From a bacterium BMS3Abin02 (GTDB lineage: Bacteria > Actinomycetota > Acidimicrobiia > Spongiisociales > UBA4744): a DNA stretch of 64,000 nt. The notes under the pieces were generated by a model. It ran no database searches. It worked only from the letters and a program-made list of their open reading frames with translations, and was not told the origin of the DNA. This document shows positions 1 through 64,000 of the stretch, piece after piece; the first letter of the stretch is position 1; each line of letters starts with the position of its first letter. A program made the translations under genes and the position numbers. The DNA lies in contig BDSU01000037.1 of the NCBI GenBank assembly GCA_002897675.1, positions 66,399 to 130,398 on the forward strand, in the 5' to 3' direction.

Positions 1-693
1 AGTCACGTCGAGCCGGAGCAACGCCGCCAGCAGCGTGTCGGGGCGCTGACCATTGCCGAACTTGTCCCCCGCAGCTCCCCCATCGCCCATCGCGACGTAC
101 AGATAGCCATCGGGTCCGAAGGCCACCATGCCACCATTGTGGTTCGCAGCCGGCTGAGGGATCTCGAGCAGCACTGTCGCGGAGGCCGGATCGAGAACCT
201 CTCCGGCCAGCCGATACGAGGCCACGACCGTCTTGCCGCCTGAACCGGTGTAGTCGACGAAAACACGAGGATCGTCCGGGTAGTTCGGGTGAAACGCCAT
301 GCCGAGCAGGCCCCGCTCGTTGCCCTTCCGATTGACGACGTCACGGATGTCCAGAAACAGAGTCCTCTCATCGCCATCGAACATCCACACCCGACCGGCC
401 TGCTCGACGACGAACAAACGCGGATCTCCGGGAGGCGCCGTAGCGAACAAGGGGTCGGCCAGCCCCGTCGCGACGACTTCGAAGTCGATCCCTTGGAGCG
501 GCGGCAAGGACGTGGTCGTCGTCGAGACCGGGGAGATCGGGGAGGCCGTGGTCGTCGTCGAGACCGGGGAGGCCGTCGTCGTGGACGCGGTCGAGGTCAC
601 GCTCCCGGCCTCGGGAGCGGTCGTGGAAACCGGTTCCGGGCCCCGAGAACACGCGGCAGCGAGCAGAAGCCCGATGATGACGACACGGCGCAT
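1..693 (-). CDS. PQQ-type sugar dehydrogenase lipoprotein (3' end outside window)
   Basis: Partial gene, open for 231 codons from an ATG at 693 to the left edge. The product starts with a short hydrophobic signal and a lipobox-like LAAAC (Cys at residue 15), so it is probably a lipoprotein. A Thr/Ser/Pro-rich linker follows (about residues 28-58), then the start of a six-bladed beta-propeller of the soluble glucose/sorbosone dehydrogenase family. Visible family features are the ERGLLGMAFHPNY segment, the AANHNGG motif with the conserved His, and a GDGG calcium-site-like motif. Such enzymes oxidise aldoses or related sugars outside the membrane with PQQ. The cofactor and substrate are inferred, since the second half is not in the window. 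It is divergent from the gene at 744. Confidence 0.85.
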   Translation of the reverse strand, partial: MRRVVIIGLLLAAACSRGPEPVSTTAPEAGSVTSTASTTTASPVSTTTTASPISPVSTTTTSLPPLQGIDFEVVATGLADPLFATAPPGDPRLFVVEQAGRVWMFDGDERTLFLDIRDVVNRKGNERGLLGMAFHPNYPDDPRVFVDYTGSGGKTVVASYRLAGEVLDPASATVLLEIPQPAANHNGGMVAFGPDGYLYVAMGDGGAAGDKFGNGQRPDTLLAALLRLDVT

Positions 694-743
694 GCGGGCA
701 CCCTATCGTTGGAGTAGATGTTGCGCATCCGAGAGGAGCGGTC

Positions 744-2006
744 ATGAAGTGGGACGACACCATCGACGGAAAGCACCTCCACCCCGAGAGCCTCATGATG
801 AGCTACGGCTACAAGCCAGAGTGGTCCGAAGGCGCGATCAAGAGCCCGATCTTCCAGACCTCGACGTTCGCATTCGAGACCGCGGAGGAGGGAAAGGCAT
901 TCTTCGAGGTCGCCACCGGCAAGCGCCCACCGGCGCCGGGAGAGAAAGTCGGGCTGATCTACAGCCGCCTCAACAATCCGGACCTGGAGATCGCAGAAGA
1001 CCGGCTCTGCCTGTGGGACGGCAGCGAAGACGCACTCCTGTTCAAGAGCGGCATGGCGGCCATCGCCACGACGCTCCTCACCTATCTTCGCCCGGGAGAT
1101 CTCATCCTGCACAGCGAGCCGTTGTATGGCGGCACCGACCACCTCGTGAACATCGTGCTCCCCGAGTTCGGCATCGAATCGGTCGGGTTCTTTCCCGATG
1201 AGACCCGCGACGAGATCCGGCGTCGGGTGACCGAGTCCGGCAACCGCCTCGGCATGATCTTCATCGAGACCCCGGCGAATCCGACGAACGCGCTGTTCGA
1301 CATCGAGGAGTGCGCAGTGGTCGCCAAGGCCGCATCGACACCCGACCGTCCCGTGTCCCTCGTCGTCGACAACACGTTCCTCGGGCCGCTGTTCCAGAAG
1401 CCGCTCGATCACGGCGCAGATCTGGTGATCTACAGCGCGACGAAGTACCTGGGCGGACACAGTGATCTGATCGCGGGGGCCGTGCTCGGCTCGAAGGCCC
1501 TCATCAACCCCGTCCGGGGGATGCGCACGTACCTGGGATCGCATTCCGGGCCCTGGAACGGGTGGCTGCTCATGCGCAGCCTGGAGACACTCTCGTTGCG
1601 CATGCACAGGGAGGCCGACACGGCACGCAAGGTCGCCGACTTCCTCCGCTCGCATCCGAAAGTGAACTACGTCAACTACCTCGGGTACCTCGAGCCCGGG
1701 GATCCCCAGCACGACATCTTCGTCAAACAGTGTCTGGGCGCCGGCGCGATGATCTCCTTCGAGGTACGGGACGGTGAGCCGGGAGCATTCCGATTCCTGA
1801 ACGCCCTGAACCTGATCCACCTCGCGGTCAGTCTCGGCAGCAACGAATCACTGGCGGAACACCCCGGTGCGATGACGCATGCCGGCGTGCCGGACGTGGA
1901 CAAGAAGCGGTACGGAATCACCGAAGGACTGGTCCGCATCTCGGTCGGGGTCGAGCATCCCGATGATCTGATCCTCGACTTGTCGCAGGCGCTCGCCGCC
2001 GTCTGA
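744..2006 (+). CDS. Cystathionine gamma-synthase family PLP enzyme
   Basis: 420-residue fold-type I PLP enzyme of the Cys/Met metabolism family. The PLP lysine is K234 in SATKYLGGHSD, the cofactor-binding Asp is D209 in VVDNTFLGP, and the phosphate-cup region is SGMAAIATTL near residue 102. The canonical YSRxxNPT is YSRLNNPD here, as in a subfamily simply called 'cystathionine gamma-synthase family protein', so the exact reaction (gamma-synthase, gamma-lyase or O-acetylhomoserine sulfhydrylase) cannot be fixed. It should act in the cytoplasm in transsulfuration or methionine metabolism. The ATG follows a GAGAGGAG ribosome-binding site. It stands alone; no other sulfur gene adjoins it. Confidence 0.9.
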   Translation: MKWDDTIDGKHLHPESLMMSYGYKPEWSEGAIKSPIFQTSTFAFETAEEGKAFFEVATGKRPPAPGEKVGLIYSRLNNPDLEIAEDRLCLWDGSEDALLFKSGMAAIATTLLTYLRPGDLILHSEPLYGGTDHLVNIVLPEFGIESVGFFPDETRDEIRRRVTESGNRLGMIFIETPANPTNALFDIEECAVVAKAASTPDRPVSLVVDNTFLGPLFQKPLDHGADLVIYSATKYLGGHSDLIAGAVLGSKALINPVRGMRTYLGSHSGPWNGWLLMRSLETLSLRMHREADTARKVADFLRSHPKVNYVNYLGYLEPGDPQHDIFVKQCLGAGAMISFEVRDGEPGAFRFLNALNLIHLAVSLGSNESLAEHPGAMTHAGVPDVDKKRYGITEGLVRISVGVEHPDDLILDLSQALAAV

Positions 2007-2078
2007 CCCGACCGGGTTGACGGCCGCACGCGCACCTCGCTCGGCGCTAGCCTGCCATTGCCGAGCACAGGAGAGGGA

Positions 2079-4256
2079 ATGGCAGCGTTGACTCCCGCGT
2101 ATGAAGGTCTCCCAGACGAGGAGTACCGGCGCAGGATCAAGGCATGGACCCTCTACGACTGGGCGAACTCCGCGTTCGCCACGACGATTCTCGCCGCAGT
2201 GCTGCCCGCCTACTACAGCTCCGTTGCGGGAGCGACCCTTCCGAGCGCTGCAGTCGCCACCGCGTATTGGACGACGACTCTCAGCATCTCGCTGATCATC
2301 GTCGCCTTTCTGGCCCCCGTGCTCGGCACGATCGCCGATGTGATGCGGGGCAAGAAGAAGTTCCTTTCGATCTTCGTCGGCATGGGAGTCGTCGGCACGG
2401 GGCTCCTGTTTCTCATCACGACCGGCGATTGGATCCTCGCATCGGTGTTCTTCATCCTCGGACGGGTCGGATTCGCCGGTGCCAACGTCTTCTACGATGC
2501 CCTGCTGCCACACGTTGCCCGTCCCGAAGACCAGGACGTGGTCTCGACGCGAGGCTATGCGATCGGCTATCTCGGAGGCGGACTGCTCCTCGCCGTGAAC
2601 GTGGTCATGATCTTTGTGCTCGGCTCGGAGATAGGGGCCAGGCTTTCGTTCGTCTCCGTGGCCATCTGGTGGGCGGTCTTCTCGATTCCGCTGTTCCGCC
2701 GTGTGCCCGAGCCTCCATCGGCCTCTGTTCCGCGCGAGCGGGGAACGAGCATCACCACAGCCAGCCTGAAGCGACTCGGAACGACATTCCAGCACCTTCG
2801 CAAGTACCGTCAGCTCTTCCGATTCCTGGTGGCGTTCCTCATCTACAACGACGGGATCGGAACGATCATCAGCGTCGCCGTGATCTACGGAACCGAGCTG
2901 GGATTCAAAACCACCGAGCTGGTCCTCGCCATCCTGCTCGTGCAATTCGTGGGCATCCCCTTCAGCCTGATCTTTGGCAGGATCCCCGGCCGCAAGGATG
3001 CCAACCGGGCCTTCTACCTGGCCTTCATCGTGTTCAACATCGTGGCCCTTCCACTCGTAGGTGCCATCGGGGCGAGAGTCCTCCCCGCCGACACGACCGG
3101 AGCCCCTCCCGCCGCCTACGAGACCATCGGCACTGCACTGGGAGAGGGCAGCTACGGGATCGAGGCGATCACGCTCGACGGCAGCTGGACCGAGATTCCC
3201 GCCGAGACGGTCGGGGACGCGACACAGGGACTCACCAGGGTCGCCGAGACAGCGGCACCCATCCTGCTGCTCATCGGCTTGATCGCTCTCGTCGCGGCGT
3301 GGGTGCTGGGCATCAGGCGGCGAAGGAATCCGGCTTCCAGCCTTTGGAGCGTCCTCACCCCGGTGCTCATCGGGATCGCCGCACTGCTCATTGCCGCCCT
3401 CGCCGAGCTTCTGGTGTTGACGGCTTCGGATCCGATTCCCTACTCCGCCGCCACAGACTCCTCGTCCACGGCGACGTTCGCCTTCAACGGCCAGCGAGTC
3501 GAGATCATCCACAGCACCGGGCCCGACCTGGGCGTTTGGACCGTGTCGATCGACGGGCGACCACTCATCGAGGACGGCAAGCCGGTGACCATCGACGCGA
3601 CGACCCGCACGGTGCGATACGGGGCGCCGGTGACCATCGACGCCGGCACCCCCGGGACGCACGAACTGACACTGAGCGCCTCCGGCAACGGGCGACTCGC
3701 CATCGGAGAGATCAAGGTCCTTGCCCCGCTGCGGACGAGCAACCTCGGTGTGATCCTCGGCCTGATCCTCGTGATCGAGATTCTCGGACTCGCCCTCTCC
3801 TCCCTGTTCGGCAAGGCTCTGTTCTCGAAGCTCGCAGACGCGATGACCACGAAGCGGGCGATCATCCTTGCGGTCGGTGCATACGCGATCATCGCCGTGT
3901 GGGGTTTCTTCCTCAACGCCATCTTCGAGTTCTGGTTCCTCGCATGGATGGTGGCGGTGGTGCAGGGCGGAAGCCAGGCGCTCAGCCGAAGCATGTACGC
4001 ATCGATGTCTCCTGCGTATGAGAGCGGCGAGTTCTTCGGGTTCTTCTCGGTCATGTCGAAGTTCTCTTCGATTCTCGGCCCGGTCGTCTTCGCAGGTGCC
4101 GTGGCCATCACCGGCAGCAGCCGGCCCGCGGTCCTGAGCCTGGTGTTGTTCTTCGTCGTCGGCATCGCAATCCTCGTGACCGTCGACGTCGATGAAGGGC
4201 ACAGGATCGCCGTGGAGGCGGATGCCGCGATCGAGCGGGGCGCAGCCGACGCCTGA
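2079..4256 (+). CDS. UMF1-family MFS permease with a 250-residue insertion
   Basis: 725-residue membrane protein. The N-terminal KAWTLYDWANSAFATTI and the later VQGGSQALSRSMYA segments are signatures of the UMF1/Atg22-like major facilitator family, whose members are usually 400-450 residues. The core seems to be residues 1-330 plus 575-725. Between them is an insertion with two hydrophobic helices (about 392-411 and 427-449), a beta-rich soluble stretch (about 455-550) and another helix (555-578). ATG 2079 was chosen over an upstream TTG at 2058 because AGGAGAGGG lies directly before it. The substrate is unknown. The family is inferred to export small molecules or drugs. A second, normal-length UMF1-like gene lies at 14890. 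Confidence 0.85.
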   Translation: MAALTPAYEGLPDEEYRRRIKAWTLYDWANSAFATTILAAVLPAYYSSVAGATLPSAAVATAYWTTTLSISLIIVAFLAPVLGTIADVMRGKKKFLSIFVGMGVVGTGLLFLITTGDWILASVFFILGRVGFAGANVFYDALLPHVARPEDQDVVSTRGYAIGYLGGGLLLAVNVVMIFVLGSEIGARLSFVSVAIWWAVFSIPLFRRVPEPPSASVPRERGTSITTASLKRLGTTFQHLRKYRQLFRFLVAFLIYNDGIGTIISVAVIYGTELGFKTTELVLAILLVQFVGIPFSLIFGRIPGRKDANRAFYLAFIVFNIVALPLVGAIGARVLPADTTGAPPAAYETIGTALGEGSYGIEAITLDGSWTEIPAETVGDATQGLTRVAETAAPILLLIGLIALVAAWVLGIRRRRNPASSLWSVLTPVLIGIAALLIAALAELLVLTASDPIPYSAATDSSSTATFAFNGQRVEIIHSTGPDLGVWTVSIDGRPLIEDGKPVTIDATTRTVRYGAPVTIDAGTPGTHELTLSASGNGRLAIGEIKVLAPLRTSNLGVILGLILVIEILGLALSSLFGKALFSKLADAMTTKRAIILAVGAYAIIAVWGFFLNAIFEFWFLAWMVAVVQGGSQALSRSMYASMSPAYESGEFFGFFSVMSKFSSILGPVVFAGAVAITGSSRPAVLSLVLFFVVGIAILVTVDVDEGHRIAVEADAAIERGAADA

Positions 4257-4330
4257 GCAATGCGCGAGGATCGACGCGCCGCGCCGTCATTGCCCAACGG
4301 GCACCTAGTCTGTGGCCGAAAGGAGCTGCC

Positions 4331-4714
4331 GTGACACCCGATCCCGACCCGGACACCAACGAGACGCCCCCACAGCCGGGAACCGAACCGGCCCGTTCGC
4401 AGGGCGAGCCGGTCGTACCAGAAGGGCAACCGGCCCAGAAGAAGGTCTACGTCGGCGCAGGAGTGTCGTGGGCGATCATCTTCGGTGCCCTGTTGATCGT
4501 GGCAGTCGCCGTCCTCGGCGCCCTCAACACGGCTCCGGTTCCGCTCAACCTGATCTTCTGGAAGGGCGACGTCCCCCTCATCTCGATCATCCTCGGCGTC
4601 GCCGCCGTCACGGTGGTCATCGATGAACTGGTCGGTTTGATCTTTCGCCTGCGCCGTCGCCGCCGGCTGCGTCAGAGGAACAAACTGAAGGAGCTCGAGA
4701 AAGGCGCACGATGA
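4331..4714 (+). CDS. LapA-domain (DUF1049-like) small membrane protein
   Basis: 127 residues. A Pro/Glu-rich cytoplasmic N-terminus (1-38) is followed by two membrane helices (about 44-65 and 78-100) around a short NTAPVPLNLIFWKGDVPL segment, then a basic tail rich in Arg and Lys. That helix-NxxxVxxxxxFW-helix pattern is typical of the LapA/DUF1049 family, which in E. coli is linked to LPS assembly; in Actinomycetota the role is unknown. The GTG start follows AAAGGAG. Its TGA overlaps the ATG of the next gene (ATGA), so the two are probably cotranscribed. Confidence 0.75.
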   Translation: MTPDPDPDTNETPPQPGTEPARSQGEPVVPEGQPAQKKVYVGAGVSWAIIFGALLIVAVAVLGALNTAPVPLNLIFWKGDVPLISIILGVAAVTVVIDELVGLIFRLRRRRRLRQRNKLKELEKGAR

Positions 4715-6066
4715 GCCGGCTCATCGTCGTCGGTGGTGATGCCGCCGGCATGTCCGGAGCGAGCCAGGCCCGGCGGATGGACCCCGGCCTCGACATCGTC
4801 GTCTTCGAGCGAACACACTGGGTGAGCTATGCGGCATGCGGCATCCCCTACTACGTGGGCGGTGATGTCGAAGAGTTGCGGCAACTCCAGGCCAGAACAC
4901 CTGAGCAGTTCGCCACGATGGGCATCGACGTGCGGCTTGGCCAGGAAGTCACGGCGATCAACGTTTCCGCCAGGAGCATCCGAGTCCGCGATCTCGAGGC
5001 CGGCACGGACGCCGAGTTCGCATACGACCTGCTCCTGTATGCGACCGGGGCAAGGCCTCTGCTCCCACCGATCGAAGGTCTGGATCTCGACGGCGTCTAC
5101 CAGGTTCGCACGCTCGACGATGCCCGGAGCCTCCGGTCCGCGCTCGAGGCACCGCCGCGCAATGCAGTCGTGATCGGGGGCGGTTACATCGGACTCGAGG
5201 TCGCGGAGGCCTTCCACAACCTGCACATACCGGTCACCGTCTTCGAGATGGCGCCAACGGTTCTCTCACGCACGATGGACCCCGAGATGGGAGAACTCGT
5301 GGCCTCCAAGGTGCGGGCGCTCGGTATCGAGATCCACACCGGCACCCCGGTGGACGCCGTGATCGGAGAGAACGGCCGCGTCGTCGCCGTCGAGGGCTCC
5401 GGAACGACCTACCCGGCCGACATCGTCGCACTCGGCCTGGGCTCGATACCGAACGCCGCACTGGCCGACGCATCGGGCATCCCTCTCGGTCCCACGGGCG
5501 GCGTTGCCGTCGACGATCACCAGCAGACCGGCGCCGACGGGGTCTACGCGGCAGGCGACTGCACAGAGGCAATCCACCGGGTCACGGGCAATCCGGTGAA
5601 TCTTCATCTCGGTACGGTTGCGAACAAGCAGGGCCGTGTCGCGGGAACCAACCTGGGAGGCGGCAGCGCAACCTTCCCCGGCGTTCTCGGGACCGCCATC
5701 ACGAAAGTGGTCGACATCGAGATCGCCAGAACGGGTCTCACGCTTTCGGAAGCAGCCGATGCGGGCATCGATGCGGTGGCCGCGGGGTTGCGCAGTTCAA
5801 CAGCAGCAGGTTATTGGCCGATGTCGACCTCCATGAGGATTCGCACCGTGGTCGAACGCCGTTCGGGCAGACTGCTGGGTGCCCAGATCGTGGGAGGTCC
5901 CGGTGCAGGCAAGCGCATCGACACCTTCGCCACGGCCCTGTGGGCCGGGATGACCGCAGACGAGCTGGAGTACGTCGACTTGTCCTACTCGCCGCCGTTC
6001 TCAGGAGTGTGGGACCCGGCCAACGTCGCTGCGCGCAAAGCTCGTCGAGCTGCCGCGAGGCAGTAG
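4711..6066 (+). CDS. CoA-disulfide reductase-like FAD/NAD(P) oxidoreductase
   Basis: 451-residue flavoprotein of the pyridine nucleotide-disulfide family. An N-terminal FAD Rossmann motif (VVGGDAAGMS, about 6-15) is followed by the single active-site Cys, C43 in SYAACGIPYY, typical of CoA-disulfide reductases, NADH oxidases and persulfide reductases. A second Rossmann motif (VVIGGGYIGLEVAE, about 152-165) binds NAD(P)H, and VYAAGDCTE (about 283) is the second FAD contact. No rhodanese domain is fused at the C-terminus. Likely role: redox homeostasis of low-molecular-weight thiols or oxygen-consuming NADH oxidation. The start ATG overlaps the upstream stop. Confidence 0.85.
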   Translation: MSRLIVVGGDAAGMSGASQARRMDPGLDIVVFERTHWVSYAACGIPYYVGGDVEELRQLQARTPEQFATMGIDVRLGQEVTAINVSARSIRVRDLEAGTDAEFAYDLLLYATGARPLLPPIEGLDLDGVYQVRTLDDARSLRSALEAPPRNAVVIGGGYIGLEVAEAFHNLHIPVTVFEMAPTVLSRTMDPEMGELVASKVRALGIEIHTGTPVDAVIGENGRVVAVEGSGTTYPADIVALGLGSIPNAALADASGIPLGPTGGVAVDDHQQTGADGVYAAGDCTEAIHRVTGNPVNLHLGTVANKQGRVAGTNLGGGSATFPGVLGTAITKVVDIEIARTGLTLSEAADAGIDAVAAGLRSSTAAGYWPMSTSMRIRTVVERRSGRLLGAQIVGGPGAGKRIDTFATALWAGMTADELEYVDLSYSPPFSGVWDPANVAARKARRAAARQ

Positions 6067-6067
6067 C

Positions 6068-6979
6068 TCAGATCGGAAGGACTCCGACGAGCCGGCCGTC
6101 GTGATCCACGATCGGGACCGGTGCACCGTCGAAGAACGAGCCCAGGTCGCTTGCAGCATCGACCGGATCGTCGACGGAAAGGAACACGGGCTCCTCCATC
6201 ACGTCCTGCACGATCGCCTCCCCTGCTGCGTCGAGTGCGGTTTCGAGACGAAACAGGCCGACGAGGCTGCCGTGCGCCGCAACGGGAACGACGGCGGGAC
6301 CACCGAGTTTCGCCGCCTCGGACACGGACAGCCACGGCGCGATCGCCTCTGCCGGCTCCGCGGCCTGGAAGCAGCGCCGGGGAGAGCTGCGTACCACGAC
6401 GATCCCCCCCGGTGCCCCGTGGATCAGTTGGCGACCCGGCCCGAAGAACTGCCGTTGCAGCCACGAGCCTCCAGGGGCTCCCAGTACGAGCAGCGCTCCG
6501 TCGTCCAGGGTCGACAGCAGCCCACCCGCACTGGTGACTTGCTCCAGGCGACGTTCGAGTGCGGGCACATGCTCGCCGATCCAGTCGAGATTCTCCCGGA
6601 TGGAGAGATCCTCGGCCGCGTTGCGGGCGGCCGAGACCAACGATCCGGGAACGTCGAGCGCCACGGCGATCTGTTGCGCCACTCTCCCTGCGAGCAGCGA
6701 GTGCGGCCCCTCGCCGACCGCGGCCGTCACAGAGGTCACCTGTTTGGCGTCGAACTGGTTCGAAGCGATGGAGTCGACGAGGTCGAACGACGTCAGTCGA
6801 CGCTGCACGACGAGATCCGCCCTGGCCTCGATGCACTTCTCTCGCAGGTTTCCCTCTGCGAACACCGGCTTCCCGAGAATTCCTGCGAGTTCTTCGCAGC
6901 CATGGCCGCGCGTCCACAGCACCGACCACGGTTCCGGCCTGTTGCTCCGCACCTCGCCGCGACGTTGCCGATGACCCAT
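6068..6979 (-). CDS. CBS-domain protein with a USP-like N-terminal region
   Basis: 303 residues. The N-terminal two-thirds resembles two weak nucleotide-binding (universal-stress-like) halves: GALLVLGAPGGSWLQRQFFGPG followed by APGGIVVVRS mimics the terminal USP motif. The C-terminal third (about 190-303) looks like a tandem CBS pair (LSVSEAAKLGGPAVVPVAAHGSLVGLFRLE ... PVPIVDHDGRLVGVLPI). CBS pairs commonly sense adenine nucleotides. ATG 6979 was chosen; an in-frame GTG lies just upstream at 6982. It is convergent with the flavoprotein gene. Function unknown; the domain reading is from pattern only. Confidence 0.65.
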   Translation of the reverse strand: MGHRQRRGEVRSNRPEPWSVLWTRGHGCEELAGILGKPVFAEGNLREKCIEARADLVVQRRLTSFDLVDSIASNQFDAKQVTSVTAAVGEGPHSLLAGRVAQQIAVALDVPGSLVSAARNAAEDLSIRENLDWIGEHVPALERRLEQVTSAGGLLSTLDDGALLVLGAPGGSWLQRQFFGPGRQLIHGAPGGIVVVRSSPRRCFQAAEPAEAIAPWLSVSEAAKLGGPAVVPVAAHGSLVGLFRLETALDAAGEAIVQDVMEEPVFLSVDDPVDAASDLGSFFDGAPVPIVDHDGRLVGVLPI

Positions 6980-7040
6980 CACTCGATCTGTCTGTGCTGC
7001 ACGTACCCTGATCCTATCCTGATCGTGTCTGGACGAGGCT

Positions 7041-7811
7041 TCAGGCCCAGAACTCCCTGAGGGCGTCGCCGACCTGCCCAGGGGCTTCCACGGGCGTCAG
7101 GTGCCCTGCTCCGGGGATCGTGACCAGTGTGGAGTCCGGTATCAGCGCCGCCATCGCTTCGGCGACCGTCGGCGGCGTCAGCCGATCCTCCTGACCGACC
7201 AGCACCAGGGTCGGGACGGTGATGGTCGCAAGGAGGCCGGTACGGTCGGGTCTGCGAGCCATGCCCTCGAGCGCAGCTACGACCGTCTCGGGAGCCGTCG
7301 ACTCGATCATGCCTCGCAGTCGTGCTCGCGCAACGACCGAGGCGTCCGGAGCGAGCAGCGCGCCTGCCAGACCATCCACCAGGGAACCCGTGCCCCTGTC
7401 TGCGACCTGCTCGGCCATGAGTCTTCGCCCCTCCCTCCCTTCGTCGCTGTCCTCGCCCGATCTCGTGTCGAGCAACGACAGCGAGCGGATCACGTGCGGA
7501 TGTCGCTCCCACAGTGCAAGCGCCACGTACCCGCCCATGGACAGCGCAACGACGTCTGCCTGCCGGTTGCCGATGAACTCGGCGAGGTCGTCTGCGAGCC
7601 GGCTCATCGTCAGTACCCGATCGCGCAGCGGATCAGACCTGCCGAACCCGGGGAGATCGAGCGCGACACATCGTCGCACCGGCGACAAAGCCTCCACCTG
7701 ATCCAGCCACATCCGATGGTCGAGAGGAAACCCGTGGACGAACACGGCGAGGGGACCCTGCCCTCGTTCATGGAAGGCGAGCGATTGCCCTCCGATGTCT
7801 CGATACTGCAT
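7041..7811 (-). CDS. Alpha/beta-hydrolase
   Basis: 256-residue single-domain alpha/beta hydrolase. The oxyanion segment HGFPLDHRMW is at 26-35, the nucleophile elbow ALSMGGY places Ser91, the acid is probably the Asp in VLVGQEDRLTPP near 212, and the catalytic His is in PGAGHLTPVE near 240. All three positions are present, so it should be active. It resembles 3-oxoadipate enol-lactonase/esterase-like enzymes, but the substrate cannot be read from sequence. It is divergent from the nuclease lipoprotein gene at 7854 with only about 40 bp between them, so their promoters must overlap. Confidence 0.85.
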   Translation of the reverse strand: MQYRDIGGQSLAFHERGQGPLAVFVHGFPLDHRMWLDQVEALSPVRRCVALDLPGFGRSDPLRDRVLTMSRLADDLAEFIGNRQADVVALSMGGYVALALWERHPHVIRSLSLLDTRSGEDSDEGREGRRLMAEQVADRGTGSLVDGLAGALLAPDASVVARARLRGMIESTAPETVVAALEGMARRPDRTGLLATITVPTLVLVGQEDRLTPPTVAEAMAALIPDSTLVTIPGAGHLTPVEAPGQVGDALREFWA

Positions 7812-7853
7812 ACGACCACGATACTGTCACCCGCGACTCTTACCATCGTGGCC

Positions 7854-8663
7854 ATGAGAAAAATGCTCATGCCGATCCTGCTCGTGCTGGTGGCGTGCAC
7901 CGCACAGCAGGGAGCGACCGTCCTTCGTGTCATCGACGGCGACACTCTGATCGTCCGACAACAAGGAGAGGAGATCACGGTCCGGCTGATCGGCGTCAAT
8001 GCTCCGGAACACGACGAGTGCTACGGATCCCAGGCGACCCAAGCGCTTCGTCACATGGTCGATGGGCGAACGGTGATCCTGGTCACCGACACAGAGACCT
8101 TCGACCAATACGGTCGGCTTCTCGCGTACGTCTACGTGGATGGTGAACTCACCAATCAAAGCCTCGTCGAGAACGGTTTCGCGCTGGCACGGCCCTATCC
8201 TCCCAACACCGCCCGTCAACGCGATCTCGAGCAGGCGATGCAGCTTGCCAGAGCAGAGCACACCGGCATGTGGGCCCCTTCGGCCTGTGGGACGGAACCG
8301 TCGGCGGTCATCGACATCGGCCGAATCTCGTTCGATCCTCCGGGACCCGACGGCCAGCGCCTCAATCAGGAGACCGTGACATTCGACAACAATCAGGAGT
8401 CACCCGTCGACCTCTCAGGATGGACCCTCAGAGACGGTTCCAGCGTTCACCGGTTCGTGTTCCCGGCCGGCTTCGAGCTTCTTCCGGGTGCCGGTGTCAC
8501 CGTGCACACCGGCTGTGGGCGAGACAGCTCCAAAGACCTCTACTGGTGCGCCGACGGTCCGATCTGGAACAACGAAGGCGACGTGGTCATCCTGTCCGAC
8601 GATTCGGGAGCACTCGTCTCTTCCATCACGTATTCTTCACGGTACAACCCGAGAGGAGAATGA
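7854..8663 (+). CDS. Thermonuclease-like lipoprotein with lamin-tail domain
   Basis: 269 residues. A lipoprotein signal ends at LVAC (Cys15). Residues about 21-140 are a staphylococcal-nuclease fold with the catalytic set present: Arg44 (VRLIGV), Glu52 (NAPE) and Arg88 (DQYGRLLAYV). After a short linker, about 150-265 form an Ig-like lamin-tail domain (VDLSGWTLRDG ... NNEGDVVILSD), often found on secreted nucleases and thought to aid DNA or surface binding. It should be a membrane-anchored extracellular nuclease cutting DNA/RNA for nutrient use or biofilm turnover. The start has no strong ribosome-binding site. The gene ends 1 bp before the next ATG. Confidence 0.85.
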   Translation: MRKMLMPILLVLVACTAQQGATVLRVIDGDTLIVRQQGEEITVRLIGVNAPEHDECYGSQATQALRHMVDGRTVILVTDTETFDQYGRLLAYVYVDGELTNQSLVENGFALARPYPPNTARQRDLEQAMQLARAEHTGMWAPSACGTEPSAVIDIGRISFDPPGPDGQRLNQETVTFDNNQESPVDLSGWTLRDGSSVHRFVFPAGFELLPGAGVTVHTGCGRDSSKDLYWCADGPIWNNEGDVVILSDDSGALVSSITYSSRYNPRGE

Positions 8664-8664
8664 A

Positions 8665-9009
8665 ATGGGATTCGCAGACACGCTCAAGAGCCTGTTCGGA
8701 AAAGCAAAGGAGCAGGCCGCCGAGGCCGCGGACAAGGCCAAGGAGATGGCGGAAGACCTCGGTGAGAAGGCCGCGCCGATGGTGGACAAGGCCAAGGAGA
8801 TGGCGGAAGACCTCGGTGAGAAGGCCGCGCCGATGGTGGACAAGGCCAAGGACGCCGCCGCGGAGGCCTTCGACAAGGCGAAAGACGTCGCCGGAGACGT
8901 CCGGGAGAAGGTCGGAGACAAGATGGACGAGTTGCGCAGCGCCGGTGCCGAAGAAGCTGCCGTGGCAGAGGAAGTCGTCGGTGACGCAGAGGGCACCGTC
9001 GAAGGCTGA
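8665..9009 (+). CDS. Amphipathic Lys/Ala/Glu-repeat protein (LEA-like)
   Basis: 114 residues made almost wholly of charged amphipathic helix with 11-residue-like periodicity (AKEMAEDLGEKAAPMVDK), resembling LEA/YtxH/apolipoprotein-type proteins. There is no signal peptide and no enzyme motif. An 18-residue unit is present in two nucleotide-identical copies (8731-8784 and 8785-8838). The ATG follows GAGAGGAG, and the gene begins just after the nuclease stop, suggesting cotranscription. Role inferred only as stress or membrane protection. Confidence 0.75.
   Translation: MGFADTLKSLFGKAKEQAAEAADKAKEMAEDLGEKAAPMVDKAKEMAEDLGEKAAPMVDKAKDAAAEAFDKAKDVAGDVREKVGDKMDELRSAGAEEAAVAEEVVGDAEGTVEG
8731..8838 (+). 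repeat. Perfect 54-bp tandem duplication inside a CDS
   Basis: Two head-to-tail identical 54-bp units (8731-8784, 8785-8838) followed by a 14-base partial third start. The unit is in frame (18 codons). Complete identity, including third codon positions, points to recent slippage or duplication rather than old repeat evolution. Confidence 0.95.
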
Positions 9010-9022
9010 GTCACTTGGAGAG

Positions 9023-9046
9023 AGGGGTGCACGGTCGTGCACCCCT
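9023..9046. terminator. Bidirectional stem-loop between convergent genes
   Basis: Perfect 10-bp stem (AGGGGTGCAC / GTGCACCCCT) with a GGTC loop, between the stop codons of two convergent genes. There is no U-tract, but position and strength suit a bidirectional terminator. Confidence 0.7.
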
Positions 9047-9051
9047 CATGA

Positions 9052-10602
9052 TCAGACGAGCCAGCGCTCGGCGACCGTCTTCATCTCCATGAAGAGACGC
9101 AGGTAATCGGGTCCCCCCGCCTTCGCGTTCGAGCCGGACATGTTGAAACCGCCAAACGGCTGAACTCCGACCAAGGCGCCGGTGATCTTGCGATTGATGT
9201 ACAGGTTTCCGACGTGAAACTCCCGTCGCGCACGTTCGATACGGTCCCGACGCGCCGAGAACAGGCCTCCCGTCAGGCCGTACTGCGTGCCGTTGAAGAT
9301 CTCAACGGCGTGGTCGAAGTCCCTGGCGCGGAGAACCGACAGTACGGGCCCGAAGATCTCGTGCTGTGCGATGTATGCGTCCGGAGCGACGTCCGCGAAG
9401 ACGGTCGGCTGGATGTAGTAGCCGTCATCGAGATCCACACGATCCCCTCCGGTCAGCAACTTGGCTTCGCTTCGGCCCCGGTCGATATCGGCAAGGATGT
9501 TGCGCTGCTGGACGGCACTGATCACCGCGTTGACCCGCACGTTGTCTTCTGCAGGCCCCACCGGCAGGGCGGCCGCTGCTTCCACGACCCTGTCGAGCAC
9601 CGCGTCGTAGACGTCATCGACCACGATCAGTCTCGACAGGGCCGAACACTTCTGGCCCTGGAACCCGTACGCGCTGACGACGGCGGCGGCAGCCGCCGAG
9701 TCGACGTCGGCCGTCTCGTCGACGACGAGTGCATCCTTTCCGCCCATCTCCATGTAGGCCCTCTTGAGCCAGAGTTGGGCTTCGTGCACGACGGCGGCCC
9801 GTTCAGCGATACGCAGCCCCACCTCCATGGATCCGGTGAAATTGATGAAGCGGGTCTTCGGGTGGTCGACCAGGACATCGCCGACCTCGCTCCCGGCGCC
9901 GGGCAGGAAGTTGATGACACCCGGAGGGAAGCCTGCATCCTCGACGGCCTGCATGAACATCGCTGCCACCACCGGTGTCGTCGACGCCGGCTTGACAACG
10001 ACCGTGTTCCCGGCAGCGACCGGCCCTGCGGCCATTCCGACCAGAATGGCGAGTGGGAAGTTCCACGGTGGAATCACGACGCCTGCGCCGATCGGGATCA
10101 GATGGGACTCGTTGTCCTCTCCGGGGTAGGAGAACACAGGAAGGGGTTTCGAGAGCTCGACGGACTGTCGTGCGTAGTACTCGCAGAAGTCGATCGCCTC
10201 GGCGACATCGGCCTCGGCTTCCAGCCAGTTCTTCGATGCCTCCAGGGTTTCCCAAGCCGAGAGCTCGTACTTGCGATCGCGAAGGATCGCCGCGAGCTTG
10301 ACCAGGTGTCGGGCCCTCTCGTCGGCACCGAGACGGGACCACGTCGCATAGGCATCCCACGCTGCGGCGAGAGCCCTCTCGGCGGCTTCGGCGTCGGCCA
10401 TCGAAACCGTGCCGATGATCTCGGTGGGACGTGCGGGATTCAAGCTCTCGATCTGTCGATCGGTCACCACTTTCTTGCCACCGATCACCAGCGGGTGGTG
10501 CGTGAATCGACTCCGAACGCTTCCGAGGGCGTCCCGGTAGGCGGCCGCGTTGTCTGGGTCGGAGAAGTCTGAATACGGCTCATTCACGTACGGCTCGAAC
10601 AA
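9052..10602 (-). CDS. pruA: 1-pyrroline-5-carboxylate dehydrogenase
   Basis: 516-residue aldehyde dehydrogenase matching the RocA/PruA type in length and N-terminus (FEPYVNEPYSDFSDP, then the HPLVIGGK strand). The catalytic Cys is in FQGQKCSALSRL, and NAD contacts include PPWNFPLAI and VVVKPAS. It oxidises glutamate semialdehyde/P5C to glutamate, the second step of proline catabolism. No proline dehydrogenase gene is adjacent. The start is a TTG at 10602 because AAGGAGG sits four bases upstream; the reading frame continues further upstream without any family similarity. It is divergent from the gene at 10684. Confidence 0.9.
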   Translation of the reverse strand: MFEPYVNEPYSDFSDPDNAAAYRDALGSVRSRFTHHPLVIGGKKVVTDRQIESLNPARPTEIIGTVSMADAEAAERALAAAWDAYATWSRLGADERARHLVKLAAILRDRKYELSAWETLEASKNWLEAEADVAEAIDFCEYYARQSVELSKPLPVFSYPGEDNESHLIPIGAGVVIPPWNFPLAILVGMAAGPVAAGNTVVVKPASTTPVVAAMFMQAVEDAGFPPGVINFLPGAGSEVGDVLVDHPKTRFINFTGSMEVGLRIAERAAVVHEAQLWLKRAYMEMGGKDALVVDETADVDSAAAAAVVSAYGFQGQKCSALSRLIVVDDVYDAVLDRVVEAAAALPVGPAEDNVRVNAVISAVQQRNILADIDRGRSEAKLLTGGDRVDLDDGYYIQPTVFADVAPDAYIAQHEIFGPVLSVLRARDFDHAVEIFNGTQYGLTGGLFSARRDRIERARREFHVGNLYINRKITGALVGVQPFGGFNMSGSNAKAGGPDYLRLFMEMKTVAERWLV

Positions 10603-10683
10603 TGTGCCTCCTTTTCGGCACCTCAAGCCTATCGCGATCGGCGCGTGGCTCGTCGACACAGGTAGGTTTGGTGTGACTCCACC

Positions 10684-11343
10684 ATGAACGATCCAATCGA
10701 TGTGCTGAATACCGTGTCGAGAGACGAATGGGCGGACCCTCTGGGCACCGCGGCCGCCATCGCAGAGGCGATTCGCTCTCTCGTCGACCATGGATGGACC
10801 GAGGGACTCTCTGCGGTGCAGCAGCTGCGGCGGCGGAGGCTGGACAGCCCGCTGGTGCTCGCGGTCACGGAACCCGCATTGGATCCGGATCCGCGGCGCG
10901 CGAAAGCCGGACTCGAGGAAGTCGAGCGCAAGATTCGAGACGGATCCTGGACCCAGGAACTCGGCCTTCGTCTCGCAGACCACGCTTCACTCGGAGTTCT
11001 GTCGCTCGGCGATGCCACCTTGTCGATCCTCGAAGTCGTGGCTTTCAGGAGCTCACAGGAAACAGACCTCTTCGTCGACAGGTCGTCCATCGCCCGCGGA
11101 CTCGGCTATCTGCGACTTCCGATCGTCGTCGCCCCACCCGAAGAGGCGGCTGCCGTCCTGATCCCCGCGGCGGCGAGGTTCCGGAATCGAATCTGGACGA
11201 CCGCTCGGGCGGCGGACATCGCGCTTCGGGCGGAGGCGACGGCGGCCCGTATCGTGCCCGTTGTTCATCCTCTGGCGGTGCTTTCCCCACTCTCGAGAAC
11301 CGTGTACCGACCGGCACCGATCCTCGTCGATGTGGAGATCTGA
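10684..11343 (+). CDS. Uncharacterised protein, distant eIF2B-fold relative
   Basis: 219 residues with no signal or membrane segment. A helical N-terminal half (AAAIAEAIRSLVDHGW ... SPLVLAVTEPAL) is followed by alternating strand/helix segments (ASLGVLSLGDATLSILEVVA, RLPIVVAPPEEAAAVLIP). The layout resembles the eIF2B-like protein at 18110: helical domain, then a strand ending in a short turn where GASSSV would be. The similarity is judged by eye and weak. It is divergent from pruA. No function is proposed. Confidence 0.6.
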   Translation: MNDPIDVLNTVSRDEWADPLGTAAAIAEAIRSLVDHGWTEGLSAVQQLRRRRLDSPLVLAVTEPALDPDPRRAKAGLEEVERKIRDGSWTQELGLRLADHASLGVLSLGDATLSILEVVAFRSSQETDLFVDRSSIARGLGYLRLPIVVAPPEEAAAVLIPAAARFRNRIWTTARAADIALRAEATAARIVPVVHPLAVLSPLSRTVYRPAPILVDVEI

Positions 11344-11382
11344 AGTTCACGGCGACTCGCCGGCCGTGCCGGAACCGGCCTG

Positions 11383-12483
11383 TCAGAGGTGGTCGACGAC
11401 GTACTCGATGCTGGCGAGAAGCCGCTCGACGTCTGCGGGGTCCGTCGCAGGCCACACACCGATGCGCAGCTGATTCCTGCCGAGCTTGCGATATGCCTCC
11501 GTGTCGAGGATGCCGTTGCTTCGCAGCGCCTTCGACACGGCGGCTCCGTCGACGGTGAGGTCGATCGTCACGGTCACCGGGGATCGCATCGCGTGGTCCT
11601 TGACGAACGCCGAGGCGTACGGAACCCGGTCGGCCCACTCGTACACCGAAGACGACATGGCGCGACAGCGCTCGACTGCCCAGGGGAGGCCTCCCTGCTC
11701 GATCATCCAATCGATCTGCCTTTCGAGGAGGAACAACGTGATCAGACCTGGTGTGTTCAACGTCTGGTCCAGCCTGGAGTTGCGAAGCGCGCTCTCCAGG
11801 TTCAGCGACGGCGGCACGGCTCGTCCTGCAGCCACGATCCGCTCGATTCGTTCGATGGCGGCGGGAGAGAGCAGCGCGACCCAGAGTCCGCCATCGGCCC
11901 CGAACGCCTTCTGTGGAGAGAAGTAGTACGCATCGACCGCTCGAATATCCACCGGGAGCGCTCCCGCCGCGGATGTGGCGTCGACCGCGACGATGCCGGA
12001 ACCGGGACGCGCCAGGGGCATCGTGACGCCGGTGGATGTCTCGTTGTGCGTCAACGCGTAGAAATCGACGTCCGGATTCGGCTCTGGAGCCGGATGGGTG
12101 CCGGGAGGCGACTCGACGACTTGGGGAGGCTCCAGATGTGGCATCTGAGCGACGACGGAGGCGAAGCGTGCACTGAACGCCCCGAAGCTGAGGTGTTGGC
12201 TTCGTCGCTCGATCAGCCCGAATGCGGCAGCATCCCAAAACGCCGTTGCTCCTCCGTTTCCGAGAACGACCTCGTACCCGTCGGGAGTCGAGAAGAGTTC
12301 GGCGAGACCGGAGCGGATGCGGTGCACCACATCGCGGACTCCGGACTGCCGATGTGACGTACCCACATAGCGTGCGCCGACCCGGACGAGCGCATCGAGG
12401 GCTTCGGGGCGAACCTTGGTCGGGCCCGACCCGAACCTCCCGTCGGAGGGCAGCAGTTGACTTGGAATCCGGATGTTCACCAC
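11383..12483 (-). CDS. serC: Phosphoserine aminotransferase, actinobacterial type
   Basis: 366-residue class-V aminotransferase. RIPSQLLPSDGRFGSGPTKVRPEAL at the N-terminus and the YYFSPQKAFGADGG segment carrying the PLP lysine match the mycobacterial-type SerC rather than the E. coli type. It makes phosphoserine from 3-phosphohydroxypyruvate and glutamate, following SerA (gene at 58562). The start is taken as GTG 12483; a GTG at 12480 is equally possible and no clear ribosome-binding site decides. Only about 40 bp separate it from the divergent aspartate aminotransferase gene, so their promoters overlap. Confidence 0.88.
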   Translation of the reverse strand: MVNIRIPSQLLPSDGRFGSGPTKVRPEALDALVRVGARYVGTSHRQSGVRDVVHRIRSGLAELFSTPDGYEVVLGNGGATAFWDAAAFGLIERRSQHLSFGAFSARFASVVAQMPHLEPPQVVESPPGTHPAPEPNPDVDFYALTHNETSTGVTMPLARPGSGIVAVDATSAAGALPVDIRAVDAYYFSPQKAFGADGGLWVALLSPAAIERIERIVAAGRAVPPSLNLESALRNSRLDQTLNTPGLITLFLLERQIDWMIEQGGLPWAVERCRAMSSSVYEWADRVPYASAFVKDHAMRSPVTVTIDLTVDGAAVSKALRSNGILDTEAYRKLGRNQLRIGVWPATDPADVERLLASIEYVVDHL

Positions 12484-12525
12484 ATACTCACTAAAGTCTC
12501 GGGAAGTCGTCAAACATAGCGGAAC

Positions 12526-13719
12526 ATGAGCAGAATCTCTCAACGCATCGGATCAATCTCAGAGTCGAAGACCTTGGCTGTCAGCGCGAAAGCGAAGGCG
12601 TTACGAGGAGCAGGGCACGACGTCATCGGTTTCGGAGCCGGTGAGCCCGACTTTCCTACCCCGCCGTACATTGTGGAAGCGGCAGCCAAAGCCTGCGCCA
12701 TCGAGGCATACCACAAGTACTCGCCGGCGGCAGGACTCCCTCGACTTCGAGAAGCCGTCGCCGAAAAAACCGCCAGGGACGCGGGTTTCCCGGTCACCGC
12801 CGGCCAGGTGCTGATCACCAACGGAGCCAAGCATGCCGTCTTTGCAGCCATGGCGACGTTGCTCGATCCGGGCGACGAAGTCCTGCTGCCTTCCCCCTAC
12901 TGGGTTACGTACCCCGAGGCGATCAAGCTCGCAGGAGGGATCACCGTCCCCGTCGCGGCCGGTGTCGAAAGCGGGTTTCGCGTCGACATCGACTCTCTCG
13001 AGGCGGCGTGGACGCCGAGAACGAAAGCCCTCCTGTTCATCTCCCCTTCGAACCCGACCGGCGCCGTCTACCCCCCGGACGAGGTCGAGGCGATCGGTCG
13101 TTGGGCGGCCGAGAAGGGCATCTGGGTCGTGAGCGACGACATCTACGAGTACCTCGTGTACGGAGACGCCGAATACCGATCGATGCCCGGAGCCGTCCCC
13201 GACCTCCGAGACAGGGCTGTGATCATCAACGGTGTGGCGAAGGCGTATGCGATGACCGGATGGCGTGTGGGATGGATGGTCGGACCTCCCGACGTCATCG
13301 CGGCGGCATCCAACCTGCAGTCGCATTCGACTTCGAACGTGTGCAACGTCGCGCAAGCCGCGGCCCTCGCCGCGTTGCAGGGAGGCCTCGAGCCTGTCGC
13401 TTCGATGCGTGAAGCGTTCGACCGCCGTCGCCGCACGATGTACCGGATGCTTCGAGATATTCCGGGGATCCGCGTTCGAGAACCGGAAGGTGCGTTCTAC
13501 GCCTTCCCTTCCCTCGAGGCCTTCTTGAATCGACCCATCGGTGGAAGGGTTCCGGTCACCACCGCGGAACTCGCAGAAGTCGTCCTCGAGGAGGCGCTCG
13601 TGGCGTTCGTCCCCGGCGAAGCCTTCGGTGCGCCCGGATACGGCCGTTTCTCCTACGCCCTCGGGGACAAAGAGATGGAAGAGGGCCTTCGCCGCCTGGC
13701 CGGCCTCCTCACCGGCTGA
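12526..13719 (+). CDS. Class I aspartate aminotransferase (AspB type)
   Basis: 397-residue fold-type I aminotransferase of the Thermus/Bacillus AspB type. Visible are the [10 protein letters not shown] substrate segment (37-46), SNPTGAVY (175-182), [10 protein letters not shown] with the PLP Asp204 and Tyr207, and [16 protein letters not shown] with the PLP Lys239 and Arg247. The usual Ser before the lysine (SxSK) is Ala here, a minor change. It transfers amino groups between aspartate and 2-oxoglutarate. It is divergent from serC, so the pair may link amino-acid synthesis. Confidence 0.88.
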
Positions 13720-13762
13720 GCCGGAAGCCAATACGTTTACACTCGCCGGCAAGGAGGAGTGA

Positions 13763-14842
13763 ATGACGGGCGCGACTGCCAAGGCGATGCTGCTGGTCGA
13801 GCCGCAACGTTTCAGCGCGACGTCATTCGCGATCCCTGAGGTCGAAGCCGGCGGATGGCTCGCGATCGAAGCGACGGGAGTCAGCGGATCCGACGTCCAG
13901 ATCTGGCAAGGGACGAACCGGTTCATGCGTTACCCGCTCATTCCCGGCCACGAGATCGTCGGGCGGATCGCGTCGGTCGTCGATGAAGCCTTCAATATCC
14001 CCATCGGAACGCGTGTTGTCGTGGAGTCGACGATCCGATGTGGAGCCTGCCGTCGCTGCTTGAGCGGACTTCACTCCTGCGCGTTCCGCAAACCGATCAA
14101 CGCCTACGGGCGGCTTCCGTCGACTGAACCACCGAGCCTGTGGGGAGGATTCGCGGAGTTTCTCTATCTCGATCCCGGAGCGCGGCTCCATCCGATCAGC
14201 GACAATATCCAGGCACCCGTTGCGACCTTCACTCATGCCCTCGCCGACGGGTTCACCTGGACCGTGGAGACCCCCGCCCTTCGAGCCGAGGACAGTGTCC
14301 TGATCCTGGGACCCGGCCCTCGTGGCCTCGCCGCGCTCATCGCGGCGAAAGAGGCGGGAGCCGGTTGGGTCGGCATCAGTGGCCTCACCGAAGACAGCGA
14401 TCGACTCACCCTCGCCAAGGAGCTCGGAGCCGACATGGTCGTCGACGCACGCAAGGCAGATGTGGCCGGATCGGTCGCTGACAGCCTCGGAGCCCGCCCC
14501 GAAGTGGTTCTGGACGTGACGAGGGACGATCCGGATGCCATTCACACGGCCCTCGACCTGGTCCGCTCCGGAGGCACGGTGGTGATCGCTTCGATCAAAG
14601 GCGTGCGCGCCGTCAATCAGCTCTTCTCGGACATCATCGTGCTCAAGGAGCTCAACGTCCGGGGAGCCTTCGGGGCCAGCTCCGCCGGCTATCACTGGGC
14701 GGCCCAGCACCTCGAGAAGGACCCCCGCTTGGACAAGCTCGTCAGCCACGAGTTCCCACTCGACGAGGCGGAACGGGCCATCGAGGCGGCCGCCGGCCTT
14801 CTCGGACATGAGGAGCTCATCGCAGTGGCAGTGACGTTCTGA
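13763..14842 (+). CDS. Zinc-type alcohol dehydrogenase (MDR) lacking first Zn ligand
   Basis: 359-residue medium-chain dehydrogenase/reductase. GHEIVG (62-67) and four Cys at 93, 96, 99 and 106 (structural zinc) are present, and the Rossmann segment is LILGPGPRGLAALIAA. The first catalytic-zinc ligand, normally Cys in GxCGTD/GxCGSD, is Ser41 here (GVSGSDVQIWQG). The enzyme may bind zinc differently, use Ser, or not need zinc. Substrate unknown. The ATG follows AAGGAGGAG. It lies 43 bp downstream of the aminotransferase on the same strand. Confidence 0.85.
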   Translation: MTGATAKAMLLVEPQRFSATSFAIPEVEAGGWLAIEATGVSGSDVQIWQGTNRFMRYPLIPGHEIVGRIASVVDEAFNIPIGTRVVVESTIRCGACRRCLSGLHSCAFRKPINAYGRLPSTEPPSLWGGFAEFLYLDPGARLHPISDNIQAPVATFTHALADGFTWTVETPALRAEDSVLILGPGPRGLAALIAAKEAGAGWVGISGLTEDSDRLTLAKELGADMVVDARKADVAGSVADSLGARPEVVLDVTRDDPDAIHTALDLVRSGGTVVIASIKGVRAVNQLFSDIIVLKELNVRGAFGASSAGYHWAAQHLEKDPRLDKLVSHEFPLDEAERAIEAAAGLLGHEELIAVAVTF

Positions 14843-14889
14843 TCGTCAGGTCCCGGATACCGGGACCCGTTGCGTTACAGTCGCCATTC

Positions 14890-16098
14890 ATGGACACCTG
14901 GACACCGACACGCTCCAGCACGATCTCATGGGTGCTGTATGACCTGGCCAACACGATCTTCGCATTGGCGGTCGGAAGCCGGTACTTCTCCGTCTGGGTC
15001 GTCAGGGACCAGGGCGCGACCGATGCCCACTTCGGGTACGCGACCGCCATTGCGATGGTGATCGTCATCACCCTCGCCCCGTGGATAGGGGCGCGCTCGG
15101 ATCATGTGGGGAGGCGGAAACCCGCGTTGATCGTGGCCACGATCGTCACGGTCGGAGCGACCGCACTGCTGACGACCGTCGGCCTGTATCCGTCGCTGGC
15201 ACTGTACATCGTCGGACAGATCGGCTTCACTCTGGGCAGCGTCGTGTACGACGCGATGCTCCCCGACGTCAGCACAGAGCAGAACCGGGGGCGGGTCTCC
15301 GGGCTCGGTGTCGGAGTTGGATATGTCGGCTCGTTCATCGCCATCGGGACCGGCATGATCATGCTCGAGAAGTTCGGATACGGGCCGCTGTTTCGGACCC
15401 TGGCGGCACTGTTCCTGCTGTTTGCGCTCCCCGCGTTCTTCTTCGTGAAGGAGCGGCCCAGGGCTCGTCGAGACGACCAGCCGCCGCGGTTCATCGACTC
15501 CCTGCAACACCTCATCCACGCCTGGCAACGGGCCCGCCAATTCCCCGGAGTGACTCGATTCCTCATCGGACGGTTCCTCTACGCAGACGCTGCCAACACC
15601 GCGTTTCTGTTCGTCTCCATCTTCGCCATCACCGAGATGGGATTCACCGATCGTCAGACCGACCTTCTCGCTCTGGCAGCCATCGTCTCGGCGGTGCTCG
15701 GCTCGCTGCTCGCAGGACGAATCGTGGACGTGATCGGACCGCGAAAGGTACTCCACGGTGCGATCTACACATGGAGCGCGGCGGTCGCCGTTGCAGTGTT
15801 CGCAGCCACGAGCGGCCACACCTCTTTCGGATGGCTCGTCGGCGTGCTCGGCGGCGCCGCCGCAGGCGCGACCTGGACGTCCGATCGCGTCTACATGGCG
15901 AGGCTCTCCCCTCCGGAGCACTACGGCGAGTTCTACGGACTGTATGCGACGGTCGGCAGGTTCGCGACGCTGCTCGGCCCGCTGGTGTGGGCTTTCGTCA
16001 CCGTTACGCTCGGGTGGGGTCGGGTCGTTGCGATCGCCACTCTCCTTCTGTTCTTCGCCTCGTCGCGTGTGATCCTCGCTGGGGTGACAGACCGGTAG
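14890..16098 (+). CDS. UMF1-family MFS transporter
   Basis: 402-residue polytopic protein. The N-terminal STISWVLYDLANTIFAL is the UMF1-type signature, shared with the gene at 2079, but this one has the normal length with about 12 predicted helices and no insertion. APWIGARSDHVGRRKP is the MFS loop 2-3 motif. Substrate unknown. It follows the dehydrogenase gene by 47 bp on the same strand and may be cotranscribed. Confidence 0.85.
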   Translation: MDTWTPTRSSTISWVLYDLANTIFALAVGSRYFSVWVVRDQGATDAHFGYATAIAMVIVITLAPWIGARSDHVGRRKPALIVATIVTVGATALLTTVGLYPSLALYIVGQIGFTLGSVVYDAMLPDVSTEQNRGRVSGLGVGVGYVGSFIAIGTGMIMLEKFGYGPLFRTLAALFLLFALPAFFFVKERPRARRDDQPPRFIDSLQHLIHAWQRARQFPGVTRFLIGRFLYADAANTAFLFVSIFAITEMGFTDRQTDLLALAAIVSAVLGSLLAGRIVDVIGPRKVLHGAIYTWSAAVAVAVFAATSGHTSFGWLVGVLGGAAAGATWTSDRVYMARLSPPEHYGEFYGLYATVGRFATLLGPLVWAFVTVTLGWGRVVAIATLLLFFASSRVILAGVTDR

Positions 16099-16130
16099 AG
16101 ACAATCAGGACGACGAGGTCTCGTGGGCTC

Positions 16131-17087
16131 CTACCGCTCCACGAGCGTGTCGGTGGCGAGTTCGTAGTTGAGTACCTCTTCGACCGCGTAGGGATCGGGG
16201 AGGTCCTCTACGACGGCGATCTGACGGGCGAGGCGTCGGCCGATCTCGGCGAACCAGAGGTCGTTCGGTATCGACCATGGCCACCGGTGCAGACCATTTC
16301 GGGCGCCGACGACCGCACCGACGAGCGGAGCCACGTGCTCCGCGTGAGCGACGACCCCTGCGGCCTCGCGCACGACGACTGCCGCCTGCTCGAATCCTGG
16401 TGAGGAGAGCGCTACCACCATCGCCGTGACCTCGACCTCCGCGTCCTCGACGCCCCACGACATGACGGCAACGGATACATCCCTTGCCGAACGTCCGACG
16501 AGGTCGGGTACTCGCAGGAGAACATCCGAAACCGCCGTGGATCGATCGATGAATCGCTCGGCCTGTGCGGCAGTCTCTATCGCCCCGTTGACGAGGTCCC
16601 AACCCGTCTGCCCATAGCCTGCCGCTGCCACGGCACCCGCGATCACGCAGGAACTGACCGCCGACTCCGGGCGCGTGTGCGTTGCCCTCGCGCTCTCGAT
16701 TGCCGTGGTGATCAAGCCATCCGCATCCTTGCGAAACCACACACCGACCGGTACCGCCCGGATGGCCGCGCCGGCATTGCGAAAGGGCATCGCCGTCGAG
16801 GGTCCCCGCTGGGACTCCTCGAGGAAGGCCGTGAACCACGAATCGGGCGACCGGTAGACGCTCGACCGGCCATCCTGCGGATAGGCGAACTCGAGCAGGT
16901 TCGCCGCGAAGGTCTCCCCGTCGACGGCCTGTGCCCGCATCAGGTGGTACGCGGTCAGGACCATCTGTTGAACACCGAACCCGTAGGCGCGACGGGTCCC
17001 AGACACGAGTAGCTCCCCGGCGGCCGCTCCAAGCAGCGCGCCTTCGCCACCCGCCTCGTACGTGGCGGTATGGCGTGACATTTCCAT
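16131..17087 (-). CDS. ADP-ribosylglycohydrolase-fold protein without metal ligands
   Basis: 318 residues. The overall pattern is of the ADP-ribosylglycohydrolase (ARH/DraG) family: GALLGAAAGE (17-25), AMPFRNAGAAIRAVPVGVW (99-117) and THTRPESAVSSCVIAGAVAAA (137-156). The N-terminal TDDT metal motif is replaced by GFGV (about 36-39), and the C-terminal GDxDT motif by an AHAEHV segment (247-252). With both di-metal sites gone, hydrolase activity is unlikely; it may be a binding or regulatory pseudoenzyme. Start ATG 17087; ATG 17081 is an alternative. It is divergent from the lipid kinase gene. Confidence 0.7.
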   Translation of the reverse strand: MEMSRHTATYEAGGEGALLGAAAGELLVSGTRRAYGFGVQQMVLTAYHLMRAQAVDGETFAANLLEFAYPQDGRSSVYRSPDSWFTAFLEESQRGPSTAMPFRNAGAAIRAVPVGVWFRKDADGLITTAIESARATHTRPESAVSSCVIAGAVAAAGYGQTGWDLVNGAIETAAQAERFIDRSTAVSDVLLRVPDLVGRSARDVSVAVMSWGVEDAEVEVTAMVVALSSPGFEQAAVVVREAAGVVAHAEHVAPLVGAVVGARNGLHRWPWSIPNDLWFAEIGRRLARQIAVVEDLPDPYAVEEVLNYELATDTLVER

Positions 17088-17173
17088 ACTTGGAGCTATC
17101 GGACGACTGCCTGTCACCCTTGAGAGGAAGCGCGGGCGGGATCGCAGACCGGGAACGTCGTTACCCTTCACCT

Positions 17174-18109
17174 GTGCGTTCCCTCCTCTTGATTGCGAAC
17201 CCGGCTGCATCCCGCTTCACCGGCGGCCTCCACCGCTCCGTCGTGCTCCGGCTGTCGAGGGCCTACGAGGTCGAGACCGTGTGGCCGACGAGTGCCGGCG
17301 AGGTGGAGGCCCGGGCCTTGCAGGCCGCCCACGACGGAGTCGACATCGTCGCGGCGATGGGTGGGGACGGTGTGGTACACCACGTCGTGAACGGGATCTG
17401 CGACACGCGAGCGACACTCGGCATCATCCCGGCAGGGACGACCAACGTGCTCGCGAGAATCCTCGGCATCCCGGCTCGTCCCGGGCGCGCTGCCGCATAC
17501 CTCGCCTCCGGACCGCCCGCCATCTACGCTCCCCTCGCCCAAATCTCGCTCGACACCGGCGCCGGCACGACCGTTCGATACGCGACGTTTGCCACCGGTG
17601 TCGGCTTCGACGCAGAGGCCGTGAGGGTCTCCAACCTCGAGCCGTACCGCAAGTACTGGTTTGGCGGGATCCACTACGCGCGATCCGCCGTCGGGGTCGT
17701 CCTCTCGCGCGACAATCGGCAGCCGCCGAACATGCGCGTCGACGACGGAGAGCGTTCGGTGAACGCGGCCGCGGTGTTGGTCCAGGTCCACGACCCGTAC
17801 ACGTATTTCGGTAGAGTTCCCCTCCGTGTCTCTCGTCGCCCCCACACCGGTCTCGCCGCGTTGCTGGTCGAGCGACTGACGTTGCCGCGTATCCCCGCGA
17901 TCCTGGCGGCGGCGATCACCGGCAGGAACCTGGAACGAATCCCCGGTGTGCATGTCTGGGAGGACGTACGGCAGATCGACGTGCATGCGGAGCCCCCGTC
18001 TCCCCTTCAGGCGGACGGGGAACTCCTCGGTGCCGTCGACTCGGTCCGGTTCTCGGCTCGACCTCGCGGTCTGCGGGTCGTCGCGCCGACTGCGCCGGTC
18101 AACGAGTAG
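17174..18109 (+). CDS. Diacylglycerol/lipid kinase family protein
   Basis: 311 residues, YegS/DgkB-like DAGK catalytic domain. IANPAASRFTGG is the N-terminal strand/turn, AAMGGDGVVHHVVNG (about 62-76) is the GGDG nucleotide-binding motif, and GIIPAGTTNVLAR (about 83-95) is the second conserved motif. QADGELLGA near the C-terminus matches the conserved DGE motif. It phosphorylates a lipid such as diacylglycerol at the membrane face. The start is GTG 17174 with no clear ribosome-binding site. It is convergent with the gene at 18110. Confidence 0.88.
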   Translation: MRSLLLIANPAASRFTGGLHRSVVLRLSRAYEVETVWPTSAGEVEARALQAAHDGVDIVAAMGGDGVVHHVVNGICDTRATLGIIPAGTTNVLARILGIPARPGRAAAYLASGPPAIYAPLAQISLDTGAGTTVRYATFATGVGFDAEAVRVSNLEPYRKYWFGGIHYARSAVGVVLSRDNRQPPNMRVDDGERSVNAAAVLVQVHDPYTYFGRVPLRVSRRPHTGLAALLVERLTLPRIPAILAAAITGRNLERIPGVHVWEDVRQIDVHAEPPSPLQADGELLGAVDSVRFSARPRGLRVVAPTAPVNE

Positions 18110-18970
18110 CTAGAACTTCAGCTCCTCGGCGACCGTCCGCTCTGCTGCGAGTTCGGCGATCTCGGCAGCCGTGAGGAGCCCGACATCGGACACGATCACG
18201 GTGAAATGCTCCAGTGGAACGATCTCCGACAGAGCCTGGCGCCCCCCGAGCTGTGCCGTGATGCGGAACAGACCGGAAGGAAGCACTTTGTCCCTTCCGG
18301 CGGTGAGGTAGAGCGCCACTCCTGCGAGATCCGCGGCAATGGCCAGCCTCCGAATCCCGGCCTTCGACACCGCGGCGTCGGGCCCGATCGCATCCGCTCC
18401 CGAGAGGACCATATCTACACCCGGCAGCAGTTCAACCGCCGATCTGTCGTCGACCACCTCGACGTCGAACCCCGCGACCGTCAACTCGGCGGCCATCTCC
18501 ACGCCCTCTCCTCCCGGCATCGCTTCGGTGCAACAGACTTGGAACGACGATCGCTCCCGGGCGGCATCGAGAACGGACCGCACCGAGCTGGATGCACCAT
18601 GGACCAGGACCGTCACACCCTCGTCGATGAGGTGGGCCCCCACCGAACCGATCTTCGCCGTGGACGAGGCGAGGCGATCGGCAAACTCCCCCGCGACCTC
18701 GACAACACGATCCGCACCCTCACCGAGGGTGAGATACAACTCGTTGCAGAGGGCGAGAACCGGAGCGCGGACCGCCTGTCGATCGATGAGTAGATCGAGC
18801 GCATCGACGATCGCCTCGGGGTACGACTCTGGAGCGTAGGTTGAGACACTTCGCGCCAGCTGCTCGATCGCCTCTGCAGCTTCCGCTCCGACGGACGCGG
18901 CGCTGGACACGGTGTCGAGTGACACCGCGGTGACACGGCGCCATGCCGCCCAGTCTCGCCATTCCGTCAT
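18110..18970 (-). CDS. eIF2B alpha/MtnA-fold protein
   Basis: 286 residues. The N-terminal helical domain (1-110) precedes a Rossmann-like half with VLVHGASSSVRSVLDAA (about 130-146), EAMPGGEGVEMAAEL, and VDMVLSGADAIGPDAAVSKAG (about 195-215). This GADA...KAG region corresponds to the conserved GADAIxxxGxxxNKxG motif of eIF2B/aIF2B and methylthioribose-1-phosphate isomerase relatives. Catalytic Cys/Asp pairing is not certain, so a sugar-phosphate isomerase or nucleotide-binding role is only possible. The ATG follows GGAGGGCGG. It is convergent with the lipid kinase. Confidence 0.75.
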   Translation of the reverse strand: MTEWRDWAAWRRVTAVSLDTVSSAASVGAEAAEAIEQLARSVSTYAPESYPEAIVDALDLLIDRQAVRAPVLALCNELYLTLGEGADRVVEVAGEFADRLASSTAKIGSVGAHLIDEGVTVLVHGASSSVRSVLDAARERSSFQVCCTEAMPGGEGVEMAAELTVAGFDVEVVDDRSAVELLPGVDMVLSGADAIGPDAAVSKAGIRRLAIAADLAGVALYLTAGRDKVLPSGLFRITAQLGGRQALSEIVPLEHFTVIVSDVGLLTAAEIAELAAERTVAEELKF

Positions 18971-19138
18971 GTACCCGCCCTCCGAGCCGTCAACTGTAGC
19001 TTTCGGCTCCTGGGATCCGCGTTCGATCCGTCCGGTTTGATGTGGATCGAAACCTGTGGGAACGGTATTTCGATGGTCATTCTCGGTTTCTCTCGTCGCC
19101 CCCGGTACGTCGTGCCTCGTGCCACGATGCAACATCAC

Positions 19139-20746
19139 CTACGGAGCGGACTCGAGTCTGGCCAGCTCGACACCGAGTTCTGCGAGGGCGCCCCCAAGTT
19201 CTGCGCGATCTCGCATGAGGGTGCGAAGCGGTATGCCGATCCTTCGATCGACTCTCGCGGCAAGGCGCCGTTCGATGACGGCCCGGTACTCATCGGCCGC
19301 CTTTCTGCCGGCTCTTCTTCCTGACCACCGCACCGTCCGGGCGAGCACTGTGCCGACGATGAGCGCACCGGCGCCCAGGATGACCGGCCACGGCCAGACG
19401 CCTTGCCGAAGCGCTTCGGGTCTCGCCCAGGCCCACACGAACGCAGACAACACGGCGATGACGACCAGCCACTGCACCATCGCCGCAAGTCGCCACCAAC
19501 GGACCTTGGCGGGCACGGGACGGTCGTGTGATGCTGCGAGGGCACCGTCCACGGCCTTTCTCAGTTCGGTCTCGACCTTCGCCGGTCCGAAACGCTCTCT
19601 GAGTTCTGCCCCGAAGCCGCCCCCCGCCTCGAAGGACAGTTCGGTCACCGTCGCGGTGACCGCTTCGATCGCCTCTTCCAGGCCGGAGCGATCCTGCCGG
19701 CGACGACTCGCCACCTCGATCGCCTCATCCTCAGCCGTCGCGCCCAGCGCGCGACCGATGAGGCTTCTCCGAAGGCCCGCCACCGCCTTTCCGAGAGGGC
19801 CTGATCCGCTGCGAACGGCGGCATGCCGGCCGGCATTCTCGGCAGCTCTCATGACCGCCTGGCCGGCGAGGAGATCCCCCAGTCCGGCAACGGCTGCCGC
19901 CCGTGTTCCGGCCCAGCGGCGATCGAAGTCGAGTCCGGAGCCCGACCGAACGCCGGTGACGTCTGCGACGCCAGAACCCGCCCTCCGGATGTCCTCGACC
20001 AGTTTCCCGATGGCGGTACGCTTGGCTTCGAGGGTGGCCTCGACGAACGCCACGAGGCGCTCGATGCCGATCGGAGGTCCGCTCGAGGGATCGGCGGCAG
20101 TATCGAACACGACGGGGCCGGCGATCCCGTCGGCCTCGAGGCGCGCGAGCAGGTCGTCACGAACAGAGTCGAGTTCCCCGGGCGAAAGACGGTCGATCTG
20201 GTTGAAGGCGAAGACGAACTGGTCCCGATAGCCGGACAGGGGACGAAGGTACCCCTCGTGCAGGGAATGATCGCCGTATTTCTCGGGGTCGAGGACCCAG
20301 AGGACTGCGTCGACCCTGGGGATGAGCCGTTCGACGGTCGCCCTGTGCTCGAGAGTGATCGAATCGAAATCCGGCAAGTCGACGATGGCCAGGTTCAATG
20401 CAGCCGTGTGCCCGATCCGATCCTCGATGTCCAGATCGTCGAGGAGGCGTACGAGTCCCGGCTCGGGCTCGCTCGGCATCCACACGAGGGGCCGGTCCGT
20501 CGTCGGACGAATGCGACCGACAGGCGCCACGGAATCTCCGGCGATCGCGTTCAGAAGGCTGGACTTGCCGACACCCGTCCCGCCTGCAAGCGCGAGAACC
20601 ACCGTTTCGCCCAAGTACCCCATTCGTTTCCTGGCCTGTCTGGCCACGCGCGCATGCGGCTCGAGACGATCGTCTGCGGTCAGGGACCACGCCTTCGCGA
20701 CCACGAGATCGAGCATGTCGAGGGCCTTGCCCAGATCACCCGCCAT
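19139..20746 (-). CDS. Dynamin-like GTPase with two C-terminal membrane helices
   Basis: 535 residues. GTPase motifs: G1 GGTGVGKSS (about 43-51), a switch Thr in RIRPTTDRP, G3 DLPDF (about 105), and a G4-like NQID (about 165). A long helical region follows, then two adjacent membrane helices (MVQWLVVIAVLSAFVWAW and VWPWPVILGAGALIVGTVL, about 425-475) and a basic tail. This matches the tandem bacterial dynamin-like proteins of Actinomycetota (DynA/DynB-like), which act at membranes in division or membrane repair. Its ATG lies inside the end of the upstream GTPase gene (11-bp overlap), so the two are translationally coupled. Confidence 0.8.
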   Translation of the reverse strand: MAGDLGKALDMLDLVVAKAWSLTADDRLEPHARVARQARKRMGYLGETVVLALAGGTGVGKSSLLNAIAGDSVAPVGRIRPTTDRPLVWMPSEPEPGLVRLLDDLDIEDRIGHTAALNLAIVDLPDFDSITLEHRATVERLIPRVDAVLWVLDPEKYGDHSLHEGYLRPLSGYRDQFVFAFNQIDRLSPGELDSVRDDLLARLEADGIAGPVVFDTAADPSSGPPIGIERLVAFVEATLEAKRTAIGKLVEDIRRAGSGVADVTGVRSGSGLDFDRRWAGTRAAAVAGLGDLLAGQAVMRAAENAGRHAAVRSGSGPLGKAVAGLRRSLIGRALGATAEDEAIEVASRRRQDRSGLEEAIEAVTATVTELSFEAGGGFGAELRERFGPAKVETELRKAVDGALAASHDRPVPAKVRWWRLAAMVQWLVVIAVLSAFVWAWARPEALRQGVWPWPVILGAGALIVGTVLARTVRWSGRRAGRKAADEYRAVIERRLAARVDRRIGIPLRTLMRDRAELGGALAELGVELARLESAP

Positions 20747-22457
20747 AGAAGACCCCCGCGGCCTCTTGCACCGTCGCCGTCGCGTGGCGCAGACCGAGAT
20801 CCGAACCCGACAAGACGGCTTCGGCTCGATCGACGAACCGTGCCTCATCGGCGTCGAAGACGTCGCGCAGGTGCTCGAAGAGGCCCTGACGTGCGGTCTC
20901 GACGAGGGATCGCACGACCGTCGTGCCGAACGCCTGCTCGAGCAGTTTCTGCTGGGCGGCGGCTGCCCCGGCGGCGACACCGAGTTCCCCTCCGGTCAGT
21001 CCGCCGGTGTGCGAGAAGATCGCGAGAAGGGCGACGAGAGCGACCGCGTTGATCCCGAGCGAGTTCAACTGTGCCCGCCGGCGCTTGTCGGCGCCCTGCT
21101 CGGCGATGAGCGCGGCGACATCCGTGGTCCAGTCCTCGATTGCCTCCTCGATGCGATCGGCCGCCTCAGGAGCACGCCTCCACAGCACACGGTCCCCCAA
21201 GAGGGCTCTGCCCGCCGGATCGAGCTCCCAGGCCGCCGCCGCCTGGGAGGCCGCGATGTCGAGCCGTCGTGCGACGGAGGCTGCGAACTCTCGCCGTGTC
21301 TCCTCGTCGAGACGTTCGAGGTTCCTCTTGCCTCCGAAGACCGTTCCCACCCAGCGCCGGACACGTCCCGCCCCCTCACCGACGGCTTGCAGGAACGATC
21401 CCGTGCCGAGAAACTCCTGCCAGCGTGTTCCGACCTCGGCTCGGATCAGGGAACCTCTGTCCAATGCCCGGTCGATCTCGTCGAGTTGGCCGGAGTATGC
21501 ATCCTTGGCGACGCGGACGAGGTTGGCACCCTCGTTCGCCTCCTGTCGCATCGCAGCAATGAGATCGCCGGAACGCACGATCACGTCTTCCACGGTGCCC
21601 CTCGTGGTCTCCACGATGATGGCGCGGCGCCTGATCGGATCTGCGAGTTGCGCAAGTCTTTCTCGCAAACCATCGACGGCGTTCGCGGGAAGGCCCATGC
21701 ACTCGCGGATGACCGGCTGCTCCGAGATCTCGACCAGGGACAGATCGTCGCGCACGATGTTGCGCCGACGAAGATGACCCGAGTAGTCGGCGAGAATCTC
21801 GGAGACACCGTTGTCGGGGAGGCGGTTCACGACGAAGAGGATCGGCAGCTTGCGGCGCCGCGCCCGATCGAGGAACTCCCAGGGGACCGCGTCCGCGTAC
21901 CGCTGGGCGCTGGTAACGAAGATGCACAAGTCGGCGACCGCGAGCAGTTCCTCTGCGATCTCTCGATGCTCCCCGATCACAGAGTCGAAGTCAGGTGCGT
22001 CGATGAGTGTCACGCCGCGCAACAAGGGTGCCGTGTCGGCAACGACACGCAGGCTGCGGGCCGAGCCGGTGCCGGTCTCGTAGCCGCTCATGAACGTGTC
22101 GCGGTACCGCTGCGCGTGCTCCTCGTGGCACCAGACCACCGGCGCGGTCGTCGTCGGGCGTACCGCTCCGGTCTGACTCACCGGTCGTTGCGCGAGCGTA
22201 TTGACGAGTGTCGACTTGCCGCTGCCGGTGGATCCGACGACCACGGCAACGACCTCCCTGTCGAGGTCGGCGAGACGAGGTATGAGGTACTCGCGAATCG
22301 TCCACCCGAGTTCGTCCCGAAGCTCCCGACGTGCCTGCCGGTCGGCAGACGGCAGCCCGAAGTCGACCGAGTCGATCTGGTCGCCCAATGCGTCCAGTGC
22401 AGCCCGCAACCGCGCCACCGAGGAGATCTGCCGTCCCATCGGCGGATTGTCCCACAC
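20736..22457 (-). CDS. Dynamin-like GTPase, first of a tandem pair
   Basis: 573 residues. G1 is GSTGSGKST (about 75-83), followed by a switch Thr in AVRPTTTAP, G3 DAPDFDS (about 154) and a G4-like NRLPD (about 208). The middle is long amphipathic helix. Near 470-515, a hydrophobic Gly/Ala-rich segment (AVALVALLAIFS ... GVAAGAAAA) could insert in the membrane. The start is set at GTG 22457 behind CGGAGAG; ATG 22439 (MGRQISS) is the alternative. It overlaps the next GTPase gene by 11 bp. Such pairs probably form hetero-oligomers on the membrane; this is inferred from known DynA/DynB and DynA-like fusions. Confidence 0.8.
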   Translation of the reverse strand: MWDNPPMGRQISSVARLRAALDALGDQIDSVDFGLPSADRQARRELRDELGWTIREYLIPRLADLDREVVAVVVGSTGSGKSTLVNTLAQRPVSQTGAVRPTTTAPVVWCHEEHAQRYRDTFMSGYETGTGSARSLRVVADTAPLLRGVTLIDAPDFDSVIGEHREIAEELLAVADLCIFVTSAQRYADAVPWEFLDRARRRKLPILFVVNRLPDNGVSEILADYSGHLRRRNIVRDDLSLVEISEQPVIRECMGLPANAVDGLRERLAQLADPIRRRAIIVETTRGTVEDVIVRSGDLIAAMRQEANEGANLVRVAKDAYSGQLDEIDRALDRGSLIRAEVGTRWQEFLGTGSFLQAVGEGAGRVRRWVGTVFGGKRNLERLDEETRREFAASVARRLDIAASQAAAAWELDPAGRALLGDRVLWRRAPEAADRIEEAIEDWTTDVAALIAEQGADKRRRAQLNSLGINAVALVALLAIFSHTGGLTGGELGVAAGAAAAQQKLLEQAFGTTVVRSLVETARQGLFEHLRDVFDADEARFVDRAEAVLSGSDLGLRHATATVQEAAGVFYGG

Positions 22458-22475
22458 CAGCTCTCCGGTTTCTCT

Positions 22476-23777
22476 TCAAGCAGTCGGTGCGTCGCGGGCG
22501 GGTCCGAACAGAACCTCGACGCCCGCGCCCCCGTCCGGGCCGGCTCGCAGATACAACGCCCCTCCCGTCGCCTCTGCGGCCCTGCGGACGATGTCCAATC
22601 CCAATCCCGTCGACCCGCTGCTCGACTCTCCCCGACGCGTCGGATCACCCTCGGGAAAGCCCGGTCCCGCGTCCTCGACGACGAGTCGCACCATTCCATC
22701 CTTGGTTCGGTCGACACCGATGTGAAACGGCGTTCCTTCCGGCGTGTGGGCCAGAACGTTTCCGACGAGCGCGTCGACGACTGCTGCAGCGTCTTCCTCG
22801 AGAAGCGCCACGAGGTAGGGCCCCCCTTTGACGTCTGCCGACCAGTACCTTCTCTGCTCTTGGGCGAGCGCCCCCCAAAACGAGGCTCGCTCCTCGACGA
22901 CGACCCCCAGATCGGTACTGGCGCCTATGCCCTCGCGTAAGGGCCGGCGAGCCTGCCGGATGAGATGATCGACGGTTCTCTCCAGTTCGTCCAGGTCGCC
23001 GATGAGACGCTCCGATCGGTCGGGCACGGCTTCGATCTCGAGCCGCAGGGCGGTCAGCGGAGTCCGAAGGCGATGGGACAGATCTGCTGCTGCCCTACGC
23101 TCTTCCTCGAGGAGTTCGCCGACGCGACCAGCCAGTCGGTTGAACGCCTTGCCAACCTCGACGATCTCTGCCGGCCCATCCGGTTCGACCCGCGCGCCGA
23201 GATCTCCCCCACCGAGGCGATGCGCCGCGACGGAGAGATCCCGTACGGGCCGCACCACCGAACGAGCCAGTCGGTCGGCGACCAGTGCGGAGAGGATCAC
23301 CAACGCGATCCCGAGGGAGCCGAGCACAACCCAGGCCGCAGTGACGTTTCGCTCCAGCAGACCCGAGGCAACGAACACCCTCACCACGGCAACCCGTTCC
23401 TGCCCTTCGAGAAGGACAGGAACCCAGATGATCTCACCGTCTTCTGTCGGCTCGCGGAACGCCTCGCCGGCGGCGGCCCGCCGATACCCGTCACCCAACT
23501 CGAACGGCTCTCCGATGATCGTCCCGTCCGGAAGGACGACCGAGAGCAGTCCCCCGTCGGTCAGCGCTCCCGATCCGACGAGCGCCATGACCTCTTGGGG
23601 TCGACCGTCGGTGATCACGACACCGAGTACCTGCGACAACGTCTGTGCGTCCCTTTCGGCGGTCACGAGAACCCGGTCGCGAGCGAGTGTCTTGACCATC
23701 CCGGCGAGTGGGATGAGGAAGGCGAGCACCACCATCGCGGTCACCGCGGCAGAGACCACGGCGAGTCGCCTTCTCAC
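22476..23777 (-). CDS. Sensor histidine kinase
   Basis: 433 residues. TM1 is at about 7-29, an extracytoplasmic sensor region spans about 30-145, and TM2 is at about 148-168. HAMP follows (RPVRDLSVAAHRLGGGDLGARV), then the H-box DLSHRLRTPLTALRLE with the phospho-His near 238, and the ATPase core with N-box (VVDALVGNVLAHTPEG), G1 (VEDAGPGFP) and G2 (GSTGLGLDIVRR). It phosphorylates the response regulator encoded just upstream; the GTG start overlaps that gene's TGA (GTGA). The signal is unknown. The neighbouring secreted Thr-rich protein and VanW gene hint at cell envelope, by location only. Confidence 0.9.
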   Translation of the reverse strand: MRRRLAVVSAAVTAMVVLAFLIPLAGMVKTLARDRVLVTAERDAQTLSQVLGVVITDGRPQEVMALVGSGALTDGGLLSVVLPDGTIIGEPFELGDGYRRAAAGEAFREPTEDGEIIWVPVLLEGQERVAVVRVFVASGLLERNVTAAWVVLGSLGIALVILSALVADRLARSVVRPVRDLSVAAHRLGGGDLGARVEPDGPAEIVEVGKAFNRLAGRVGELLEEERRAAADLSHRLRTPLTALRLEIEAVPDRSERLIGDLDELERTVDHLIRQARRPLREGIGASTDLGVVVEERASFWGALAQEQRRYWSADVKGGPYLVALLEEDAAAVVDALVGNVLAHTPEGTPFHIGVDRTKDGMVRLVVEDAGPGFPEGDPTRRGESSSGSTGLGLDIVRRAAEATGGALYLRAGPDGGAGVEVLFGPARDAPTA

Positions 23778-24457
23778 GGCGCGACCAACTTCACACCCAC
23801 TCCCCGCACCGTGTGCAGATACCGAGGCTCGGCGGCAGTCTCACCGAGCTTCCTGCGAAGCCACGAAAGGTGCACATCGACGGTCTTGTCGGCTCCACCG
23901 TATGGCTGCCGCCAGACCTCTGCGAGGAGTTCGCGCCTCCCCACGACCGTTCCGGGCCGCTGCGCGAGATATGCGAGCAGGTCGAACTCCTTGCGGGTGA
24001 GTGTCAGCGTTCGATCGCCCAACCTCACATCTCGGGAGGCGAGATCGATCACGAGATCTCCGAGCGAGATGACGGACTTCTCGACCGTCTCCCCTCCACG
24101 GCGAAGCACCGCTCGTATCCGTGCGTCGAGGTGGGCTGCGGAGAACGGTTTGACGACGTAGTCGTCCGCTCCGGCATCGAGAAGGTGGACGATCTCCTGT
24201 TCATCGTCTCGGGCCGTTGCGACGATGACCGGAACGTCGGTTACGGCCCGAATCATCTTCAGGAGCTCTGCACCGTCGATGTCGGGCAGTCCGAGGTCGA
24301 GGATCACCGCATCGGGGTTTCCCGACACGGCCAGTTCGAGCCCGGCAAGCCCCGAGCCGGCGGCGCGCACGTCGTGTCCGCGCTCTGCAAGCCTCGCCGC
24401 CAGCGTCTGGCGGATTCGAACGTCGTCTTCGATGATGATCAGTGAAGCCACATTCAC
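23774..24457 (-). CDS. OmpR-family response regulator
   Basis: 227 residues. The receiver domain has acidic residues in IIEDD, the phospho-Asp in VILDLGLPDIDG (about 53), the Thr in VATAR and the Lys in DYVVKPF (about 103). A C-terminal winged helix (about 130-227) contains LTRKEFDLLAYLAQRPG and the recognition helix VDVHLSWLRRKLGE. It regulates transcription when phosphorylated by the kinase encoded immediately downstream. The start is GTG 24457; a second in-frame GTG at 24451 is possible. It is divergent from the secreted protein gene at 24563, which is a plausible target. Confidence 0.9.
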   Translation of the reverse strand: MNVASLIIIEDDVRIRQTLAARLAERGHDVRAAGSGLAGLELAVSGNPDAVILDLGLPDIDGAELLKMIRAVTDVPVIVATARDDEQEIVHLLDAGADDYVVKPFSAAHLDARIRAVLRRGGETVEKSVISLGDLVIDLASRDVRLGDRTLTLTRKEFDLLAYLAQRPGTVVGRRELLAEVWRQPYGGADKTVDVHLSWLRRKLGETAAEPRYLHTVRGVGVKLVAP

Positions 24458-24562
24458 ACCCTATACGGATGCCATACCGAATCAGCGCGAACACGAACGC
24501 CTTATCGCACCTTTAACCTGCCGTTACCGCTCTCCAACGCGCACACCGGCGATACTGCCCGT

Positions 24563-25135
24563 ATGAGCACACGGCGTCTCGGACTGTTCGCCGCCTGGCT
24601 GGCGGCGACCCTCCTGGCGATCGCGCTCGCCTCCCAAGCGGTCGGACTCGTCCGGGACCAGGTCACCGATCGACCTTCCCGGACGGTCTCCACGCTGCTC
24701 GCATCCGCGACCACGCCGTCCACGGCAGTTCTCGCCACCACACCGACCGACATCGACCTCGAGGTCCCCCAGCGCACCACGAGTCCGACTTCGACGACGG
24801 CGTCGACCGTGCCCTCCGTGACTGCGGCATCGACCACGACGACGTCGGCCACGACGGCACCGACGACGACTCCGACGACCACGGCGGCGCCGACCCTGGA
24901 CCGGCGTTACACGCTCGTCGGCGGCTGGGTCACGGTCGCATGCTCTGGAGACGACATCAGCTTCAAATCCGCCGCGCCCAAGCCGGGATTCTCCGTCGAG
25001 CGCACAGAGGTCGAAGAGAACAAGGTCGACGTCAAGTTCGAGAGCTCCGACCACACGTCGAGGTTCGAGGCCGAGTGCAGCGGTGGCAACGTCGTCGAGT
25101 CCATCGAAGAGAAGGACGAGCAGGGGGACGACTAG
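24563..25135 (+). CDS. Membrane-anchored Thr-rich exported protein
   Basis: 190 residues. One N-terminal helix (about 8-28) serves as signal anchor. A long Thr/Ser/Pro linker (about 45-112) then leads to a small C-terminal domain (about 115-175, TLVGGWVTVACSGDDISF ... EAECSGGNVVESI) with two Cys that could form a disulfide. The layout is that of surface sensors, or of partners of two-component systems and anti-sigma factors in Actinomycetota. It is divergent from the response regulator. Function unknown. Confidence 0.75.
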   Translation: MSTRRLGLFAAWLAATLLAIALASQAVGLVRDQVTDRPSRTVSTLLASATTPSTAVLATTPTDIDLEVPQRTTSPTSTTASTVPSVTAASTTTTSATTAPTTTPTTTAAPTLDRRYTLVGGWVTVACSGDDISFKSAAPKPGFSVERTEVEENKVDVKFESSDHTSRFEAECSGGNVVESIEEKDEQGDD

Positions 25136-25165
25136 AAATCTGCAGTCGGCGGGGATTCCGCCGAA

Positions 25166-25942
25166 TCACAGGATCGCCGAGGCGGCGCGGCCCTCGACAC
25201 ATTCTTCGAGGAGGCCGCAGTAGCGGCACCATGGACCGCCCCTGCGTTCGATGCCGCGCCCCTCGGCCCAGGCACGACGCAGCGCGTTGACGATACCGGC
25301 CACCTGCCGAGCCGTGGCCGTGAGCGAATCGATTCCGGGTTCTTCGCTGAGGCGCTCCCCCGTGCGGACGGAGACCGCCTCCACCTTCGATGGGAGTTCT
25401 CCCCTGTCAAGCGTCCACAGGAGTGCGTAGAAGCGCAACTGTTCGTGGACCTCCCCCAGCTCACCTGTCTTCCAATCGACGAGCCGGACCCCCGTGCCGT
25501 CGGTGAAGACCGCGTCCACCGATCCGACGAGGGTCACACCGTCGGCAGGTTCGACCTCGAGCTGGACCTCCGCTCCCTGAAAACCTTCGGTGGGAAAACG
25601 TCGGAACCGCTCGTAGAGGGCACCCACCTCATCGATGACGCGTTCGAGACCGGAGGGTTTCATCGACAGCGGGGCCAACTTGAAGTTCAAGTTCGAGCCA
25701 CCGATCTCTTCACGGCACACCTGTTCGAGCCGTTCGGCGGAGATCGGTCCGCCGGCGAGATGCCTGGCGAACACACGGTGAGCGAGCCCGCCCCTGAACG
25801 CCGGAATACTCTCCGGCCCCCAGACCCCCTCGAGTCTGGATTTGGCATAGTCGGCGCATTCTCGGTAGGCCACAAACGTCGAACCGGACAACCGAACATC
25901 GTCGCCGGGCTCGACCTCTGGAAACACGATCATGAACGGCAT
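25166..25942 (-). CDS. PD-(D/E)XK nuclease of RecB/Cas4 type with 4-Cys cluster
   Basis: 258 residues. Nuclease motifs: a His in GGLAHRVF (His55), Asp143 in GSVDAVF, Asp156-x-Lys158 in LVDWKTGE, and Gln168 in EQLRFYAL. Cys29 together with Cys239, Cys242 and Cys248 (C-x2-C-x5-C) is the iron-sulfur arrangement of AddB/Cas4-like nucleases. It is a stand-alone gene; no helicase, cas gene or repeat array is nearby, so a DNA repair role is more likely than CRISPR. Start ATG 25942. It is divergent from the VanW gene. Confidence 0.8.
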   Translation of the reverse strand: MPFMIVFPEVEPGDDVRLSGSTFVAYRECADYAKSRLEGVWGPESIPAFRGGLAHRVFARHLAGGPISAERLEQVCREEIGGSNLNFKLAPLSMKPSGLERVIDEVGALYERFRRFPTEGFQGAEVQLEVEPADGVTLVGSVDAVFTDGTGVRLVDWKTGELGEVHEQLRFYALLWTLDRGELPSKVEAVSVRTGERLSEEPGIDSLTATARQVAGIVNALRRAWAEGRGIERRGGPWCRYCGLLEECVEGRAASAIL

Positions 25943-25996
25943 GGTATCGACAGACCGCCGAGACCACTACACTCAAACCCCGTTCCAGGGCTGATC

Positions 25997-27898
25997 ATGT
26001 CACGTACCTCTCGAATCATCATCGTCTTTCTCGGCCTGCTCGCCGGTCTCTTCATCGTGCTCATCGGCTCGTTCGGAATTGATCGCGCCTTGCACGTCGG
26101 CAAGGTGTTGCACAATGTCCACGCCTCGTCCGTGGACCTCTCCGGAAGGAACGAGGCGGGAGCCGAGCTGGCTCTCGTCGCGCTGGAGGACGAACTCAGC
26201 GCGACGCCCGCAGTATTCGATGTGACGGGGACGACCGTGGACCTCGACCCGACCACGGTTCGTTTCGACATCGACGAGCTGAGCGCTGCAGCCGCTGCTC
26301 TTGACGTCGGACGGGACGGAACGGTGATCGACCAGTTCAGGTGGTGGTTGGTACACATTTTCACGGTCGAGACCGTGCCGGTGCATGGAAGCCTCGACGA
26401 GAAGGCGCTCTCGGCCGTCTTCGACTACTGGGACGAGTCGGCGATCTCCATTCCTCCGTTCGACGGAGCCGTCGAGGTCCGGGGAATCCAGGCTGTCGCG
26501 CGATACCCGAACCCCGGCACCGGCATCGACCGACCGTCGGCTTCGAAAACGATCCTTGCATCGTTGCTCGATCCGGATCGACCGATCGTCACGATCGAAA
26601 CGGCGCCGCTGCAACCCAACCTCGGCGTTGGGGACATCGACGAGGCGGTCGAAGAGGCACAGCAGATGATCGGCCGGCCTGTCGTCCTGTCACGTGAGGA
26701 CCCCGATATCTCGGTGACCTTCACACCACGAGACCTGGCGTCGGCCCTGCGGAGTCAGATCGTCCACAACTCTCCGGCACATATCCAACTGAGCTTCGAT
26801 CCGGAGGTGATCGGCGCGATTCTCGAGCCGGCGAGCGCCGATCTCGGAGTACCCCCGCGCAATGCTTCGTTCGAGGTCGGTGACGACGGCCTGGTCACCA
26901 TCGTGCCGGGCAGACCGGGACAGATCGTGGATCCGGAGTTGACCGCCGGAGCGCTGGCGGTTGCTTCCCGCATGCCCGAACGAACCGGGCGGTTGCCGTT
27001 CGAAGATGCCGCCGAACCTGAATTCACGACCGAAGACGCCCTGGCGCTGAACATCAAGCATCTGGTGTCGCAGTTCACGACCTATCACCGCTGCTGCCAG
27101 AACCGTGTCACCAATATTCATCTTCTCGCGGACATCATCGACGGTGCCATCGTCCTGCCAGGCGAGGAATTCTCGATCAACGAGTACGTGGGACAGCGGG
27201 ATACCGCCCGCGGGTTCCTTCCCGACCACACGATCGTGCAGGGAAAGATGGTCGATACGATCGGGGGCGGCGTGAGTCAGTTCGCCACGACGTTCTACAA
27301 CGCCATGTACTGGGGTGGGTACGAAGACGTCACCCACTCGCCACACAGCTACTACTTCAGCCGATACCCGGAAGGGCACGAGGCGACGATCTCGTGGCCG
27401 GCGCCGAATCTCGTGTTTCGAAACGACTCCGATGCTGCGGTGCTCATCAAGACGTCCTACACCGACACGTCCTTGACCGTGAGTTTCTACGGAGACAACG
27501 GAGGCCGGACCGTCGTCGGGGAGCAGAAGAACGGACGTCTCCACACGGAAGTCACCTCGGAGGGGGACGGGACCGCCAGAAAGGTCACCTCCAGCGTCTC
27601 TCCACGCTTCGACGAAACCGAACCGCCGACCGAGTACACGGCCAACGACGAGCTGCTGCCTGGCGACGAGATCGTCAATGTGAAGGGCAGGGTCGGCTGG
27701 ACGGTCATCGTGACGAGAAACATCGAGTACCCGAACGGGCACGTCGAAACCCAGGAATGGCGTGTCCGTTATCGGCCGCAGCCTCGTGAAATCGAAGTGA
27801 ATTCCTGCATGATCCCCCCTGAGGAAGGGCAAGAACCCGTGCCCTGTCCGACCACGACGACCGTGGCGTCGACAACGACGACTACCGCGGCCGGTTAG
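25997..27898 (+). CDS. VanW-family cell-surface protein
   Basis: 633 residues. An N-terminal membrane helix (about 6-28) anchors a long extracytoplasmic part. Two repeats resembling the peptidoglycan-binding_4 domain (about 35-340) precede the VanW domain (about 355-505), with its CCQNRVTNIHLLAD, LPGEEFSIN and TIGGGVSQFATTFYNA motifs. A G5-like beta region follows (about 520-590), then a Thr-rich tail. The VanW domain was first seen in vancomycin-resistance clusters, but its biochemical role is still unclear; cell-wall binding is inferred. ATG 25997 was chosen because the membrane helix follows directly. The last 4 bp overlap the convergent gene. Confidence 0.85.
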   Translation: MSRTSRIIIVFLGLLAGLFIVLIGSFGIDRALHVGKVLHNVHASSVDLSGRNEAGAELALVALEDELSATPAVFDVTGTTVDLDPTTVRFDIDELSAAAAALDVGRDGTVIDQFRWWLVHIFTVETVPVHGSLDEKALSAVFDYWDESAISIPPFDGAVEVRGIQAVARYPNPGTGIDRPSASKTILASLLDPDRPIVTIETAPLQPNLGVGDIDEAVEEAQQMIGRPVVLSREDPDISVTFTPRDLASALRSQIVHNSPAHIQLSFDPEVIGAILEPASADLGVPPRNASFEVGDDGLVTIVPGRPGQIVDPELTAGALAVASRMPERTGRLPFEDAAEPEFTTEDALALNIKHLVSQFTTYHRCCQNRVTNIHLLADIIDGAIVLPGEEFSINEYVGQRDTARGFLPDHTIVQGKMVDTIGGGVSQFATTFYNAMYWGGYEDVTHSPHSYYFSRYPEGHEATISWPAPNLVFRNDSDAAVLIKTSYTDTSLTVSFYGDNGGRTVVGEQKNGRLHTEVTSEGDGTARKVTSSVSPRFDETEPPTEYTANDELLPGDEIVNVKGRVGWTVIVTRNIEYPNGHVETQEWRVRYRPQPREIEVNSCMIPPEEGQEPVPCPTTTTVASTTTTTAAG

Positions 27899-28188
27899 CG
27901 GCCGGCGCCCGTCACCACGAAGAAGTCGCGAATCTGCTCGCCGGCGCGGCGAACGCTCCCCTCGTCCCAGCCACCGTTTCGCTGCACGGACAGCACGTTG
28001 AATTGCACATAGACGTGTCGAATCGCCGGGTCGGCCTCAAAGAGACGCTTCGCGAGACGAGCCTCGAGGCTGTCTTCGGATACCGGCCGTGTGAACTCCC
28101 GGCCGTCCTGTCCCGTGAAGGTCCGGTCGGTGTCGAAGACCGCCACCTCACCATGGACGACGCTCTCGACTGCGACGATCTGACCCAC
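27895..28188 (-). CDS. Small conserved hypothetical protein
   Basis: 97 residues, no signal or membrane segment. It is strand-rich, with VVHGEVAVFDTDRTFTGQDGREF at the start and AIRHVYVQFNVLSVQR in the middle, which reads like a compact beta domain. The GTG start is supported by AAAGGAG five bases upstream. It overlaps the VanW stop by 4 bp (convergent) and sits 41 bp downstream of pyruvate kinase on the same strand. Family not recognised. Confidence 0.6.
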   Translation of the reverse strand: MGQIVAVESVVHGEVAVFDTDRTFTGQDGREFTRPVSEDSLEARLAKRLFEADPAIRHVYVQFNVLSVQRNGGWDEGSVRRAGEQIRDFFVVTGAGR

Positions 28189-28228
28189 ACGTGCTCCTTT
28201 CGAGCGACGAACATTAGTGCACGGATCC

Positions 28229-29629
28229 TCACCCGCCGATGGTCTGCAATTTCATCAGATTCGTCGAGGCGCTGCGGTTTGGAGGAGTCCCCGCGACGAT
28301 CACGACTCCCTCGCCGGCCGAGCACACGCCGTGGTCGGCGAGGTAGCGGTCGGCAAACTCGATCATCGCATCGGTCGAGTCGAGTCGTTCGAAGGCGACA
28401 GGAGTCACGCCCCGGTAGATCGCCATTCTGCGGCGTGTGCGCTCCACGGGACTGAACGCCATGATCGCTGCGCAAGGGCGGTATTTGGAGAGCAACCGTG
28501 CCGTACTGCCGGACTCCGTGAAGGCGACGATGGTGCCGAGACCGAGATCCGTCGCCGCTTCCACGGCAGCTCTCGCCATCGCAGACGCATAGCCGGCCTG
28601 CCCGGGAAGGAACCCGATCGACTGATGGTCGGATCGTGGGCGATCGGCCTCCACGAGGATCCGATCCATCATCGCCACCGTCTCGATCGGATAGTCCCCG
28701 ATTGCGGTCTCTCCCGAGAGCATGACCGCATCCGTTCCCTCCATGACGGCCGTCGCAACGTCGGTGACTTCCGCCCGAGTGGGACGCGTGCTGTGGATCA
28801 TCGACTCGAGCATCTCCGTCGCGGTCACCGAGACGAGCCCGGCGGCATTCGTCCGGCGCAGGATGTCCTGCTGTACGGACGGGAGCCGCTCGAGCGGAAT
28901 CTCGACGCCGAGATCTCCACGAGCCACCATCACACCATCGGCCACCGACAGGATCGCGTCGAGGTTCTCGAATGCCACTGCAAGTTCGACCTTCGCGATG
29001 ACCGGCACCCCCGAGAGTTGGCGAACCCGCTCGACGTCTGCCGCCGAACGGACGAAGGACGCAGCCACGAAATCCACTTCGAGCTCGCGACCGAACGCGA
29101 GATCCACCTTGTCTTTCTCCGTCACCGCCGAGACCCGCAGATTCGCCTTCGGGAAGGCGGCTCCACGGTGGTCACCGACGAGACCACCCTCGATCACCTC
29201 GGCAATCAGTCGGTCTCGCGTTTGCTCGGTCACCTTCATGCGAACGAGACCGTCGGCGAGTACGACTTCCGAGCCCACCCCCACATCGCTGACGAGACGC
29301 GGGTACCCGATCTCGATTCGCTCCGCGTCCCCGAGGCCCATGCCGGCGACGAGGCTGACCTGATCTCCGCGCTTCAGCCGGATCCCGCCGCCGGGAAACG
29401 TGCCGACTCTGATCTTGGGTCCCTGGATGTCCTGCAGGATCGCCACGGCTCTCTTCTGCCGGGTGGCAGCTTCACGCACGAAGGTCGCCAGTTTGCGGTG
29501 GGTGTCATGGTCGCCATGGGAGAAGTTCAATCTGGCGACATCCATCCCCGCGGCGACAAGCCCGTCGATGGCCTCGGCGGTGGCCACGGCGGGCCCCAGC
29601 GTGACGACGATCTTGGTGTGTCTGGTCAT
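28229..29629 (-). CDS. pyk: Pyruvate kinase
   Basis: 466 residues, the usual bacterial length. It opens with TKIVVTLGPA and GMDVARLNFSHGDHDTH (substrate and K+ site). A B-domain follows, then AVAFENLDAILSVADGVMVARGDLGVEIP (Mg2+ binding) and the TEMLESMIHSTRPTRAEVTDVA signature. A C-terminal regulatory domain is present. It converts phosphoenolpyruvate and ADP to pyruvate and ATP at the end of glycolysis. ATG 29629 was chosen; the frame runs on upstream without family similarity. The small gene at 27895 follows on the same strand. Confidence 0.95.
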   Translation of the reverse strand: MTRHTKIVVTLGPAVATAEAIDGLVAAGMDVARLNFSHGDHDTHRKLATFVREAATRQKRAVAILQDIQGPKIRVGTFPGGGIRLKRGDQVSLVAGMGLGDAERIEIGYPRLVSDVGVGSEVVLADGLVRMKVTEQTRDRLIAEVIEGGLVGDHRGAAFPKANLRVSAVTEKDKVDLAFGRELEVDFVAASFVRSAADVERVRQLSGVPVIAKVELAVAFENLDAILSVADGVMVARGDLGVEIPLERLPSVQQDILRRTNAAGLVSVTATEMLESMIHSTRPTRAEVTDVATAVMEGTDAVMLSGETAIGDYPIETVAMMDRILVEADRPRSDHQSIGFLPGQAGYASAMARAAVEAATDLGLGTIVAFTESGSTARLLSKYRPCAAIMAFSPVERTRRRMAIYRGVTPVAFERLDSTDAMIEFADRYLADHGVCSAGEGVVIVAGTPPNRSASTNLMKLQTIGG

Positions 29630-29712
29630 GATCGGAAGCGTACCCACTCGAAGGCCCAAGTCGGGTACCGCCGCTGCATCCGGCGTCGGCGGCCGAGCCG
29701 GCATTCGTCTGT

Positions 29713-30693
29713 CTACGCCAGAGCCGGGATCACCTCACGCGCGAACAGTTCGAGACCATTCGTGTCATATGCCGCCTCCGCGAAGTACCCGATCGCGTAG
29801 CGAAGACCTGCATCCGCCCATGGCTTCAGCCTGGCCACGAGCTGTTCCGGTGTCCCGGCCATCTCGCGATACATCGCCTCCATCCGGTCGAGCCGGTCCT
29901 CGGCAACGTAGGGGCGGTAGTGATCCCTGATCCACGCCAGGCGCTCCTTCACGGCTGCCTCGGACTCTTCGCAGACGACGTTGAAGTTGCTCGATCGAAC
30001 GATCGTTGCGAAGTCGGTGCCGACATCTTCGCAGTGTCTTCGAAGAATGTCTGACTTGTGGATGAACTCGTCGACCGACTGACCGAAGTTCGTGTACGAC
30101 GCATACCGCGCGGCCACGTTGAGGGTCAGCTTCTCCCCACCGCCGGCCACCCAGAACGGGATGTGCGGGTTCTGGACAGGCTTCGGACGGCAGATGGCAC
30201 CGTCGAGTGTGTAGTACTTTCCCACATGACGTACCGTGTCCTCGGTCCACATCCTCCGCATGATCTCGACCGCTTCGCGCAGCATGCCGATCCTGACCGA
30301 GGCCTTGGGAAACTCGTATCCGTAACCGGCGTGCTCGTGCTCATACCAACCCGCGCCGATTCCCATCTCGACCCGACCTCCGCTGATCACGTCGATCGAT
30401 GCCGCAACCTTGGCCAGATACGAGGGCGGTCGGTAGGAATTACAGGTGCACATCTGGCCGAGCCGAACCGTGCTCGTAACTGCGGCCAGCGACGCCATCA
30501 ACGTCCAGGCTTCGTAGGTCACCTCCTGAGAGGGGACCGGAACCGTGTGAAAGTGGTCGTACACCCACAAGGATTCGTACCCGGATCGCTCGATCGTCGC
30601 TGCCACCGACCGCATCGTCTCCCAGTGGCGCTCTTCTGGTATGCCAACGAGGTCCATCCGCCATCCTTGCGGGACAAAAGCACCAAAACGCAT
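29713..30693 (-). CDS. LLM-class F420-dependent oxidoreductase
   Basis: 326-residue luciferase-like TIM barrel. MRFGAFVPQGWRMDL at the N-terminus, YESLWVYDHFHTVP, and GRVEMGIGAGWYEHEHAGYG (the F420 phosphate region) match the F420-dependent LLM family common in Actinomycetota. The barrel end is regular. Substrate unknown; such enzymes reduce or oxidise alcohols, imines or xenobiotics with F420. The ATG at 30693 follows GGAG. The divergent neighbour makes a building block of F420, which supports the cofactor assignment. Confidence 0.85.
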   Translation of the reverse strand: MRFGAFVPQGWRMDLVGIPEERHWETMRSVAATIERSGYESLWVYDHFHTVPVPSQEVTYEAWTLMASLAAVTSTVRLGQMCTCNSYRPPSYLAKVAASIDVISGGRVEMGIGAGWYEHEHAGYGYEFPKASVRIGMLREAVEIMRRMWTEDTVRHVGKYYTLDGAICRPKPVQNPHIPFWVAGGGEKLTLNVAARYASYTNFGQSVDEFIHKSDILRRHCEDVGTDFATIVRSSNFNVVCEESEAAVKERLAWIRDHYRPYVAEDRLDRMEAMYREMAGTPEQLVARLKPWADAGLRYAIGYFAEAAYDTNGLELFAREVIPALA

Positions 30694-30771
30694 CAGTGAA
30701 CTCCGATCGTCTGCGTGCCTGCACCCTAGGCACACCGGTGCGCGCTCGATCCGGAAGTACCATGCGTCTCC

Positions 30772-31377
30772 ATGCCACGACCCCTCATCGCAGTCCCCGT
30801 GAAACCGTTCGGCGTCGCCAAACACCGCCTCGCCGCCGTCATGGACGGCCCCACACGATCGATCATCGGCCGCCGGATCGCGGCGAGAACATTGGAGACT
30901 GCGCGACAGACCGGAGCGGACGTCGTTGTGGTTGCCGGTGACCGAGGGGTTCGACGATGGGCTGCCACTCTCGGGTTCGCCGGCATTCCGGAGCTGGAGC
31001 CGGGCCTCGCCGGGGCTGCCCGGTCGGCAGTCGATGTGGCAGCGCTCGACACCCGTCCCTGGATCGTCGCCCACGCGGACCTCCCTCTCGTGGAGGTGGA
31101 CGATTTTCGCGCCGTCATCAGGGCACTCGAGGAAGCAGAGGTCGTGATTGCACCGTCCTACGACGGAGGGACGACGGTGATAGGAGGAACCTTGAACGCG
31201 TTCGACTTCCGCTACGGGGAAGGCAGCTTCCGCCGCCACCTCGGCGTTGCATCCCGAAGACGGGTTCGAATCGTCGTGAGACTCGGCCTCGCCCTCGACC
31301 TCGATGGTCCCTCCGACCTGGAGAGCGCCATCAGGCATCCACGCGGAGCCTGGCTACGATCGCTGGTCGATCAGTAG
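30772..31377 (+). CDS. cofC: 2-phospho-L-lactate (phosphoenolpyruvate) guanylyltransferase, F420 biosynthesis
   Basis: 201-residue nucleotidyltransferase (CofC/FbiD family). It shows the short VPVKPFGVAKHRLA N-terminus with the conserved Lys, VVVVAGDRGV, WIVAHADLPLVEVDDF (HADLP is the metal-binding hallmark) and a C-terminal LALDLDGPSDLES (DxDxP-like). It activates 2-phospholactate or phosphoenolpyruvate with GTP for coenzyme F420 assembly. Its last 7 bp overlap the convergent ABC ATPase gene. The other F420 genes are not in the window. Confidence 0.88.
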   Translation: MPRPLIAVPVKPFGVAKHRLAAVMDGPTRSIIGRRIAARTLETARQTGADVVVVAGDRGVRRWAATLGFAGIPELEPGLAGAARSAVDVAALDTRPWIVAHADLPLVEVDDFRAVIRALEEAEVVIAPSYDGGTTVIGGTLNAFDFRYGEGSFRRHLGVASRRRVRIVVRLGLALDLDGPSDLESAIRHPRGAWLRSLVDQ

Positions 31378-32558
31378 ATCGCCGCCCCCGTGTCCCTGTC
31401 GAAGAAGTGCAGCTTGGAGCTATCAATGAACAACTTCACTTTCTCGCCGAGCTGCGGGGCCGTGTCGGGATTGACACGGGCCGTGAACTTGGTGAGATCT
31501 CCCAGGACCGACGCGTCCTGGCCCTGGTCGGCAATCAGCTCCTGGATGTCGGGAGTGACCACCGGTGGGACCTGCATCTCGAAGTGCACGAACGCTTCCG
31601 AGCCGAGCTGCTCGACGAGCCCTACCGTGACCTCCAGTTGCTGATCTTCCGGCGCACCGGGAACGGCCGAGGCCATCTCGAAAACCTCGGGACGGATGCC
31701 GACCACCAGCTCTTTTCCGACATAGCGGCTGAGACCCGGACGTTGGGCAAGGAGCTCCGGAGCGATATGCAGCCGTTCGACACCGAACGAGGCGAACACC
31801 TTGTCGCCTTCACCTTCCAGAGTCCCGTAGACGAAATTCATCGACGGTGAGCCGATGAACCCGCCCACGAAGATGTTGACCGGATGGTCGTAGAGAGCGC
31901 GTGGCGTGTCGACCTGCTGCAAGGTTCCCTTGCGGATGACCGCCACACGGTCACCCATCGTCATCGCCTCGACCTGATCGTGAGTCACATACAGCGTGGT
32001 GGTCCCGAGCCGGGCATGCAGCTCGCCAAGCTCAGATCGCATCTGCACCCGCAGTTTCGCGTCGAGGTTCGACAGCGGCTCGTCCATCAGGAACGCCTCC
32101 GGCTCACGTACGATCGCCCGACCCATCGCGACTCGCTGCCGCTGGCCACCGGAAAGAGCCTTGGGTTTCCTCGCAAGGAAGTCGGTGATCTCGAGGGTCC
32201 TGGCAGCGTCTTCGACCCTGGTCTTTATCTCTTCTTTGGGAAGCTTCCTGAGCTTGAGACCGAACGCCATGTTGTCGAAAACGGACATGTGCGGATACAG
32301 CGCGTAGTTCTGGAACACCATCGCGATGTCCCTGTCCTTCGGGGGAACGTCGTTGACGACCTTGTCCCCGATGCGCACCTCCCCCTCGGTGATCTCCTCG
32401 AGACCGGCGACCATGCGCAAGAGAGTCGACTTGCCACATCCGGACGGACCCACCAACACGACGAATTCACCGTCACCCACATCGAAACTCACATCTTCGA
32501 TCGCCCGCGTCCCCCCCGGATAGACCTTGCCGACCTGATCGAAACGAATACCCGCCAC
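31371..32558 (-). CDS. Sugar-type ABC transporter ATPase (MsmK/UgpC family)
   Basis: 395 residues. Walker A is GPSGCGKST, the Q-loop is MVFQNYALYPHMSV, the signature LSGGQRQRVAMGRA and Walker B AFLMDEPLSNLDAKLR, and the C-terminal part from about 235 is a MalK-type regulatory/TOBE domain. It powers an ABC importer for carbohydrates, or several importers at once, since no permease or binding protein is adjacent. The GTG at 32558 was chosen because GGAGG lies five bases before it; an earlier GTG at 32570 has no such site. Confidence 0.88.
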   Translation of the reverse strand: MAGIRFDQVGKVYPGGTRAIEDVSFDVGDGEFVVLVGPSGCGKSTLLRMVAGLEEITEGEVRIGDKVVNDVPPKDRDIAMVFQNYALYPHMSVFDNMAFGLKLRKLPKEEIKTRVEDAARTLEITDFLARKPKALSGGQRQRVAMGRAIVREPEAFLMDEPLSNLDAKLRVQMRSELGELHARLGTTTLYVTHDQVEAMTMGDRVAVIRKGTLQQVDTPRALYDHPVNIFVGGFIGSPSMNFVYGTLEGEGDKVFASFGVERLHIAPELLAQRPGLSRYVGKELVVGIRPEVFEMASAVPGAPEDQQLEVTVGLVEQLGSEAFVHFEMQVPPVVTPDIQELIADQGQDASVLGDLTKFTARVNPDTAPQLGEKVKLFIDSSKLHFFDRDTGAAIY

Positions 32559-32614
32559 GGTGTCCTCCACCCATCTCGCGCTACAGCTGCCAAAATAGCA
32601 AAAAGAAGGGAGCC

Positions 32615-33328
32615 ATGATGACTGACAGACGTGTGCTCGTGATCACGGGAGCGACCGGAGGCCTGGGCACTGCGCTGGTTCGTAGGCTCACCGCTTCCGA
32701 CTATCGATTCGCCGCAACCTACCTCGTCCCCGAGGAAGCGCGGGTTTTCGAAGAGACCGTGCTCCTCGGTGAAGACCGGCTCCTCCTTGCACGAGTCGAT
32801 GCCGCGGACACGCAAGAGGTGGAAGCGTTCATGCAAAATGTGGCGGAGCGCTTCGGGGCCATCGACGCGCTCTGTTGTCTCGCGGGCAAATGGGCCGGCG
32901 GTCGCGACGTCGCCGACACCGACGATGTCCGGTTCGACCGGATGATCGACACGAACCTCCGGTCTGCGTTCGTGGCGGTCCGGGCCGCGCTTCCCTACCT
33001 GAAGATGGCCCATTGGGGTCGCATCCTGCTGATGGGGAGCCGTGCGGCCGTCGACGCTCCGGCAGGACAAGCTGCGTTCAACGTCGCCAAAGCCGGTGTC
33101 GTGGCACTCGCCAAATCGCTCGCCCAGGAACTCGGAGGCGATACTGTCACAGCCAACGTGATCCTTCCCTCGGTCATCGACACGCCGGCCACGCGAAAAG
33201 CGCTCCCCTACGCCGACTACATGGACTGGCCCACACCCGACGAAATCGCAGCGGTGATGGAGTTCATGCTGAGCGAGGCGAGCGGCACAATCTCCGGCGC
33301 AGCCATCCCCGTGTACGGAAAGGCTTGA
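32615..33328 (+). CDS. Short-chain dehydrogenase-like protein with Phe for catalytic Tyr
   Basis: 237-residue Rossmann protein of the SDR family. TGATGGLG (11-18) binds NAD(P), and the catalytic Ser142 (LLMGSRAAVD) and Lys159 are present. The YxxxK motif reads F155-N-V-A-K159, so the essential Tyr is Phe. CCLAGKWAGG replaces the usual NNAG. Normal dehydrogenase chemistry is unlikely unless another residue substitutes; a binding or regulatory role is possible. The start has AAGGGAG just upstream. It is divergent from the ABC ATPase and convergent with the exonuclease gene, 4 bp apart. Confidence 0.8.
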   Translation: MMTDRRVLVITGATGGLGTALVRRLTASDYRFAATYLVPEEARVFEETVLLGEDRLLLARVDAADTQEVEAFMQNVAERFGAIDALCCLAGKWAGGRDVADTDDVRFDRMIDTNLRSAFVAVRAALPYLKMAHWGRILLMGSRAAVDAPAGQAAFNVAKAGVVALAKSLAQELGGDTVTANVILPSVIDTPATRKALPYADYMDWPTPDEIAAVMEFMLSEASGTISGAAIPVYGKA

Positions 33329-33332
33329 TCTT

Positions 33333-34022
33333 TCAACATCCTGGCCACTCCCCGACGATCGAAGGACGATCGGCGCCGATGCGTGCCAGGTACTCGTTGA
33401 GGTCGTCCCTCCATGTGCGATACGCCTCGATCTGAAGCGCGACGAGGTCGGTGCCGTCGAGATGCAGCGCGGGATATCTGGCGGCGAGAGCGCGAGCAAC
33501 GCCGGCGGTGGTGATTGCGTCGGCGGCCGCCCGGTGCGCTCCCCCGATGTTCACCCCGTAGTGTTTGGCAGTGACCGCCAGGGGGCGCTTGCCTTTCCGA
33601 TAGCGGTCGACGTGCCGGTCCAGGACCAGCGGATCGACGATCACCGCCGGTGGGACACCAGGCAGGGTGCCGAGTTCGTAGCGGGCCAGCTCCTTGGCGA
33701 GGAGCGGCCAGTCATATGGCGCGTTGTAGATCGCGATCGGGATCTCGTCGTGAACGAACCGCCGGATGGCGGTAAGCGTCTCCCCGAGCACGTCCGCGGG
33801 ATCGCCGCCCCGCTCTCGAAGTTCGGCGCTCGTGATCCCGGTGATCTCGGCGGCGGCTCGTGGCATGGGAATCCCGGGGTTGATCAGCCGGTTCACGATC
33901 TCTGTCGCTGTGCCGTCCGGGGCGACTTCGACAAGCGCCACTTCGACGATACGATCGGTCGCCGGGTCGACGCCGGTGGCTTCGAGATCGAGAGCGGCAA
34001 GTGGTCCTGTGTGCCAGCTCAT
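33333..34022 (-). CDS. DnaQ-like 3'-5' exonuclease
   Basis: 229 residues, DEDDh exonuclease domain. LAALDLEATGVDPATDRIVE gives the first Asp and Glu, YNAPYDWPLLAKEL the second Asp, and HRAAADAITT the final His and Asp. It would remove 3' nucleotides from DNA as a proofreading or repair subunit. It is not linked to a polymerase gene. The start ATG is 34022; the frame extends upstream to 34148 without family similarity. Substrate (DNA or RNA) is not certain. Confidence 0.85.
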   Translation of the reverse strand: MSWHTGPLAALDLEATGVDPATDRIVEVALVEVAPDGTATEIVNRLINPGIPMPRAAAEITGITSAELRERGGDPADVLGETLTAIRRFVHDEIPIAIYNAPYDWPLLAKELARYELGTLPGVPPAVIVDPLVLDRHVDRYRKGKRPLAVTAKHYGVNIGGAHRAAADAITTAGVARALAARYPALHLDGTDLVALQIEAYRTWRDDLNEYLARIGADRPSIVGEWPGC

Positions 34023-34092
34023 GCCGCCACGGTAGCCGACGCGTGTGACAGCAAGCCGGCCTGGGTATTCGCGATAGGTACACTGGAACACG

Positions 34093-34275
34093 ATGGGACG
34101 CTCGCTCAGACTGGCGCTCGTTGTATTCGTGTCGGCCCTTCTCGCCAATGTGGGGGTCCAGGGCCTGTGGCCTCACCGGAGCATCGACTGGTATGTGGCG
34201 GTAGTCGTTGCCGCCGCCACGGCCGTCACGTTGGTCGTGGTCGACCGATTCTCTTCTCGACGCATCGGCCGGTAG
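34093..34275 (+). CDS. Small two-helix membrane protein
   Basis: 60 residues with two hydrophobic helices (about 5-24 and 32-50) and a basic Arg-rich C-terminus (FSSRRIGR). No strong ribosome-binding site precedes the ATG. The composition reads like a real small membrane protein rather than an accidental frame, but no family is recognised. It is divergent from the exonuclease gene, and the cold-shock gene starts about 210 bp downstream. Confidence 0.5.
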   Translation: MGRSLRLALVVFVSALLANVGVQGLWPHRSIDWYVAVVVAAATAVTLVVVDRFSSRRIGR

Positions 34276-34482
34276 GCACGTACGTGGCTCGAACCCTCGG
34301 TAACCGGCTAACCTATGTCATGCCCGAGTCATTTCGGGCCCCGCAGTCGGTCCTTCATGGTAAGGATCGGCCCATTCGGTCCTCGCGATTCCCAGGAGTC
34401 CGCAGCTCGAACACGCGCGGGAATCGCAATCCGGGTACCGATCCCGGCGCGTCGACATGGCGCACGACCCAGGAGGTCGACA

Positions 34483-34686
34483 ATGACAACATCCGGAACC
34501 GTCAAATTCTTCAACGAACAGAAGGGGTTCGGCTTCATCACGTCGCCGGATGGAGACGACGTGTTCGTTCACGTATCCAACATTGTGGGGGGCGAATCCC
34601 GCTCGCTCACGGAGGGCCAGTCGGTTCAGTACGAGACCGCACCGGGGCGCAAGGGTCCGGAGGCGGTCAACGTCAGGCCTGTCTGA
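34483..34686 (+). CDS. Cold-shock protein (CspA family)
   Basis: 67 residues. [16 protein letters not shown] is RNP1-like and [10 protein letters not shown] is RNP2-like; together these define a CspA-type OB fold that binds single-stranded RNA/DNA as an RNA chaperone. The ATG is preceded by AGGAGGT. The 207-bp space before it probably holds a long 5' leader, usual for cold-shock genes, with a small hairpin (GCCCGA/TCGGGC) near 34322-34339. The next gene begins two bases after its stop codon. Confidence 0.9.
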
Positions 34687-34687
34687 C

Positions 34688-34954
34688 ATGGCACGACGTG
34701 GCGCTCAAGAAATGGCGAAGCGGGCCAGGGAGCGGGCCCGCCAGAAACGGCAGGAGGCGAAGCGCGAACGGCGTCAGTCCGCCTCCGCAGACGCCGCCGA
34801 CCCGACGGATGCGCCCGACGAGGCCGGACTGATGGAGGAATTCCGAGTACTGAGCGAACGTCATGCCGCCGGCCTCCTCGCTGGGGACCTCTACACAAAA
34901 GAGCGCCATCGGATTTTCGTCGAGCTCGGTATCGAGTCTGAGGAAGCCGACTGA
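34688..34954 (+). CDS. Charged helical protein with SHOCT-like C-terminus
   Basis: 88 residues. The N-terminal half is strongly basic (MAKRARERARQKRQEAKRER), then comes an acidic Ala/Asp linker, and the C-terminal 35 residues (MEEFRVLSERHAAGLLAGDLY ... IFVELGIE) look like a short SHOCT-type helix pair. It directly follows the cold-shock gene and is likely cotranscribed; it may help bind RNA or nucleoid. Function inferred only from composition and position. Confidence 0.6.
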   Translation: MARRGAQEMAKRARERARQKRQEAKRERRQSASADAADPTDAPDEAGLMEEFRVLSERHAAGLLAGDLYTKERHRIFVELGIESEEAD

Positions 34955-34980
34955 GGCTTCTGCCGGGTAGGCGTCTCACG

Positions 34981-35056
34981 TGGTAGCCCCGACCAGATTC
35001 GAACTGGCGTTACCGGCTTGAGAGGCCGGCGTCCTAGGCCGCTAGACGACGGGGCC
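34981..35056 (-). tRNA. tRNA-Glu(CTC)
   Basis: 76 nt including an encoded CCA. The cloverleaf folds: a 7-bp acceptor with a G-U pair at position 1-72, anticodon stem CCGGC/GCCGG and loop CTCTCAA giving anticodon CTC, and a TTCGAAT T-loop. It lies after tRNA-Gln on the same strand. Confidence 0.95.
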
Positions 35057-35080
35057 GAGCGCGGCGAAAGCATCGCTCGG

Positions 35081-35152
35081 CTCGGGGGGAAGGACTCGAA
35101 CCCTCAATGACAGGACCAGAACCTGCTGTGTTGCCAATTACACCACCCCCGA
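35081..35152 (-). tRNA. tRNA-Gln(CTG)
   Basis: 72 nt, no encoded CCA. Acceptor TCGGGGG/CCCCCGA with discriminator G; anticodon stem GCAGG/CCTGT with loop TTCTGGT gives anticodon CTG; T-loop TTCGAGT. It precedes tRNA-Glu(CTC) by 24 bp. Confidence 0.95.
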
Positions 35153-35195
35153 AAGGGACCATTACGGTACCGAAGGGGGTTGCTCTCGGCAAAAC

Positions 35196-36110
35196 TCACC
35201 GGGCTCGCAGACGCGGATCGAGAATCTCGCGCAACCCCGAGGACACCAGGTAGAACGCCCCGGCAAAGAGCGACAGCGCTGCGGAGGCGGACACCAGCGC
35301 ACTCCACGGCACCACACCGCTGAACGATCTCGCGGAAGTGATCCCGAAAAAGACGATCGCTCCCCAGCTGACGAGCGACTCCGTCTGTCCGAGGAACGCC
35401 GCGAATCCGTGGGCGACGATCGCTCCGACGACCGACAGCATCATGTACAGGGCTGCCAGGGGCAGCAGGTGTGGCACGAGGTGCCGGACCAGGATATGCA
35501 GGCCTCCTCCGCCGGCCACCCTCGCAGCCTCGATGAAGGGTTCGGCCATGACCTTGAGTCCCTGACTCCGCATCACGATCGCCCCCGCACCGAGACCGTT
35601 GATGAGCCCGAACACCAGCCCGAACCGGACCGGAGACAACTCGACCTGCTCGGCGATGATCAGCACGAAGATCGGTGCAGGCAACAACAGAAAGGCATCG
35701 GAGACATGGGACAACACGCCGTCGACCCATCCCCTGTAGAAGGCTCCCAAAGCTCCGATGAACGTCGCGATCACGCCTGTCGTGATCGCCGCGGTGAGCG
35801 CTACCACCCATGCGGGTCGCGAGGCCGCCAGGATCATGCTGAGCACGTCACGGCCGAGGGCGTCGGTCCCGAGCAGATGCGCGGAAGACGGATCGGCGGG
35901 ATGCATCATCGTGAAATCGAATCCGACCAGCGGATCGTAGATCTTGGCGGGCCAGACCGTCCTCAGCAGCAGCGGATGGATCAACGCGGCGACCCCGAAC
36001 AGCAGGATCAGTCCGAGCCCGACCACGGCGGTCGGACTCCCCCAGACGGCCCGGAGAGACCTGCGGATGCTTCGCCGGCGTGCTCGAATGCGTTCGATCA
36101 CGAGTCTCAC
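35196..36110 (-). CDS. Peptide-type ABC transporter permease (DppC-like)
   Basis: 304-residue permease with six predicted helices. The N-terminal basic segment, then a helix (about 25-45), the HLLGTDALGRDVLS motif (about 78-91) and the EAA loop (AEPFIEAARVAGGGGLHILVRHLVP, about 195-220) are characteristic of DppC/OppC-type peptide permeases. Its GTG start overlaps the upstream permease's TGA (GTGA). No ATPase or binding-protein gene of this family is adjacent. Since the partner has lost its N-terminus, the transporter may be nonfunctional. Confidence 0.85.
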   Translation of the reverse strand: MRLVIERIRARRRSIRRSLRAVWGSPTAVVGLGLILLFGVAALIHPLLLRTVWPAKIYDPLVGFDFTMMHPADPSSAHLLGTDALGRDVLSMILAASRPAWVVALTAAITTGVIATFIGALGAFYRGWVDGVLSHVSDAFLLLPAPIFVLIIAEQVELSPVRFGLVFGLINGLGAGAIVMRSQGLKVMAEPFIEAARVAGGGGLHILVRHLVPHLLPLAALYMMLSVVGAIVAHGFAAFLGQTESLVSWGAIVFFGITSARSFSGVVPWSALVSASAALSLFAGAFYLVSSGLREILDPRLRAR

Positions 36111-36973
36111 GCCGCCCTCCAGATCCGCGGGTCGAGCACCGCCTGCATGATCTCGAACACGAGGCGCACGACGAGTGTGAACACGCCGATCAGCAGCAAG
36201 ATATCCATGACGACCGGCATGTCCTGCGCCGACACCGCATCGAAGAGCAGCGTGCCCATCCCGGCCCATCCGACGGATTCTTCGATGATGATCAGGCCGC
36301 TGAGCAGGTAGGGAAGGCTGACCACGAGCCTGCCGAGGACCGGCAGCACCGCATTTCGCGCGGCATGGTGGTCCCGCACGACTCGATCCGAGAGCCCTTT
36401 GGCGGTAGCGGCCATCACATAGTCCTCGTGCCTGACGGCGGCGATGGACGTTCTCATCACGAGCAGGAAATCACCATAGGAGAGCACCGCGAAGGCGATC
36501 GTTGGAACTGCGGCCAGAAAGAGCACATCGATCGCGACGCCCAGCATCCCCCGGTAGGCCCACCACCCCACGGAGACTCCCACGACCAAGGCGAGTCTGC
36601 CCGGCAGGGGCAGACTCCGTCGCTTTCTCGAGACTCGAGCCCCGACGGCCCCGACGGTGAACACGAGGAGCGTGGCAATCACGATCGTGATGGTCATTCG
36701 TCCCATCACGGCTGCACGATCGACCCCCAGCCAGTCGACGGTGGAACCCAACACACCGTTGCGCACGTCGGCCAGCCGGTTCCGGAGGACGTAGACGAGA
36801 ATGAATCCGAGGAACGGGGGAAAGATCGTGTAGGTGGTGACGGCGAGGAACGTCAGGGCCCTTCCCCTCGCGCCGCGCCGCCAGCCCGCTATGCGTCCCA
36901 GCCACGAGCCAAACAGGTACGCAACCCCGATTCCGACCATGAACACGAGAGCGGTCGCAGGAATGGCCTTCAT
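36107..36973 (-). CDS. Peptide-type ABC permease (DppB-like), N-terminally truncated
   Basis: 288 residues from ATG 36973. The first recognisable part, AIPATALVFMVGIGVAYLFG, aligns with the second membrane helix of normal 310-340-residue DppB proteins. The usual N-terminal helix and the roughly 70-residue outside loop are missing. The EAA loop (VRHEDYVMAATAKGLSDRVVRDH) is intact. The frame stays open upstream, but only as the antisense of the DUF222-HNH gene, which ends 35 bp before this ATG. The likely reading is 5' loss by insertion or deletion next to that gene. Activity is doubtful. Confidence 0.75.
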   Translation of the reverse strand: MKAIPATALVFMVGIGVAYLFGSWLGRIAGWRRGARGRALTFLAVTTYTIFPPFLGFILVYVLRNRLADVRNGVLGSTVDWLGVDRAAVMGRMTITIVIATLLVFTVGAVGARVSRKRRSLPLPGRLALVVGVSVGWWAYRGMLGVAIDVLFLAAVPTIAFAVLSYGDFLLVMRTSIAAVRHEDYVMAATAKGLSDRVVRDHHAARNAVLPVLGRLVVSLPYLLSGLIIIEESVGWAGMGTLLFDAVSAQDMPVVMDILLLIGVFTLVVRLVFEIMQAVLDPRIWRAA

Positions 36974-37007
36974 CAACTCCCCCGGCCCCACCCAGCCCTC
37001 GTCCGCC

Positions 37008-38246
37008 CTAGGGCGATTGGCCACAGGTCGTGTAGCGGTGGCCAAGTCTGCTGGTCCATTCGTGGCCGCCGTTCGGAAGGGACCGGTACGTCCATCCCGC
37101 GTGATGGCGGATGCGATGGTCATGTCGGCACAGAGGTGCCAGGTTGGTGGGATCAGTGGGCCCGCCCTGCGCGTAGGGATCTCGGTGGTCGAGGTCACAG
37201 TCGGCGGCAGGCATGCGGCAACCGGGAAACACACAGGTTCGATCACGAATCTCCACGAAACGTCGTTGCTCGACGGAAGGCCGACGACGGGTGATCCCGT
37301 CGTGGAGTGCAAGCCCGGTGTCGGGATCGGTGACGACGAACCGCCACTCGGCCCGCTCCTGCCGCCCGACCACCTGACGGGCGATGTCGGCGATGACGGG
37401 CCCGTATCCGGCCAGCTCACCCGGAGCTTCCGACAGACCAGTCAAGGTTTCGAGATCGACGTGGATGTCGACGACCCCTCGATCAGCGGCGACAGTGCCG
37501 CCGGCGGCGGCAAGGAGGTCCATGAACACGTCGGCCCGAAGCTGGTCCATGGTGCGAGACTCATCGGGGGCTCTGAGGGTTCGAGCCAACCGGTTGATCC
37601 TGCGGGTTATGGCGGCCACCCGATGCGGCGGCAGGTCGAAACCCGACAGATTGGCGGTCCCTGCTTCGTTGGGCTCCACGATGACCCTGCGCTCTGCCAC
37701 TGCATCGTCGTAGCGTCGTTGGGCCTGCTGCGGGTCCACTGCGATGCAGAGCCGCCGTAGCCGAGCCGTCAGCTGGCCGACCGTCAACTCCGGGGCCAGG
37801 TCGATCACCTGATCGACGACGTCCCGGGCGGTCTCGACCGGGAGATGCGAAGTGGCCACGATGATGGCTTTGGCGCGACGCACGTCGATGTCGCCGGCAG
37901 CCAACAGTTCCCACACCTGCGGGAGCCGCTGCTCGAGGTCGAGCGCCCAACCCAACTCGATGTCTGCGGCGCGGCGGGTCAGGTGCAGCGCCGCGCGAAT
38001 CTCGGCAGCCGCCGACTCCTCGGCCAGTTGCCGATCGTCGCCGAGTTGGTGCATGCGGTCGACAACGGCAGCCATGTCTTCATACACACGGGCCGTGTAG
38101 CACGACACCATCCGCTGATGGGCGCGCAGCACCACGATGCGATCATGGCCGGACAACTCGCCGACGTCGATCGACGCCAGGAACCCGGCCAGAGCCGGGC
38201 CCGGCTCCATCTCATCCAACCCTTGGGGAATCAATCCATCGAACAT
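37008..38246 (-). CDS. DUF222 / HNH endonuclease (13E12-repeat type)
   Basis: 412 residues. A long helical DUF222 region (about 1-290) is followed by a C-terminal HNH nuclease with CVFPGC, DLDHRDPYAQGGPTDPTNLAPLCRHDH (Asp-His, Asn and the zinc Cys/His set) near 340-390. These proteins are abundant in Actinomycetota and include the REP13E12 mobile family of mycobacteria. Mobility of this copy is inferred from its position beside a truncated permease. ATG 38246 was chosen; an in-frame ATG lies at 38264. No terminal repeats were identified by eye. Confidence 0.85.
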   Translation of the reverse strand: MFDGLIPQGLDEMEPGPALAGFLASIDVGELSGHDRIVVLRAHQRMVSCYTARVYEDMAAVVDRMHQLGDDRQLAEESAAAEIRAALHLTRRAADIELGWALDLEQRLPQVWELLAAGDIDVRRAKAIIVATSHLPVETARDVVDQVIDLAPELTVGQLTARLRRLCIAVDPQQAQRRYDDAVAERRVIVEPNEAGTANLSGFDLPPHRVAAITRRINRLARTLRAPDESRTMDQLRADVFMDLLAAAGGTVAADRGVVDIHVDLETLTGLSEAPGELAGYGPVIADIARQVVGRQERAEWRFVVTDPDTGLALHDGITRRRPSVEQRRFVEIRDRTCVFPGCRMPAADCDLDHRDPYAQGGPTDPTNLAPLCRHDHRIRHHAGWTYRSLPNGGHEWTSRLGHRYTTCGQSP

Positions 38247-38370
38247 ATGTTCGCATCGTATCATGCCCCACCGACAGAAAACACCCCCTTGACGGAGAAA
38301 GCCGTCACGTGTCCTGACCCGAGGACATGAAACGGAAAGGGTGGGGAACGCACCTGGCGGCGCCCACGCC

Positions 38371-38472
38371 CGGCTCCTCGAGTTGAGCCACGCGACGGGA
38401 ACAACTCTCATTGAAACGGTCCGAGATGCCGCTGAAGCTCTACGGCGGCAGCGCATCGACCGGCACTTGTGA
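38371..38472 (+). pseudogene. Antitoxin C-terminal fragment
   Basis: The frame ARLLELSHATGTTLIETV followed by RDAAEALRRQR, ending TGA at 38470-38472, matches the C-terminal helix pattern of ribbon-helix-helix or VapB/MazE-like antitoxins. No N-terminal DNA-binding strand or start codon with a ribosome-binding site is visible upstream. It overlaps the GTG of the toxin-like frame. Read as a deletion-trimmed relic. Confidence 0.45.
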
Positions 38473-38726
38473 TCGGGCCTCCAGATACGTTCGGGCCCGG
38501 CTTCCCCTTCGTCATCGTGACCCCACTCACGACCAGCCGGCGGGGCCTGTCGCTCCACGTCGAGGTAGAGGCAAGTTCGGACACGGGTATCGACCACACC
38601 AGCTATGTCCGATGCGAGCTGATCCGCTCGATCAGCCGAAACCGCCTTGTCCACCGTCTCGGCAGCATCGGCCCCGACGCCAGTAGTCAGGTCGCAACCG
38701 TCATCAAGACGCTGCTGAACTACTGA
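38469..38726 (+). pseudogene. MazF/PemK toxin relic, 5'-truncated
   Basis: 85 residues from GTG 38469. VIGPPDTFGPGFPFVIVTPLTTS, then SLHVEV, DHTSYVRCELIRSISRNRL and IGSI match the middle and C-terminal parts of MazF/PemK endoribonuclease toxins: VVxxxxxN, PxTS, HVxV, TGLxxxSxxxCDQIRxVxxxRL. The family's first 20-25 residues (RRGxIWWVDL with an RNA-binding Arg) are absent. The frame stays open a few codons upstream, including RPAL, and then meets a stop. Probably inactive. Confidence 0.6.
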
Positions 38727-39146
38727 CCGACCGACACAGCCGGTCGTTACCAAACCGTTCCTCGAAGCACCGATCCCGGACACCCGACGAGATGTGCGTT
38801 CGTTCGCCGCACTTGGTGATCGGCGTGGTGTCGCCGGGATCGTTCAACTGGGCAGGTCCAGGGGTCACTCGCCTGTCGGTGCACCCGCCCACCCCAGCCA
38901 GAGCGTGGCCGGGCCGAGAAGGATGTCGAACCCGAGCAGGTGGAACTCCCGATCCTCCGGCCACACAGTAACCGACTCCGCTGATGTCCTCCCGGCGTAG
39001 CCGGGAGCCTCTTGTAAGAGAACCAGGAGTTGATCACAGGGGAAGTAGGCACTTTGAATGCCGGGGTCACCCTCCGGACAAGAACTTGTCACACTCTTGG
39101 GTCTCTGATGCGAGTTAAGGGTATGAGAACAACAGAGGAGGTATGG
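38727..39146. other. 420-bp stretch without a clear gene
   Basis: No convincing CDS. A minus-strand frame ending at 38865 contains DREFHLLGFDILLGPATLW and could be the tail of a lost gene, but it has no start or recognisable family. The region carries the hairpin at 38989-39007 and a small second hairpin (CTCTT/AAGAG) at about 39010-39021. The last part is the probable promoter and leader of the sigma-factor gene. Confidence 0.5.
38989..39007 (+). terminator. GC-rich hairpin
   Basis: Perfect 8-bp stem CTCCCGGC/GCCGGGAG with a GTA loop. No T-tract follows, so this is a possible Rho-assisted terminator or structural remnant. Confidence 0.4.
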
Positions 39147-39647
39147 GTGCAAGCCCCTGTTGCTGGGGAAGAGCCCTTCGAGGTGTTCTATCGGAATCAC
39201 CGGACTCGGCTGGTGGGTCTCGCCTTTGCGATGTCGGGCAGTCGGCTTGGGGCGGATGATCTCGTGCACGACGTCATGGAAGCGGCGTACCGGGATTGGA
39301 ATCGCATCCGAGAGCGTGAAGATCCGGTGGCGTGGGTCAGACGAATGGTGGCCTACCGGTCGGTGTCCGCCTATCGGCGGAGGCTATCTGAAGCCAAGGC
39401 AGTCGCTCGTTTGGCAGTCCTTCGGGAATCCGTCAGCTTCTCGGAACCAGGTCCTGATGCCGATCGGATTTGGAGCGAGGTGCGGAGGTTGCCCCGCCGT
39501 CAGACTCAGGTCGTGGCTCTGACATACGTCGAGGGACTCACGATGCCTGAGATTGCCGAGGCCCTCGGTTGCTCCAAGGAATCTGTCAACACACACCTGC
39601 GAAGAGCACGGGACACCCTTTCGCGTCGACTGAGAATGGAGATCTAG
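39147..39647 (+). CDS. ECF RNA polymerase sigma factor (SigE-like)
   Basis: 166 residues. The sigma-2 region (EVFYRNHRTRLVGLAFAMSG ... GADDLVHDVMEAAYRDW) is followed by a short linker, then sigma-4 (LPRRQTQVVALTYVEGLTMPEIAEALGCSKESVNTHLRRA). The GTG at 39147 is favoured because GAGGAGG lies five bases upstream; an ATG at 39123 in the same frame is possible, and another ATG nearby is out of frame. The next gene, starting three bases after the stop, encodes a membrane protein that is probably its regulator. Confidence 0.88.
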   Translation: MQAPVAGEEPFEVFYRNHRTRLVGLAFAMSGSRLGADDLVHDVMEAAYRDWNRIREREDPVAWVRRMVAYRSVSAYRRRLSEAKAVARLAVLRESVSFSEPGPDADRIWSEVRRLPRRQTQVVALTYVEGLTMPEIAEALGCSKESVNTHLRRARDTLSRRLRMEI

Positions 39648-39650
39648 GTG

Positions 39651-40514
39651 ATGAGCAAACTCGATCAGAGACTGGAAGAGACAGGCGCCGAGATCAGGGC
39701 CATGGCAGCGACGCTCCCTGAGCGTCCCCTGCGTCGGGCGGAGAGAGGCAGGCGAACTCGGACAGCAGTTGCTGTTGCAGGAGCCACGATGGCGGCTGTC
39801 CTCATCGGTGGTGCGGTGCTTTGGCTCGGGGGAGGCTCGGGGAACGACGGTGATGTCGTGGCCGGCACGGGGTCGACCCCGACAGACCCCGCCGTCACTT
39901 CACAGGCGCCGTCGACCAACGGTGGGGGAATCACCGCGGTGCAAGCGATGTTGGCGATTCAGCCGACTCGTGCGGTGATCGGTAGTGATCCGATGCCACC
40001 CAGTGGTGATGGTGACTCGTTCCCCTACCTGGTGCTTGACCTTCCCGGTACGGAGTTGGATGAGGCCTACGAAGTGTTGGATGCACGAACTGACGAGCAG
40101 ATCGGGATTCAAACCGTCTATCACCAGTGGTGGACGAACGAGAACGGCGAAACGGTCGGACGTGAGATTCTGTTTCGTGTGCAGCATATGGGGCAGGACT
40201 TCGAGTGGTTCACCATCCTGTCTGGTCTGGCTGAGAGCACCGAGTCAGTACGCATCGGGGAGCGCTATGTCACGGTCTACAGAATCCCCGATGAGAGCAT
40301 CGAGGAGGGGACGTACGACCTTGACGTCTTCTACTGGGTGGAAGAGCCAGGTGTCGAAGCTGTCTTGATCCCCTGGGGTCTCGCTGGCGACGAGGCGTTT
40401 GGTCTCATGGCTGGTCTACAACTGCTCGATCTGAACGAATGGCTCGCCCAGGCTGGACCTCCACCAGATCCGGGAGCACCAGCCACGACCACAACCATCG
40501 TGGAAGGTGGGTAG
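39651..40514 (+). CDS. Membrane-anchored partner of the ECF sigma factor
   Basis: 287 residues. A short cytoplasmic N-terminus (1-38) with a conserved-looking Arg-rich patch precedes one membrane helix (about 40-60). A Gly/Ser/Thr linker follows, then an outside domain of about 190 residues rich in acidic and aromatic residues, ending in a Thr-rich tail. Such position and topology are typical of anti-sigma factors or of effectors in sigma/anti-sigma operons, but the usual zinc HxxxCxxC anti-sigma motif is absent. Start ATG 39651 (GTG 39648 is an alternative). Confidence 0.7.
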   Translation: MSKLDQRLEETGAEIRAMAATLPERPLRRAERGRRTRTAVAVAGATMAAVLIGGAVLWLGGGSGNDGDVVAGTGSTPTDPAVTSQAPSTNGGGITAVQAMLAIQPTRAVIGSDPMPPSGDGDSFPYLVLDLPGTELDEAYEVLDARTDEQIGIQTVYHQWWTNENGETVGREILFRVQHMGQDFEWFTILSGLAESTESVRIGERYVTVYRIPDESIEEGTYDLDVFYWVEEPGVEAVLIPWGLAGDEAFGLMAGLQLLDLNEWLAQAGPPPDPGAPATTTTIVEGG

Positions 40515-40543
40515 GCAGCCCGCCGCTACCTGACAGTGTCGGC

Positions 40544-40588
40544 AGGGGCCTGTCCCTCTCTGGAGGAGTCCAGCCGGGGCAGGCCCCT
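40544..40588 (+). terminator. Long-stem terminator after the sigma operon
   Basis: The arms AGGGGCCTGTCCC (from 40544) and GGGGCAGGCCCCT (to 40588) pair over 13 bp with one mismatch. The following bases (CTTCGG) are only weakly T-rich. Confidence 0.6.
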
Positions 40589-40727
40589 CTTCGGTGTATT
40601 GCCAGTTGGGCGGTGATATGGAAGAACTGGAGGTAGGTCTTGACAGGGATCCCGAGGGCGTGCAGAGGTGATCGCCGGACGTGCCGGTCTCGCGCACTCC
40701 GTGATATGCGCGATGGGCGCAGATCAC

Positions 40728-40835
40728 TCACATCACCGTGCGATATCGTGTACCCAAAGGCGAAAGGTATCCGGCCTCGTCCTGGCCGAGGCCGGCAAGC
40801 AGCTTGCGGTCGACCCACGCCAAGATGCCCCGGTC
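40728..40835 (-). pseudogene. Fragment related to the N-terminus of the SEC-C protein gene
   Basis: Reading minus from 40835: [20 protein letters not shown], then divergence and a stop at 40728. The gene at 46422-46919 starts [20 protein letters not shown], so 15 of the first 20 positions agree. This copy has no start codon at the right place and no downstream domain. It is a relic of a paralogue lying outside the island. Confidence 0.6.
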
Positions 40836-40907
40836 CGGTTCTGAGCTTCCCCGCTCGATCCTTTACGGTCAACCAACTGTCACCGTTCATGTCTAGCCTC
40901 ACGACGG

Positions 40908-41279
40908 ATGGCGCACCACACTGAAGTCGACACGTGGGAAGTCCTTGCCACGATTGTCTATGTCACAGGCAGGATCTATGGGCCTGGTCTGAAAGAGGCA
41001 TACGGTCGGTTGCACTCCTGGATGATCGAGTCCGAGGCTCACAGCAGCGCTGCTCAGGACTGGCTCGTGGCTGCGCGCTCCTTGCTGGAAGCCGGGCAGA
41101 CTGCGGACCCGGATCTTCGCAAACAGATTGCCGCGACTGAGCTACGCCTCCGTATGCCGATCGACGATGCCCTACGCGGCAGACGTCGAAGACGCAGCAC
41201 CGGAATCATCATCGGGGTTCTCGGACGCCGCTACCCAGGTTGGCTTGGGGCGTGGTTCAGACGACGAGGATCCCGCTGA
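40908..41279 (+). CDS. Hypothetical protein, Arg-rich C-terminus
   Basis: 123 residues. The helical N-terminal part (EVDTWEVLATIVYVTGRIYG ... SEAHSSAAQDWLVAARSLLEAG) and the C-terminal basic stretch (GRRRRRSTGIIIG ... WFRRRGSR) resemble no known family. The ATG has no obvious ribosome-binding site. It ends 38 bp before the convergent sdpI gene, consistent with a real gene boundary. Confidence 0.45.
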   Translation: MAHHTEVDTWEVLATIVYVTGRIYGPGLKEAYGRLHSWMIESEAHSSAAQDWLVAARSLLEAGQTADPDLRKQIAATELRLRMPIDDALRGRRRRRSTGIIIGVLGRRYPGWLGAWFRRRGSR

Positions 41280-41317
41280 ACCTTCCTGGGACGCCTGTCC
41301 TGAACGGTTCGGTGGCG

Positions 41318-42010
41318 TCAGGAGTCGTCTGTTGGACGGGTTTCCTGGGCGGGTACCTTCTCCGGATCGCCCCGCCACACAAGGTATGAGTAGACGACCA
41401 CATAGACGATCCCGGCGATCGTCAAGGCGACCAACACGTAGAAGGCGGCCTTCCCGCTGATGAGGACAACAATGAGGGTGGCCAGGCCGATGCCGGTAAA
41501 CACCCGGCCGCCCGCCCGATGCGTCTTGACCCATGAGACCTTCGAGCTGAGCGTCCAGGGTGTACGGATGCCCACGAACCAGTTGGGTCGGAACTTTCCC
41601 ATCGTGCCGCCCAGGATCACGAACAGGACTGCCACCGCACCTATCTCGAGGCGATCCTTTGGCACAACCCCCTGGTTGCCGATCGCCAGAATGGCCACTA
41701 CGTAACTGAAAGCCATGGAGACGACCAGGGCCGTCCGCACCAGCAGGTAGGTCCCGGCGAAGGTGGGGTAGTTGGCACGGGCGGGGTCGATCCGAGGAAT
41801 GTAACGCAACATCAGATACACCGCGAAGGTCACCACAGGAGGCAGCAACAGCCCGACGAACTTCCCGGCGTAACCGTCCACCACGCCGGCGGCATTCCAA
41901 TGCACCGGGATGCGATCAGGCAAGGAAGGCCATTTGACCGCCGCCCATACGAACATGGCGGCGATGACACCCAGCTGCAGATACTCCCACTTGTTGGCCC
42001 GCGTAGACAT
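41318..42010 (-). CDS. sdpI: SdpI-family immunity-like membrane protein
   Basis: 230 residues, six hydrophobic helices. The N-terminal DUF1648 motif (WPSLPDRIPVHWNAAGVVDGYAGK, about 27-50) and the C-terminal SdpI motif (KFRPNWFVGIRTPWTLSSKVSWVKTHRAGG, about 138-167) are both clear. In Bacillus, SdpI protects against the SdpC toxin and sequesters the repressor SdpR. No sdpC is nearby, so protection against foreign toxins or general envelope stress is inferred. It begins one base after the stop of sdpR. Confidence 0.9.
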   Translation of the reverse strand: MSTRANKWEYLQLGVIAAMFVWAAVKWPSLPDRIPVHWNAAGVVDGYAGKFVGLLLPPVVTFAVYLMLRYIPRIDPARANYPTFAGTYLLVRTALVVSMAFSYVVAILAIGNQGVVPKDRLEIGAVAVLFVILGGTMGKFRPNWFVGIRTPWTLSSKVSWVKTHRAGGRVFTGIGLATLIVVLISGKAAFYVLVALTIAGIVYVVVYSYLVWRGDPEKVPAQETRPTDDS

Positions 42011-42011
42011 C

Positions 42012-42314
42012 TCAGCCCTCCCTTGGTATCTCGTGACGTTGATCTCTGGATGACGTCTCGAACAACGCCATCACCGAAGCGGCGGCGTCATCAAAGACAC
42101 CGGTGTTGATCGAATACACGATCGTGTTGCGATTCCGTTCCGACACGATCAACCCCGCGTCGCGAAGAACACTGAAGTGGCCGGACATCGTCGACTTCGC
42201 CAGGTCAAAGTGGTCCGCGAGCTCGCCGGCGGTCAGGTCACCGGCCTTGAGGAGATCCAGAATCCGTCTCCTGGTGGGGTCCGAAAGAGCCCGCAGGGTT
42301 CGATTGATGTTCAT
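42012..42314 (-). CDS. sdpR: SdpR-type ArsR-family repressor
   Basis: 100 residues from ATG 42314 (GTG 42326 upstream is an alternative). A winged helix, with INRTLRALSDPTRRRILDLLKAGDLTAGELADHFDLAKSTMSGHFSVLRDAGLI, is typical of ArsR repressors. No metal-binding Cys motif is present, as in SdpR. The gene precedes sdpI in one operon. The perfect palindrome at 42327-42352, overlapping the promoter, is its probable binding site. Confidence 0.9.
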   Translation of the reverse strand: MNINRTLRALSDPTRRRILDLLKAGDLTAGELADHFDLAKSTMSGHFSVLRDAGLIVSERNRNTIVYSINTGVFDDAAASVMALFETSSRDQRHEIPREG

Positions 42315-42326
42315 CGCCAGGTTCAC

Positions 42327-42352
42327 ACTATTTCGGTAACTACCGAAATAGT
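42327..42352 (-). promoter_or_regulatory. Palindromic operator of sdpRI
   Basis: Perfect inverted repeat: arms ACTATTTCGGTA (42327-42338) and TACCGAAATAGT (42341-42352) with a 2-bp spacer. It overlaps the -10 element and the expected transcription start, as a repressor site should. Confidence 0.85.
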
Positions 42353-42376
42353 ATCAGATCCGTGCCTCCTGTGCAA
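42348..42376 (-). promoter_or_regulatory. sigma70-type promoter of sdpRI
   Basis: Reading minus: -35 TTGCAC (42371-42376), 17-bp spacer, -10 TACTAT (42348-42353). The spacing is ideal, and transcription would begin inside the palindrome. Confidence 0.75.
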
Positions 42377-42440
42377 CGAACCAGAACCTCGATCCGCCCG
42401 TGGCCCAACAGGCCCAACCCGTCGCCCTCCAGACGCGCCA

Positions 42441-42463
42441 AGACCCCCGTCGAGCAGGGGTCT
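42441..42463 (-). terminator. Displaced tRNA terminator-like hairpin
   Basis: AGACCCC/GGGGTCT pair around a 9-base loop, in the same place relative to the tRNA fragment as the hairpin after tRNA-Glu(TTC). Reading minus, the hairpin is followed by TTGG rather than a good T-tract. Confidence 0.5.
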
Positions 42464-42465
42464 CA

Positions 42466-42516
42466 CGTGGTAGCCCCGACCAGATTCGAACTGGCGTTAC
42501 CGGCTTGAAAGGCCGG
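42466..42516. repeat. attL: 51-bp copy of the tRNA-Glu(TTC) 3' part
   Basis: Identical to 49643-49693 over 51 bp and similar for about 25 bp further left, including the hairpin. It covers the anticodon arm through CCA, then diverges at 42517. It cannot be a working tRNA because the D-arm and 5' acceptor strand are missing. Confidence 0.9.
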
Positions 42517-42631
42517 TTCAGGGGGTTTTCGGCCTGTTTCGCTGACCTGCCAAAACGCCCAGAAACCGCCTGTGACCTGGCATTTCGCGTGAATCTCACT
42601 TTGCATCGTTTCGCGTCGTTTTTCGTCTGTT

Positions 42632-42661
42632 GTGGCCCAGATGTGGCCCAGGCGTGGCCCA
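42632..42661. repeat. Three GTGGCCCA direct repeats at 11-bp spacing
   Basis: GTGGCCCA at 42632, 42643 and 42654. The spacing of about one helical turn, the position just inside attL, and two more copies at the same spacing near attR suggest integrase arm-type binding sites. Confidence 0.55.
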
Positions 42662-42812
42662 AGATCGGAGCGCTGCCACTCACGGGGCCCCAGCCCCGAT
42701 GTCTCTCGACTCATCGGACGACAGGGCACCCCTCAGCCGAGCCGACTCAGATCCGATGCACGAGGAGTCGCTGCTCGATCACGCGGCTCCCCAGTCTGAT
42801 GTGGCCCGAACG

Positions 42813-43469
42813 CTATCCGATCCGTCGCAGAATCGCCCGGAACCAGCTGGTGAACACGGGCAGATCCGACACGAGTCGGCATCCAACCTGCGCGTAGACG
42901 TCATCCACCACGACTGCATCCGCCGACTCGACAGCGAGCACATCAATCTGAAACACGAACGGTCGAGCTTCTCGCCCAATCCGATGCTCATGGTCCGAGA
43001 CGAGCTGGTTCGGGACCGGCCCCAACGCGCTGAGCGTATCGAACAGACGACGCTTACGATCCGACGGTCGGTTCCACCATCGAGAGAACCCGGGCCAGAC
43101 AGCCTGACAGGCAGGCCGCAAAGCCGCGAACTGTTCGAGCGAGTCGAATGCCGGCGGGTCGAACCGTCCCAGGACAGACAGACCGGAGCGACCAGCCGCC
43201 AACCCCGTCATCTGGTTCCACCACTCGGACCACTCTCGGGCCGCTCCCGTCAGATCCAACCCGAACTCGGTGACAGCGAGGCCGTCCTCGAGGAGACCGG
43301 CAGCCAGCTGTGACACCCCGGAGACCGACAGACCGAGAGATGCGCGGATCCCAAGCGCGAAGTTGAGGTCCTCTGGAATACCGACACGCAGTTCCCATGA
43401 TTGGTGGCCTGAGAAACGCAATGAAACCACACCCTCCCGCAGCCATTCTGGCTCTCCGAGATCGTCCAT
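42813..43469 (-). CDS. Hypothetical island cargo protein
   Basis: 218 residues, no signal or membrane helix. It is acidic and aromatic, rich in Trp (REWSEWWNQMTG, PGFSRWWNRPSDRKRR), with an N-terminal strand region (GVVSLRFSGHQSWELRVGIPE). No enzyme motif is recognised. Start ATG 43469 without a strong ribosome-binding site. It is flanked on the right by a sequence (43641-43703) that loosely resembles the attL flank, so it may have arrived as a separate segment. Confidence 0.6.
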   Translation of the reverse strand: MDDLGEPEWLREGVVSLRFSGHQSWELRVGIPEDLNFALGIRASLGLSVSGVSQLAAGLLEDGLAVTEFGLDLTGAAREWSEWWNQMTGLAAGRSGLSVLGRFDPPAFDSLEQFAALRPACQAVWPGFSRWWNRPSDRKRRLFDTLSALGPVPNQLVSDHEHRIGREARPFVFQIDVLAVESADAVVVDDVYAQVGCRLVSDLPVFTSWFRAILRRIG

Positions 43470-43742
43470 GCCTCAATCCTTCAGCGGGACTGTCACACCG
43501 GAACACAGTCGCAGGCACGGTCATCGCCACGAAGACAACCGGCCAAGTATGCGGACTCGGCTGCCAGGCAACTCAATTGGCTGCCACGCAGCGGAGCTGA
43601 GAGGGTCTGAACTCCCGACAAGCGGCTCACAGCCCGCAATCGGCGCTACCGGCCGACCAGGCCGGTTCAAGGGACTTGGGACCCGATTCGCCGATCTTGC
43701 CGCATGTCCCTTATCGCTCTCCCATCGAACCCCAAGTGTTCG

Positions 43743-44081
43743 TCACGACGCAATCTTGTCGCCGATGTGGATCGGGATGACGTGCTCCTCATCGTCACCC
43801 TCGAAGATCGCCAGTAGCTCGAGACGAGCTCCCAGGTGCTCGAGGTAGTTGCGCAGCGTGGAGAGCTTCACGTCTCCGGCTCGTTCGAGCTGTGAGATGG
43901 CGGACTGGCTGATTCCCAGCTCGGCCGCCAGCTCGGTTTGGGAACGATCAAGGGCACGGCGAAGCTCGTAGAGCCCTATCTCGGCCAGCGTGTCCTCCCG
44001 CAGCGCAGCCAAGCGCTCGGAGGCTCCTGGACGTGCCAGCACTTCTTCGTGAAGCCGACGGTAGTTCTTAGTGGAAGACAT
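43743..44081 (-). CDS. HigA-type XRE antitoxin (orphan)
   Basis: 112 residues. The helix-turn-helix (RSQTELAAELGISQSAISQLERAGDVKLSTLRNYLEHLG, about 46-84) is of the XRE/HigA type. The C-terminal part (ARLELLAIFEGDDEEHVIPIHIG) is the usual short domain. The start ATG follows AAGAGAGG, 15 bases after the broken toxin frame. It still has the shared promoter and operator-like palindrome upstream of the toxin remnant, so it may remain expressed and self-regulated without a toxin. Confidence 0.8.
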   Translation of the reverse strand: MSSTKNYRRLHEEVLARPGASERLAALREDTLAEIGLYELRRALDRSQTELAAELGISQSAISQLERAGDVKLSTLRNYLEHLGARLELLAIFEGDDEEHVIPIHIGDKIAS

Positions 44082-44096
44082 CAGTACCTCTCTTGT

Positions 44097-44213
44097 TCAG
44101 TGGGTCGTGCCATCGTCGAGCAGCATCACTCGATCGTCGAGGGCCTCCTACTGCTCGCCGGTGAGTCCTCGCCACCATTCTTCGAATTCGTCGGTGTACT
44201 CGACTTCCCACAC
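44097..44213 (-). pseudogene. HigB/RelE-like toxin remnant
   Basis: From GTG 44213: VWEVEYTDEFEEWWRGLTGEQ, then an in-frame TAG, then EALDDRVMLL and a short unrelated tail ending in TGA at 44097. Intact HigB toxins begin with this WEVEYTDEFEEWW-like segment and continue for about 100 residues, with EQQEALDDRV where the stop is here. The remnant therefore carries a CAG-to-TAG type nonsense change plus loss of the catalytic C-terminal part. Confidence 0.75.
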
Positions 44214-44220
44214 TAACATC

Positions 44221-44249
44221 ACTATAAGCGCTACCTTCTAGAATGTCTA
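44221..44249 (-). promoter_or_regulatory. Promoter of the higBA remnant operon
   Basis: Reading minus: -35 TAGACA (44244-44249), 17-bp spacer, -10 TATAGT (44221-44226). It lies 8 bases upstream of the toxin GTG, so the transcript would be nearly leaderless. Confidence 0.65.
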
Positions 44250-44250
44250 G
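44238..44250. promoter_or_regulatory. HigA operator-like palindrome
   Basis: CTAGA and TCTAG arms around a 3-base centre, overlapping the -35 element: a fitting place for antitoxin autorepression. Confidence 0.5.
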
Positions 44251-44350
44251 CTGATATCGGGCCGCCAACCGGACACATCCACAGGTCCCGGTGGTTCCCC
44301 GGGACTTGGCATGGCCCCCGGCCGTGGTGGGTGAATGTCGGGCTATCGGG

Positions 44351-45673
44351 TCACCACGGCCGTGATCGCGGACCGGTCGCCTCGGCTCGGATCTGCTCGA
44401 GCAAGGTCGCCTCTCCGAACCCGGTCAGCCGGGTGAGAGGCGACGTCCAGTCACCTTCACGGTCGACTCCGCCCAGGGCCGCCAGGGGCCGTCTGGTCAC
44501 CCACCACGTCGAAGCCACAGCCCTCGTGTCGGGAGGCTCGCCGTCGGTACGCCAGCCTACATTGCCGAGGATGGCGCTCGCCTGTGCTTCCAGTTCTCGG
44601 TCCCGCCGCTCGCCATCCAAGAGGAGCAGAGTGAAGACTTCGGCGACCGCTCGGGGCCACTCACCGTCGCTCAAACCGGCCGCCACCGCCCGCCACGCCG
44701 CCTCGAGGTCTTCTCGCATCCGTCGGCCCAACCGAGAAAGGTGCAAGTCCCTTCCCCTTCGTCGCACCGCTCCCAGCCTGCGCAGCAACCGGTGAAGCTC
44801 GTAGAGTTGCACGACCTCGATCTCGCTGTGAGGGGGCCGGTCGGTCCACCCCAGGTTCCAGTCAAAGCGGTCCCAAGCCTCTCGCACCATAGCGGTCGGC
44901 AGATAGCCGGCCTGGGTGAGTTGGGTCTTCTCCTCGACGCTGTCGAGGAACCAGGTGATCGGCTCCATCCGCTCGGCGACGTCGACCGGCACTGGTACCG
45001 GGTGCAGCAGCCGATTGACACAGTGGGAACGAAGGGCATGGAGGTTCGGGCTGCGCCCCTCGGCCCTGCGCAGCCAGTCGTCGAGCCGCTCGGTGAGGAT
45101 GACGCTGCGGTGGGTTTGACCGGGAAGGGTGCGATGGGGGGAATCCAGCACTCCGGCGGTGACCTCCATCGCTACCGTCTTCCACCCGGACGCTCCCGGG
45201 GTCAGCCGTCCCTCGGTCAGCGCTTCCTCCAGAGCCCCCTCCGCGGTGCCACGGGCGGCCGCCTCCTCGAAACCCATCACCTCTCCCCAGGCGAAGTCGT
45301 CGAGATGGGGCGGGTCGACACCGGACCGTCGGTATGCGACCTGGAACGCCTTGAATCCCTCTCGAGACGACCGGGCATAGGCCTCGAGAATCTTCGCGGT
45401 CTCGCTACTGCGGCACACCGCCGCATAGCGGGGCAGGTCGAGCCGGTCGAACAACTCGGCGGCGGCCTCGAGCGCCCGACTGTGCAGACCGGAGGGACCC
45501 GACCACTTCGTCGGCAGCTCATACCAGGCGAAGCGCAGTAGCCCGGCCAGGTCGATGACCTCGACACCCTCACCGGCGGTGAGCCACTCCACCACGGATT
45601 CCGCAGTGCGCGCAAGATCGGAATCAACCGCCTTCAGCTCCGCCAGCGCTTGCTGCAGTGAGTCGTCTTTCAT
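44351..45673 (-). CDS. Large hypothetical island protein
   Basis: 440 residues, cytoplasmic, strongly helical. It opens with a helical repeat-like region (LQQALAELKAVDSDLARTAESVVEWL). The central part (SVILTERLDDWLRRAEGRS ... LHALRSHCVNRLLHPVPV) is followed by a winged-helix-like stretch (VVQLYELHRLLRRLGAVRRRGRDLHLSRLGRRM, about 290-325) that could bind nucleic acid. No family is assigned. ATG 45673 was chosen over TTG 45685. The frame is intact while its neighbours are broken, which suggests it is still under selection. Confidence 0.65.
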   Translation of the reverse strand: MKDDSLQQALAELKAVDSDLARTAESVVEWLTAGEGVEVIDLAGLLRFAWYELPTKWSGPSGLHSRALEAAAELFDRLDLPRYAAVCRSSETAKILEAYARSSREGFKAFQVAYRRSGVDPPHLDDFAWGEVMGFEEAAARGTAEGALEEALTEGRLTPGASGWKTVAMEVTAGVLDSPHRTLPGQTHRSVILTERLDDWLRRAEGRSPNLHALRSHCVNRLLHPVPVPVDVAERMEPITWFLDSVEEKTQLTQAGYLPTAMVREAWDRFDWNLGWTDRPPHSEIEVVQLYELHRLLRRLGAVRRRGRDLHLSRLGRRMREDLEAAWRAVAAGLSDGEWPRAVAEVFTLLLLDGERRDRELEAQASAILGNVGWRTDGEPPDTRAVASTWWVTRRPLAALGGVDREGDWTSPLTRLTGFGEATLLEQIRAEATGPRSRPW

Positions 45674-45803
45674 GGGCCTCGGCAAGCCTACCGGAGGAGT
45701 TCAAGAGTTCTCCGTCCGGTCGAAGCAGCGCAAACGCTGGAAATGATGTCCGCGGCGGGTAGAAACCGTGGAAGACTTCCTCGGACCCATCGTGAGGTAG
45801 GCA

Positions 45804-46364
45804 GTGACCGAGTATCTCGAACCAGACGAACCAAGAGAGACAGCCCTACGCGCGACCATCGACGACCTCGCGGCGGCGGTGCTGCGGGGCGACACCAACG
45901 AAGAGGAACTCGTCGCTGCCATGGAAGCAGTGCGCCAGGTCCCGATCGACACAAGTCGAATGCTGAACGCACTTCATATTCCCGGCGACGCCGGTGAGCA
46001 CGAGGCCGCCCTCCGCGCCCTGTTGGAGCGTATCTCCGACGGCTGGGGACGGTGGATCCAGTGTGGACCGGGCTGGTACCCGATCCTCGCTCGACTGGAG
46101 GAACAGCTCCGGCAGATCGATCCCGAGTACCGGGTCCACCAGATCAAGGAGAAGTTCGGCACGCTCCGCTTCTACTGGGAAGGGCGTGACTACAACACCG
46201 GCGAGGCGACGGTGGTCGACGCCGAGGCCGAGTCGGCACGGACCTGCGAACTGTGTGGAAGCCCCGGCCACCTGAGGACCAGGAACTCGTGGCTACGGAC
46301 GCTCTGTGACGACTGTGCCCGCTCCGAGGGGTACGAGGACCTGTCCCGAGGCGAGGATGGGTGA
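45804..46364 (+). CDS. Hypothetical protein with C-terminal zinc ribbon
   Basis: 186 residues. A helical N-terminal third precedes a conserved-looking core (CGPGWYPILARLEEQLRQIDPEY, then IKEKFGTLRFYWEG, about 88-132), then a ribbon CELCGSPG ... LCDDCA (four Cys, about 150-173). The core is a pattern I associate with small bacterial proteins of unknown function, often near mobile elements; no family name is claimed. The GTG start follows GAGG. It is divergent from the 44351 gene and convergent with the SEC-C gene. Confidence 0.65.
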   Translation: MTEYLEPDEPRETALRATIDDLAAAVLRGDTNEEELVAAMEAVRQVPIDTSRMLNALHIPGDAGEHEAALRALLERISDGWGRWIQCGPGWYPILARLEEQLRQIDPEYRVHQIKEKFGTLRFYWEGRDYNTGEATVVDAEAESARTCELCGSPGHLRTRNSWLRTLCDDCARSEGYEDLSRGEDG

Positions 46365-46421
46365 CGGGGCGATCAGGACCCTGAGATACCGACGCCGCTC
46401 ATCCGTCGGAGTGGGACCTCC

Positions 46422-46919
46422 TCACCTCCCGTGGCAGTGCTTGTACTTGAGGCCTGATCCGCACGGGCACCGCTCATTCCGCCCGACCTTCGTACTAGCT
46501 TCCTTGGGACGAGCGACCAGCTTGGAAGCCAACTCGACTCGCCGCTCCCGAGCCTCGATCTCGGCCTCTGCAAGTCGCAGTCGCTTGGTCCACCTCCTGA
46601 GCCGCTCCTCGGCTGCGTCGAGACCACGCTCACGCGTCGCTATCTGTGCCTCCCGGGCTGCGAGCTGTTCTTCGGCTAGGCCCGCGAACACGAGAGTCTG
46701 ATCCCCGGTTGGCTCACCGAACGCGCCCATCAGCTCGTGCTCGATGAGCGCCACGATCGCTCGACCCATCGAGATCCCAGCTGCATCGCAGTAGCGCTTC
46801 CAGGTGAACCACTTCGCCGAGGTCACCGGCATTCTGACCATCCGAAACGTCTCGTCCTGGTTGAGTCCCGCGAGCAGCTTGCGGTCAATCCTCGCCAGGG
46901 TGCCACGGTCGAGATCCAT
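46422..46919 (-). CDS. Coiled-coil protein with C-terminal SEC-C zinc motif
   Basis: 165 residues. The N-terminal part ([19 protein letters not shown], then [26 protein letters not shown]) looks like a short DNA-binding or ribbon-helix-helix-like domain. The middle (about 80-140) is a charged coiled coil ([20 protein letters not shown]). The C-terminus, [20 protein letters not shown], is a SEC-C motif (C-x-C-x8-CH). GTG 46922 and ATG 46919 both lie behind GGAGG; ATG was chosen. A relic of a paralogue lies at 40728, outside the island. Confidence 0.75.
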
Positions 46920-47074
46920 CACCGCCTCCGATGTCTACATGTAGGCATGGGCAACTATGTTGCATGTGCGTGTGGTGTTGAAAGATGACATGTGAGGGAC
47001 CCCCTCCGGCTCGTGCACACTGATGGTGTGCGGTAGGCCCCTCGAGGGGGCGGAGCTTTCGAAGGAGGCCCCTG

Positions 47075-47818
47075 ATGGTGATCCTAGGCGGTTTGGATGT
47101 GCATCGGGCTCAGATCACGTATGACTATTTGGATACGGTGACGTTGCGGGGTCGTAAGAAGCGGGCCAAGACGGATCGGGCCGATGCCCGTCACCTCCGC
47201 CAGTTGTTGGTCGATGAGCGGTTGCCGGAGTCGTGGATCGCCCCGTAACATGTGCTCGAGATCCGGATCAAGTTACGGGCCTATGTGGCACGGTCGGGCC
47301 CATCTTGATGGTGCCGACCTGTCTGCGGCGGGCGCCAATCGATCGAGGTGGCGTTACGGATCATCGACGCCCTCGGTGTCGAAGCCGACCAGCTACGAGC
47401 CGAACTCAGAGCGTTTGCCCGCCGCCAGCCGGGGTGCCGAGCCTTGGTCGATGAACTGTACGGGGTGGGTGAGCTCACCGCGGCGATCATCTGGGCCGAG
47501 ATGGGTGACACTCGCCGGTTCTCGTCGTCGAGTCAGGCGGTGCGTCACACCGGGATCGATATCACGGTGTGGTCTTCGGATGGGAAACGCTCCCGGGGGC
47601 GTCTCGCTCGGCAAGGACCCCCGGCGTTGCGGTGGGCGCTGTTCGAAGCCGCCCTATGCGCCTCCCGCACCAGCTCGCCGGATCATCGCTACTTCCTCGA
47701 CGTCAAAGAGCGTCTCGGGGCGAAGCGAGCGTATCTGTCGGTGGCCCGCAAGCTGGCCCGCCGGGTCCATCACATCCTACGCTCGCTCGGTGACGCCGCG
47801 TTCGAACAGGTCGCCTGA
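47075..47818 (+). pseudogene. IS110-family transposase, degenerate
   Basis: Starts at ATG 47075 (SD AAGGAGG) with VILGGLDVHRAQIT, the DEDD N-terminus. About 60 codons then appear deleted; KTDRADARHLRQLLVDERL follows, and a TAA at 47246 replaces an expected Glu codon (ESWIAP-stop-HVLEIR). The frame then shifts. From about 47345 the C-terminal transposase_20 domain (LVDELYGVGELTAAIIWAEMG, then RQGPPALRWALFEAA) is intact to 47818. An inactive IS copy. Confidence 0.85.
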
Positions 47819-48183
47819 CCGATACCTGTGACGCGCCCAGACCCACTACTTCATCTGATGTCGTGCAGCCAGCTCCAGGTAACCCGTGTCACCCCGGACG
47901 TTGGGCCGGTGGTCCTGGACAGATCGAGCGGCTGCACTCCTCGAGGCGGGATATACCCAATCCATCATCATGTCGCCGAACCCGACCGGTTCGAGCACCC
48001 AGATAAGGCAGGGCACCCGCGCGCCACACCATCGGGATCGAACCAAGGAGAAACCCGATGAGATGACCAACCACCGACGCGGACCTCAACCACCGATCCT
48101 TCGGTGTGTCAGCCACGCGCCAAGAACATCGACTTGCACCCGCAGGCCCCTCACAGATAAGGGTTGAATTGCATGATCGAGTC
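47819..48183. other. 365-bp stretch: IS110 right flank and leader
   Basis: No CDS recognised. The left part is the downstream flank of the IS110 relic, whose ends cannot be fixed because this family lacks clear inverted repeats. The right part is the leader of the excisionase-like gene. Confidence 0.5.
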
Positions 48184-48429
48184 ATGGACAACCTCGACCG
48201 GCTTCTGAGCGTGGGCGAACTCGCCGCATATCTCGACATTCCCGTCGCGACTCTCTACGCCTGGCGGTACCGAAGCCAAGGTCCACCCGGTTTTCGCGTC
48301 GGACGACACATCCGGTACCGCCGGAGCGACATCGAAGCATGGATCGACGAACAGCTGAAAGACTCGAGCGACGACGGAGGGTTGGTGTCACAGCCTCGAG
48401 GTAGGGTCGGATCTCGCAGAGATCGCTAG
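48184..48429 (+). CDS. Excisionase-like helix-turn-helix protein (AlpA/Xis type)
   Basis: 81 residues. LLSVGELAAYLDIPVATLYAWRYRSQGPPGFRVGRHIRYRRSDIEAWI (about 6-54) is the MerR-like winged helix of phage excisionases and AlpA regulators. It directs the integrase toward excision or regulates the element. Start ATG 48184; the upstream frame is open but has no similarity. It lies 62 bp before the integrase gene, the usual order in actinobacterial integrative elements. Confidence 0.8.
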   Translation: MDNLDRLLSVGELAAYLDIPVATLYAWRYRSQGPPGFRVGRHIRYRRSDIEAWIDEQLKDSSDDGGLVSQPRGRVGSRRDR

Positions 48430-48491
48430 AAGGAGGGGCTGATGGTCACCGTTGCCCGTAGAAACCAGTGCTACCGGCGGGGAGCGGTCTG

Positions 48492-49609
48492 ATGCGCGGC
48501 TCGATCCAGCATCGGCCTGACCGCCCGGCGCCTTGGCGGGCCCGCTACCGGGGACCCGACGGCCGTCAGCATTCGCGCAGCTTCGACCGCAAGATCGATG
48601 CCGAACGGTGGCTCCGTGCCGCCCTGGCGAAGGTCGACCGAGGAGAGTGGGTCGATCCCGAACACGGACACATCAGCTGGGCCGACTACTCCATCCAGCT
48701 CATGGCGGGACGAATCCACCTCGCCGCCCGCACCATCGAGACAGACCGGCGCTGCCACCACCGGGCGACACCGTGGATCGGTGATGTGCCACTGTCCCGG
48801 CTCACCCCAGAGCTGCTTCGTCACATGATGTCGGAGCTGACCGCCTCGGCTATGCCGCCGAGACGGTCGCCAAGACGATGCGCTGGGTTCGACTCACCCT
48901 CAACCAGGCGGTACGGGACCGGCGCATCCTCTCGTCACCCGCTCAAGGGTTGCGACTCCCCCAGCTTCGCCGCTCAGACATGCGCATCCTCGACGCAGCC
49001 GGGGTAGACGCACTCGCCGACGCCCTGCCGGAGCGCTACGGGTCGCTGGCGATCGTGGCTGCCTATACAGGGCTGCGTTGGGGTGAACCGGCGGGTCTGC
49101 GGGTCGCCGATGTGGATATGCTGCGTCGACGGCTCACCGTCCACACCTCCCTCATCGAAGCATCCGGCCAACCCCCGAAGCTGGGCACACCCAAATCGTC
49201 AGCCTCGGAACGGACCATCACCCTCCCCCAGATCGTCATCGAAACCCTCGCCTCCCATCTCGAACAGCACCCACCGGCCGACGGCATCATCTGGACCACA
49301 GAACAGGGTGCGTTCCTGCGACGAGGATCCTTCGGGAGGATCTGGCGACGAGCAGTCGCCGAATCGGTCGGTGCTCCGTGTCGGATCCACGACCTGCGCC
49401 ACACCCACGCTGCCTGGCTCATCGCCGCCGGAGAACACCCGAAGGCCATCCAAACCCGGCTCGGGCACTCCTCGATACAGGTCACCATCGACCGTTACGG
49501 GCACCTCATGGACGGACTCGACAACCAAACCGCCGACCGTCTCGACGCCATCGCCCAAACCGCCCGTGGCCCACACGTGGCCCAAACCCCACCCGCCATC
49601 GGGCTGTAG
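48492..49609 (+). pseudogene. Tyrosine integrase, broken by a -1 frameshift
   Basis: From ATG 48492 (SD GGGGAG) the N-terminal AP2-like and SAM-like domains (RYRGPDGRQHSRSFDRKIDAE ... WADYSIQLMAGRIHL) read in one frame to about 48848. The catalytic domain continues in another frame from GYAAETVAKTMRW to 49609. One missing base near 48848 would restore TASGYAAETV. Catalytic residues are present: Arg in TGLRWGE, HDLRHTH, LGHSS and Tyr in TIDRYGH. Either a real loss or a sequencing error. It directs insertion into the adjacent tRNA-Glu(TTC). Confidence 0.85.
49566..49584. repeat. Two GTGGCCCA direct repeats at 11-bp spacing
   Basis: GTGGCCCA at 49566 and 49577, inside the 3' end of the integrase gene and near attR. 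Same sequence, orientation and spacing as the triplet at 42632-42661. Confidence 0.55.
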
Positions 49610-49611
49610 AC

Positions 49612-49638
49612 AAACAGAAACCCCCGCCGAGCAGGGGT
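49612..49638 (-). terminator. Terminator of tRNA-Glu(TTC)
   Basis: Reading minus: ACCCC, an 8-9 base loop, GGGGT, then a T-rich run (TTTCTGTTT). It directly follows the tRNA 3' end. Confidence 0.7.
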
Positions 49639-49642
49639 CTCG

Positions 49643-49693
49643 CGTGGTAGCCCCGACCAGATTCGAACTGGCGTTACCGGCTTGAAAGGCCGG
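49643..49693. repeat. attR: 51-bp direct repeat within tRNA-Glu(TTC)
   Basis: Exact partner of 42466-42516. It covers the tRNA from the anticodon arm to the CCA end plus two bases. Confidence 0.9.
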
Positions 49694-49720
49694 CGTCCTA
49701 GGCCGCTGGACGACGGGGCC
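49645..49720 (-). tRNA. tRNA-Glu(TTC)
   Basis: 76 nt including CCA. The anticodon loop CTTTCAA gives anticodon TTC; acceptor GGCCCCG/CGGGGCT; T-loop TTCGAAT. It differs from the CTC isoacceptor at 34981 only at the anticodon and one other base. The island is inserted at its 3' half, which is kept intact by the element's own copy. Confidence 0.95.
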
Positions 49721-49800
49721 GCAACGACGCATGGATGATAGGCGACCGGAGGCGACCCGCCAGTCGGCGGGCCCGCCCGACCTTCGCGACCGTGAGAGGT

Positions 49801-50553
49801 TCAAAGCCGTCCCGCGTCGATGATCCTCTCGAGGAACTGCTGGGTCCTCGTCGCCTTCGGATCGGTGAAGATCTCCTCCGGCGGCGCCTGCTCCAAGATA
49901 CGGCCGCCGTCGAGGAAGCAGACCTGATCGGCGATCTCACGGGCGAAGCCCATCTCGTGCGTCGCGATGAGCATCGTCATGCCCGAAGCCTTCAGATCGC
50001 GGATCACGCCGAGGACCTCACCGACGAGTTCGGGGTCGAGCGCCGACGTCACCTCGTCGAAGAGCATGAGATCCGGCTGCATCGCCAGCGCCCGGACGAT
50101 GGCGGCACGCTGCTGCTGGCCACCGGAGAGGCGATCCGGATACTCCGATGCCTTGTCGGCAAGACCGAAACGTTCGAGCAGCGTCATCGCCACGTCCTCC
50201 GCCTCCTCGTCGCCCGCGTCGAGAGCCTTGCGAGGTCCGAGGGTGATGTTGCCGAGCACCGTCATGTGCGGGAAGAGATTGAATGACTGGAACACGATCC
50301 CGATGTGCCGTCGCACGTCGTTCGGATTCACTCCCCTCTTCGTCGTCACCTTGCCGTCGAGCAAGATCCTGCCTGCGTCGATCGGCTCGAGAAGATTCAC
50401 ACACTTGAGCAGGGTCGACTTGCCGGAACCCGAAGATCCGATCAGACAGAACACCTCGTGTTCGCCGACCTGAAGATCTATGTCGTCGAGAACGAGGAGG
50501 TCCCCGAACGACTTGCGGACCTTCTCGAGCATGAGTTTCGGCATCGCCGTCAT
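49801..50553 (-). CDS. Polar amino-acid ABC transporter ATPase (GlnQ-like)
   Basis: 250 residues. Walker A is GSSGSGKST, the Q-loop is IVFQSFNLFPHMTV, the signature LSGGQQQRAAIVRA, Walker B LMLFDEVTSALDPE and the H-loop ATHEMGF. The closeness to GlnQ/HisP is clear from these and from the length. The start ATG 50553 overlaps the permease stop (ATGA). With the permease at 50550 and the binding protein at 51441 it forms a complete importer operon. Confidence 0.92.
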   Translation of the reverse strand: MTAMPKLMLEKVRKSFGDLLVLDDIDLQVGEHEVFCLIGSSGSGKSTLLKCVNLLEPIDAGRILLDGKVTTKRGVNPNDVRRHIGIVFQSFNLFPHMTVLGNITLGPRKALDAGDEEAEDVAMTLLERFGLADKASEYPDRLSGGQQQRAAIVRALAMQPDLMLFDEVTSALDPELVGEVLGVIRDLKASGMTMLIATHEMGFAREIADQVCFLDGGRILEQAPPEEIFTDPKATRTQQFLERIIDAGRL

Positions 50554-51440
50554 ACGAGCATCCCACTCGATCGCCGCCGGCGATCGCGGTCCGAGTACCA
50601 GTCGGTGAACCGTGCAAGGGGAACACTCACTGCGAGAAACAGCAGCGCCGCCGCGACGAGCCCCGTATTGTTGAAGTTCAGCGCCGCATAGATCTGCGCT
50701 TCGCGCACTGCCTCCCGTGCCCCGAGGATGCTCACCAGGGCAACATCCTTCTGGAGGCTGACGAAACCGTTGAGCAGCGGCGGAATGACGTTCCGCACCG
50801 CCTGAGGCAGCACGACATACCGCATCGCCTGACCTTGGCTGAGCGCGAGCGACCTTGCCGCCGCACGCTGGCTCGGATGCACCGACTCGATGCCCGCGCG
50901 GTACACCTCCGCGGTGTACGCGCTGTAAGAGATGACGAGTGACGCAACGGCCCAGAACACCGGGCTGGACGGCACCCCGTGGAGACCGAGGGCGGGGACA
51001 CCGAAGCCGAGCAGCAGGAGGAGGAGCAACAGAGGGATGCCACGGATCAGATCGGTGTATCCGACGGCAAGAATCCGCAGGGGGAAGAACACCGGCCCTT
51101 GAAGACTTCGCGTCACCGCGATGATCAACGAGATGACGAGGATCAGGACTTCGGCGACGAGGAACATCTTCACGTCGAGCCAGAAGCCGGCGAGCACGTC
51201 CGGCCACACCTGGGCGAAATGGGCGCCCGAGAAGAACTGCTTCTGGACTTTCGGCCACGTCGGAGAGCTCAGGACCGCCCAGACGACAACCGTGAAGAAC
51301 ACGACGGTACTGGCCATGGCGATCAGCGCGGCCCGCGCTCCCTCCTGGGCACGCAGGTCACGCCACCGCCGGAGCAGGCTCCGCCTCGACGAACCGCGGG
51401 ACGTCGGTTCGACGTCCCGCGGTGGTCCGAACAGTCTCAT
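50550..51440 (-). CDS. Polar amino-acid ABC transporter permease (HisM-like)
   Basis: 296 residues. An Arg-rich cytoplasmic N-terminus precedes about five helices and the EAA loop (HPSQRAAARSLALSQGQAMRYVVLPQAVR, about 195-223), which contacts the ATPase. LLGFGVPALGLHG and SYSAYTAEVYRAGIESV match the HisM/GlnP family. A single permease gene implies a homodimer. The start ATG directly follows the stop codon of the binding-protein gene. Confidence 0.9.
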   Translation of the reverse strand: MRLFGPPRDVEPTSRGSSRRSLLRRWRDLRAQEGARAALIAMASTVVFFTVVVWAVLSSPTWPKVQKQFFSGAHFAQVWPDVLAGFWLDVKMFLVAEVLILVISLIIAVTRSLQGPVFFPLRILAVGYTDLIRGIPLLLLLLLLGFGVPALGLHGVPSSPVFWAVASLVISYSAYTAEVYRAGIESVHPSQRAAARSLALSQGQAMRYVVLPQAVRNVIPPLLNGFVSLQKDVALVSILGAREAVREAQIYAALNFNNTGLVAAALLFLAVSVPLARFTDWYSDRDRRRRSSGMLV

Positions 51441-52289
51441 CTAGGGACTGATCACAGGCGCTCCGGTGGCATCGGAAAGCCACTGCTTCTCGATCCCGGC
51501 GAGCTTCCCGTTGTCTTTGAGTCTCTGCAAGGCTTCGTTCACACAGGCTCGCAAGGGATTGTCCTTCTCGAACAGCATGCCGAACTGTTCCGGATTGTCA
51601 CCAACCGACGGGAACTGACCGACAACCGAGGACCCTTCGATCTCGACCGCGCTGATATAGAACGCCGTCGGCAGATCGACGACGATGCCATCGATCTGGC
51701 CGGCTTCCATCGCGAGTTTCGCGTCGTTGTTCGTGTCATAGACGAGCGGCTGCGTCTCAGGCTTGATGATATTTTCGATGTACTGGAGGCTCGTCGTGCC
51801 GATTTGGGCGCCGAGCTTCAGCTTCTTCACATCGGCCATCGCCTTCGCGCTCGCTGCAGGCGAGGTATCGAAGGCCACGAGCGCCTGGTTGACGTTGTAG
51901 TAGCCGTCGCTGAAGTCGACGACCTGGGCACGCTCCGGCGTGATCGAGATCTGGTTGATATCGAAGTCGAAGCTCTTCTTCCCGGGCTGGTACGAGTTGT
52001 TGAACGGAACGATCACCCAGGTGACCTCGTCAGGTGAGAATCCCAGTTCCCCGGCGACCGCGTACGCAACCGCACTCTCGAAGCCCTTGCCGTTCGAAGG
52101 ATCGTTGTCCTCGAACCACGGCGGGAATGCCGGGTCGTCCGTCCCGATCGTCAACGCGCCAGGGGTGACGAGCCGCAAGTCGCCCTTCGTGCACGACGTC
52201 CCTTCACCACCACCGGTCGCACCACTCGAACACGCGGCGACGACCATGGCGAACACGGCCACGAAAATGAGCCAGCGTCCCTTCTTCAT
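51441..52289 (-). CDS. Polar amino-acid ABC substrate-binding lipoprotein
   Basis: 282 residues. Signal peptide and lipobox VVAAC (Cys20) are followed by a Gly/Ser linker and a periplasmic-binding type 2 fold: LTIGTDDPAFPPWFE, DFDINQISITPERAQVVDFSDGYY and QIDGIVVDLPTAFYI. Binds an amino acid outside the membrane and delivers it to the permease; the exact ligand is unknown. The ATG follows GGAGGAAGG. The first gene of the operon. Confidence 0.9.
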   Translation of the reverse strand: MKKGRWLIFVAVFAMVVAACSSGATGGGEGTSCTKGDLRLVTPGALTIGTDDPAFPPWFEDNDPSNGKGFESAVAYAVAGELGFSPDEVTWVIVPFNNSYQPGKKSFDFDINQISITPERAQVVDFSDGYYNVNQALVAFDTSPAASAKAMADVKKLKLGAQIGTTSLQYIENIIKPETQPLVYDTNNDAKLAMEAGQIDGIVVDLPTAFYISAVEIEGSSVVGQFPSVGDNPEQFGMLFEKDNPLRACVNEALQRLKDNGKLAGIEKQWLSDATGAPVISP

Positions 52290-52413
52290 CCTTCCTCCTC
52301 CGTCCGACTCCAAGAGCCTAGTGCCGCCCCCGCTCCCGTTTCGACGGAGCCGGCAGCGGCATCGACGAGGACGCCGGACACGACCCTCAGGACCTGGAAT
52401 ACGAGACCGGCGT

Positions 52414-53868
52414 TCAGGACCCCAGTCGCGCCGCGACATCGCGGAGACGGTGAAGGGTCGCTTCTTTGCCGAGGATTTCGAGGGACTCGAACAGTGGAGG
52501 GCTCACCGACGATCCGGTCACGGCAACGCGAACCGGCTGAAGACCCCGGCGTGCACCGATCTCCAGATCTTCCAGCATCGCGCGAAGCGCCGACTCGATC
52601 GTCTCGTGATCCCACTCGGCGAGCCCTTCGAGACGTTCGATCACAGCCGCCAGCACCGCCGGTGCCGTCTCGTGGCCGAGCACCTTTCGCCAGGACTTCT
52701 CGTCGTAGTCCAGTCGATCGGTGAAGATGAACGCGACCATCGGTCCGACTTCGGTCAGGTTCTTCACACGCTCCTGGATCAGCGGTGAGACCTTGCGAAA
52801 CTGTTCGCGCTCGTGATCGGTGAGCGCCCGCCCGATCGACGCTTCCACGAACGGGGCCGCCCTCGACACGAAACCGTCGACGTCGAGATCCCGAAGGTAC
52901 ACGCCGTTCATCCACTCCAGCTTTGCCGGATCGAAGACGGCCGGATTCTTCGAAACGTCGGCGAGACTGAACCGCTCGATGGCCTGCTCTTTGGTGAACA
53001 CCGTGACGTCCGGTTCGTAGGACCAGCCGAGCAATGCGAGGTAGTTGAACATCGCCTCCGGAAGGACCCCCCGTTCCCTGTATGCCTGCACGGAGACGTC
53101 ACCGTGACGCTTGGACAGCTTCTTGCCGTCCGGACCGAACAGCAGCGGCAGATGGGCGTATGTCGCAACGGGTGCGCCCATCGCTCTCGTGATGAGGATG
53201 TGCTTCGGAGTGGAGGAGAGCAGGTCCTCACCCCGCACGACATGGGTGATCCCGTAGTCGACGTCGTCGACCGTCGATGCCAGGTGGTAGGTGGGTGAGC
53301 CATTTGACCGCAGCAGGATGAAATCGTCCACGTCCGCATGATCGAATCGCATGTCGCCCCGCACGAGATCCTGGAACCGGGTCTCACCGGGACGCGGGAC
53401 GGTCAGCCGCAATGCTGCAGGCTCTCCGGAGTCCTTGCGCTGCGCGGCTTCCTCGGGGTCGACCAGCCGGCACAGGCCGTCGTAGCCCGAGAACCCGCCT
53501 CCTGCTCTGGCCTTTTCTCTGCGCTCCGCCAACTCGTCGGGAGTGCAGAAACACCAGTACGCCTTCCCCTCGTCCAACAAGGCACCGGCGACCTCCGTGT
53601 AGCGGTCGAGCCGGTCGGATTGTCGATAGGAACCGTGCGGGCCCCCGACGCCAACGCCTTCGTCCCAGTCCAATCCGAGCCACCGCAAGCTCTCTTGCGC
53701 GTCGTCTTCGTACTCGGGGCGGGATCGGACCGTGTCGGTGTCGTCGATCCGAACGATGAACACGCCACCCTCATGCCGTGCAAACAGCCAGTTGAACAGC
53801 GCCGATCGGAGATTGCCGATGTGCAGGAGCCCCGTCGGTGACGGGGCGATGCGGACACGAACGCTCAC
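52414..53868 (-). CDS. gltX: Glutamyl-tRNA synthetase
   Basis: 484-residue class I synthetase. RIAPSPTGLLHIGNLRSALFN contains the HIGH-type motif (HIGN, 16-19) and GKKLSKRHG the KMSKS-type motif. The C-terminal helical anticodon-binding part is complete. It charges tRNA-Glu; whether it also misacylates tRNA-Gln cannot be told, as no gat genes are in the window. The GTG start overlaps the upstream TGA (GTGA). Two tRNA-Glu genes lie elsewhere in the window. Confidence 0.95.
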   Translation of the reverse strand: MSVRVRIAPSPTGLLHIGNLRSALFNWLFARHEGGVFIVRIDDTDTVRSRPEYEDDAQESLRWLGLDWDEGVGVGGPHGSYRQSDRLDRYTEVAGALLDEGKAYWCFCTPDELAERREKARAGGGFSGYDGLCRLVDPEEAAQRKDSGEPAALRLTVPRPGETRFQDLVRGDMRFDHADVDDFILLRSNGSPTYHLASTVDDVDYGITHVVRGEDLLSSTPKHILITRAMGAPVATYAHLPLLFGPDGKKLSKRHGDVSVQAYRERGVLPEAMFNYLALLGWSYEPDVTVFTKEQAIERFSLADVSKNPAVFDPAKLEWMNGVYLRDLDVDGFVSRAAPFVEASIGRALTDHEREQFRKVSPLIQERVKNLTEVGPMVAFIFTDRLDYDEKSWRKVLGHETAPAVLAAVIERLEGLAEWDHETIESALRAMLEDLEIGARRGLQPVRVAVTGSSVSPPLFESLEILGKEATLHRLRDVAARLGS

Positions 53869-54626
53869 GAGGCCGCGACCTGGTTGGACAAGATGCCGAT
53901 GCGCTCGACCTCGACGTCCACTCTGTCACCCGGAAGCATCGGCCCTACCCCGGACGGGGTGCCGGTGAGGATGACGTCCCCCGGTAGCAGCGTCATCACC
54001 TCGGAGATGAACTCGATCAGTTCTCCGACGCCGAACACCATGTCGGCGGTCGACCCGGATTGCCTCGTCTCTCCGTTGACCCGCGCCGACACCGCGAGTC
54101 CCTCTCGAGGGTCCAACTCCGTCTCGATCGCCGGACCGAGCGGGCAGAACGTATCGAATCCTTTGCCCCGCGTCCACTGCCCGTCGCGAAGCTGCAAGTC
54201 GCGAGCCGTGACGTCGTTGGCGGCGGTGTAGCCGAAGATCACCGACTCGGCATCTTCCGCCTTCACATGATGTGCGACGCTGCCGATCACCACCGCCAGT
54301 TCCGCCTCGTGATGCACGTTCTTCGAGATCCGCGGATACATGATCGGCGCACCGGGGCCGATCACCGCCGTGGCAGGCTTCAGGAAGATGAGCGGCTCGG
54401 AGGGAACGTCGAAATCCATCTCGTCTGCGTGCGCAACGTAGTTCTTGCCGACACAGACCACCTTCGTCGGAAAGACGGGGGCCAGCAGCCTCGCCTCCGC
54501 ATAAGGGACGATGACATCGGTCTGTTGCCAGGCCACGAACGGGCTGCCTTCAAAGACGCGAATGCCTTCTCGTTCGGGGACGCCGTAGGCGATCTGCTCG
54601 CCGGTCCGGAGCCGCACCACCTTCAT
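53865..54626 (-). CDS. Fumarylacetoacetate hydrolase-family protein
   Basis: 253 residues. PTKVVCVGKNYVAHADEM begins the FAH domain, and the metal ligands are the Glu pair in HHEAELAVVIG plus GYTAANDVTARDLQ. It has one domain, like HpcE/YcgM relatives that hydrolyse or decarboxylate beta-diketo acids such as acylpyruvates. Start ATG 54626. It overlaps gltX by four bases, so the two are cotranscribed. Confidence 0.88.
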   Translation of the reverse strand: MKVVRLRTGEQIAYGVPEREGIRVFEGSPFVAWQQTDVIVPYAEARLLAPVFPTKVVCVGKNYVAHADEMDFDVPSEPLIFLKPATAVIGPGAPIMYPRISKNVHHEAELAVVIGSVAHHVKAEDAESVIFGYTAANDVTARDLQLRDGQWTRGKGFDTFCPLGPAIETELDPREGLAVSARVNGETRQSGSTADMVFGVGELIEFISEVMTLLPGDVILTGTPSGVGPMLPGDRVDVEVERIGILSNQVAAS

Positions 54627-54669
54627 CGGCGCGACCGCTCGATGTCGCGCACGTCCGCACGACCTTGCA

Positions 54670-55161
54670 TCACGCGGCCAGCATGTCGAGAAGCTCCGCC
54701 GGTTTCGCGGCGAGCTCGTCCATCGACACGGCCTGCAGGAAGGACCGGCCCTTGTCCCGTTCGTGGGCTGCATGGTCGATCGCGGCGCGCCTGGCATCTG
54801 CGAGCGTAGCGACGACATCCTCTGGGAGAGGTTCCGGACGCAACCCAAGCAGGATCAACGCAACTTCGACGTCTTCGGATGTCGGCCCCCGGCCGACCGA
54901 CGCCGCCCTGGCAGCAGCGGTCGTGGCAACGATCCGTTCGAGGACATCCGGGCGATCGCCTCGATCGAACTCGGCATCCTGGACGAGATGCAGAGCCCAG
55001 CCGGCATCCGGGCCGGGACGGCCGAACGACCCTCCCCACTTCGCCTGTTCGGGTGTGGTGATCTCTCCGGGACGACGCTGCGTCCACGTCGCCGCCGCCG
55101 GCGCCGGCGCAGGACGGGGAAGGTCGGCACGATCCAGCTCGATGTTGGGTTGTTGGGCCAC
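54670..55161 (-). CDS. Hypothetical protein
   Basis: 163 residues, soluble. A Pro/Ala-rich N-terminus (1-35) precedes helical segments (DRPDVLERIVATTAAARAASVG; EDVEVALILLGL; EDVVATLADARRAAIDHAAHERDKG). The GTG start is set by AGGAGGCG upstream. It lies between the FAH gene and ilvE on the same strand, 11 bases after ilvE's stop codon. No family recognised. Confidence 0.7.
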   Translation of the reverse strand: MAQQPNIELDRADLPRPAPAPAAATWTQRRPGEITTPEQAKWGGSFGRPGPDAGWALHLVQDAEFDRGDRPDVLERIVATTAAARAASVGRGPTSEDVEVALILLGLRPEPLPEDVVATLADARRAAIDHAAHERDKGRSFLQAVSMDELAAKPAELLDMLAA

Positions 55162-55172
55162 CGATCCGCCTC

Positions 55173-56087
55173 CTACACGAAGTCCAGCCAGTGCCGGTAC
55201 CGATCGAGCTCGCCGGTAACGGTGCCTTTGAACAACTCCTGTGCCCGCTTCGAGACCGGACCCCGCTCACCGGCGCCCACCGACCGGCCATCGAGCTCGC
55301 GAATCGGCGTCACTTCCGCCGCGGTTCCGGTGAAGAACAGCTCATCTGCGTTGTAGAGGTCACTTCTGGTGACCTCCATCTCGGCGACGTCGTAGCCGTC
55401 GTCGCGCAGGAGCTGCATCACCGTCGCGCGTGTGATCCCGTCGAGGATCCCGGCGGAGACCGGTGGCGTCTTCACTTCCCCGCGGCGCACCAGGAAGAGG
55501 TTCTCTCCGGAGCCCTCCGCCACGAAACCGCGAATGTTGAGCAGGATGGCTTCGTCGTACCCGTCTCGAATCGCCTCGCGTTTCGCGAGCACGCTGTTGA
55601 CGTAGCCTCCAGTCCCTTTCGCGTTCGGAACGAACGCCTGGTGGTCGAGCCGCCGCCACGACGACACCCGCACCCGGATGCCCCGCCGCAGTCCCTCCTC
55701 CCCGAGGTACGCGCCCCAGCGCCATGCGGCAATCGCGGTGCGGGTCGGGATGCCGGTCGGGTTCAGACCGAGCGACCCCGTCCCGAGATAAACGAGCGGA
55801 CGGATGTAGGCGGATTCGAGTTCGTTCTCTCTGACCACCAACCGTGCGGCTTCCATGAGCTGGTCGACCGTCCACTCCAACTCGAGGCCGTACGCCCGTG
55901 CCGAGCTGTGCAGACGCTCCATGTGCTCCCTGTGACGGAACACGGCAGTGCCGTCGGAGGTCTCGTAGGCGCGAATGCCCTCGAAAACCCCGGTGCCGTA
56001 GTGCAGTGCATGAGCGAGAACATGGACGGTGGCCTTCTCCCACGGGACAAGCTCGCCGTCCATCCAGACAAACCGTGACGTATCCAT
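55173..56087 (-). CDS. ilvE: Branched-chain amino acid aminotransferase
   Basis: 304-residue fold-type IV PLP enzyme. The N-terminus has ALHYGTGVFEGIRAY (28-42), the PLP lysine is Lys157 in NAKGTGGYVNS, and GENLFLVRRGEV, LDGITRATVMQLL and DELFFTGTAAEVTPI match the IlvE signature. It makes or degrades valine, leucine and isoleucine using 2-oxoglutarate/glutamate. ATG 56087 start. The S9 peptidase gene precedes it on the same strand. Confidence 0.92.
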   Translation of the reverse strand: MDTSRFVWMDGELVPWEKATVHVLAHALHYGTGVFEGIRAYETSDGTAVFRHREHMERLHSSARAYGLELEWTVDQLMEAARLVVRENELESAYIRPLVYLGTGSLGLNPTGIPTRTAIAAWRWGAYLGEEGLRRGIRVRVSSWRRLDHQAFVPNAKGTGGYVNSVLAKREAIRDGYDEAILLNIRGFVAEGSGENLFLVRRGEVKTPPVSAGILDGITRATVMQLLRDDGYDVAEMEVTRSDLYNADELFFTGTAAEVTPIRELDGRSVGAGERGPVSKRAQELFKGTVTGELDRYRHWLDFV

Positions 56088-56091
56088 GTCC

Positions 56092-58026
56092 CTAGTTTTG
56101 CAGGTCGCGAGCCGTCAGGTGTCGGTCATGCCATTCGATGATGGATTGAAAGCGCTCACACCGGTGCCTGGGCTTGCCCGATCGTGACAGCTCGTGTCCT
56201 TCACCCGGGAAGCGCAGGAACTCGGTGTCGACGCCCTGCCTGAGCAGGATCGTGAACAGCTGCTCCCCCTGCTCGATGGGACAGCGGTAGTCGTGCTCGG
56301 ATTGCAGCACCAGCGTCGGCGTCGTGATCCGATCCGCCGACGCCAGCGGACTCGCCTGCCACAGGCGGTCGGCCCCGGCAGGAGGCTCTGCATCCAGATA
56401 GAAGCGGCCGAACGTCGCCCCGATGTCGGAACTGCCTGCAAAAGAGACCCACGACAACAGCCCTCGCTCGACCACCGCCGAGCGATACCGACGGTCGCGA
56501 CCGATCAGCCAGGCGGTGAGAAAGCCCCCGTAGGAACCACCCATCACACCGATCCGCTCGGCATCGAGACGCTCATATCGGTCCAGGGCGGCTTCCAGGA
56601 CGGCCGTCACGTCCCTCGAGTCGACGACGCCCCATCCATCGTTGGTCACCGCGCGCACGAACTCGACACCGCGCCCCGACGAGCCCCTCGGGTTGCACGC
56701 AACGACGCCATACCCTGCACCCACATACATCTGGAACTCGTCGAAGAAGGTGAAGCCGTACTGCGTCGCCGGACCGCCGTGGATGTTCAACAGCACCGGC
56801 ACCGGGTCGCGGCCTTCGGGAAGGTACACCCAGGAGTCGATCTCGACAGCGTCGGAGACGACGGTGAAGTGCTCCGGAGCGATCAGGTCCGCATCGGCCC
56901 TGAAATCACCGTTGATCGTGGTGAGGACACGTTCGGAACCGCCATCCCAAATGTGCAGCTCCCCCGGATCGACCGGATCGGTCGCCACGAACGCGAACCG
57001 CGACCCGTCGCCCAGCACGCTGACCCCGGTGATCACCCGATCCCCGCCCAGGATCGGATCGACCGTGCCATTCGGATCGACACGCACGACCCGGACCCTG
57101 CCCGCGTCCTCGACACACGTGAGGAAGTCGCTCCCCACCCATTGGGGGCCCGCAGGGCTGATGGCGGGCGCGTACGGGAATGTGCTGCGGTCGAGGTGAC
57201 CCGTCAGATCGGTGAGGGTCCCATCGTTTTCGCGCCGCCACACGGAAGCGATCGAAGGATGCGACCACGGGTCCGGCTGACCGACGACATGCAGAACCCC
57301 GTCGGGTCGATACGTCACGTGGGACCAGAATCCTCGCTCGACGAGAGCCTCGATGTCGCCTGTGGTCAGGTCGGCCTCGAACACTTCCACACCCGGTTCG
57401 AAGCCGCGTCGCTCGTGTCGCGCACTGAGGAAACCGATGGCCTTCCCGTCGGGCCGCCAGCACAGCGCCTGCTCGTCGAAGTCGCCTTCCGTCAGCAGCT
57501 TCGGCGCTTCCTCCCCGTCGGGGCCGATCAAGAAGAGGTGGCGCCGTCGATCATGCGTCCAACCCTTGTTGTCGAAGCGGTACGGGATCCGGTCGATCTT
57601 CCTCGGGCGGCGCTTGCGTTCCTCTTCGTCCAGGTCCGCCCACTCTTCGGTCCACACCGGGGCGATCGCTGCGATGCTGCGCCCATCGGGCGACCATCGG
57701 ATCTCCTCGACACCGAGCGGCATATCGGTGACCTCTCTGGCCTCGCCGCCGGCGGCGTCGATGATCGCGACCTGTGGCTTGTCGTCCTCGTCCGGTCCTT
57801 TCCGGAGGAAGGCGAGCCGGGTGCCGTCCGGCGACCATCGGGGCGAGGAGTCACCCGGGCCGCGGGTGAAAGGTCGTGCCTCCTCGCCGTCCCATAGCCA
57901 GATCCTGCGATCGTACCGGTCCTCGTCGAGATCGAGGCGAGAAACACAGAAAGCAACCTTGACCCCGCCGGGGTGCAGGCGCGGGTCGGTCATGGAGGAG
58001 AAACGGGAAAGGTCATCGAGCTTCAT
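56092..58026 (-). CDS. S9-family prolyl oligopeptidase-like peptidase
   Basis: 644 residues. The N-terminal half (about 1-390) is a beta-propeller with repeated SPDGTRLAFL-type strands. The C-terminal alpha/beta-hydrolase domain holds the catalytic Ser in GGSYGGFLTAW, the Asp in the VLQSEHDYRCP segment and the His in GEGHELSRSG. It resembles acylaminoacyl-peptidases/DPP IV-like enzymes that cleave short peptides. It has no signal peptide, so it is cytoplasmic. Start ATG 58026. Confidence 0.9.
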   Translation of the reverse strand: MKLDDLSRFSSMTDPRLHPGGVKVAFCVSRLDLDEDRYDRRIWLWDGEEARPFTRGPGDSSPRWSPDGTRLAFLRKGPDEDDKPQVAIIDAAGGEAREVTDMPLGVEEIRWSPDGRSIAAIAPVWTEEWADLDEEERKRRPRKIDRIPYRFDNKGWTHDRRRHLFLIGPDGEEAPKLLTEGDFDEQALCWRPDGKAIGFLSARHERRGFEPGVEVFEADLTTGDIEALVERGFWSHVTYRPDGVLHVVGQPDPWSHPSIASVWRRENDGTLTDLTGHLDRSTFPYAPAISPAGPQWVGSDFLTCVEDAGRVRVVRVDPNGTVDPILGGDRVITGVSVLGDGSRFAFVATDPVDPGELHIWDGGSERVLTTINGDFRADADLIAPEHFTVVSDAVEIDSWVYLPEGRDPVPVLLNIHGGPATQYGFTFFDEFQMYVGAGYGVVACNPRGSSGRGVEFVRAVTNDGWGVVDSRDVTAVLEAALDRYERLDAERIGVMGGSYGGFLTAWLIGRDRRYRSAVVERGLLSWVSFAGSSDIGATFGRFYLDAEPPAGADRLWQASPLASADRITTPTLVLQSEHDYRCPIEQGEQLFTILLRQGVDTEFLRFPGEGHELSRSGKPRHRCERFQSIIEWHDRHLTARDLQN

Positions 58027-58095
58027 GAACGTCCTTCGTCGGATGAGTCGAATGTAGCTCGTCGCCGGTCAGACGCCCCGGGCTACGCTGACGAA

Positions 58096-58542
58096 ATGCA
58101 TCGACTGGTCGCATCCTGGTTCGGTTCCGGGCTCTTGCTCAGACGTCTCCGCGGTTCCGATGCAGGTTCGGGAACGGTCGCGTCGGCGGTGACACTCGTC
58201 GTTGCCCTCCTCCTGCATCCATTCGGATGGGGCGTGCAACTCGCAGCGGCGCTGACCGTCACCGCGCTCGCCTTGTGGTCCGCCGGGCCGTTCGCCGAAG
58301 GAGATCCTGGATGGGTCGTCGTCGACGAGGCAGCCGGCATGCTGTGGGCGACGATCGGCCTCGGTGGATGGGCGGCCGTCGTCGCGTTCGTCGTGTTCCG
58401 CATCGCCGACATCACCAAGCGCTTCCCCGGCGTGTCCGAAGCGGAACGCCTGCACGGCGCGCTGGGAGTCACCGCGGACGACGTCGTCGCCGGCCTCTAC
58501 GGGCTGGCGGCCGGATGGGTGTTTTTCATCCTTCTGGCGTAA
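58096..58542 (+). CDS. pgpA: Phosphatidylglycerophosphatase A-like protein
   Basis: 148 residues, with membrane helices. GSGTVASAVTLVVALLL and DPGWVVVDEAAGMLWATIGL (about 73-92) followed by RIADITKRFPG and TADDVVAGLYG are the PgpA pattern: the DPxxVVxDE motif and the DDxxAG motif with two Asp that bind Mg2+. It dephosphorylates phosphatidylglycerophosphate to phosphatidylglycerol in the inner membrane. The KPxP part reads KRFP, a small deviation. Divergent from the peptidase gene. Confidence 0.82.
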   Translation: MHRLVASWFGSGLLLRRLRGSDAGSGTVASAVTLVVALLLHPFGWGVQLAAALTVTALALWSAGPFAEGDPGWVVVDEAAGMLWATIGLGGWAAVVAFVVFRIADITKRFPGVSEAERLHGALGVTADDVVAGLYGLAAGWVFFILLA

Positions 58543-58561
58543 CGATGCGACAGCTCCACGT

Positions 58562-60151
58562 TCAGTGCAGGTCCAGTTCGACTTCGACCGCCTCGCCGAC
58601 ACCCTCCATGGCCCGCAATCCGTCCAGCTCCGCATCCGACATGCTGCGGTCGACACTCAGCGCCATCAACGCGATCCCCGGATGGTCCTGCGATCGTCCC
58701 AAGACCATGTCTGCGATGTTGATGTCGAGTTCTCCGAGGAGGGTGCCGACCCTGCCGATCATTCCAGGGATGTCCTCGTTGCGAATGATCAGCAGGTGAT
58801 TTGCCAGCGGAAGCTCGAGGGCGAACCCGAGTATCCCGGCGATCAGCGGACCACGACCGACCGTCCCGGCGACGGAGATCGTGCGACCGGCCACCACCCC
58901 CGATACGCGAAACACCGACTGATACCCGCGGGCCTCATCGGAAGATTCCTCCTCCACGCTGACACCCCGATCGGCCGCCATCGCCGGGGCGTTGACATAG
59001 GAGACCGGTGCGTCGCTGCTCCCGGCGAGTACTCCTTTGAGCACTCCGAGGCGCAGGGGTCGAATCGCGTATTCGCCGAGGCGCCCTTCGGCACGGATCG
59101 TGAGGACGCGCGGGAGGCCACCGGCGAGCGCCACGAACACCTTGCCGAGATGCTCGGCCACCGCCAGGAAACGCCGCACCTCGTCGGAGATGTCCTGGCC
59201 GAGATCGACGTTGACCGCCGAGAGCACCAGTTCACCGTTGAGCGCAGCCACGACGGCTTCCGCGACGTCGGTGGCCGCACGATCCTGGGCTTCACGCGTC
59301 GAAGCTCCGAGATGCGGCGTGAGCACCACCTGAGGCAACTCGAACAGAGGACTGTCGCGGAGCGGTTCCGACGAGTACACGTCGAGGGCGGCGCCGGCCA
59401 CCTTGCCCGATCTCACCGCGTCCGCCAGCGCCTCCTCGTCGACGATTCCCCCTCGAGACGTGTTGACGATCCGCACACCGTCCTGCATAAGAGCGAAGAG
59501 GTCGGCGCCGATCAGTCCCTCCGTCTCTCTCGTCCGGGGGAGATGCACCGTGATGAAGTCGGCTTCCGCGCACAGCCCCGCCAGATCGGCACAGAGCTCG
59601 ACCCCCACGCGGGATGCTCTGGCGGGCAGAACATACGGGTCATATCCAATGAGCCGCATCCCGAACGCCGCCGCCCTCTTGGCGACCAGCGTTCCGATGT
59701 TGCCCAGTCCGATGATGCCGAGCGTCTTGCCGTGCACTTCGACGCCGCGAAATCGCTTACGGTCCCATGATCCGTTCCGCAGCGCAGCGTCCGCCTGGGC
59801 GATGTTGCGCGCCTGGGCCAGCAGGAGTGCCATCGTGTGCTCGGCAGCCGATACGGTGTTCGCCTGCGGTGCGTTGACGACGAGAACACCCGCCCGGGTT
59901 GCGGCTTCCAGATCGATATTGTCCACGCCGATCCCCGCACGGCCGATCACCCTCAGCTTCGGAGACGCGCCGATCATCCGCGCATCGACCTGGGTGGCTG
60001 AGCGAACAACGAGCGCGTCTGCCTCCCGGAGACGTCGTGTGAGCTCCTCGTGGTCCGCCTCGGTGGCCAGGTCCACCTGCGCGTAGGCGGCCAGCAGCTC
60101 CAACCCTGCATCCGCTATGGACTCTGCAACAACGATTTTCACAGCCGACAT
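58562..60151 (-). CDS. serA: D-3-phosphoglycerate dehydrogenase
   Basis: 529 residues, the long form. The N-terminal domain is followed by the NAD fold (GIIGLGNIGTLVAKRA) and catalytic residues in GRAGIGVDNID, NTSRGGIVDE and TPHLGAST (His near 280). The ASB domain lies at about 315-440, and the ACT domain (about 455-529) starts around NHLLIIRNEDIPGMIGRVG. First step of serine synthesis, partner of SerC at 11383, with ACT feedback by serine expected. ATG 60151; divergent from the USP gene. Confidence 0.95.
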   Translation of the reverse strand: MSAVKIVVAESIADAGLELLAAYAQVDLATEADHEELTRRLREADALVVRSATQVDARMIGASPKLRVIGRAGIGVDNIDLEAATRAGVLVVNAPQANTVSAAEHTMALLLAQARNIAQADAALRNGSWDRKRFRGVEVHGKTLGIIGLGNIGTLVAKRAAAFGMRLIGYDPYVLPARASRVGVELCADLAGLCAEADFITVHLPRTRETEGLIGADLFALMQDGVRIVNTSRGGIVDEEALADAVRSGKVAGAALDVYSSEPLRDSPLFELPQVVLTPHLGASTREAQDRAATDVAEAVVAALNGELVLSAVNVDLGQDISDEVRRFLAVAEHLGKVFVALAGGLPRVLTIRAEGRLGEYAIRPLRLGVLKGVLAGSSDAPVSYVNAPAMAADRGVSVEEESSDEARGYQSVFRVSGVVAGRTISVAGTVGRGPLIAGILGFALELPLANHLLIIRNEDIPGMIGRVGTLLGELDINIADMVLGRSQDHPGIALMALSVDRSMSDAELDGLRAMEGVGEAVEVELDLH

Positions 60152-60234
60152 TGTTGTCGTTCGAAGGCACAAAACCAACATCGTGGCCGGCGATGCCATA
60201 GAGTTGGGGGGGAAAACTCACAAGGAAGTGACAT

Positions 60235-60681
60235 ATGAAGACATGGGCTCCCAAGATCATCGTTGCGGCAACCGACGGCTCCGAAGGCAGCGTTCGAGCT
60301 TCACAGGTGGCAGCCAACATCGCTCGGGCGTGGGGCTCCAAGCTCCTGCTCGTCACCGTGGTACGCCCCCCTGAGGGATGGTGGGGCATCGGCGGTGCCC
60401 CACCGACCGCCACCGCACTCACGAAGGCGCTGGACGACGCGCAACAGGAGGCACTCGACTCGACCCTCGGCGCTCTCGACCTCGAGGACGTCGACTACGA
60501 GACGGTCGAGGAGCTGGGTGATCCGGCTGCGACGATCGTCGGTTTCTGTGAGCAGAACAATGCCGATCTGCTCGTCATCGGCCGCCGCGGTGCGGGGTTG
60601 ATCGAACGGTTCATTCTGGGATCGGTCGCCGACCGTCTCGTCCACTACGCGCCGTGCCCGGTCATGGTCGTGCCGTTGTAG
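60235..60681 (+). CDS. Universal stress protein
   Basis: 148-residue USP fold. IIVAATDGSEGSVRAS starts the ATP-binding half and GRRGAGLIERFILGSVADRLVHYAPCPVMVV is the G-x2-G-x9-GS motif, so it should bind ATP. The ATG follows AAGGAAG. It is divergent from serA and convergent with the aldehyde dehydrogenase gene, whose stop is one base away. Confidence 0.92.
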   Translation: MKTWAPKIIVAATDGSEGSVRASQVAANIARAWGSKLLLVTVVRPPEGWWGIGGAPPTATALTKALDDAQQEALDSTLGALDLEDVDYETVEELGDPAATIVGFCEQNNADLLVIGRRGAGLIERFILGSVADRLVHYAPCPVMVVPL

Positions 60682-60682
60682 G

Positions 60683-62056
60683 TCAGAACATCACGAACCG
60701 GAGCTCGGTCATCTCCCTCACGGCGTAGGTCGGACCTTCCCTCGTGTTGCCCGACTGCTTCACCCCTCCGTATGGCTGCTGATCCGCACGGTAGGTGGGC
60801 ACTTCGTTGATCAGGACTCCCCCGAACTGCAACTCCCTGGCCGCCCGCAGGGCTTTGCTCACGTCGTTCGTGAAAACGCCTGCGTGGAGCCCGAAATCGG
60901 TTGCGTTGGCGACCCTGATGGCCTCATCGAACGTGTCATAGCCGATCGTCACCACCACAGGACCGAACACCTCCTTGGCGCACAGGTCAACGCCGAGGGG
61001 GGCGTCGGCGACCACGGTCGGGCGCAGCAGGCCGTTCTCGAGGCCGCCACCCGCAACGATCCTCGCCCCTTCCGCGACGGCGGCACGAATCCAACCGAGC
61101 ACGCGTTCGGTCTCCGCCGCTTCGATCAGCGGGCCGACATCCGTCGCATCGTCGAGCGGATCGCCGACGACGAGTGAATCGACGGCCTCTGCCAGAAGAC
61201 GCTCGAGCGCATCCTTCACGTCCCTGTGCACGAGAATGCGCTGCGTGGAGATGCAGCTCTGCCCTGCGTGAGAGAAACCTGCGGTTCGCACCGCTGCGGC
61301 CACTCGGCCCAGGTCGACGCCCGGTTCGACGATCACCGGTGAATTCGAGCCGAGCTCCAATGACACTTTCTTGCGCGGGGCGCGTGCCCGGATTCGCCAT
61401 CCGACCGCCGGGCTTCCCGTGAACGAGATCAACGCGGGAATCGGATGATCGACGAGGGCGTCGCCGACGGTTGCCCCCGGACCGGTGACGACCGTGATCC
61501 AGTCTGACGGAAGGCCGGCTTCGATCAGCAGATCAACGAGACCGATCCCCGACAGCGGCGTCGCCGACGCCGGTTTCAGCACGACCGGACAGCCGGCGGC
61601 GATCGCCGGACCCACCTTGTGGGCGACCAGGTTGAGTGGGAAATTGAACGGGCTGATCGCTGCCACGACTCCGACCGGCACCCGTATCGCAAAGCCGATC
61701 CGCCCTTCCCCGGCCTTGGAAGCTTCCATCGGAACCATCTCTCCGGTGAACGTGCGTGCCGCTGCAGCGGAGAACACCAGAGTGTCGACGGCTCGTGTCG
61801 CCTCCGCCGTGGCGGTCCGGATCGGCTTGCCGGATTCTCTGGCAATCAACTCTCCGAATTCGTGGACGCGGTCTCTGAGCAGTTCCGCCGCCCGCTCGAG
61901 GACACGCGCCCTCGCATGCCTGGGGAAATCGTCGCGTGCGAGCGTTGCCGCCGCCGTTCGGCACGCGACGTCGACGTCGTTCACGTCGCACAGTGGAACG
62001 TCGCCGACGATCTCACCGTTGTACGGGTTTCGAACCTCGATGACGTCACGCCTCAT
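60683..62056 (-). CDS. Aldehyde dehydrogenase (NAD-dependent, lactaldehyde/succinic semialdehyde type)
   Basis: 457 residues. The catalytic Cys is in HAGQSCISTQRI, the Glu in SLELGSNSP, and NAD contacts are in PFNFPLNLVAHKVGPAIAAG and FTGSPAVGW. Its length and the EVRNPYNGEIVGDVP start match the lactaldehyde/succinic semialdehyde group; the aldehyde is not known. The ATG overlaps the stop of a small membrane-protein gene (ATGA), indicating one operon. Confidence 0.88.
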   Translation of the reverse strand: MRRDVIEVRNPYNGEIVGDVPLCDVNDVDVACRTAAATLARDDFPRHARARVLERAAELLRDRVHEFGELIARESGKPIRTATAEATRAVDTLVFSAAAARTFTGEMVPMEASKAGEGRIGFAIRVPVGVVAAISPFNFPLNLVAHKVGPAIAAGCPVVLKPASATPLSGIGLVDLLIEAGLPSDWITVVTGPGATVGDALVDHPIPALISFTGSPAVGWRIRARAPRKKVSLELGSNSPVIVEPGVDLGRVAAAVRTAGFSHAGQSCISTQRILVHRDVKDALERLLAEAVDSLVVGDPLDDATDVGPLIEAAETERVLGWIRAAVAEGARIVAGGGLENGLLRPTVVADAPLGVDLCAKEVFGPVVVTIGYDTFDEAIRVANATDFGLHAGVFTNDVSKALRAARELQFGGVLINEVPTYRADQQPYGGVKQSGNTREGPTYAVREMTELRFVMF

Positions 62057-62220
62057 CGTTTGGTTGCCTTGAGCAGTGCCAGCGACAACAGGCCGAATAC
62101 CAGTCCCGCGGCGAGAAGGCTCACCGCGGCGGCGACGTCCTCCGCGCGGACCGCATGGAAGATCGCCAGCCATCCCGTCACCAGTCCCGAAAGCACGGCG
62201 AACCATGCCGCAGTACTCAA
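62053..62220 (-). CDS. Small two-helix membrane protein upstream of aldehyde dehydrogenase
   Basis: 55 residues from TTG 62220, too short for most gene finders. AAWFAVLSGLVTGWLAIFHA (helix 1) and AAAVSLLAAGLVFGLLSLALL (helix 2) are joined by a short charged loop (VRAEDV) and end in KATKR. The TTG is supported by AAAGGAG nine bases upstream, and its TGA overlaps the next ATG by four bases. The tight coupling and two clean helices make it credible, though no homologue is claimed. Confidence 0.6.
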   Translation of the reverse strand: MSTAAWFAVLSGLVTGWLAIFHAVRAEDVAAAVSLLAAGLVFGLLSLALLKATKR

Positions 62221-62284
62221 CGCGCGCATCTCTCTCCTTTCGTCACCCTCAAGCCTGGCACATGCAGGGTGCTCGCGTCACAGC

Positions 62285-62333
62285 GAACCCTGGGCTCGTA
62301 GGTACGCACAGCGCATCTACGAGCCCAGGGTTC
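62285..62333 (-). terminator. 17-bp perfect inverted repeat at the end of the tungstate operon
   Basis: Perfect 17-bp arms (62285-62301 and 62317-62333) with a 15-base loop. The right arm overlaps the stop codon of the binding-protein gene. It is GC-rich with no T-tract on the minus strand, so probably a strong hairpin terminator or mRNA 3' end. Confidence 0.65.
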
Positions 62334-63120
62334 AGGGTTTTGGGTCGGCGGGCTCGTACACGATGGTCCCGAAGAGCTCCTGATCGACGCGTTTCTCTGC
62401 GGCGCGACCGTCGGGCGAGAGCAGCCACTCGGCGAGGTCGGCGGCCCCACGACGATTCGGAGCGTGCGCCACGACGATGAGGTGATACGGGTTGACGAGC
62501 CGCGGGTCGTCCGATGACACCGGCACGAGTGAGAGGGCCGGCGCGGCGGCAAGATACGCGCCCAACTCCGCGAGCGTTGCAGCGTTTCTCTGGTCCGCGA
62601 CCTGCAGCGTGAATCCCATGCCCTGACCGGTTTCGAGGTACCAGGACCGGCCCGCCGGATCGATCCCGGCGTCCTTCCACAGCTCGATCTCCTTTGCGTT
62701 CGTGCCCGAACCGTCGGCGCGGGTGACGAACGTGAACGACCGCCGAGCGATCGTGCGCAGGATCTGCTCGGGTGACCCGACCAACCCGGAATCGGGAGGT
62801 GCCACAATCACGAATCTGGAGTCCACGAACGGCGCGTACCGATACGCCAGCCCGTCATCGACGAACTGCCGCTCCTGATCGGGAGCGTGCGTGATCAGCA
62901 GGTCGGCGGATCCGCGCCGCCCCAATTCGAGCACCCGACTCGTTGCATCGCCGACGATGCTCACCTCCACTCCGGGGTGCTCGGACTCGTAGATGTCGAT
63001 CACCGCATCGAGGAAGCCGGAGTCGACGACGGTGGTGCCGGCGGCGACGATCACCCGATCTCCTCCGGCGCACCCGACGAGCAAGACCGCAATCACGGCG
63101 GCGACGAGCGTCCGCTTCAC
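62332..63120 (-). CDS. Tungstate/molybdate-type ABC substrate-binding lipoprotein
   Basis: 262 residues. Signal and lipobox LLVGC (Cys17), then a periplasmic-binding fold with VIVAAGTTVVDSGFLDAVID, SADLLITHAPDQERQFVDDGL and RADGSGTNAKEIELWKDAG. This set is typical of the TupA/WtpA-like group that binds tungstate or similar oxyanions. The GTG start overlaps the upstream ATPase stop (GTGA), so they share an operon. The permease probably lies beyond the right edge. Confidence 0.82.
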   Translation of the reverse strand: MKRTLVAAVIAVLLVGCAGGDRVIVAAGTTVVDSGFLDAVIDIYESEHPGVEVSIVGDATSRVLELGRRGSADLLITHAPDQERQFVDDGLAYRYAPFVDSRFVIVAPPDSGLVGSPEQILRTIARRSFTFVTRADGSGTNAKEIELWKDAGIDPAGRSWYLETGQGMGFTLQVADQRNAATLAELGAYLAAAPALSLVPVSSDDPRLVNPYHLIVVAHAPNRRGAADLAEWLLSPDGRAAEKRVDQELFGTIVYEPADPKP

Positions 63121-64000
63121 GCCGGAACGATCCGGACGGCGGTGGCCTTCACGGCGACGGTCACCTCGGATCCGGAGCGAAGTTCGAGCGCCGCCTGCGC
63201 GCCCGGCGTGATGAGCGCGACGACCCTGACGCCGACATCGACGACGACCTCGAGCAGCCGATCCACCTGTCGAACGTCGACGATCGTGCCGCGCCAGTGG
63301 TTTTGCGCCGATCCGGTCTTCGCCACACCCCCATAGATCGTCACGGCCTCCGCTCCGAACAGCGCCCTTGCGGACGAACCGGAGGGCAGCGAACCGATGC
63401 CCCACACCTCGACGCCTCCGAGGTCGAGGGCGACGAGCGGGTGGATCGAACCCGAGATTCGGCCTTCGAGAACGTTCGCCGTACCGATCACCGATGCGAC
63501 CCTTTCGGTGGCAGGCAGCGCGAAGACCTCCGTGACCGGGCCGACCTGCCGGATCTCACCGTCGATCATCACCGCCACCGAATCTCCCATCGCAACCGCC
63601 ACATCGCGATCGTGGGTCACGACGACCACTCCGCGATGATCGAGTGACACCACGAGTTCGCGGGCGACATCCATGCGATCTCGCACATCGATCGCCGCCA
63701 GCGGCTCGTCGAGCAGCACCCACGGCTCCGGTCGGGCAAGGGTGCGGGCGAGGACGAGACGCTGCCTCTCTCCCCCGCTCAACGTGCCCGACGCACGCCT
63801 GAGAACATCCGTCGAAAGTCCGAACCGTTCGACCAGTTGCCGGGCACGCGCCGCCTGCTCGCTCGACAACCCCAGCCCGAGGTTGTGCCCTGCGCTTCCA
63901 CGAAACAGATACGGACGTTGAGGAAGGTAGGCGGTTTCGAGAACGGGGCCCGGCAGCCGTCCGGCCAGCATCCGCAGCAAGGTCGTCTTGCCCGCGCCGT
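63117..64000 (-). CDS. Tungstate/molybdate-type ABC ATPase (5' end outside window)
   Basis: Partial: it lacks its start, and Walker A (GAGKTTLLRML) is visible at the right edge. The Q-loop region is YLPQRPYLFRGSAG, the signature is TLSGGERQRLVLARTLA, Walker B is WVLLDEPLAAIDVRDRM and the H-loop is VVVTHDRD. A C-terminal domain (about the last 130 residues) resembles the TOBE/Mop oxyanion domain. It drives uptake with the binding protein encoded just downstream. Confidence 0.85.
   Translation of the reverse strand, partial: GAGKTTLLRMLAGRLPGPVLETAYLPQRPYLFRGSAGHNLGLGLSSEQAARARQLVERFGLSTDVLRRASGTLSGGERQRLVLARTLARPEPWVLLDEPLAAIDVRDRMDVARELVVSLDHRGVVVVTHDRDVAVAMGDSVAVMIDGEIRQVGPVTEVFALPATERVASVIGTANVLEGRISGSIHPLVALDLGGVEVWGIGSLPSGSSARALFGAEAVTIYGGVAKTGSAQNHWRGTIVDVRQVDRLLEVVVDVGVRVVALITPGAQAALELRSGSEVTVAVKATAVRIVPA

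Follow-up and report, generated by a model that had tools for sequence, protein, structure and literature searches.

A UMF1/Atg22-family carrier with a predicted outward jelly roll and nested transmembrane hairpin inserted at loop 8/9

UMF1 carriers, MFS proteins with fourteen transmembrane (TM) helices and MFS proteins with inserted extracellular domains are all already known. The 14-TMS MFS exporters are of the DHA2 type, and the MFS protein SV2A has a luminal domain between TM7 and TM8. DipZ (2hyx) is a membrane protein that bears a jelly roll like those of carbohydrate-binding modules (CBMs). The UMF1/Atg22 family (PF11700; TC 2.A.1.24) has a core of twelve helices. The yeast protein Atg22 is described in a passage of PMC9959203 as effluxing leucine and other amino acids from the vacuole, and in its entry in one transporter survey UMF1 stands as 'unknown' (PMC3924187). 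Mammalian PepT1 and PepT2 carry an inserted extracellular domain of two immunoglobulin-like folds between TM9 and TM10; in the account given in a section of PMC4597091, this domain binds trypsin, and transport suffers no appreciable loss when it is taken out. The two extra helices of the 14-TMS exporters are believed to be due to intragenic duplication (as stated in a passage of PMC6780985), while a statement in PMC12663137 has the endogenous substrates of SV2A as remaining to be identified.

The window analysed here is a stretch of 64,000 nucleotides from the Acidimicrobiia bacterium BMS3Abin02 (contig BDSU01000037.1). A single open frame starting at ATG encodes a protein of 725 amino acids which matches PF11700 in three stretches (230.7 bits against a cut-off of 24.1), bearing out the UMF1 identity proposed in a preliminary description made from the sequence alone. 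Homology to UMF1/Atg22 proteins covers the whole 12-helix core and its conserved motifs: all twelve MFS core helices are present in order (by canonical HMM coverage, AlphaFold helices and core columns) and the family motifs are kept, with 39 invariant columns across 55 canonical and extended rows. Compared with UMF1/Atg22 carriers, the window protein adds a helix pair at loop 8/9, an outward jelly roll and a nested hairpin, with 16 predicted TM helices against 12. It resembles PepT1 and PepT2 in having an outward beta domain inserted in the C-terminal bundle, but its insert is in loop 8/9, is a jelly roll and comes with two plus two TM helices. The extra pair of the 14-TMS exporters is central, whereas that of the window protein lies at TM8-TM9 and frames a folded domain. 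Like SV2A it joins an MFS core to an extracytoplasmic domain, although the structural match is to the common core. The fold of the jelly roll is like that of the CBM35, CBM36, CBM6 and CE2 N-terminal jelly rolls and of the C-terminal domain of mycobacterial DipZ (Z about 10-15), but no sequence cut-off is reached in the members scanned and, in the window protein, the fold is split by a TM hairpin. The parts of the protein, and a paralogue that serves as an internal control, are as follows.

2079..4256, forward strand: carrier of the UMF1/Atg22 family, 725 aa, with the nested insert and 16 predicted TM helices
2115..2702, forward strand: N-terminal half, TM1-TM6, residues 13-208 (AlphaFold helices; canonical HMM residues 14-324)
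2808..2987, forward strand: TM7 and TM8a, residues 244-303, TM8a in the canonical TM8 place (AlphaFold; mean PSSM score +41.7 in 41 long forms)
2973..3005, forward strand: loop 8/9, first copy, FGRIPGRKDAN, residues 299-309
3006..3080, forward strand: TM9a, extra helix, residues 310-334, with weak likeness to TM9b
3081..3227, forward strand: start of the predicted jelly roll, outward-facing, residues 335-383, with strands 1-3 and one short helix; the same strands occur in the hairpin-free domain model
3228..3419, forward strand: predicted nested TM hairpin within the jelly roll, residues 384-447 (AlphaFold, pLDDT 68-81 here; loop charges)
3420..3743, forward strand: remainder of the jelly roll, CBM35/CBM6/CE2-like in predicted fold, residues 448-555
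3744..3839, forward strand: TM8b, extra TM8-resembling helix with the second (FGK) motif, residues 556-587
3849..4184, forward strand: TM9b-TM12, residues 591-702, TM9b in the canonical TM9 place
14890..16098, forward strand: family paralogue of 402 aa that lacks the insert

Frames at 1848-4202 (antisense, 784 aa), 299-1201 and 2144-4021 were taken as high-GC shadow frames and not as genes.

Canonical members pass directly from TM8 to TM9 in alignments: where the window protein has 282 residues, all the aligned canonical relatives (52/52) have none. The paralogue also lacks the insert. The canonical HMM (52 relatives) matches residues 14-324 to model positions 9-324 and residues 559-718 to positions 281-435; since these matches overlap, model positions 281-324 (TM8-loop-TM9) are matched twice. 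The insertion site is cytoplasmic loop 8/9, inside the C-terminal half, and not the boundary between the two carrier halves where the preliminary description had placed it. Its view of a domain insertion in an MFS carrier is supported by the HMM match pattern and the AlphaFold model; of its 250-residue extra module, the extra material is confirmed and the size is revised to about 280 residues. The FGRxxx-type motif that it noted on both sides is present (FGRIPG at residue 299, FGKALF at residue 577) and is explained by the probable duplication of TM8-loop-TM9, the pair of motifs being the two copies of loop 8/9. The insert matched in 14 of the 29 genomes searched, the window's own included, so it is neither chance nor an assembly error.

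AlphaFold, given an alignment of 55 rows, predicts 16 TM helices for the window protein with a pLDDT of 91.6 and a pTM of 0.87. The order is TM1-TM8, TM9a (310-334), strands (357-373), helices 384-416 and 422-447, strands (455-547), TM8b (556-587) and TM9b-TM12, which makes four extra helices where three had been counted. In loops of fewer than 60 residues, K plus R amount to 22/144 on the cytoplasmic side against 2/89 on the outward side, a sum that leaves out the 109-residue jelly-roll loop (8 K plus R), and the sixteen predicted helices fit the positive-inside rule. Because the first three strands precede the two helices of the hairpin, the hairpin appears nested in the beta domain; the beta-rich domain of the preliminary description is thus present, but not only after the added helices. 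Its extracytoplasmic nature is supported by the AlphaFold models and the fold matches, and a binding or partner role of the outer domain is possible. Ten-residue means of pLDDT are about 92-97 in the strand regions and 68-81 at residues 381-450, below the rest of the insert, and in the hairpin region the input alignment held two rows only, the window protein and the relative L057. Among the 50 matches listed, the whole model matched MFS structures (SV2A, MCT1, MelB and others) over the core with Z about 28-31. SV2A was the top match (Z 31.4, 409 aligned residues, rmsd 3.3) and MelB scored Z 30.8.

Relatives in three other families of the window's order (f2, f7 and f8) lack the hairpin, and their two beta parts are continuous. 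The hairpin-free jelly roll of one relative (L058), folded alone with a pLDDT of 94.1, has a predicted jelly-roll fold of the CBM6/CBM35/CBM36 type. It matched a glycosyl hydrolase ancillary domain (3nqh; Z 14.9, rmsd 2.1, 116 aligned residues), the CE2 esterase 2waa (Z 12.7), MiXBM (7ehg; Z 12.2), CBM35 at about Z 11 (2w3j, Z 11.3), CBM36 and CBM6 at about 10-11, and DipZ (2hyx, Z 10.2). Domain residue 18-19 is the starting point of many of these alignments, which indicates that the strands ahead of the hairpin are part of the fold and that the hairpin lies inside it, separating strands 3 and 4. Jelly rolls of CBMs and glycosidases came first, with no Ig-fold entry among the 50 matches listed in each of the jelly-roll searches. 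For the jelly roll of the window insert every Pfam family stayed below its cut-off (CE2_N scored 12.3-14.8 against 27.9), and among 15 domain members scanned singly, none had a CBM, CE2_N or DipZ-type family above cut-off; the best scores were 23.8 against 27.1 for Thioredoxin_10 (a DipZ-type domain), 20.5 against 27.9 for CE2_N and 16.2 against 28.9 for CBM_6. A scan of eight members gave hits to CE2_N in seven and to CBM_6 in one. A search of PDB sequences with the domain profile returned E values of 0.0064 or worse, which were not trusted. Sugar is the first candidate ligand given the fold; sugar binding is without sequence support since no Pfam family reached its cut-off, and the domain is described as CBM-like in fold and not filed as a CBM. 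The search for the insert in other proteins that the preliminary description called for found relatives of the domain in other large proteins (L049, L050, L188, L190 and many more rows); the jelly roll is of a kind found also in other, probably secreted, proteins. Among the eight hairpin forms identity is 85% in the core and 50-59% in the hairpin and jelly-roll parts; by this sequence measure the jelly roll and hairpin evolve faster than the core. A weak DUF2919 match to the insert (19.0 bits against 27.2) was set aside. An LPXTG anchor was likewise rejected: the insert alone scored 16.0 against the TIGR01167 cut-off of 15.9 and the whole protein 14.0, no LPXTG precedes residue 391, and the match is attributed to a hydrophobic stretch plus RRRR.

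The relatives form graded stages: 12-TM canonical proteins, 14-TM proteins without a jelly roll, 14-TM proteins with one (Chloroflexota and Actinomycetota) and 16-TM proteins, which occur in two families of the window's order. In the 14 genomes matched by the insert there are eight hairpin forms, every one from family f1 or f4, and six forms without a hairpin. Of 296 genomes of the class, 24 had a match to a beta profile, the window's own among them; two of the matches (G149, G297) fall outside UMF1. With a second profile, 396 genomes of the phylum gave matches in 63, and UMF1 forms were recognised there in the window genome, G005, G018 and G1020 (one of the two matches in G1020 was read). Some genomes (G010, G017, G1020) have two long copies side by side. 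A scan of contigs kept the best 80 of 582 stretches encoding a relative. Of the 86 frames that matched in these, seven were partial or broken and were dropped (two each in L110 and L083, and one each in L087, L080 and L077), which left 79 for use, 52 of them canonical and 27 extended. The 27 extended proteins from these best 80 of 582 loci comprise one with the hairpin, 24 with the jelly roll and no hairpin, and two without a jelly roll (L078, L096). The one with the hairpin, L057, is from an Acidimicrobiia MAG and is 78% identical to the window protein; the 24 are mostly from Chloroflexota, with some from Actinomycetota and one from a Spirochaetales MAG. In the class to which the genome of L096 belongs, 103 of 396 genomes matched. 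In 14 of these the match ran uninterrupted over the two added helices and had no jelly roll, that in G498 reaching query residue 76 only. Among these 14, L153 and L154 are later losses and some are fragments; seven weaker one-piece rows were canonical on checking. Five of 30 frames (L150 twice, L155 twice, L160) spanned 600 or fewer query residues and were left out. In viral contigs, 59 stretches matched a pattern and none encodes a relative.

Two trees were built, and their supports come from short searches. In the first, a quick IQ-TREE run on core columns only of 96 rows, the jelly-roll forms and L078 are united in a single clade (SH-aLRT 100), and so are the eight hairpin forms (97). The second has 117 rows, leaves out the long-branch rows L048_G227, L112 and L126 and the in-window paralogue, and has its supports read as splits. 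Here the jelly-roll clade (97) is joined, at a support of 99, by a group of six 14-TM proteins that lack the beta domain (100). Inside the jelly-roll clade, L078 groups with two jelly-roll rows (92), and L153 and L154 with one (94). The jelly roll has thus been lost at least twice with the added helices kept (L078; L153 and L154), at forks of moderate support. Four further beta-less 14-TM rows (L096, L147, L148 and L149; support 100) fall with eight canonical rows (94) in the quick tree. A tree that holds all 67 extended rows together is 24.2 log units better than the quick tree, with a p-AU of 0.793. The higher likelihood of this joint tree, which is not rejected, and the likeness of TM9a and TM8b in all groups favour a single origin of all extended forms, short of showing it.

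Helix by helix, PSSM scores against the canonical helices (means over 41 long forms) make TM8a (+41.7) and TM9b (+30.1) the true equivalents of TM8 and TM9. TM8b is second best against canonical TM8 at -14.1, the remaining helices scoring -26.5 or worse, and TM9a scores -22.7 against canonical TM9, which is not clearly special as TM3 scores -20.8. Profile comparison in register gives 81% for TM8b with TM8a (E 1.2e-5) and 52% for TM9a with TM9b (1.4e-4), against 0.1% and 3.4% out of register. The whole pairs 8a9a and 8b9b compare at 89-91%, and both score below 4% against helix pairs with no common segment, except 8b9b against TM11-12 (55.7%). TM9a and TM8b are alike across all extended groups (96.6-98.2%). 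They are likely, though not proven, to be the product of an internal duplication of TM8-loop-TM9.

Other origins of the insert have to be weighed against this duplication. An ordinary long family with no real insertion, or an assembly artefact, deserves practically no credence. The preliminary description had named, as the finding that would count against it, family members equally long and with no clear insertion, and seven further proteins of roughly equal length do exist, yet the insertion is clear in the alignment against the 52 canonical members, which already refutes this reading. The in-window paralogue lacks the insert as well, many separate genomes share it, and graded intermediates without the hairpin or without the beta domain are found. 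A more substantial alternative, still unlikely, is that TM9a, the jelly roll and TM8b entered loop 8/9 together as one foreign 'TM-domain-TM' module. MAFFT does place the insert cleanly between canonical TM8 and TM9, and the doubt about duplication comes from three sides: within the six-row basal 14-TM group no likeness of 8a9a to 8b9b is detectable (1.2%), TM9a is no closer to TM9 than TM3 is and has a mean shuffle z of 1.9 (3.4 for TM8b), and 8b9b is also like TM11-12. Against a foreign module stand the in-register likeness of both helices and the mean score of TM8b against canonical TM8, which no helix but TM8a exceeds; the sister group of the jelly-roll clade, too, has both helices but no domain.

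The reading that we consider probable, though well short of assured, combines an intact MFS core, a duplicated helix pair, an acquired jelly roll, a nested hairpin and an accessory role. The protein would be an alternating-access UMF1/Atg22 carrier with an intact 12-helix core, ordinary alternating access being expected since the core motifs are kept. TM8-loop-TM9 would have been duplicated inside the gene, with TM8a and TM9b holding the core positions and the spare helices TM9a and TM8b carrying an outward loop which acquired the CBM-like jelly roll. In the window's lineage a further TM hairpin would have entered the jelly roll between strands 3 and 4, adding two more membrane pins. The jelly roll would then lie beside the transport path as an accessory domain for docking or anchoring, to a partner protein or to cell-wall glycan, and be neither gate nor substrate site. 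Such a role is suggested by the loss of the domain at least twice while the helices stayed, and it is preferred with PepT1 and PepT2 as the nearest functional parallel; by sequence, the natural losses (L078, L153, L154) are consistent with a PepT-type dispensability for transport. It is doubtful that the jelly roll is instead a working carbohydrate-binding or substrate-capture module that feeds glycan or glycoconjugate to the carrier, the cargo being the domain's ligand. The fold matches are mostly to CBM35, CBM36, CBM6 and ancillary domains of esterases and glycosidases, the domain has relatives in other proteins of the phylum, and the sugar carrier MelB is among the whole-model matches (Z 30.8). 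Fold alone shows no function, however, no CBM family rose above cut-off in the scanned members, the MelB match is level with those of many other MFS carriers, and some relatives have lost the domain and kept the carrier. Somewhat more doubtful is a three-stage nested insertion with its stages still alive, in which a helix pair was followed by a glycan-reading jelly roll and then by a hairpin that couples ligand occupancy to the carrier; if this were true, an MFS carrier would be regulated from outside by the cell envelope. Least probable of these readings of function is that the extended form is chiefly a receptor or scaffold, in which the MFS core anchors the outer domain in the membrane and acts as its conformational switch. 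The side-by-side long copies would permit such a division of labour, and SV2A, the top whole-model match, is an MFS protein with a luminal domain, but that match rests on the common MFS core, and the 39 invariant core columns and the 85% core identity among hairpin forms speak against a core reduced to an anchor.

In the open-licence PubMed Central literature, a UMF1/Atg22 architecture with such an insert was not found described, nor was an MFS protein that carries a carbohydrate-binding module, an inserted domain of this architecture or a jelly roll between TM helices. Within that literature, the combination, its site and the nesting of a TM hairpin in a jelly roll appear to be new. On the preferred reading, the family offers a clear bacterial case of a compact carrier gaining an extracytoplasmic domain, with the helix pair first and the folded domain later; the added pair makes an outward loop and leaves the topology undisturbed. 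Since the stages are preserved in living lineages, each can be expressed and compared, and what the outer domain contributes can be tested directly on the proteins that have naturally lost the jelly roll. A membrane hairpin in the middle of a soluble jelly roll is also an unusual nesting for structure prediction and annotation.

The genes beside the carrier bear on its cargo.

744..2006, forward strand: cystathionine gamma-synthase family PLP enzyme (NF005455, 561 bits against 504), upstream neighbour, 72 bp before the carrier
4331..4714, forward strand: LapA-domain membrane protein, downstream neighbour, conserved beside hairpin forms
4711..6066, forward strand: CoA-disulfide-reductase-like flavoprotein, downstream neighbour; the NCBIfam models listed score below their cut-offs

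All seven hairpin loci examined (the window, L057 and L175-L179; the eighth hairpin form, G021, is outside this count) have the cystathionine-gamma-synthase-family gene, the carrier, lapA and the CoA-disulfide-reductase-like gene in that order, the last being cut by the end of the sequence in L057 and L179. These neighbours occur beside none of five hairpin-free forms (L180-L184). The conserved genes weakly suggest a link to sulfur amino-acid or thiol metabolism. Taken with the amino-acid efflux by Atg22, they point to an amino-acid-like cargo, perhaps a solute of that metabolism. For the other extended forms, no common theme emerged from the 71 of 78 neighbour frames scanned (best 80 of 582 loci), the commonest family being the ubiE methyltransferase with four of the 71. 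An alpha/beta hydrolase gene is present in four of the five hairpin-free loci and also lies near the window gene.

The jelly roll of the long UMF1 carrier has been lost in three related loci (L153, L154 and L078), in which both added helices are kept. These loci are natural deletion mutants that could be used for a functional test of the jelly roll. The jelly roll also carries the transmembrane hairpin in the lineage of the window, and at the site of this hairpin the related loci L063-L067 and L076, together with some further loci, have a short insertion of 8-13 residues in the hairpin columns of the alignment. The hairpin site looks like a tolerated insertion point.

Several genomes possess an adjoining pair of long UMF1 genes (L060, L068, L182 in genome G010, G017:C106 and G1020:C130:37747-40221). 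In the tree, one member of each pair at L060 and L068 forms a separate long branch. Such side-by-side genes possibly encode heteromers or divide the labour between them.

Besides the carrier, the window contains the following genes and RNAs.

7101-8663, plus strand: single frame encoding a staphylococcal-nuclease domain and a lamin-tail domain
13763-17210: short UMF1 paralogue next to genes for a zinc alcohol dehydrogenase and for a member of the ADP-ribosylglycohydrolase family
34981-35152 and 49645-49720, minus strand: tRNA-Glu(CTC), tRNA-Gln(CTG) and tRNA-Glu(TTC)

The nuclease frame has matches close to the carrier in several relatives; its N-terminal part, which overlaps a hydrolase on the opposite strand, is probably non-coding. 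No Rfam family other than these tRNAs reached the gathering threshold within the 64-kb window.

Jelly-roll profile matches are also found in two very long open frames, seven in a frame of 7162 aa (G716:C9) and six in one of 7182 aa (G730:C8), in genomes of only 1.4 Mb and 1.3 Mb, respectively. These frames perhaps encode giant surface proteins. A 699-aa frame (L188), whose product, judged by eye, resembles the flagellar cap protein FliD, likewise bears a jelly roll of the carrier's type.
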